From IMG/VR virus record IMGVR_UViG_3300028027_000249, positions 1 to 22,979 of that record: DNA of 22,979 nt; one strand, given 5' to 3'. This stretch comes from a virus. The notes under the pieces were generated by a model, which saw nothing but the letters and a program-made list of their open reading frames with translations, had not been told where the DNA came from and did not search any database. The translations under genes and the position numbers were made by a program. The number at the start of each line of letters is the position of its first letter. The first letter of the stretch is position 1. Positions 1 through 22,979 of this stretch are shown here, one piece after another.

Positions 1-538
1 CTAAATTAGTATTATTAACACCACATAAATCATATTGATTTTCATCAAAAGAATTTAATTTATGTTCGAGTGGTAATCTATTATTTATTTCGTGTATTAT
101 TTCTAAATCATTTGAAGTAAATTTTATTTTATCTGAAGAAAACCCACCATCGCCTAATAAACAACCCATAACATATGGGTCTATATTTAAACTAGACGGT
201 TCAAATTCAATTGGTTTAACTATTGGTAGATACCATTTTACATTATTTTTAGTACCATAAGTTAAATCATTCATGATTTCTTTTAACTCTTTAACAACAA
301 ACCCACTATTTCTTTTTTTATGTGTTATTGTTTGTACGGCCCATAAATGTTCATCACAAGATTCAATAACAGTACCATCTGTTAAGGTAATATTATAGAA
401 ATTTTTTTCTGGTTGTGGATAAACACCTAAAATTTTTGTTGGTTTTCCGTTAGAGCCGATAACATAGTCATTCACTTTTAAATCACCATTTTTAACCCAA
501 CCATAAGGTGTTAATACTGGTGTATCGTTAGCCAAAAC
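1..538 (-). mobile_element. Intein (Hint domain plus LAGLIDADG endonuclease motif) in the SNF2 Walker A loop, partial; class 3-like
   Basis: From the codon after Lys179 the reading frame enters a Hint splicing domain. Block A reads VLANDTPVLTPYGW, and block B reads LTDGTVIESCDEHLWAV with the conserved His at intein residue 64. Residue 1 is Val, not the usual Cys/Ser. Trp66, two residues after the block B His, is where class 3 inteins carry the Trp of their W-C-T signature. Class 3 inteins lack a residue-1 nucleophile and use a block F Cys; one is known in an SNF2 protein of Deinococcus radiodurans. Around residues 122-133, YVMGCLLGDGGF resembles the first LAGLIDADG (DOD) motif, so a homing endonuclease is probably embedded. 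Only 179 intein residues are visible; blocks F and G and the C-extein junction are missing. A GK/T junction would give Thr as the +1 nucleophile. Confidence 0.85.
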
Positions 539-1075
539 TTTACCCAATCCCATATCATCAGCTAAAATGCAACCATTTCTAGAAAGCAAAAATTTAATAC
601 CTTCTTCTTGATGTTGGTATAATTTTTTATCTGATTTAGCTAAAACATTATTATATTTGGTAAAATCAACATTAACATCTATTGGTGTAAAATACGGGTC
701 TTCAGTTACTTGTGTTTTTGGTAACCAATACATTTTAGATTCTTGTTGGTTTTTCTTTAATTTACCATAAATGTGAAATGTTTTTTCATTTTCAGCTAGT
801 ATATATTCAATTAAAATTCTTTCTGGTGTAAAAGATAACGATTCACTTCTTTGTAGTTCTTCACCTAAAAATTTAGTGATACCTATAACACGATTAATTT
901 GTTGTGGTTCACTATTATGGTTATCTAATATATATTTTATTTGGTTTTCGGTTAATTTTACCTTATTGTTTTTCAAATACTCGTTTTTGAGTTTTATTAA
1001 ATAAGGATTAGTGCCATCGTATTGTTCTAAACACGATAAAGCAGAATGCCCTTTTAAATCATTTAAATTAATCAA
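1..1075 (-). CDS. SNF2-family DNA helicase/ATPase, 5' part, interrupted by an intein (partial)
   Basis: Translating the minus strand gives an open frame of 358 codons running off the left window edge. Residues about 163-179 read LYQHQEEGIKFLL followed by ILADDMGLGK, the Q-region and motif I (Walker A) typical of SNF2-type superfamily 2 ATPases, which translocate on duplex DNA and in phages act in replication, repair or recombination. The motif should continue with Thr; instead an intein begins directly after Lys179. The first ~160 residues match nothing I recognise. The start is uncertain: an in-frame TAA lies 9 codons upstream of the TTG at 1073-1075 and no ATG occurs before the Met in KMYWLP, so TTG is the best guess (ATT or ATA are alternatives). 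It is transcribed away from the structural genes. The rest of the helicase, including the DEAH-type and C-terminal motifs, lies outside the window. Confidence 0.82.
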   Translation of the reverse strand, partial: MINLNDLKGHSALSCLEQYDGTNPYLIKLKNEYLKNNKVKLTENQIKYILDNHNSEPQQINRVIGITKFLGEELQRSESLSFTPERILIEYILAENEKTFHIYGKLKKNQQESKMYWLPKTQVTEDPYFTPIDVNVDFTKYNNVLAKSDKKLYQHQEEGIKFLLSRNGCILADDMGLGKVLANDTPVLTPYGWVKNGDLKVNDYVIGSNGKPTKILGVYPQPEKNFYNITLTDGTVIESCDEHLWAVQTITHKKRNSGFVVKELKEIMNDLTYGTKNNVKWYLPIVKPIEFEPSSLNIDPYVMGCLLGDGGFSSDKIKFTSNDLEIIHEINNRLPLEHKLNSFDENQYDLCGVNNTNL

Positions 1076-1170
1076 TATAAGTATTTTAAGTCTTAATTAT
1101 TATTATTTTTTAAATATAGTAAAAAATAAAATAAAAATCAATACTTTGTCTAATATTTTAAATAATGCGA

Positions 1171-1178
1171 ATATTTAT
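1171..1178 (+). promoter_or_regulatory. Candidate promoter element ATATTTAT upstream of the endonuclease/structural gene pair
   Basis: ATATTTAT followed by CAATAAA lies 18 bases before the ATG at 1197, in the only non-coding gap between the divergent helicase and structural genes. The same octamer recurs before other transcription units in the window. The sequence shows only the recurrence; a promoter function is inferred. Confidence 0.35.
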
Positions 1179-1196
1179 CAATAAACATTATTTAAG

Positions 1197-1259
1197 ATGG
1201 CTAAATCTGTACCTATAACACGTATAAACAAATTTTTTTCAGCGGAAGACTATAATTTG
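1197..1259 (+). repeat. Upstream copy of the structural-gene start (codons 1-21), fused to the endonuclease
   Basis: Codons 6-21 (1212-1259) encode PITRINKFFSAEDYNL, identical at 15 of 16 residues to codons 8-23 of the next gene (1984-2031). I count 35 of 48 bases identical; the differences are mostly silent apart from Phe/Trp. This is probably the original 5' end of the invaded gene, left upstream of the insertion. The reverse assignment is possible. Confidence 0.85.
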
Positions 1260-1973
1260 TATGGTTATATGGTTGTTTATAAAACAACAAATTTAATAAA
1301 TGGTAAAATATATGTTGGACAAGATTCTAAAAATAATCCAGAATATTTAGGTTCTGGAACTATTATTAAAAGAGCTATAAAAAAATACGGTAAAGAAAAT
1401 TTTAAGAAAGATATACTAGAAATATGCATGACTAAAGATGAATTAGATGATAAAGAGAAATATTGGATTAAAGAACTTAAAACTATTGAAAATGGTTATA
1501 ATATTTCAGGTGGTGGTGATGGATGTTTAGGGTGCAAACAAAGTGAAAAAACTAAAGAAAAAAGGCGATTAAAAAATATTGGTGACAAAAATCCAATGTA
1601 CGGTAAACCTTTACCAAAAGAAACATTAATTAAACGAAGTGAAAAAGTAAAAAAAGAAGCTACATTTAAAGGTAAAAATAACCCTAATTTTAAATATGAT
1701 ATTAATAGGGATGATTTATATAAAAATTTTATAACTGACAACAAAACTATTAAAGAAATTTCAAAAATATATGGTTGTTCGGTTGATGTAATTAGATATA
1801 ACCTTAAAAATTATGAAATACATAAAGAAAAAAGTAATAAATATAATCTAAGTATTGATGATATCAATAAATATTTATCTGATAAAATGAATTTAGTTCA
1901 AATAGGGTTAATTTATGGTTGTTCTAATAAAATAATACACAAATTTATTAAAAAACATAAAAATGGAAAATAA
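1197..1973 (+). CDS. GIY-YIG homing endonuclease with NUMOD3-like and helix-turn-helix DNA-binding modules, N-terminally fused to a host-gene fragment
   Basis: 258 aa. Residues 1-21 are a copy of the next gene's N-terminus. The GIY-YIG nuclease domain follows: YMVVY (24-28), KIYVG (37-41), candidate catalytic Arg59, Glu87 in KEKYWIKEL, and GYNISGGG with Asn102, an arrangement close to I-TevI. Residues about 114-167 hold two NUMOD3-like segments (QSEKTKEKRR and GDKNPMYGK; later FKGKNNPNF). Two related helix-turn-helix modules follow, each built on an IYGCS core, near 183-207 and 232-255. Such enzymes cut an allele lacking the element and are copied in by recombination. The stop overlaps the start of the next gene by 11 bases, allowing coupled translation. 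The ATG at 1197 fits because the matched structural gene also begins there; the nuclease proper starts near residue 22. All catalytic positions appear intact. Confidence 0.9.
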   Translation: MAKSVPITRINKFFSAEDYNLYGYMVVYKTTNLINGKIYVGQDSKNNPEYLGSGTIIKRAIKKYGKENFKKDILEICMTKDELDDKEKYWIKELKTIENGYNISGGGDGCLGCKQSEKTKEKRRLKNIGDKNPMYGKPLPKETLIKRSEKVKKEATFKGKNNPNFKYDINRDDLYKNFITDNKTIKEISKIYGCSVDVIRYNLKNYEIHKEKSNKYNLSIDDINKYLSDKMNLVQIGLIYGCSNKIIHKFIKKHKNGK

Positions 1974-2031
1974 AAAAATTACTCCTATAACTAGAATTAA
2001 TAAATGGTTTAGTGCAGAAGACTATAATCTA
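1963..2031 (+). repeat. Downstream (recoded) copy of the structural-gene start
   Basis: This is the partner of the copy at 1197-1259. It encodes PITRINKWFSAEDYNL with largely different codons (for example AGA for CGT, AGT for TCA, CTA for TTG), preceded by MENKKIT instead of MAKSV. It restores a complete N-terminus to the gene downstream of the endonuclease. Confidence 0.85.
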
Positions 2032-2484
2032 GAAATCGGGTTAGGCCGTGAATCTGTTGAGGGTGATGGTAATTTTACAATAATACTTTATCGTGTTGAT
2101 AGGAATTTAACAGAATCTGATGAAATATACGGTGAAGCTAATAAAGATGGTATTAGGTTTTACCCACCTATTGAGTTAAAAGTTATACCTATTTTAAGTG
2201 AGGCTGAAAATAAAACATATAACCCAAATGGTAGTGTTAGATATTTACAAGACGGTCAATTTAGTTTTGGTATATATGACGCACAATTAACAGAGTTAAA
2301 TACAGAAATAAGTTATGGTGACTATATTGGTTATCCAATAACTGAAAATGAAATAAGATATTTCACTGTTGTTAATGATGGTGTTAAAAATTTTGATAAT
2401 AAACATACCATAATGGGTTATAAAGGTGCTTTTAGAAGTATTACTTGTAGTCCAGTTGATGCGAATGAATTTCGTGGTTATTAA
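1963..2484 (+). CDS. Virion structural protein, possibly a neck (head-tail connector, gp13/gp14-like) protein
   Basis: 173 aa, soluble, no signal peptide or membrane segment. It contains EGDGNFTIILYRVDR near residues 32-46, a GQFSFGIYDAQL segment near 98-109, and a C-terminus with HTIMGYKGAFRSITCSP and EFRGY. I do not recognise a family firmly. Position directly before the tail completion-like gene, and a general resemblance to T4-type neck proteins, suggest a head-tail connector role. Its start overlaps the 3' end of the endonuclease gene, and the N-terminal ~16 residues are shared with it, so the gene has been rebuilt after the insertion. ATG 1963 is chosen because it recreates the same distance from start to the PITRIN motif as in the upstream copy, within two codons. 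A 52-base gap with an ATATTTAT element follows. Confidence 0.55.
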   Translation: MENKKITPITRINKWFSAEDYNLEIGLGRESVEGDGNFTIILYRVDRNLTESDEIYGEANKDGIRFYPPIELKVIPILSEAENKTYNPNGSVRYLQDGQFSFGIYDAQLTELNTEISYGDYIGYPITENEIRYFTVVNDGVKNFDNKHTIMGYKGAFRSITCSPVDANEFRGY

Positions 2485-2486
2485 TA

Positions 2487-2494
2487 ATATTTAT
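2487..2494 (+). promoter_or_regulatory. Candidate promoter element ATATTTAT
   Basis: The octamer begins 3 bases after the stop of the preceding gene and ends 42 bases before the ATG at 2537. This is nearly the spacing seen before the sheath gene (41) and the 15105 gene (40). Promoter function is inferred from recurrence and spacing. Confidence 0.42.
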
Positions 2495-2536
2495 AGATAT
2501 GAAAATCAATAAAAAGTCTAATAAAGTTATATATTA

Positions 2537-3583
2537 ATGGTACCAAAAGGATTTAGAAATAACATAAATATAACTCCAGGAAAAATTGGTCCAGAAAGAA
2601 GGTTAGAAATTCTTGACGGAATAGCTGATAAGGGTACTTTTTTACCTAAAGCTGTTTTGGAAGAGGATATGGACGCTTCTTTTTTAGAATTCACCAAAGA
2701 AAGATTAAAAATTTCGATAAATGGTGAAAAACTTCCAGTTATTTTTCTTTCTATTCAAAGATGGTCAGAATTTAGTAAAACTTGGCAATTTTCTGATAAA
2801 TATAAGGATATTCAAATGCCTTTTATCACTATTGTCAGAAAACCAGATATACAACAAGGTCAAAATCAAGCTGGGTTATGGAATATACCTGGTGATAGAA
2901 CATATACTTATTATAAAGTACCCACATGGGATGGTGTAAGACATGGTGTTGATTTATATAAGGTTCCTCAACCAACATCAGTAGATTTAACTTATGAAAT
3001 TAGATTTTTCACTAACAAAATGAGGGATTTAAATAAGTTTAATAGAATTATACAAAGAGCATTCCAATCAAGACAGTGTTATATTAATGTTAATGGACAT
3101 CCAATGCCGTTACATTTAGAAAGTATTGGCGATGAATCTAATATTGATGATTTTGAAAATAGGAGATTTTATGTTCAAACATTTGAAATGAAATTACTAG
3201 GGTATATTTTAGATTCAGATGATTTTGAAGTAGTACCTACAATAAATAGAGCAGTTGTATTTACTGAATTATTAGAAGAGAAGATTTACAAAGATGTTAT
3301 TTTTGAACCATGTGCTGACGATAAAAAAATAACATTTGCGTTTATTTTTAAACCTAGTTCTGAATTACAATTTAGCTTTAATTCACAATATGATTTAAAT
3401 ATCACGTTATTAACAGGTATTGAAAACATTACAAGAGTGGTGATAAGCGTTAACAGTGTAGGTGTTTTTGATGGTACAATAATTACAACACCGATTATCA
3501 TACATGCTAACGATACTGTAAGTATACGAGTTTATAAAACAATTAATAGTTTGGGTAAGTTTCAATTAATAGGAAATAGGTAA
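2537..3583 (+). CDS. Tail completion / tail sheath stabiliser-like protein (T4 gp15-like)
   Basis: 348 aa. Residues about 140-230 hold the most recognisable stretch: YKVPQPTSVDLTYEIRFFTN, then MRDLNKFNRIIQRAFQSRQC, then VNGHPMPLHLESIGDES, then DFENRRFYVQTFEMKLLGYI. Proteins with this pattern are annotated in T4-like phages as tail sheath stabiliser and completion proteins, which cap the contracted tail at the neck. The last ~100 residues (from about 240) are a separate beta-rich segment with alternating hydrophobic residues (LNITLLTGIENITRVVISV) that could be an added domain. The protein is longer than T4 gp15 (about 270 residues), consistent with that. The fibre-type gene follows after one base. 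The family call rests on remembered similarity and is moderate. Confidence 0.55.
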   Translation: MVPKGFRNNINITPGKIGPERRLEILDGIADKGTFLPKAVLEEDMDASFLEFTKERLKISINGEKLPVIFLSIQRWSEFSKTWQFSDKYKDIQMPFITIVRKPDIQQGQNQAGLWNIPGDRTYTYYKVPTWDGVRHGVDLYKVPQPTSVDLTYEIRFFTNKMRDLNKFNRIIQRAFQSRQCYINVNGHPMPLHLESIGDESNIDDFENRRFYVQTFEMKLLGYILDSDDFEVVPTINRAVVFTELLEEKIYKDVIFEPCADDKKITFAFIFKPSSELQFSFNSQYDLNITLLTGIENITRVVISVNSVGVFDGTIITTPIIIHANDTVSIRVYKTINSLGKFQLIGNR

Positions 3584-3584
3584 T

Positions 3585-3977
3585 ATGAGTAAAGCTTTAG
3601 ATAGTACACGTGTCAATCAAACATTTATTATTGAACCAGCAGCTACTGGTTCAGGGGCTACTAGTGCTTGTACTGCAATATACACAAACGTAATAATTAG
3701 TTGCTCTGGTGATACTGAAATTTTATTATCAAGTGGTGAAACAATATTTAATACAAGTATAGTACCAGTAAATGATGCAACTATTGATATTGGTTACCCA
3801 ATAAAAAGATTTAGAGATATTAACACTGTTAGTGGTACATCTAGTGTTTGGACATCAACAATTAGCGTATCAACCCCATTATTAGGCTTAGGGTTAGATT
3901 CTCAAAGTAATTTAAGACAAATAAACGCTGATAATTCAATAATTCAAGACGATTTATTAAATGGCGGTACTTATTAA
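3585..3977 (+). CDS. Short fibre-type structural protein ending in GGTY
   Basis: 130 aa, Ser/Thr-rich and beta-prone. It contains DATIDIGYPIKRFRDINT (residues about 65-82), a pattern seen in phage tail fibre and spike proteins where it marks a structural repeat, and SGETIFNTSIVP just before it. The C-terminus NADNSIIQDDLLNGGTY closely resembles the end of the next fibre (VRVLAEGDVLDGGTY), suggesting a shared C-terminal assembly or attachment tail. It starts one base after the stop of the tail completion-like gene, so the two are probably co-transcribed and co-translated. No enzymatic motif is visible. It could be a short tail fibre, a collar fibre or a minor tail protein. Confidence 0.55.
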   Translation: MSKALDSTRVNQTFIIEPAATGSGATSACTAIYTNVIISCSGDTEILLSSGETIFNTSIVPVNDATIDIGYPIKRFRDINTVSGTSSVWTSTISVSTPLLGLGLDSQSNLRQINADNSIIQDDLLNGGTY

Positions 3978-4010
3978 TAATATAATTATATAAAAAATAA
4001 AAAATAAAAA

Positions 4011-5675
4011 ATGGCAATTAGAAACACAAGACACATACTAAAAAATAGTGATATCGTTAACAGACCGTTACCATCATCATTATTAAAAGGTGAACCAATC
4101 ATTAATACCGCTGATGGTATTATGTTCTTTTCTGGTGTAACAACATCAACCAGTGGTTGGACACAATCTGGACCAACAACACCAACATTTTTTGAAGTTG
4201 GTTCTAATCTATATGATTTAAAAATTAGAAATCAAATTACAGCGTATAGCGGTATCACAAATTTATCAGGTAAATTTCTTTCTGGTAGCACAAATGGTTT
4301 CGTATTAGCAGATATTTCATCTATAGTTGCTGTAGATACGTATGTAACTGGTTTTACATATAATGACAACAATGTATTAACTATTAAACAAAATAATGGT
4401 CAATCTGATTTAACAGCGTTAATTAATTTAATGTCTGGATTAACTGTTAATGGTACGTTATCAGCAACAACAGCAAATTTTGGTACTGGAAATGTAACAA
4501 CACTTAATGCAACTGGTGGTACTATTACAACATTAAATTCAACAACAATTAATGGTGGTAGTGTTAATGTTAATAATTTAACAGTAACTGGTACAGCTAC
4601 GTATAATCAAACAGCGACTGCTCCAAATGATATTGTAAACTACCAAACATTAACTGCGTTTTCTCAAACAACTGATGTTTATGTAACAGGTAACACATTA
4701 ATATCAGCAAATAATAATACAGCTACACAAAGTGCTCAATTAGAATATCATGGTACACCTGTAGGTGGCCCTTATTTTATTACTACAGAAAATACATTTA
4801 CTACTGGTGGTACATATAATAATTCTACAAAAGCAATTACATTCTATAAAAATATAGGTAGTGGTGGTACATATACAGTTGATTTAAGTACTATAGATAC
4901 TAATGATACATATGTTACTGGTGGTACAATTACAACAGCACCTTCTAATAATAGTATTAATGGTGTTATCGGATTATTATACAATCAAGATGTAGCACCT
5001 GGTACATATTCGTTACCATTTACTGATGTATTCACAACGGGATTCACATACGATTCAGCGAATAATACTTTCAGTCTTAAAGATAATAGTGGAGCAACTA
5101 AAACAGCTCAAATAAGTTCAGTTTCTGGATTAACACTTAATAACTTAACTGCTGGTAGAGTTGTTTATGTTGGTACAGGTGGTTTATTAACTGATGAAGC
5201 TGGGTTTACTTATGATGCTGGTACTAATACATTTAGTGTACCTGCTGATGGTGCTGTTAATGTTGGTACAGGTGGTTTAAATGTTACAGGTGATGCTGTT
5301 ATTGAAGGGTCTTTAAAAGTATTTGGACCAGCTATTTCAGCGTTTACAACAGAATTATATGTTGAAGACAAAAATATCACGCTTAACTATAACCCTACAG
5401 GTAATACAACAGCTACTTCTGTTGGTGCTGGATGGTCTATTCAAGATGGTTCTGGTATAGCAAATACAGCTACCACTTTAAATATAGGTATATCATACGC
5501 TAACGGTAATTTAACTCCTAATACTGAATACACTTCATCTACAGGTAATGCTAATAGAAATTTATACACACAATTAGGCGATATCATTATTAGAAATACT
5601 AATTATAGTGATAGTGCACCAGATGGTGTAAGGGTATTGGCAGAAGGAGATGTTTTAGATGGAGGTACTTATTAA
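4011..5675 (+). CDS. Tail fibre protein (554 aa)
   Basis: The N-terminal ~42 residues (RNTRHILKNSDIVNRPLP, then LLKGEPIINTADGIMFFSG) match the N-terminus of the giant fibre at 5953, a likely virion-attachment module. The middle is a beta-rich shaft with low-complexity Thr/Gly/Asn repeats, including TDVYVTGNT and TGGTY units like those of the giant fibre. The last ~110 residues (LYVEDKNITLNYNPTGNT, GAGWSIQDGSG, TQLGDIIIRNT, then AEGDVLDGGTY) follow a tail-fibre C-terminal pattern found in several T4-like phages. No intramolecular chaperone or protease motif is visible. The start follows a run of A-rich sequence (AAAAATAAAAAATG context) without a Shine-Dalgarno. A hairpin terminator follows at 5732-5757, so the 2537-5675 genes probably end as one unit. 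Confidence 0.75.
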   Translation: MAIRNTRHILKNSDIVNRPLPSSLLKGEPIINTADGIMFFSGVTTSTSGWTQSGPTTPTFFEVGSNLYDLKIRNQITAYSGITNLSGKFLSGSTNGFVLADISSIVAVDTYVTGFTYNDNNVLTIKQNNGQSDLTALINLMSGLTVNGTLSATTANFGTGNVTTLNATGGTITTLNSTTINGGSVNVNNLTVTGTATYNQTATAPNDIVNYQTLTAFSQTTDVYVTGNTLISANNNTATQSAQLEYHGTPVGGPYFITTENTFTTGGTYNNSTKAITFYKNIGSGGTYTVDLSTIDTNDTYVTGGTITTAPSNNSINGVIGLLYNQDVAPGTYSLPFTDVFTTGFTYDSANNTFSLKDNSGATKTAQISSVSGLTLNNLTAGRVVYVGTGGLLTDEAGFTYDAGTNTFSVPADGAVNVGTGGLNVTGDAVIEGSLKVFGPAISAFTTELYVEDKNITLNYNPTGNTTATSVGAGWSIQDGSGIANTATTLNIGISYANGNLTPNTEYTSSTGNANRNLYTQLGDIIIRNTNYSDSAPDGVRVLAEGDVLDGGTY

Positions 5676-5731
5676 CAGGTTAATTATCAAATAGTTATAA
5701 AGTAAATTAACTTTATTTTATTATATTTATT

Positions 5732-5757
5732 AAAGGATGGTTTTACCATCCTTTTTT
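5732..5757 (+). terminator. Rho-independent terminator after the 554-aa fibre gene
   Basis: AAAGGATGG (5732-5740) pairs with CCATCCTTT (5746-5754) around a 5-base loop, followed by a T run to 5757. It lies 56 bases after the fibre stop and closes the upstream transcription unit. Confidence 0.85.
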
Positions 5758-5952
5758 AATTTCACAAATTTTATATTAAAAGTTTAGGTTAGTAAAAAAA
5801 TATGAGCTAATAGCTTATATATTAAAGATTTACTTTAAAAATATCACAATTATAATATACACAATTTACGGATTATACATATTTATTTTATAGTGGTTAT
5901 ATAACCCAAAATTATAACTCTTTATAGAGATTTTTAAGACATACCATCATAT
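5758..5952 (+). promoter_or_regulatory. Long AT-rich leader of the giant fibre gene with ATATTTAT element and 12-bp palindrome
   Basis: This 195-base stretch has no credible gene. It holds ATATTTAT at 5879-5886, a perfect 12-base palindrome GGTTATATAACC at 5895-5906, and a weak CTCT/AGAG hairpin at 5918-5929. It follows a terminator and precedes the largest gene, so it must carry that gene's promoter and a leader of up to ~70 bases. The palindrome could be an operator or chance; the function is inferred. Confidence 0.4.
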
Positions 5953-8900
5953 ATGGCAAATAGAAAAAATACGTTTTTAATTAAGCGTTCAAATGTTGCT
6001 GGTAAAATTCCAGCCGCTGGTGATTTATTATTAGGTGAATTAGCTATAAACACAGCTGATGCAATATTATATGCATCTGGGACGACAGCAAACTCAATAC
6101 TTCCAATTGGTTGGGATAGGGTTGCTAGAACTGGTGATACAATGACTGGTACTTTATACGCACCTTCTATTTCTGCCACAACAATATCTGCTGAATCTAT
6201 TACAGTAAAAAATTATATTGATATTGAAACAGGTACAACGACACCTTCAAATGTATCTGGAAGAATATACTTTGACCCACAAACAAATGGTTTAACATAT
6301 AATTCTTATGTCGACCCAAATGTTAAGGTTAAAATAGGTCGTCAGTTATACGCACGTGTGAATAACTTTACTGGTACTCTGATACCAAAAGGGACAGCAG
6401 TTGCTATTCAAAGTGCTACAAATGGTATACCTAATGCTTCTGTTATAACTTCTTCTGGTCGTACAAATAATCAGGTAGTTGGTTTAGCTGCTGCTGATAT
6501 TCCAAATGGTTCTGTTGGTTTAGTGTTAACACAAGGTATTTTATCTGGTTTAACTACTAGTTATCCGATTGGTAGTATTCTTTATTTATCAGATACTGTT
6601 CCTGGTGCAACAGTAGCATCAACAACTTCATTACAATATAGTTCTAGGTCACACCAAATTGGGTATGTTATCGCTACTGGTACAACGAATGGTGAAATTT
6701 ATGTTAATGTAAATAATGAAGATACTAACCTAACAATTACAGATATTGAAAGAAATATCCTTGAAGGTAATGTAATATCAACTGGTGCTTATGAATTTAC
6801 TGGTATAACTGTAGCGTCAACAACAACTGTTAACGTTGCACCAATGAGAGGTTGGATAGTTAATAACACATACGGTAACGCAACATTACCTACTGTTACA
6901 AACTTATATTATACTGGTGGTACTGGTATAACAATAACGAATATAAATACTGCGGATTCAACTTATTTATTAGTTAATAGTGCATCTACACTTTTTCAAC
7001 AAACAACATTCCCGACACCACAACAAAGAAGAGAAAATATATATTTAGGTAAAGTAATTCATCCTAATAAACTAACAATACAAAATGTTAATAATACTGT
7101 TGATTTCGATGTATCACCAATGTCAGCATTGCGTGATTTATGGACACCATTAAAACTTATTAATCAAGGTGTGGTTGTATCACCAAATGGTGCTAATTTA
7201 AATATAAATACATCTAGTGGTACTCTTTGGGGTAATGGTATTGGTTGGGTTACAAATCAATTAAACCCAGATAGTGTAACTATTTCTGCTACATCACCAA
7301 CAACCTTCCAATATAGAGTTCAAACTGGTGGAACCTTTAGTAATACAACAACAATAGATGTTGCTAATTATGATTTAAATGGTGTTGTAACAGCTGTTGG
7401 TGGTGGTTCTAACGCATCAACCAATCAACGAGTTTATTTATTTCCAACTGGGTTAGTTAGGTTACAATATGGTCAACATGTTTATGGTACGTTAGCAGAA
7501 GCTGTTGCTGCTACTCAAACAGAATCGTTTATTGAATACGTTAATAATAGGGATAATGGTATTTTAATTGGTATAATTTCCATTAATAAAAGTGCATCGC
7601 AATTAAATAATACCGCACAAGCTAGATTCACACTAGTATCTAAATTTGGTGAATTATTAGGTGGTACAGGTGGTTTATCAACGACAACACTACAACAAGC
7701 ATATGATAATTCAACCACCCCAGAAATAATAACTAATTCTACATTAGGTGCTTTATCAATTAAAAATGGTACTGGTAATGCAGATAATATAACAAATACT
7801 TTTGAAACTGTTAACGCTGCTGGTACTACAACTTCTTTTATTAGAGCTGATGGTTATATTTCTGGTAGCACATTTAAAAGTAATGGGTTTCACGCTAATA
7901 ATGGTGGTGCAACTGCAACTACTTTTAATATATTAACATTAGGTAGTGGCACACCACTAACTAATTTAGGTATTGATGTTAACGGTAGAGTTGTAAGTGG
8001 AACTACTGGTGGTAGTACATTCACTGGTGGTACAGTTACTGGACCAACTAATTTTACAAACGGACTTACAGGTAACACTATATCAGCAACAACAATTAAA
8101 ACTGCTAGTTTTACTGCTAATAATGGTGGTATTACAGCTACAACAGTATCAGCTACTACATATTATAATCTCCCAACAGATGTTTATTCAACTGGTGGTA
8201 CATATAATGGTGGTAATTTATACATAATAAACAATACTGGTGGTACATTCACTGTAACTGGATTGACGGCTAGTGGTTTTTCAGCTAATTATTATGGTAG
8301 TTTCTCAGACACAACAACACAACCAGTAACTGGTGTTAGTACACCAACAGTTTGGACATACAATACTACAGAATTATCAAATGGTATTAGTGTTGTTAAT
8401 GGTTCTCAAATTAAAGTAGCTAACAAAGGTGTTTATGAGATAGGGTATTCTGCTCAATTAGAGAAAACACAAGGTACTAGTGCTGATGCTACTATTTGGG
8501 CTGCTATAAATGGAATCCCAGTTGCTAGAAGTTCATCAATAACAAGTTTTGTGTCTAATAGTGTAATACAATTACCGTTTGTATCTTATATATTTGAATT
8601 AAACGCAAATGATTATGTGGAGTTTTATTTCTCATCGCCTAGTCAAGATATACAACTTTCAACATTTAGTGGTTTAACAACACCTACAAGACCAACAGCA
8701 CCATCTGTAATTATTGTTGCAAAACAAGTTGGTTTATCAGTAACTGATAATTTAGGTGGTAATTATTTACCATTGAGTGGTGGTACTGTGACTGGTGGAA
8801 CTGTATTTAATAATGGTTTAACAGCTAATACGATATCTGCTACTACATATTATAACTTACCTAATACTACATTACAACAAGCCTATACAGCTTCAACGAG

Positions 8901-11880
8901 TCCAGAATTCACAATAAATTCAACACAATTAGGTATTCAATTCCGTAATAATACTGGTGATGATAATACACCTATGATTGTTGTACAAAACAATGCTGGT
9001 ATAGATAAGGGTGAATGGAGGGCTGATGGTACTATATATACTGCTGGTGTATATTCACCTATCATTTCAGCAACAACATACTATAATTTACCAATTGATG
9101 TTTATACAACTGGTGGTACTTATAATACTGGTACTGGTGTAGCAACTTTTACCAATAATACTGGTGGTACATTTAATGTTAGTGGTTTTGGTGAAGCCGT
9201 ATTTACAGGTGGTACTGTAACAGGACCAACTAATTTTACTGATGGATTAACTGCTAATACAATATCTGCAACAACTTATTATAATTTACCAACAGATGTA
9301 TATGTAACAGGTGGTACATATAATACTGGTGCGGTCACATTTACTAATAATACAGGAGGAACATTTAATGTTATCGGTTTTTATACTGGTTCTACTGATG
9401 TATATGTTACAGGTGGTACGTATAGCGATATAACTGGTACCGCTACACTTACAAATAATACTGGTGGTACATTTAATATTAGCGGTTTTTATACTGGTTC
9501 TACTGATGTATATGTTACAGGTGGAACTTATAATGATGGTACTATTTTATTTACAAATAATACTGGTGGTACATTTAATGTTAGTGGTCTTTATACTGGT
9601 GTGACAGATGTTTTTGTTACAGGTGGTACATATTCTGCTGGCACAGCTGTGTTTACAAATAATACTGGTGGTACATTTAATGTTAGTGGTTTTAGTACTA
9701 GTACAGCGACAGAATTTACAGGCGGTACTGTAACTGGTTCTACTATATTTACAGGTGGGTTAAATGCTAATTCATTTACTTCAACAACAATATCAGCAAC
9801 AACATATTATAATTTACCAATTGATGTTTATACAACTGGTGGTACATATGATTCAGGTATCATATCATTTACTAATAATACAGGAGGAACATTTAATGTT
9901 AGTATACCAGCAAATTACGCTGCTGGTGTTATAAGTGGTGCAACTGGATGGACATCAACAGGTACTGGTCAAATAAATTTACCAGCTGTTAAGGTAGCTT
10001 TATACAATAATCCTAATAACATTGAACCAATTATGGTATATGATGTTGCTTCTGGCACAACTGGTACTGGTGGTTTAACAGGGTTAACTAATAATGATAC
10101 AAATTATATTGTTATAGAGTATAATAGTGGTTCACCTAGATATGCTGTTTATGATAATGATGGTGTTGTTGATGATAGTAGTGTTGTATTATTCATGGTT
10201 GTTTATAGAGCTAATAATTTTATACATACACTTGAATTTGGTAACCAAGGTGCTGGTTTAGCTAATAAATTAAATGATAGATTTATCATGACTGATAGAT
10301 TTGGTTATGAAAGTGGTTTAGCATTAGGTTTAAGCGCTTCAACAGGTATCGTTACCTTATCAGCTGGTGTTGCATGGAATGGTCCTAATAGACAATCTTT
10401 AAACGCTTTAAATTCTAGTGGTAGTACATTCTTTAAAAATTATCACAGTGGTGGTACATGGACATACACTACAACAGCTTCTACAATTAATAACACTTAT
10501 TATGATGATGGAACTGATATAGTTACAGCTACTGGTGGTAAATATTTAGTTAACTGGTATTTTAGAGGTCAAGAAATAAATGACCATATATATGAAGTTT
10601 ATGGTACTAGTCAATATGATAGTGTAGCGTTAGCTCAATTATCAACAGAACCATTATTACCAGAATTAGTTACATCACATGCTATATTATTAGGTAGGAT
10701 AATAATATTAGTCGGTGCTAATACTGGGTTAACTGAAAGTGCATTCGTTACACCATTTCAAGCAACACAAGTAACTGCTCATAATGATTTAAATAGTATT
10801 CAAGGTGGTACTGCTGGCCAGTATTACCATTTAACATCAGCACAGTATAATAATTTAGCATTAACAAATACTGATAATAATTTTAGTGTTTTACAAACAT
10901 TTAATTCTGGATTAAAATCATCAAGTGTATCAGCCACAACATATCTTAATTTACCAACTGACATACGTGTTACTGGTGGTACATATTCAAATAGTGTTGC
11001 AACATTTACTAATAACACAGGTGGTACATTTACAGTAACTGGTTTAACAACACCTTTCACAGGTGGTACAGTAACTGGTGCAACTAGATTCACTGGTGGT
11101 TTAACCGCTAATACAATATCTGCCACAACATACGCTAATTTACCTACTGATATACGTGTTACTGGTTCAACATATACTAATAATACGTTTACTTACACTA
11201 ATAACACAGGTGGTACATTTAACGTATTATTTAATACTGTAACTGGTTTAACAACTAACGGAAATTTAACAGTTACAGGTAATACGTCCATGATTGGTAC
11301 ATTAAGTGTTACAGGTAACACAAATGTTAGAGCAATGACTGGCACTTCAGCTACTATATCTGGTACTGGACAAAGTATACTTACTGTGATTGGTTCTGGT
11401 AATAGTACAACTTCACCATTATTTACGGTACAAGGTTCTAGTGGTGAATTATTTAGTGTTACAGATTCATTAACTGGTTCGTTATTTAGTGTTAATGATA
11501 TTTCTGGTTTACCTATTTTAGAAGTATTTTCTGATAATACAACATTGATGGGTAACTATTTAGCACCATCATTAAACACAACTGCGAGAGTTACGCTTAC
11601 TGCTGGTACTAATACAGTTTATTCGATACCAACAAGTGCTTATACTGGTGCGTTTTTTGATTATACTGTAATAAGTACTGGTACAACTGGTGCTAGAGCT
11701 GGGACAATTATGTCAATATGGAGTGGTACAACAGCACAATACACTGATGTGTCAACAAATGATATTGGAACGACATCTGGTATTTCATTCTCAGTTGCAG
11801 TTGTTGGAAGTAATGCAGTGTTAAGTAGTTCAGCAACAACAGCTGGATGGACATTAAAAACAATAATAAGAAGTATATAA
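5953..11880 (+). CDS. Giant long tail fibre / adhesin, 1975 aa, modular and repetitive
   Basis: Modules in order. Residues 1-42 are the attachment module shared with the 554-aa fibre. About 130-255 is a beta domain (YARVNNFTGTLIPKGTAVAI ... GEIYVNVNNED) common in phage fibres. About 394-571 is a globular domain starting DLWTPLKLINQGVVVS. About 735-775 and 1045-1318 are shaft repeats (DVYVTGGTY / FTNNTGGTFNVSGF). About 808-927 is a C1q/TNF-like jelly-roll candidate (KVANKGVYEIGYSAQL ... NDYVEFYFSS ... PSVIIVAKQVG). About 1440-1635 is a second fibre domain ending HNDLNSIQGGTAGQYYHLT. About 1660-1770 holds more repeats. From ~1889 a compact beta domain follows. No signal peptide or membrane segment. 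Such fibres bind host surface polymers; the target is unknown. It is preceded by a terminator and a long leader, and the LamG gene starts one base after its stop. Confidence 0.82.
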   Translation: MANRKNTFLIKRSNVAGKIPAAGDLLLGELAINTADAILYASGTTANSILPIGWDRVARTGDTMTGTLYAPSISATTISAESITVKNYIDIETGTTTPSNVSGRIYFDPQTNGLTYNSYVDPNVKVKIGRQLYARVNNFTGTLIPKGTAVAIQSATNGIPNASVITSSGRTNNQVVGLAAADIPNGSVGLVLTQGILSGLTTSYPIGSILYLSDTVPGATVASTTSLQYSSRSHQIGYVIATGTTNGEIYVNVNNEDTNLTITDIERNILEGNVISTGAYEFTGITVASTTTVNVAPMRGWIVNNTYGNATLPTVTNLYYTGGTGITITNINTADSTYLLVNSASTLFQQTTFPTPQQRRENIYLGKVIHPNKLTIQNVNNTVDFDVSPMSALRDLWTPLKLINQGVVVSPNGANLNINTSSGTLWGNGIGWVTNQLNPDSVTISATSPTTFQYRVQTGGTFSNTTTIDVANYDLNGVVTAVGGGSNASTNQRVYLFPTGLVRLQYGQHVYGTLAEAVAATQTESFIEYVNNRDNGILIGIISINKSASQLNNTAQARFTLVSKFGELLGGTGGLSTTTLQQAYDNSTTPEIITNSTLGALSIKNGTGNADNITNTFETVNAAGTTTSFIRADGYISGSTFKSNGFHANNGGATATTFNILTLGSGTPLTNLGIDVNGRVVSGTTGGSTFTGGTVTGPTNFTNGLTGNTISATTIKTASFTANNGGITATTVSATTYYNLPTDVYSTGGTYNGGNLYIINNTGGTFTVTGLTASGFSANYYGSFSDTTTQPVTGVSTPTVWTYNTTELSNGISVVNGSQIKVANKGVYEIGYSAQLEKTQGTSADATIWAAINGIPVARSSSITSFVSNSVIQLPFVSYIFELNANDYVEFYFSSPSQDIQLSTFSGLTTPTRPTAPSVIIVAKQVGLSVTDNLGGNYLPLSGGTVTGGTVFNNGLTANTISATTYYNLPNTTLQQAYTASTSPEFTINSTQLGIQFRNNTGDDNTPMIVVQNNAGIDKGEWRADGTIYTAGVYSPIISATTYYNLPIDVYTTGGTYNTGTGVATFTNNTGGTFNVSGFGEAVFTGGTVTGPTNFTDGLTANTISATTYYNLPTDVYVTGGTYNTGAVTFTNNTGGTFNVIGFYTGSTDVYVTGGTYSDITGTATLTNNTGGTFNISGFYTGSTDVYVTGGTYNDGTILFTNNTGGTFNVSGLYTGVTDVFVTGGTYSAGTAVFTNNTGGTFNVSGFSTSTATEFTGGTVTGSTIFTGGLNANSFTSTTISATTYYNLPIDVYTTGGTYDSGIISFTNNTGGTFNVSIPANYAAGVISGATGWTSTGTGQINLPAVKVALYNNPNNIEPIMVYDVASGTTGTGGLTGLTNNDTNYIVIEYNSGSPRYAVYDNDGVVDDSSVVLFMVVYRANNFIHTLEFGNQGAGLANKLNDRFIMTDRFGYESGLALGLSASTGIVTLSAGVAWNGPNRQSLNALNSSGSTFFKNYHSGGTWTYTTTASTINNTYYDDGTDIVTATGGKYLVNWYFRGQEINDHIYEVYGTSQYDSVALAQLSTEPLLPELVTSHAILLGRIIILVGANTGLTESAFVTPFQATQVTAHNDLNSIQGGTAGQYYHLTSAQYNNLALTNTDNNFSVLQTFNSGLKSSSVSATTYLNLPTDIRVTGGTYSNSVATFTNNTGGTFTVTGLTTPFTGGTVTGATRFTGGLTANTISATTYANLPTDIRVTGSTYTNNTFTYTNNTGGTFNVLFNTVTGLTTNGNLTVTGNTSMIGTLSVTGNTNVRAMTGTSATISGTGQSILTVIGSGNSTTSPLFTVQGSSGELFSVTDSLTGSLFSVNDISGLPILEVFSDNTTLMGNYLAPSLNTTARVTLTAGTNTVYSIPTSAYTGAFFDYTVISTGTTGARAGTIMSIWSGTTAQYTDVSTNDIGTTSGISFSVAVVGSNAVLSSSATTAGWTLKTIIRSI
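9087..9905 (+). repeat. Tandem shaft repeats inside the giant fibre gene
   Basis: Six imperfect copies of a ~30-40 residue unit encode DVY(V/T)TGGTY, a short variable strand, then TNNTGGTFNVSGF. Inserted linkers of the form FTGGTVTGPTNFT and ISATTYYNLP separate some copies. Two neighbouring copies share YTGSTDVYVTGGTY exactly. Related single copies occur near 8150-8265 and 10930-11230. At DNA level many stretches are near-identical, so unequal recombination could change shaft length. Confidence 0.85.
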
Positions 11881-11881
11881 T

Positions 11882-12568
11882 ATGAGTTTTAATTATTCAC
11901 CCAAGATAGTAACCGATGGTCTCGTTTTATGTTTAGACGCAGCAAATACCAAATCATACCCTGGTTCTGGTACAGTATGGACTGATTTATCAAAAAGTAG
12001 AAATAATGGTACGTTAACTAATGGACCAACATTTAACAGTTCTAATATTGGTAGTATCGTTTTTGATGGGACTGACGATTTTGTTTCTTCAGCAAACATA
12101 ACTGCTACAAGTCAAATAAGTGTGGAGGCTTGGGTTTATGCTAACTCTGTCGGTTCATATAATGGGATTGTCACACAATATAGTACAGGAAATCCATCAA
12201 CATCTTCTTGGATTTTAGAGACATTAGGTTCAAACGCCTATTTCTTTATTGCTAATGGTAGTAACCTATATTCGGGGCTAATTTCTTTTTCAACTGGCAT
12301 GTGGACCCATTTAGTTGGAGTATATAATGGAAATTTAATTACCATTTATAAAAATGGTGTAGCAGGAACTTCAACTTCTATAACAACAAGTATAAACGTA
12401 TCGACACGTAAAGTTAACATTGGTGCACTATATTCTTCTAGTGGTATTGAGGGTGGAGATGGTAGGTGGAATGGTAGAATTGCTAGTGTAAAAATATATA
12501 GTAAAGGGTTAACTTCACAAGAAGTACTTCAAAATTACAACACAACAAAATCAAGATTCGGTTTATAA
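11882..12568 (+). CDS. LamG/concanavalin A-like lectin domain protein, paralogue 1
   Basis: 228 aa, essentially one LamG-like jelly-roll. It has the family's opening pattern GLVLCLDAANTKSYPGSG, then TVWTDLSKSRNNGTLTNGP, then GSIVFDGTDDFV, and a central strand set with SQISVEAWVYAN, WTHLVGVYNG and ITIYKNGVAG. It closes with RIASVKIYSKGLTSQEVLQN and a YNTTKSRFGL tail. These domains bind carbohydrates or glycoconjugates and occur on phage tails as host-recognition tips. The start lies one base after the giant fibre stop (TAAT-ATG), so it is probably translated from the same transcript and could sit at or near that fibre's tip. Closest relatives in the window are 12571-13311 and 13579-14340. Confidence 0.8.
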   Translation: MSFNYSPKIVTDGLVLCLDAANTKSYPGSGTVWTDLSKSRNNGTLTNGPTFNSSNIGSIVFDGTDDFVSSANITATSQISVEAWVYANSVGSYNGIVTQYSTGNPSTSSWILETLGSNAYFFIANGSNLYSGLISFSTGMWTHLVGVYNGNLITIYKNGVAGTSTSITTSINVSTRKVNIGALYSSSGIEGGDGRWNGRIASVKIYSKGLTSQEVLQNYNTTKSRFGL

Positions 12569-12570
12569 TC

Positions 12571-13311
12571 ATGGCAGGAAGAGTATCATATTACGGAGGT
12601 ATAGTAAAAGATAATTTAATACTAGATTTAGATGCTGGTAAGTTAGATTCTTATAACAGAACTGGTACTATATGGAACGATATTAGTGGTAGAAACAGTA
12701 ATGGAACTTTAACTAATTTTGGCGGACAATTTTGGACTTCTACTAATGGTGGTAGTATTCTTTTTGACGGTATTGATAGTTATGTCAATTGTGGTGATGT
12801 ACCTTTTAGGATAACTAATTATAACTTTACATTAGAATTAGTATTTTATTTTAATGGTAATAATTACACAAACACACCTTTAATTGGTAAACGTAGTGCT
12901 GTAGCACCTTTTAATAGTTATACTATTGGTATCAATAATGGTAATCCTTATGTGGGTGGTACTGGTAAAGTATTAATTGTTTTTTTGAGAGATGATAGTA
13001 ACCCAAATTCTACAAGTTTTGATAGAGTATTAACATATACTTTACCATCTGCTGGTATATACCATGTTGTTGTTACAAACAGTTCTGGTCAAGCACAATT
13101 ATGGGTTAACGGTGTTTTAAGAACTACAAGTACGGTGGCGTTAGTATCAGGTAATTTTAATGTAACTGGGTATAATTTTAGGGTAGGTAATTATTATACA
13201 GCAAGTTATTGGAATGAAAAAATTTATTTATCTAGAATGTATAATATAACATTATCATCAACTCAAATATCACAAAATTATAACGCAATAAAAAATAGAT
13301 TTAATATATAA
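12571..13311 (+). CDS. LamG/concanavalin A-like lectin domain protein, paralogue 2
   Basis: 246 aa with the same architecture as its upstream neighbour: DNLILDLDAGKLDSYNRTG, TIWNDISGRNSNGTLTNFG, GSILFDGIDSYVNCG, then beta strands (YNFTLELVFYFNG, YHVVVTNSSGQAQLWVNGVL) and the end signature KIYLSRMYNITLSSTQISQNYNAIKNRF. The middle third differs strongly from paralogue 1, as expected for surface loops under diversifying selection. It begins two bases after paralogue 1 ends and is followed one base later by an 85-aa gene. No catalytic motif is seen. Carbohydrate binding is inferred from the fold family. Confidence 0.8.
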   Translation: MAGRVSYYGGIVKDNLILDLDAGKLDSYNRTGTIWNDISGRNSNGTLTNFGGQFWTSTNGGSILFDGIDSYVNCGDVPFRITNYNFTLELVFYFNGNNYTNTPLIGKRSAVAPFNSYTIGINNGNPYVGGTGKVLIVFLRDDSNPNSTSFDRVLTYTLPSAGIYHVVVTNSSGQAQLWVNGVLRTTSTVALVSGNFNVTGYNFRVGNYYTASYWNEKIYLSRMYNITLSSTQISQNYNAIKNRFNI

Positions 13312-13312
13312 A

Positions 13313-13570
13313 ATGATAGTACAAGATTACGAAAATAGAAAATTCATGATATTAAATGTATCAGAATTAGGTTTAATTGATTTTACTCAAGTATGTGAAA
13401 CTTCAATCTATACTGTTAGAAAATCAATGGATGAAACAAAAACATTTGTTAAATGGGATTCAATAGAAATACCGTCATCAGTAGAAACTCTAACAACTAA
13501 AGAGGGGCCGTATACTTATGAAGAAATGTTAATAATATTAGCAAGTCCTGAGTGGACTAACCATAACTGA
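13313..13570 (+). CDS. Small conserved-type phage protein of unknown function between lectin genes
   Basis: 85 aa: opens MIVQDYENRKFMILNVSELG and contains IDFTQVCETSIYTVRKSMDETKTF; ends EGPYTYEEMLIILASPEWTNHN. Charged and soluble, unlike the Thr/Gly/Asn-rich fibres around it. The FVKWDSIEIPSSVETL stretch looks like a small alpha-beta fold. Stop is TGA, the only TGA stop in the window. Tight spacing (1 base before, 8 after) places it in the lectin operon, so an assembly or adaptor role is plausible, but I do not recognise it. Confidence 0.65.
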   Translation: MIVQDYENRKFMILNVSELGLIDFTQVCETSIYTVRKSMDETKTFVKWDSIEIPSSVETLTTKEGPYTYEEMLIILASPEWTNHN

Positions 13571-13578
13571 ATAATAGT

Positions 13579-14340
13579 ATGAGTACAGTTGGAAATTGGC
13601 AAGGACCAAAAATAATTAAAGATGGTTTAGTTATGTACTTAGACCCAGGTTCACCTAATTCATATTTTAATAAAACAAGTACGACTATTAAAGATATTAG
13701 CGGTAACAATCGTACAGGTACTCTAACTAATGGACCAACATATAATACAAGTAATGGAGGTAGTATTATTTTTGATGGAAGTGATGATTACATTTTAATA
13801 CCTTATACGGGAAATACTTCTAATAGTTACACATTTAATATAGCAATGAAATGTAATACTATGGATTCTAACTCTGGTAATAGACAAACTATATTAGGTT
13901 TGAGTTATAATAATAATATTGCTTATCAACAATTCACTTCCGAAATTTGGGGTAATGTAGGAGTAACTTTTAGAGGTAATGGTGGTCCTACAGAAGGTGT
14001 TGATTTTTTTACTAATTCATGGACCACTAATAATGATGCAAATAATATAACTTACTACACTATAATCATAAATTCAACTAATCATTTGATGTATATCAAT
14101 AATGTGTTAAAGATTAATATAAGTAGACCTTATACAGCTAACTTCAATTCTATATTATTAGGTGGTAGAAATCAAGGTAATTTTTGGAATGGGGGTTGTT
14201 ATTTATTTCAAATGTATGATAGAATTTTAACAGATAATGAATTAACACAAAACTATAATGTAGTAAAAACAAGATTCAGTGATTTCTGGAATGACGGATT
14301 TGTATGGGATGATACAATGAACTGGGTTGATACATACTAA
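13579..14340 (+). CDS. LamG/concanavalin A-like lectin domain protein, paralogue 3
   Basis: 253 aa. It carries KDGLVMYLDPGSPNSYFNK, IKDISGNNRTGTLTNGPTY, GSIIFDGSDDYILIP, a strand set including TYYTIIINSTNHLMYINNVL, and the closing LFQMYDRILTDNELTQNYNV with KTRF. Unlike the other two it has a ~15-residue extension after KTRF, rich in Trp/Asp (DFWNDGFVWDDTMNWVDTY), which could be an attachment or oligomerisation tail. The loops differ from those of paralogues 1 and 2. It likely binds a surface glycan. Confidence 0.8.
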   Translation: MSTVGNWQGPKIIKDGLVMYLDPGSPNSYFNKTSTTIKDISGNNRTGTLTNGPTYNTSNGGSIIFDGSDDYILIPYTGNTSNSYTFNIAMKCNTMDSNSGNRQTILGLSYNNNIAYQQFTSEIWGNVGVTFRGNGGPTEGVDFFTNSWTTNNDANNITYYTIIINSTNHLMYINNVLKINISRPYTANFNSILLGGRNQGNFWNGGCYLFQMYDRILTDNELTQNYNVVKTRFSDFWNDGFVWDDTMNWVDTY

Positions 14341-14345
14341 TACTA

Positions 14346-14363
14346 ATATTTATATATATTTAT
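14346..14363 (+). promoter_or_regulatory. Two overlapping-phase ATATTTAT elements before the 14379 gene
   Basis: ATATTTAT occurs at 14346-14353 and again at 14356-14363 in a 38-base gap, 25 and 15 bases before the ATG at 14379. Candidate promoter for the next gene set, by recurrence only. Confidence 0.35.
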
Positions 14364-14378
14364 TAAAAAAACAAAAAT

Positions 14379-14816
14379 ATGGCAGCAATATCTGGAATAA
14401 CAAACGGTGAATCAATGTCAACCGTTAGAACAAAACTAAATTCAGTAATAACGGAAATCAATCTCTTAGACCCAACTGATTGGGTTGATTACTCAGCAAC
14501 ATCAACTGTTGTTGGTTGGAGTAGTTTTACTTTAAAAATTATAAGATATAGGGTTATTGGAAAAATGGTATTTGTTAGTGTTAATTTATCAGGACCCTCA
14601 AATTCAGCAACTACAAGTTTTACTCTACCTTTTCAAAATAAAAATATTGAAAGTTTGAATATGGGATATGCTATTAATAATGGTGTCACGGTAATAGGTT
14701 CATTTGATGTAGTAGCTAACTCATCTACTTGCAATCTTTACCAAAATTATGGTAGTACATGGACAGCATCTGGTACTAAATTATTGTATGGTCAATTCTT
14801 TTACGAAATAGCTTAA
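14379..14816 (+). CDS. Tail fibre tip / receptor-binding type protein
   Basis: 145 aa. The N-terminal ~35 residues (SMSTVRTKLNSVITEIN) look helical and coiled-coil-like, of the kind that trimerises fibres. The rest is a beta domain with W-(x)-SFTLKIIRYRVIGKMVFVSV, SATTSFTLPFQN and a closing LLYGQFFYEIA, a pattern common in the C-terminal domains of small phage receptor-binding proteins and fibre tips. A helical trimer stem plus compact beta head fits a small adhesin attached to a larger fibre. The start follows an A-rich leader. A 5-base gap separates it from the next gene. Confidence 0.6.
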   Translation: MAAISGITNGESMSTVRTKLNSVITEINLLDPTDWVDYSATSTVVGWSSFTLKIIRYRVIGKMVFVSVNLSGPSNSATTSFTLPFQNKNIESLNMGYAINNGVTVIGSFDVVANSSTCNLYQNYGSTWTASGTKLLYGQFFYEIA

Positions 14817-14821
14817 TTCTT

Positions 14822-15049
14822 ATGACAATATACACAGCAACACAAACAGAAACTAAAACATTAAACATTAATAATGTTGAAAGTACACAATCAATTGTTT
14901 ATATTAATGATATAATATTTGATGATGTTATTTTAGCAAGAGGAACAGAGGAATATCCTAATTTAAGAGTATTAGAATTAAACTTAAATGAAGGTGATGT
15001 AGTTTCAGCTAAAGATAATGATTTAATTAATTATATAATAATTAATTAA
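14822..15049 (+). CDS. Small unknown protein
   Basis: 75 aa, acidic, soluble: MTIYTATQTETKTLNINNVE then IDDIIFDDVIL-like strands, RGTEEYPNLRVLELNLNEGD and a hydrophobic IINYIIIN-like end. Beta-prone; no motif recognised. It follows the small receptor-binding-type gene at 5 bases and precedes a promoter-like element, so it ends that small operon. It may be a partner of the protein encoded upstream. Confidence 0.5.
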   Translation: MTIYTATQTETKTLNINNVESTQSIVYINDIIFDDVILARGTEEYPNLRVLELNLNEGDVVSAKDNDLINYIIIN

Positions 15050-15056
15050 ATTAAAC

Positions 15057-15074
15057 ATATTTATAATAAAATAA
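15057..15074 (+). promoter_or_regulatory. Candidate promoter, 18-base element shared with the sheath gene leader
   Basis: ATATTTATAATAAAATAA is identical over 18 bases to 19006-19023 upstream of the tail sheath gene. Its octamer lies 40 bases from the ATG at 15105; the sheath copy is 41 bases from its ATG. Matching sequence and spacing at two separate genes make this the best-supported promoter candidate here. Confidence 0.5.
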
Positions 15075-15104
15075 CAAATTACTGGAAAGTGAAAGTAATA
15101 ATTT

Positions 15105-15293
15105 ATGGCACAAGAATTTAATATCAAAAATGGTGTGGTAATAACCACTACCCCAACCTTAGACAATACAACAACACAAATCTTAACTAGAGATACAACT
15201 ACAGGTGTTGTTAAATATTCAGACTCAACATCACCAAATATCGTTAATTATGGTATGGTATACGCCATGACAAATTTCGTTTATTTAACTTAA
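15105..15293 (+). CDS. Short fibre-like protein (possible remnant or small shaft component)
   Basis: 62 aa: AQEFNIKNGVVITTTPTLDN, then TTQILTRDTTTGVVKYSDS. The FNIKNGVVI opening and the ILTRDTTTGVVKY strand are typical of the shaft/neck of large tail fibres, yet the protein ends soon after, without a head domain. It is either a genuine small fibre subunit or the surviving N-terminus of a larger fibre. It has its own well-placed promoter-like element and a 27-base gap to the next gene, which favours a working gene. Confidence 0.5.
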   Translation: MAQEFNIKNGVVITTTPTLDNTTTQILTRDTTTGVVKYSDSTSPNIVNYGMVYAMTNFVYLT

Positions 15294-15320
15294 TAAAAAT
15301 TTTATAAAAAACAATTAATT

Positions 15321-15737
15321 ATGCCAGCTAATAATGCACCTATTTATACAAGGGTAGCTGATGTACAATGGATTACATCAGCAACAACTGCTAACACAAC
15401 AGCAGATTTAACATCAGGAACAATTTACCAAGTTTTTTCAGCAGATACCACAAATGGTGGTTATGTTCAAAGAATGCGTTTTAGACCTTTAGGTACAAAC
15501 GTAGCAACAGTTGCTAGAATTTGGATAAATAATGGTTCAACAACAGCTACTGCTGCTAATAATGTGTTATGGGATGAAGTTTCTTTAGCTTTAACAACAG
15601 TATCTCAAACATCAGCATTAAGTGTGACTGAAATACCAATTAATTTCGCTTTACCACCTAGTTATAGATTTTATGTGACTTTAGGTACTAGTGTTGCCGC
15701 TGGTTATGACGTAATAACAGTTGGTGGTAAATACTAA
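15321..15737 (+). CDS. Small structural beta-sandwich protein of unknown role
   Basis: 138 aa, Thr/Ala-rich. It has APIYTRVADVQWITSATTAN near the start, GGYVQRMRFRPLGTNVATVA and RIWINNGSTT centrally, and LPPSYRFYVTLGTSVAAGYD with VITVGGKY at the end. The RMRFRPLGTN / RIWINNG pair recalls small phage structural proteins annotated as decoration or minor tail proteins. No signal peptide. A 59-aa frame follows 5 bases later. Confidence 0.55.
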   Translation: MPANNAPIYTRVADVQWITSATTANTTADLTSGTIYQVFSADTTNGGYVQRMRFRPLGTNVATVARIWINNGSTTATAANNVLWDEVSLALTTVSQTSALSVTEIPINFALPPSYRFYVTLGTSVAAGYDVITVGGKY

Positions 15738-15742
15738 TTATT

Positions 15743-15922
15743 ATGTTTGAGTATATATTATGTCAATTTGAATATGGTTATTCAGGTATTTTTTATCAAG
15801 AAATATTTAATGGCGATGTTGTAAGATATGCAGATGAATCAGGTAACACACTTGAATTAATACCACCTTATGGTTATTTTAATATAAATAATAATCCAGA
15901 AAGACCTATATGGGCTAATTAA
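15743..15922 (+). CDS. 59-aa small protein of unknown function
   Basis: ATG at 15743 opens a 59-codon frame ending in TAA at 15920-15922. It starts 5 bases after one stop and ends 8 bases before the next start, so it fills an otherwise empty 193-base gap exactly. The product begins MFEYILCQFEYGYSGIFYQE and ends NNNPERPIWAN; it contains SGNTLELIPPYGYF. It has Tyr/Phe-rich strands and a W near the end. No family recognised. The fit to operon spacing is the main support. Confidence 0.6.
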   Translation: MFEYILCQFEYGYSGIFYQEIFNGDVVRYADESGNTLELIPPYGYFNINNNPERPIWAN

Positions 15923-15930
15923 TTATAATA

Positions 15931-16860
15931 ATGACAGATACGTTTCATATAATAGATAATAATTTAAGTAATCAGACATTTTACTATAATGGTTCTAACA
16001 CTTGGCAAATATGGCAAAAACCACCTAACTGTAATTACGTTAATATATTTTTATTAGGTGGTGGTGCTGGTGGTCAAGGTGGTGAAATAGGTACAGGTGG
16101 TGCTGGTGGTGTAACTAGGGATGGTGGTGTTGGTGGTGGTTCTTCATCTATTACTTATGTAACATATCCAGCTTTTGCACTACCTGATACATTATACGTA
16201 CAAGTAGGTGCTGGTGGTGCTGGTGGTGCAGCTGCTATAGGAACTGGGTTACAAGGTAGTCCTGGTGGTTTATCTTATATATCAGTTATCCCAGATTCAG
16301 GTTATACTACACAAAATGTTGTGATGGTTAGTGGTAATGCACCAGCTGGTACAACAACATGTAACACTGCTGGTACAGGTATAATAGTTTCACAAATACT
16401 TTTATCTGAGATAGCGTTTATTTCCACATATAATGGTCAAGCTGGTGCTGCTCGTGGTTTGAGTTCTGGTACTGCTGGTAGTATAACACCAACTGGTATT
16501 CCAATAACTGGTGGTGCAGGTGGTTCAGGTGTTAGTAGTGTAGGTACACTAGGAACATCTGGTGATATTAACGAATTTTTATTTTCACCTAAAATAAGTG
16601 GCGGGGCATCTAATCAAACATTAGGTGGTTCACCAGGAAGAGCTGGGTATTCAACAAGAAGTTCTTTTTATAACGCAAATTATAAACTACCTTTATTTTT
16701 CACAGGTGGTTCTGGTGGTGGTGCTGGTGATACTAGTCCTGGCGCTAATGGTGGTAACGGGGCTTTTGGTTGTGGTGGTGGTGGAGGCGGTGCTGGTCAA
16801 ACATCAGCTGGTACAGGTGGACGAGGTGGTGATGGATTAGTAATTATAACTGTTTCATAA
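15931..16860 (+). CDS. Glycine-rich adhesin-like tail protein, paralogue 1
   Basis: 309 aa. Residues 1-40 form a strand region with TFYYNGSNTWQIWQKPPNCN, followed by VNIFLLGGGAGGQGG and many GG(A/G)GG runs: three or four glycine-rich blocks alternate with strands (LPDTLYVQVGAGGAGG; YISVIPDSGYTTQNVV). The end, GGRGGDGLVIITVS, is the shared C-terminal signature. Repeated glycine-rich strands of this kind form polyglycine II sandwiches in the receptor-binding adhesins of some T4-like phages (for example the S16 gp38 type), so a host-binding tip is likely. It is the most diverged of the three tandem copies and starts 8 bases after the 59-aa gene. Confidence 0.7.
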   Translation: MTDTFHIIDNNLSNQTFYYNGSNTWQIWQKPPNCNYVNIFLLGGGAGGQGGEIGTGGAGGVTRDGGVGGGSSSITYVTYPAFALPDTLYVQVGAGGAGGAAAIGTGLQGSPGGLSYISVIPDSGYTTQNVVMVSGNAPAGTTTCNTAGTGIIVSQILLSEIAFISTYNGQAGAARGLSSGTAGSITPTGIPITGGAGGSGVSSVGTLGTSGDINEFLFSPKISGGASNQTLGGSPGRAGYSTRSSFYNANYKLPLFFTGGSGGGAGDTSPGANGGNGAFGCGGGGGGAGQTSAGTGGRGGDGLVIITVS

Positions 16861-16871
16861 AAAAATAATAT

Positions 16872-17801
16872 ATGTTAGACACATTCAATTTACCTGATAA
16901 TAGTAGTAATTTAAAAAAACAAATATTTTATAATAACACAAATACTGGTACAACAGTATGGCAAGTATGGGTTAAACCAAATAACGCTAAATTCGTACAT
17001 TTTGTTGTTATAGGCGCTGGTGGTGGAGGCGGAGGTGGTGCTAGTAGTACTACTGGAATTTCTAGACGTGGAGGTGGCGGTGGAGGTTCTTCTTCTATAA
17101 CAACAGGTCTATTTTCAGCAAATCAAATACCAGATACTTTATACGTACAAGTCGGTGCTGGTGGTACACCAGGAATTGGTTTAACAACTAATTCTAATGG
17201 TGGTAGTGGTGAAATATCTTATGTTTCTGTAGCACCTGATTCAGGTTATACAACAATAAACATTTTATTACAAAGTGGTACAGCAGCAGCAACTGGAGGT
17301 GCTTCAGGTACTAATGGTGGTACAGCTGGTGTTGCTGGTACAGCATGGACTGGTGGTATATTAAGTGATTTAGGGTTAATAAGTTATTATGATGGTCAAA
17401 ATGGTGGGTTAGGTCAAACAACTCCAACACCTATTAATATTGGTATTAGTGGTATAACAACTGGTGGTGCTCCAGGTGCTGGCACTAATGGAGGTACATG
17501 GCAACCTGGTGGTAATATAACAGGTTCTGGATTCATAAATACTGTATCTGGTGGTACGGTAAGTGGGGGAAACGGAAGTGGTGGTTATATGACATCAATA
17601 CCATCTATTGATTCATCAGCTAGACAACACATGTTATTTACAGGTGGTGCTGGTGGAGCTTCTAGTGATGCATCATCTGGTGGTGTTGGCGGTAATGGAA
17701 CTTTTGGTTCTGGTGGTGCTGGTGGTGGTGCTGGTTTCACAAATTTAGGTGGAAATGGTGGTAAAGGTGGTGATGGTTTAGTAATAATAACAGCGTGGTA
17801 A
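16872..17801 (+). CDS. Glycine-rich adhesin-like tail protein, paralogue 2
   Basis: 309 aa with the same plan: DTFNLPDNSSNLKKQIFYNN, TVWQVWVKPNNAKFVHFVVI, glycine-rich block GAGGGGGGGASS, IPDTLYVQVGAGGTPG, YVSVAPDSGYTTINILL, and a C-terminal GGNGGKGGDGLVIITAW. Residues between the Gly blocks are variable and probably form the exposed tips. It is nearer to paralogue 3 than to paralogue 1, sharing a 54-base identical end and the block GGNITGSGFINTVSGG. It begins 11 bases after paralogue 1. Confidence 0.7.
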   Translation: MLDTFNLPDNSSNLKKQIFYNNTNTGTTVWQVWVKPNNAKFVHFVVIGAGGGGGGGASSTTGISRRGGGGGGSSSITTGLFSANQIPDTLYVQVGAGGTPGIGLTTNSNGGSGEISYVSVAPDSGYTTINILLQSGTAAATGGASGTNGGTAGVAGTAWTGGILSDLGLISYYDGQNGGLGQTTPTPINIGISGITTGGAPGAGTNGGTWQPGGNITGSGFINTVSGGTVSGGNGSGGYMTSIPSIDSSARQHMLFTGGAGGASSDASSGGVGGNGTFGSGGAGGGAGFTNLGGNGGKGGDGLVIITAW

Positions 17802-17803
17802 TA
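17750..17803 (+). repeat. 54-base exact repeat at the 3' end of glycine-rich paralogue 2
   Basis: Bases 17750-17803 are identical to 18698-18751 at the 3' end of paralogue 3, including the stop codon and a few bases beyond. Identity at silent positions suggests recent duplication or gene conversion, or ongoing recombination between the tandem genes. Confidence 0.9.
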
Positions 17804-17813
17804 TAAAAAAGAT

Positions 17814-18749
17814 ATGATAGATACATTTAATCTACCGAATAATACTATAAATAATCAAATATTTTATGCTCCAACAACTGGTACAACTTCTTGGCAAATA
17901 TGGCAAAAACCACATAATTGTAGATTTGTCTATTTTTATGTTTTAGGTTCAGGTGCTGGTGGTGGTGCTGGAAGAAGTGGTGCGACTACAGTAGCTGGTG
18001 GTGGAGGTGGAGGTGGAGGTTCAGCCGCCTTTTCAGTTGGTGTATTCCCAGCTTCTTTATTACCAGATATTCTATTTATAGAAGTTGCTGCTGGTGGTGC
18101 TGGTGGTTTAGCAACAGCTGGTTCTGGTAATGCTGGTTCATCTGGTTCATTATCATATATATCTATTTCAGCCACTACTGATACAAACGCTATATTAATG
18201 CAAAACGGTAATGGTGCACCTACTGGTGGTGGTGGTAGTTCTAGTACTGCTGGTGGAACAGCTGGCGCTGCTGGTAGTATATGGGTTTATACTAATCATG
18301 TTTTCCCACAGTTAGGTCAAGTAGTACCATTTGCTGGTGCTGCTGGTGCTACTGGTGGTTCTTCAGCAGCAGTTGGGAATAGTATTACGATAACACTACC
18401 AGTTTCTGGTGGTGCTGGTGGTGGTGGTGCTAATCTTGCTGGTAACTTTTTTTCTGGTGGTAATATAACAGGTTCTGGTTTTGTTAATACTGTACCTGGT
18501 GGTTCAACAAGTGGTGCAACTGGAAGCGGTGGTTATATGGCTAATATACCATCAAGTGACTCATCTGTTAGACAAGCAATGTTATACACAGGTGGTGCTG
18601 GTGGTTCAGGTAATTTTGCTGGTAATGGTGGTGCTGGAGGTAACGGAGCTTTTGGTTCTGGTGGTGCTGGTGGTGGTGCTTCGGTTAATGCCACAGCTGG
18701 AAATGGTGGTAAAGGTGGTGATGGTTTAGTAATAATAACAGCGTGGTAA
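17814..18749 (+). CDS. Glycine-rich adhesin-like tail protein, paralogue 3
   Basis: 311 aa: DTFNLPNNTINNQIFYAP, TSWQIWQKPHNCRFVYFYVL, GSGAGGGAGRSGATTVAGGG, LLPDILFIEVAAGGAGG, GGNITGSGFVNTVPGG, and C-terminal GKGGDGLVIITAW. Ends 9 bases before the stop codon of the opposite-strand gene at 18759, with no visible hairpin between the convergent ends. Host-receptor binding is inferred from the glycine-rich fold and the company of other adhesins. Confidence 0.7.
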   Translation: MIDTFNLPNNTINNQIFYAPTTGTTSWQIWQKPHNCRFVYFYVLGSGAGGGAGRSGATTVAGGGGGGGGSAAFSVGVFPASLLPDILFIEVAAGGAGGLATAGSGNAGSSGSLSYISISATTDTNAILMQNGNGAPTGGGGSSSTAGGTAGAAGSIWVYTNHVFPQLGQVVPFAGAAGATGGSSAAVGNSITITLPVSGGAGGGGANLAGNFFSGGNITGSGFVNTVPGGSTSGATGSGGYMANIPSSDSSVRQAMLYTGGAGGSGNFAGNGGAGGNGAFGSGGAGGGASVNATAGNGGKGGDGLVIITAW

Positions 18750-18751
18750 TA
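18698..18751 (+). repeat. 54-base exact repeat at the 3' end of glycine-rich paralogue 3
   Basis: Partner of 17750-17803; identical over all 54 bases and differing immediately on both sides. Confidence 0.9.
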
Positions 18752-18758
18752 ATATTAT

Positions 18759-18911
18759 TTAATCCTCACCATATAAATCTTTTTTAGGTACACACTTTTC
18801 TTTTATTAACCTTTCAACAAAGCTAAACATTTTAAGACCATTTTCTTCACAATATTTTTTTAATAACTCATGTGTTTTTGGTGTTATTTTTAAGTTTTTA
18901 TCTCTTTTCAT
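18759..18911 (-). CDS. 50-aa ribbon-helix-helix-like DNA-binding protein (probable repressor)
   Basis: On the minus strand an ATG (18909-18911) opens a 50-codon frame. The protein is basic: MKRDKNLKITPKTHELLKKY, then CEENGLKMFSFVERLIKEKC, ending KKDLYGED. Charged N-terminal strand KNLKIT, helix HELLKKYCEENG, a turn at LKM, and a second helix FVERLIKEK match the ribbon-helix-helix plan of small CopG/Arc-type regulators. It is the only minus-strand gene inside the structural cluster. Its own upstream side carries an ATATTTAT element (minus orientation, 12 bases before the ATG) and, just beyond that, CATACT repeats that could be its operator, which suggests autoregulation and perhaps control of the divergent sheath gene. 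Confidence 0.7.
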   Translation of the reverse strand: MKRDKNLKITPKTHELLKKYCEENGLKMFSFVERLIKEKCVPKKDLYGED

Positions 18912-18923
18912 GGTATTTTATAG

Positions 18924-18931
18924 ATAAATAT
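18924..18931 (-). promoter_or_regulatory. Candidate promoter element ATATTTAT on the minus strand
   Basis: On the minus strand ATATTTAT followed by CTATAAAATA lies 12 bases before the ATG of the 50-aa gene. Its orientation follows the gene, unlike what would be expected of a strand-neutral A/T run. Confidence 0.4.
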
Positions 18932-18934
18932 GAT

Positions 18935-18967
18935 AAAAGTATGAATAAAAACATACTTTTTCATACT
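18935..18967. promoter_or_regulatory. CATACT repeat / hairpin, candidate operator for the ribbon-helix-helix protein
   Basis: AAAAGTATG (18935-18943) and CATACTTTT (18952-18960) are a 9-base inverted repeat. A third copy of CATACT (18962-18967) starts exactly 10 bases after the second, placing both direct copies on one face of the helix. Arc/CopG-type proteins bind such short repeats as adjacent dimers. It lies between the small minus-strand gene and the sheath gene. Confidence 0.45.
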
Positions 18968-19005
18968 ATATATTCTTAAATGCAATTACTTTTGAAAAAA
19001 GGTTA

Positions 19006-19023
19006 ATATTTATAATAAAATAA
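19006..19023 (+). promoter_or_regulatory. Candidate promoter of the tail sheath gene
   Basis: Identical over 18 bases to 15057-15074. The octamer ends 41 bases before the ATG at 19055. The intervening leader is A-rich (TAAAATAAAATC then A runs), as before several genes here. Confidence 0.5.
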
Positions 19024-19054
19024 TAGATAACATTAAAATAAAATCAAAAAAAAC

Positions 19055-21907
19055 ATGGCACAAAAAACATTTGTTAGTCCAGGAGTTTATACTTCAGAAA
19101 AAGACCTTACTTTCGTTACACGTAGTGTAGGTGTGACTACTTTAGGGTTAGTTGGTGAGACTACTATAGGTCCAGCCTTCCAACCAATTTTTATTAGCAA
19201 TTATGGAGAATTTCAATCATTCTTTGGAGGATTAGATAACACTTTAGTTAAAGACACTGGTGCTCCTAGATATGAGTTACCTTACATTGCAAAATCTTAC
19301 TTATCAGAATCTAATCAGTTATTTGTAACTAGAGTATTAGGATTTTCTGGTTTTGATGCTGGTAATGCTTGGGGTATCACTTTAGATGCTGCTTTAGACA
19401 CAACAACTGTTGTTGAGACTATTTCAGCTACTAGTGTTCCTACATTAATCCAATATACAGCAACATCTGCTGGTACAAATGTAACTCTTGTCGCATCTAA
19501 TGACCCATTAATTCAATTACTTATTAATGACGGAACATTAACTGATGCTTTAGCTAATTTAGGTGCATCAGCAACTGGTTCAACATTTACCGTTTCAACT
19601 AATTATTATAAATCAGGTTCTAACTTTAGTGGTGTATCATTTAATTTATATGTAAAAGAATCTAATGAAGCAACTAACGGTACAAATCCTATTACAGGTA
19701 TTACTAGTGGTGTTACAACTTATTATTCTGGTGCTTCATTTTCAGATGTTGAAAATAAATTAGTTGCATTATTACGTTCTAGAGGTAGAATTAATAATTC
19801 AACACAAAAACCAGCTTTTGAAGTTACTGGTACTACTGGTGTTATATTTGACCCTAGTGTTACAGGTGCAACAACTGAGCCATTGGGTGATTTTTCATTA
19901 AGTGGTAATTCTACTTTACAAGGTCTTTTTGAATATTCATTATCAATGGATAATACTAAGAAAAATTATTTACCTAAAGTATTAGGAAGAACAGCACAAG
20001 ATGGTAGTACAGCATTATTTGTTGAAGAAATGTTTGACCACATGTTCACACAATATAATACAGATGGTAAAATTAGAGGTATTAAACAAACTTTAATTAA
20101 TTATGGTAGTGAATTTAGTGATTATTTAAATCAATACCAACCAGCTGTAACACCTTATGTTGTATCTGAATTACGTGGTAATAAAGTATTAAGACTTTTC
20201 AGATTCCATACAATTTCTGATGGTAATGCTGCTAATGAGCAATTTAAAATTTCTATTAGAAATATTAAACCAGATGAAAAAGAATTTGACGTTGTTGTTA
20301 GAGCGTTTTATGATACTGATGCTCGTCCTACAATCTTAGAAACATTTAGTCGTTGTACTATGGACCCAACTTCTAATAATTACGTTGCTAGAAGAATTGG
20401 TACTTTAGATGGTACTTACGAATCTAAATCTACTTATGTTTTAGTTGAACTTGATGACACTAATGATACTAGTGAAGCATTTCCAGCTGGATTTATTGGA
20501 TTCCCAGTAAGAGATTATACTGAAAATTCAAATACAAGTGTTTCAACACCTACAATCGCATATAAAAAGACTTATGGTACATTCGAAAACAAACGTAATT
20601 ACTTTTTAGGTCTTTCTGAAACAGTTGGTATTGATGCTGATTTCTTTGATTATAAAGGTGTTCCTTTAACTAATTCTATCGACCAATGGACTGGTTTAAC
20701 AAAAGGTTTCCACATGGATGTTAACGCTACTGGCGCAACTATCGATAATGTTGAAATCGTTATTAACTCAAGTGGTGATACATACAGCCCAGTATTCTTA
20801 TTTGACACAGGATGTTGTGAATTTAGAAATGATGCTGATTTAGTTGGAACTGATTATGAAAAAATTTACTCTCGTAAATTTACATTTGTACCTTACGGTG
20901 GTTTTGATGGTTGGGATGTTTACAGAACAAGAAGAAGTAATACTGATAATTTCTTAATTAACAAACAATACGGTATTAATGGATTAACTAGCGGTGCTTT
21001 CCAAAATAAAACACTTTCTAATGGTGATTTAGGTATCAACTCTGATTACTACGCATATTTAGAAGCTATTTGGACATTCAAAAACCCAGAAGCTGTTAAT
21101 ATCAACGTGTTCGCAACACCAGGTATTGATAATTTCGATAACACTAACTTAATCGAAGAAACCATTGAAATGGTTGAACAAGATAGAGCTGACTCTTTAT
21201 ATATCATGACAACACCTGATACTGATGCTGCTGGTGATGTGTTAACTGTTGGTGATGTTGTAGATAGTTTAGATGGTATGTATGATAGTAATTATTCTTG
21301 TACTTACTGGCCATGGATTCAAATTAATGATTCTGAGAATAATGTATTAATCTATGTTCCACCAACAAGAGATGTTATTAGAAATATCGCATATACTGAT
21401 AATATTTCATACCCATGGTTTGCTGTTGCTGGTATTCAAAGAGGTGATGTTGATTGTATTAAACCTAGAGAAAAATTAACTCTTGCTCAAAGAGATGTTC
21501 TTTACGAAAATAGAATTAACCCAATCGCTTACTTCACTACTGATGGTACTAAAATCTGGGGTAATAAAACACTTCAAGTTAAAGATTCAGCACTTAATAG
21601 AATCAACGTTAGAAGATTGTTATTACAAGCAAGAAAACTTATTTCTGCTGTTTCTATTAGATTATTATTCGAACAAAACGATGCAGTTGTAAGAAACCAA
21701 TTCTTAAGTCTTGTTAACCCAATTCTTGATAACATTAGAAGTTCTAGAGGTTTAACAGATTTCAGAGTAGTTCTTTCAAATGACCCTGAAGAAATCGATA
21801 GAAATACAATGTCAGGTAAAATTTACTTAAAACCTACAAGAAGTTTAGAGTTTATCGAAATAGAATTTAATATCATGAACACTGGTGCTTCATTCGACAA
21901 TATCTAA
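19055..21907 (+). CDS. Contractile tail sheath protein (T4 gp18-like)
   Basis: 950 aa. The N-terminus FVSPGVYTSEKDLTFVTRSV, followed by GLVGETTIGPAFQP, is the hallmark sheath opening. The C-terminal ~180 residues show the conserved core: LYENRINPIAYFTTDGTKIW, SALNRINVRRLLLQARKLI, LFEQNDAVVRNQFLSLV, RGLTDFRVVLSNDPEEIDRN, IYLKPTRSLEFIEIEFNIM. Sheath subunits stack around the tail tube and contract to drive it through the envelope. It is longer than T4 gp18 (659 aa); the extra length lies mainly between residues ~125 and ~400 (Thr/Ser/Asn-rich), probably outward-facing domains. Codon use is distinctive: compared with the fibres it uses more TTC, AAC, ATC and CGT, especially after 20,500, consistent with a very highly expressed gene. 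A strong terminator follows; the tube gene is not in the window. Confidence 0.95.
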   Translation: MAQKTFVSPGVYTSEKDLTFVTRSVGVTTLGLVGETTIGPAFQPIFISNYGEFQSFFGGLDNTLVKDTGAPRYELPYIAKSYLSESNQLFVTRVLGFSGFDAGNAWGITLDAALDTTTVVETISATSVPTLIQYTATSAGTNVTLVASNDPLIQLLINDGTLTDALANLGASATGSTFTVSTNYYKSGSNFSGVSFNLYVKESNEATNGTNPITGITSGVTTYYSGASFSDVENKLVALLRSRGRINNSTQKPAFEVTGTTGVIFDPSVTGATTEPLGDFSLSGNSTLQGLFEYSLSMDNTKKNYLPKVLGRTAQDGSTALFVEEMFDHMFTQYNTDGKIRGIKQTLINYGSEFSDYLNQYQPAVTPYVVSELRGNKVLRLFRFHTISDGNAANEQFKISIRNIKPDEKEFDVVVRAFYDTDARPTILETFSRCTMDPTSNNYVARRIGTLDGTYESKSTYVLVELDDTNDTSEAFPAGFIGFPVRDYTENSNTSVSTPTIAYKKTYGTFENKRNYFLGLSETVGIDADFFDYKGVPLTNSIDQWTGLTKGFHMDVNATGATIDNVEIVINSSGDTYSPVFLFDTGCCEFRNDADLVGTDYEKIYSRKFTFVPYGGFDGWDVYRTRRSNTDNFLINKQYGINGLTSGAFQNKTLSNGDLGINSDYYAYLEAIWTFKNPEAVNINVFATPGIDNFDNTNLIEETIEMVEQDRADSLYIMTTPDTDAAGDVLTVGDVVDSLDGMYDSNYSCTYWPWIQINDSENNVLIYVPPTRDVIRNIAYTDNISYPWFAVAGIQRGDVDCIKPREKLTLAQRDVLYENRINPIAYFTTDGTKIWGNKTLQVKDSALNRINVRRLLLQARKLISAVSIRLLFEQNDAVVRNQFLSLVNPILDNIRSSRGLTDFRVVLSNDPEEIDRNTMSGKIYLKPTRSLEFIEIEFNIMNTGASFDNI

Positions 21908-21929
21908 ATAAATAACTAAATAAATAATA

Positions 21930-21957
21930 AAAACCCTAGATAATTCTAGGGTTTTTT
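21930..21957 (+). terminator. Rho-independent terminator after the sheath gene
   Basis: AAAACCCTAGA (21930-21940) pairs with TCTAGGGTTTT (21945-21955) around the loop TAAT, an 11-base perfect stem followed by a T run. It lies 22 bases after the sheath stop and insulates the downstream zinc-ribbon gene. Confidence 0.9.
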
Positions 21958-22021
21958 ATTTTATATTATTAGCACCTATATTCATTATATTAAATAATCT
22001 ATATTTTATATGACTTTTAAA

Positions 22022-22029
22022 ATATTTAT
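22022..22029 (+). promoter_or_regulatory. Candidate promoter element ATATTTAT before the zinc-ribbon gene
   Basis: Ends 15 bases before the ATG at 22045 and follows a strong terminator, so this gene probably has its own promoter in the 87 bases between them. Confidence 0.35.
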
Positions 22030-22044
22030 TAATATATTTGTATT

Positions 22045-22979
22045 ATGGAAACATTTATTGAAAAAGCCAAAAAAATACATGGTGATAAGTATGATTACTC
22101 ATTAGTGAATTATATTAACACCAAAACAAAGGTTAAAATTATTTGTAATGAACATGGTGAATTTGAACAAACACCAGAAAAACATATAAATAGAAAACAA
22201 GGTTGTCCAAAATGTGTTAAAAATTTTAAATTAACACAAGATGATGTAATTAATAAATCAAAGCTAATTCATGAAAATAGATATGATTATTCGTTAGTTA
22301 AATATACTAACGCTAATAATCAAATAGATATTATTTGTCCAACACATGGTTTGTTTAAACAAAGAGTTAGTTCACATTTAAATGGTTCTGGTTGTCCTAA
22401 ATGTATTGGTAGAGATAAAGATAATACAGAAATTATTAATGAATTTAAAATATTACATAAAGATAAATATGATTATTCATTAGTGAATTATACTAGTCCA
22501 ACAAACACTATTAAAATCATTTGTAAAGAACATGGTGAGTTTGAACAAACATACAATACACACAAAAAAGGTCATGGTTGTCCTAAATGTGTTGGTAGAT
22601 ATAAAAGTATTGAAGAGTTTAAAAATCAGAGTAGTCTAATACATAAAGAGAAATATGATTATTCACTAGTTAATTATGAAAACTCTATTCAAAAAGTTGA
22701 TATAATATGCCCTATTCATGGTATTTTTAGTCAAAATCCTAGTAACCATTTAAGAGGTGGTGGTTGCCCTAAATGTAAAGGAGTTAATATATCAATTAAA
22801 AAAACAAAAACTACTGATGATTTTATAAATAAAGCAAAAATCATTCATAATAATAAATATGATTACTCACTTGTAGATTATACTGGTTGTAAAAATCATA
22901 TTAATATTATTTGTAAGGAACATGGTATATTTAATCAGGAACCAGATAGTCATTTACAAGGTACTGGATGTCCTAAATG
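22045..22979 (+). CDS. DUF723-like zinc-ribbon repeat protein, probable homing-type nuclease (partial, 3' end outside window)
   Basis: ATG at 22045 opens a frame that stays open to the window end (311 codons). It is five tandem copies of a ~60-70 residue module: (H)xxKYDYSLVxY, a strand ending KIICxEHGxFxQ, a HLxGxG segment, and CPKC. Each module supplies a Cys and a His from the CxxHG segment plus the CPxC pair, a likely zinc site. Copy 1 spans residues ~4-57 (Cys34, His37, Cys54, Cys57); copy 5 is cut at CPK. Proteins of this type (DUF723) in phages often end in a Vsr/EDxHD-like nuclease and behave as free-standing homing endonucleases, but that end is not visible. It stands alone behind a terminator, like an insertion between structural operons. 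Confidence 0.8.
   Translation, partial: METFIEKAKKIHGDKYDYSLVNYINTKTKVKIICNEHGEFEQTPEKHINRKQGCPKCVKNFKLTQDDVINKSKLIHENRYDYSLVKYTNANNQIDIICPTHGLFKQRVSSHLNGSGCPKCIGRDKDNTEIINEFKILHKDKYDYSLVNYTSPTNTIKIICKEHGEFEQTYNTHKKGHGCPKCVGRYKSIEEFKNQSSLIHKEKYDYSLVNYENSIQKVDIICPIHGIFSQNPSNHLRGGGCPKCKGVNISIKKTKTTDDFINKAKIIHNNKYDYSLVDYTGCKNHINIICKEHGIFNQEPDSHLQGTGCPK

Follow-up and report, generated by a model that had tools for sequence, protein, structure and literature searches.

The window, that is, the whole 22,979-nt stretch analysed here (IMGVR_UViG_3300028027_000249, positions 1–22,979), carries on its plus strand an endonuclease ORF (1197–1973, 258 amino acids) followed by a structural ORF (1963–2484, 173 amino acids). 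The endonuclease stop and the structural start overlap by 11 nt (1963–1973), presumably with translational coupling, and the two genes begin almost alike, with the common peptide PITRINK-F/W-FSAEDYNL. An earlier note, which dealt with the piece 1197–2031, had reported this resemblance, and the ORFs and the alignment confirm its figures for the overlap and for the two copies, the left one (PITRINKFFSAEDYNL, 1212–1259) and the right one (PITRINKWFSAEDYNL, 1984–2031) being identical at 15/16 residues and 35/48 bases. As judged by alignment, such a match at the very start of adjacent genes is not a matter of chance, and more than 150 relatives conserve the shared peptide as the start of this structural gene. 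The structural ORF is complete, reads continuously from the right copy and is not split into two polypeptides; the window itself has no recoding signal.

By its catalytic domain and modular DNA-binding part, the gene at 1197–1973 is a GIY-YIG homing endonuclease. It matches Pfam PF01541 with 30.8 bits (cut-off 22.6), NCBIfam TIGR01453 with 73.6 (cut-off 56.05) and the I-TevI catalytic domain (1ln0) with an E-value of 1.5e-5, and a NUMOD3 motif scores just under its cut-off. The GIY-YIG domain (1269–1502, plus strand) opens at an internal ATG (1269–1271, MVVYKTTN), a candidate alternative start at the position where free-standing relatives begin, with MVIYK or MIIYK in the class C relatives and in locus L074. 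The C-terminal NUMOD3/HTH-like part (1527–1970, plus strand) is the probable DNA-binding region. A search of Rfam gave no match to a group I intron or any other known RNA around the junction, whether in the window or in 13 loci with an element or a scar; together with the continuous reading of the gene from the right copy, this speaks against a splicing element (group I intron or intein) around the nuclease.

Two further ORFs are cut by the ends of the window. That at 2–1075 (minus strand) encodes the N-terminus of an SNF2/UvsW-like helicase, which after DDMGLGK runs into an intein-like stretch (ANDTPVLTPYGWVKNGDLKVNDYVIG...) before the ORF leaves the window; terminase, DnaC-like and primase PHROG matches cover the same residues as this stretch, and the residue after GLGK is Val, versus the usual Cys, Ser or Ala. 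At the other end, an ORF of repeated treble-clef zinc-finger units (DUF4379/DUF723; 22045–22977, plus strand) lies directly 3′ of the tail sheath gene and, given its PHROG matches to HNH endonucleases, is probably another mobile nuclease.

The product of the structural gene (1963–2484, plus strand) gave no significant match in sequence-only searches of PDB, Pfam and PHROGs. Two AlphaFold models, a weak first one (pLDDT 61) and a second one (pLDDT 69), both point to neck proteins; in the PDB, the second best resembles the T4 portal-neck-tail complex (E 7.5e-5), and all ten of its top matches come from phage necks or connectors. With moderate confidence, these models identify a neck/head-closure-like protein, and we refer to the gene below as the neck gene. 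It is common in metagenomic viral contigs; no copy was found in phage isolate records, among the 50,697 phage records searched, or in bacterial genome contigs.

We pooled 157 distinct alleles of the neck gene from all metagenomic scans, belonging to two lineages, close (GRE..GDGN) and distant (GxEW..GDMN). Of these, 116 are empty, having no element at this site, 6 carry a class A element (the class of the window), 23 class B and 6 class C, and 6 are scars. Almost all empty alleles have a single start directly 3′ of a late-promoter-like motif: 113/116 empty alleles have [AG]TATTTAT immediately upstream of the structural start, versus 3/35 filled ones. In the window the TATTTAT motif (1172–1178, plus strand), a putative promoter, precedes the endonuclease, and by these counts it would be the one native to the neck gene. 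The left copy behind it (1197–1259, MAKSVPITRINKFFSAEDYNL) is likewise the native start of the neck gene, now serving as endonuclease leader; its best empty match is L017 (41/48), and it is closer to empty alleles than to the right copies of other elements. As for the region 1963–2043 (plus strand), it is read as a substitute 5′ end brought by the element, the right copy being closest to those of other class A elements (40–41/48 to L074, L001 and L054; 34–35/48 to L059 and L006). Relatives without the endonuclease have one copy, and the model of the earlier note thereby passes the comparison with such relatives that the note itself called for. The nearest gene body to that of the window is 79% identical, and no near-isogenic empty allele of the window was found among the assembled alleles.

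Other alleles provide such pairs, and together with the 116/157 alleles without element they reveal a homing-type presence/absence polymorphism at a conserved site. On the left, the filled class C allele L029 and the empty L030 are 98% identical over 1,042 nt, ending at +19 nt counted from where the Pro codon of PITR begins; on the right, from −6 on, they are 96.7% identical over 2,879 nt. The insertion accounts for 738 nt, and the coding sequences differ only over their first ~33 nt. On this alignment, the pair displays the event directly, with the native start kept in front and a foreign substitute start added behind. In the case of L235 (class B) and the empty L004, the left flank is common and the left copy aligns to the empty allele; behind the insertion, the first and second 50-nt windows of the body show 84% and 80% identity and the following 250 nt 100%, a step of the kind expected at the edge of a co-conversion tract. 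A few endonuclease-free loci, L058, L014, L047 and L238, combine a substitute start with remains of the element, in most cases a piece of the nuclease, and are, by these remains, deletion scars; L058 has both starts, the native start of L031 (119/128) being followed by a second, foreign one. The earlier note had placed the insertion after codon 21, which fits the window; in most close-lineage relatives of all three classes the left junction instead falls at nt 19–21 after the Pro codon, the Lys codon of PITRINK.

These observations lead us to a reading to which we assign a probability of about 0.87: a GIY-YIG homing gene inserted itself into the first codons of the neck gene, capturing the native start and supplying a substitute. 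The insertion proposed in the earlier note, with the native start as initiation region of the nuclease and a substitute 5′ end behind it, is in this respect upheld, both by the L029/L030 pair and by the distribution of the promoter motif. Where that note went astray is in seeing the structural start as duplicated and then recoded, since the right copy appears to have been imported with the element and the codon divergence is no more than chance. At the 16 codons compared, 8 are identical, 7 differ synonymously and 1 is a Phe/Trp difference; random codon choice simulated from the usage of the phage itself gives 38.3 ± 2.3 (s.d.) identical bases, with P(≤35) = 0.12. The 35/48 identity, described earlier as largely different codons, is what independent synonymous choice gives; it reflects separate ancestry or saturation, with no extra recoding, and recoding beyond chance between the copies was not supported.

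An origin inside this phage, with the 5′ end copied at or after the arrival of the endonuclease and silent sites drifting since, would account for copies that differ mostly silently and have rare residues in common (SAEDYNL in the window, YSREDFEL in L059). Such residues count against a foreign donor, as it would not obviously have them. We nevertheless consider local duplication highly improbable: the right copy of the window is nearer to the right copies of elements in distant alleles (40–41/48) than to its own left partner (35/48), the class A right copies all have Trp15 whereas none of the class A left copies extending as far as codon 15 does, and in L029/L030 the first ~33 nt of the right copy are foreign and the left copy is native.

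The class A right copies are marked at two positions, Trp15 (TGG, 2005–2007 in the window) and Leu27 (TTA, 2041–2043). Trp15 is found in 6/6 class A right copies versus 8/84 other close-lineage alleles (p 5e-6), these eight having no class A element, and Leu27 in 5/6 versus 1/84; the class A left copies that reach codon 15 have Phe there. That the Trp15/Leu27 block can move by itself follows from L007, which has it, but no element, in an otherwise L010-like background. Phe15Trp and Met27Leu are plausibly the best candidates for resistance of class A carriers to cleavage, and Phe15Trp in particular would be a better marker of it than the codon differences. Another role for the divergent substitute start would be to block, through low homology, the recombination that deletes the element. 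The copies are indeed as different as independent codon choice allows, and losses take the form of irregular deletions leaving pieces (L014, L047, L238, L243, L254), with no clean excisions; the class-specific Trp15 and Leu27 and a conserved block of class B would nevertheless go unexplained. As a replacement for resistance to cleavage we regard this role as unlikely, the two being compatible and not mutually exclusive.

All three nuclease classes sit at the same place in the neck gene and are, from their sequence relationships, connected by domain exchange: class A combines a class C-like catalytic domain (51%, window to L028) with the C-terminus common to class B elements (62%, window to L060), and the N-terminal domain of class B has diverged so far that Pfam does not call it, though PHROG profiles match it to homing endonucleases. 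An 11-nt overlap with the structural start is the commonest among filled relatives of classes A and B, and 8 nt among those of class C. On a poorly resolved gene-body tree, class A requires 6 changes for 6 loci, class C 6 for 6 and class B ~21, which indicates separate histories of element and gene body. In L006, a class A element lies within a class B-type T-run (T10) allele (L006:2307–3075), where the old start and the nuclease are in different frames, an arrangement that is, by its layout, a stacked invasion, a second entry into an already substituted start. L074 (2980–3030), also class A, has as left copy a leader of 15 codons (MENNKITPITRINKI), the TGA at its end overlapping the ATG of the nuclease; with no in-frame fusion, it is by this arrangement an unfused version of the hybrid ORF of the window. 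With this case and with the class B elements of the distant lineage, which have no recognisable left copy, the hybrid ORF is optional rather than universal. The class C substitute start comprises AAGGAG and ATGTCTAAA(T/C)CTATTGTACC. Class C elements (L028, L029, L038, L346 and L350) end in AAAGGAGTTAAATATGTCTAAA just upstream of the structural ATG. This end, going by its sequence, gives the neck gene a strong Shine-Dalgarno sequence, which native starts do not have.

The class B relatives, as distinct from the window, have a third kind of start. A hairpin and a T-run occupy neck-gene codons 15–23 (L049–L069, L230–L276 and others), with GAT and then T9–T14 where natives typically read GATTTYAAYTTAGA. 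Such relatives matched only from residue 23/24, and our first idea, an intron, was wrong, the T-run shifting the frame instead. A scan for the T-run pattern found 48 contigs, all in the structural gene; as the pattern itself served to find part of the class B loci, unbiased counts come from the protein-query loci only, and there the run is present in 13/13 class B or scar alleles versus 2/123 others. A sign test on independent pairs gave 5 for and 0 against an association of the run with class B (p 0.06), such tests being low in power. The KFFSEED codons 5′ of the run are 78% identical among class B alleles versus 55% in the gene body, the same region of empty alleles giving 56% versus 59% in the close lineage and 64% versus 59% in the distant one, and in class B these codons are predicted to form a stronger hairpin than in empties (−4.2 versus −0.8 kcal/mol, p 2e-8).

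The run length is out of frame in 16/19 intact class B alleles, 3/6 scars and 0/4 element-free alleles. The out-of-frame gene bodies nevertheless remain under purifying selection, with a median dN/dS of 0.09 (close) and 0.14 (distant) versus 0.10 in empties, and this combination implies frameshifted expression. That the runs are assembly errors or marks of dead genes we find barely credible: homopolymers are error-prone and the lengths do vary (T9–T14), yet ten alleles show an identical length every time in two to five different metagenomes each, both run and hairpin go with the element, and the dN/dS values argue against dead genes. Transcriptional slippage on the T-run, stimulated by the hairpin, is the probable way in which the out-of-frame start is read. 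Only class B alleles combine a run of at least nine T/A after a stem-loop with a required change of frame.

The main alternative is ribosomal −1 frameshifting on the U-run, to which internal re-initiation may be added, and we consider it doubtful that either replaces slippage. A −1 shift on T11 gives DFFFLE, exactly as in the in-frame T12 alleles, GAAGAAGA lies directly 5′ of the run, and most close-lineage alleles have a conserved ATG (SMGRE) 3′ of it where re-initiation could occur. T10 alleles, however, would need a different shift, the in-frame ATG is often missing in the distant lineage (LEISLGEEW in L254), and the hairpin is upstream of the run, as for polymerase slippage stimulated by the nascent RNA (PMC5009743). 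Pairs with the nuclease intact or deleted (L236, T14, versus L238, T9; L253, T11, versus L014, T9) suggest that the run returns to frame after nuclease loss, the exceptions being L254 and L058, which keep T11. In the L254 group (five contigs from five metagenomes) the nuclease is mostly deleted and the out-of-frame T11 kept, which means that the shifted gene would be expressed independently of the nuclease. Under the slippage reading, we put forward tentatively, at somewhat less than even odds, that class B homing nucleases carry a recoding cassette as a self-protecting 5′ end of the neck gene, that neck protein is made only via polymerase slippage, that homing spreads this signal through two phage lineages, and that the class of the window is a chimeric sister self-protected by amino-acid change.

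All together, our comparisons allow us to propose a model in which a mobile GIY-YIG gene entered the first codons of the neck gene, the phage being one with a contractile, T4-like tail. Comparison of the alleles shows that the putative promoter region and the start codon native to the gene have stayed ahead of the insertion, where they lead into the endonuclease ORF, and that the 3′ end of the element is a complete substitute 5′ end, with start codon and first codons, overlapping the endonuclease stop; the neck gene is thereby kept whole and now follows the endonuclease within a single transcription unit. At this same place each of the three classes brings its own kind of substitute start. We infer that the element spreads by double-strand-break repair with co-conversion, that the substitute start may also make the carrier resistant to its own enzyme (through Trp15/Leu27 in class A, the hairpin and T-run in class B and the MSKSIV start in class C), and that neck protein would come from read-through transcription and re-initiation across the overlap, the mostly out-of-frame start of class B being probably read by slippage. 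Such capture of a native start with supply of a new one would add, to introns and inteins, another means by which a homing gene can reside inside an essential phage gene. The evolution of homing elements, of resistant alleles and of their loss can be studied here as in a natural laboratory, since a single site offers many filled, empty and scarred alleles, three nuclease classes related by domain exchange and one or more stacked invasions (L006), and the class B relatives offer a testable case of a homing element carrying a recoding signal. To our knowledge, such an element is known in phage only from T4 gene 60.

The closest parallels to the insertion itself are mitochondrial. In Allomyces macrogynus atp6 and in Glomus atp6, atp9, cox2 and nad3, mobile endonuclease ORFs have made hybrid-gene insertions (PMC3630166). 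As here, an endonuclease ORF and a foreign substitute gene end were inserted, the displaced native copy was kept and is the one closest to relatives, and the substitute largely keeps the protein sequence with diverged DNA, the Glomus atp6 copies being 91% identical in protein and 64% in DNA (PMC3630166). The mitochondrial cases, however, concern the C-terminal end and mostly LAGLIDADG enzymes, whereas here the start codon and N-terminus of a phage structural gene are replaced, so that the element also captures the promoter and initiation region of the gene. In the open-licence literature, no earlier phage case with a replaced 5′ end was found. The free-standing seg and mob genes of T4 resemble the window in that a GIY-YIG nuclease homes without intron or intein, with co-conversion and a short overlap with the neighbouring ORF (11 bp for segF, 20 bp for segC; PMC2988022); they differ in sitting between genes and cutting at a distance, and no replacement 5′ end of the next gene is reported for them (PMC2988022). 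For class B, although not for the window, the pair mobA/gene 60 of T4 is comparable, as a homing endonuclease beside an odd sequence in the invaded gene that is read only by recoding and has been suggested to protect from cleavage (PMC5009743, PMC3014915); in class B, a need for recoding is implied by the out-of-frame T-runs and a dN/dS of ~0.1. T4 differs, however, in that gene 39 is divided between two proteins, with ribosomes bypassing a 50-nt gap, whereas the gene here is whole and the T-run of class B shifts the frame. Finally, transcriptional slippage is known from Roseiflexus IS630 and IS1447, where a stem-loop stimulates it, and from the T9 run of T. thermophilus dnaX (PMC5009743, PMC6211511). 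Class B shares with these systems a homopolymer of about nine or more and a product in another frame, and with the IS cases the stem-loop in front; their products are transposase or DnaX, whereas in class B a homing element would have brought the slippage site into an essential virion gene.
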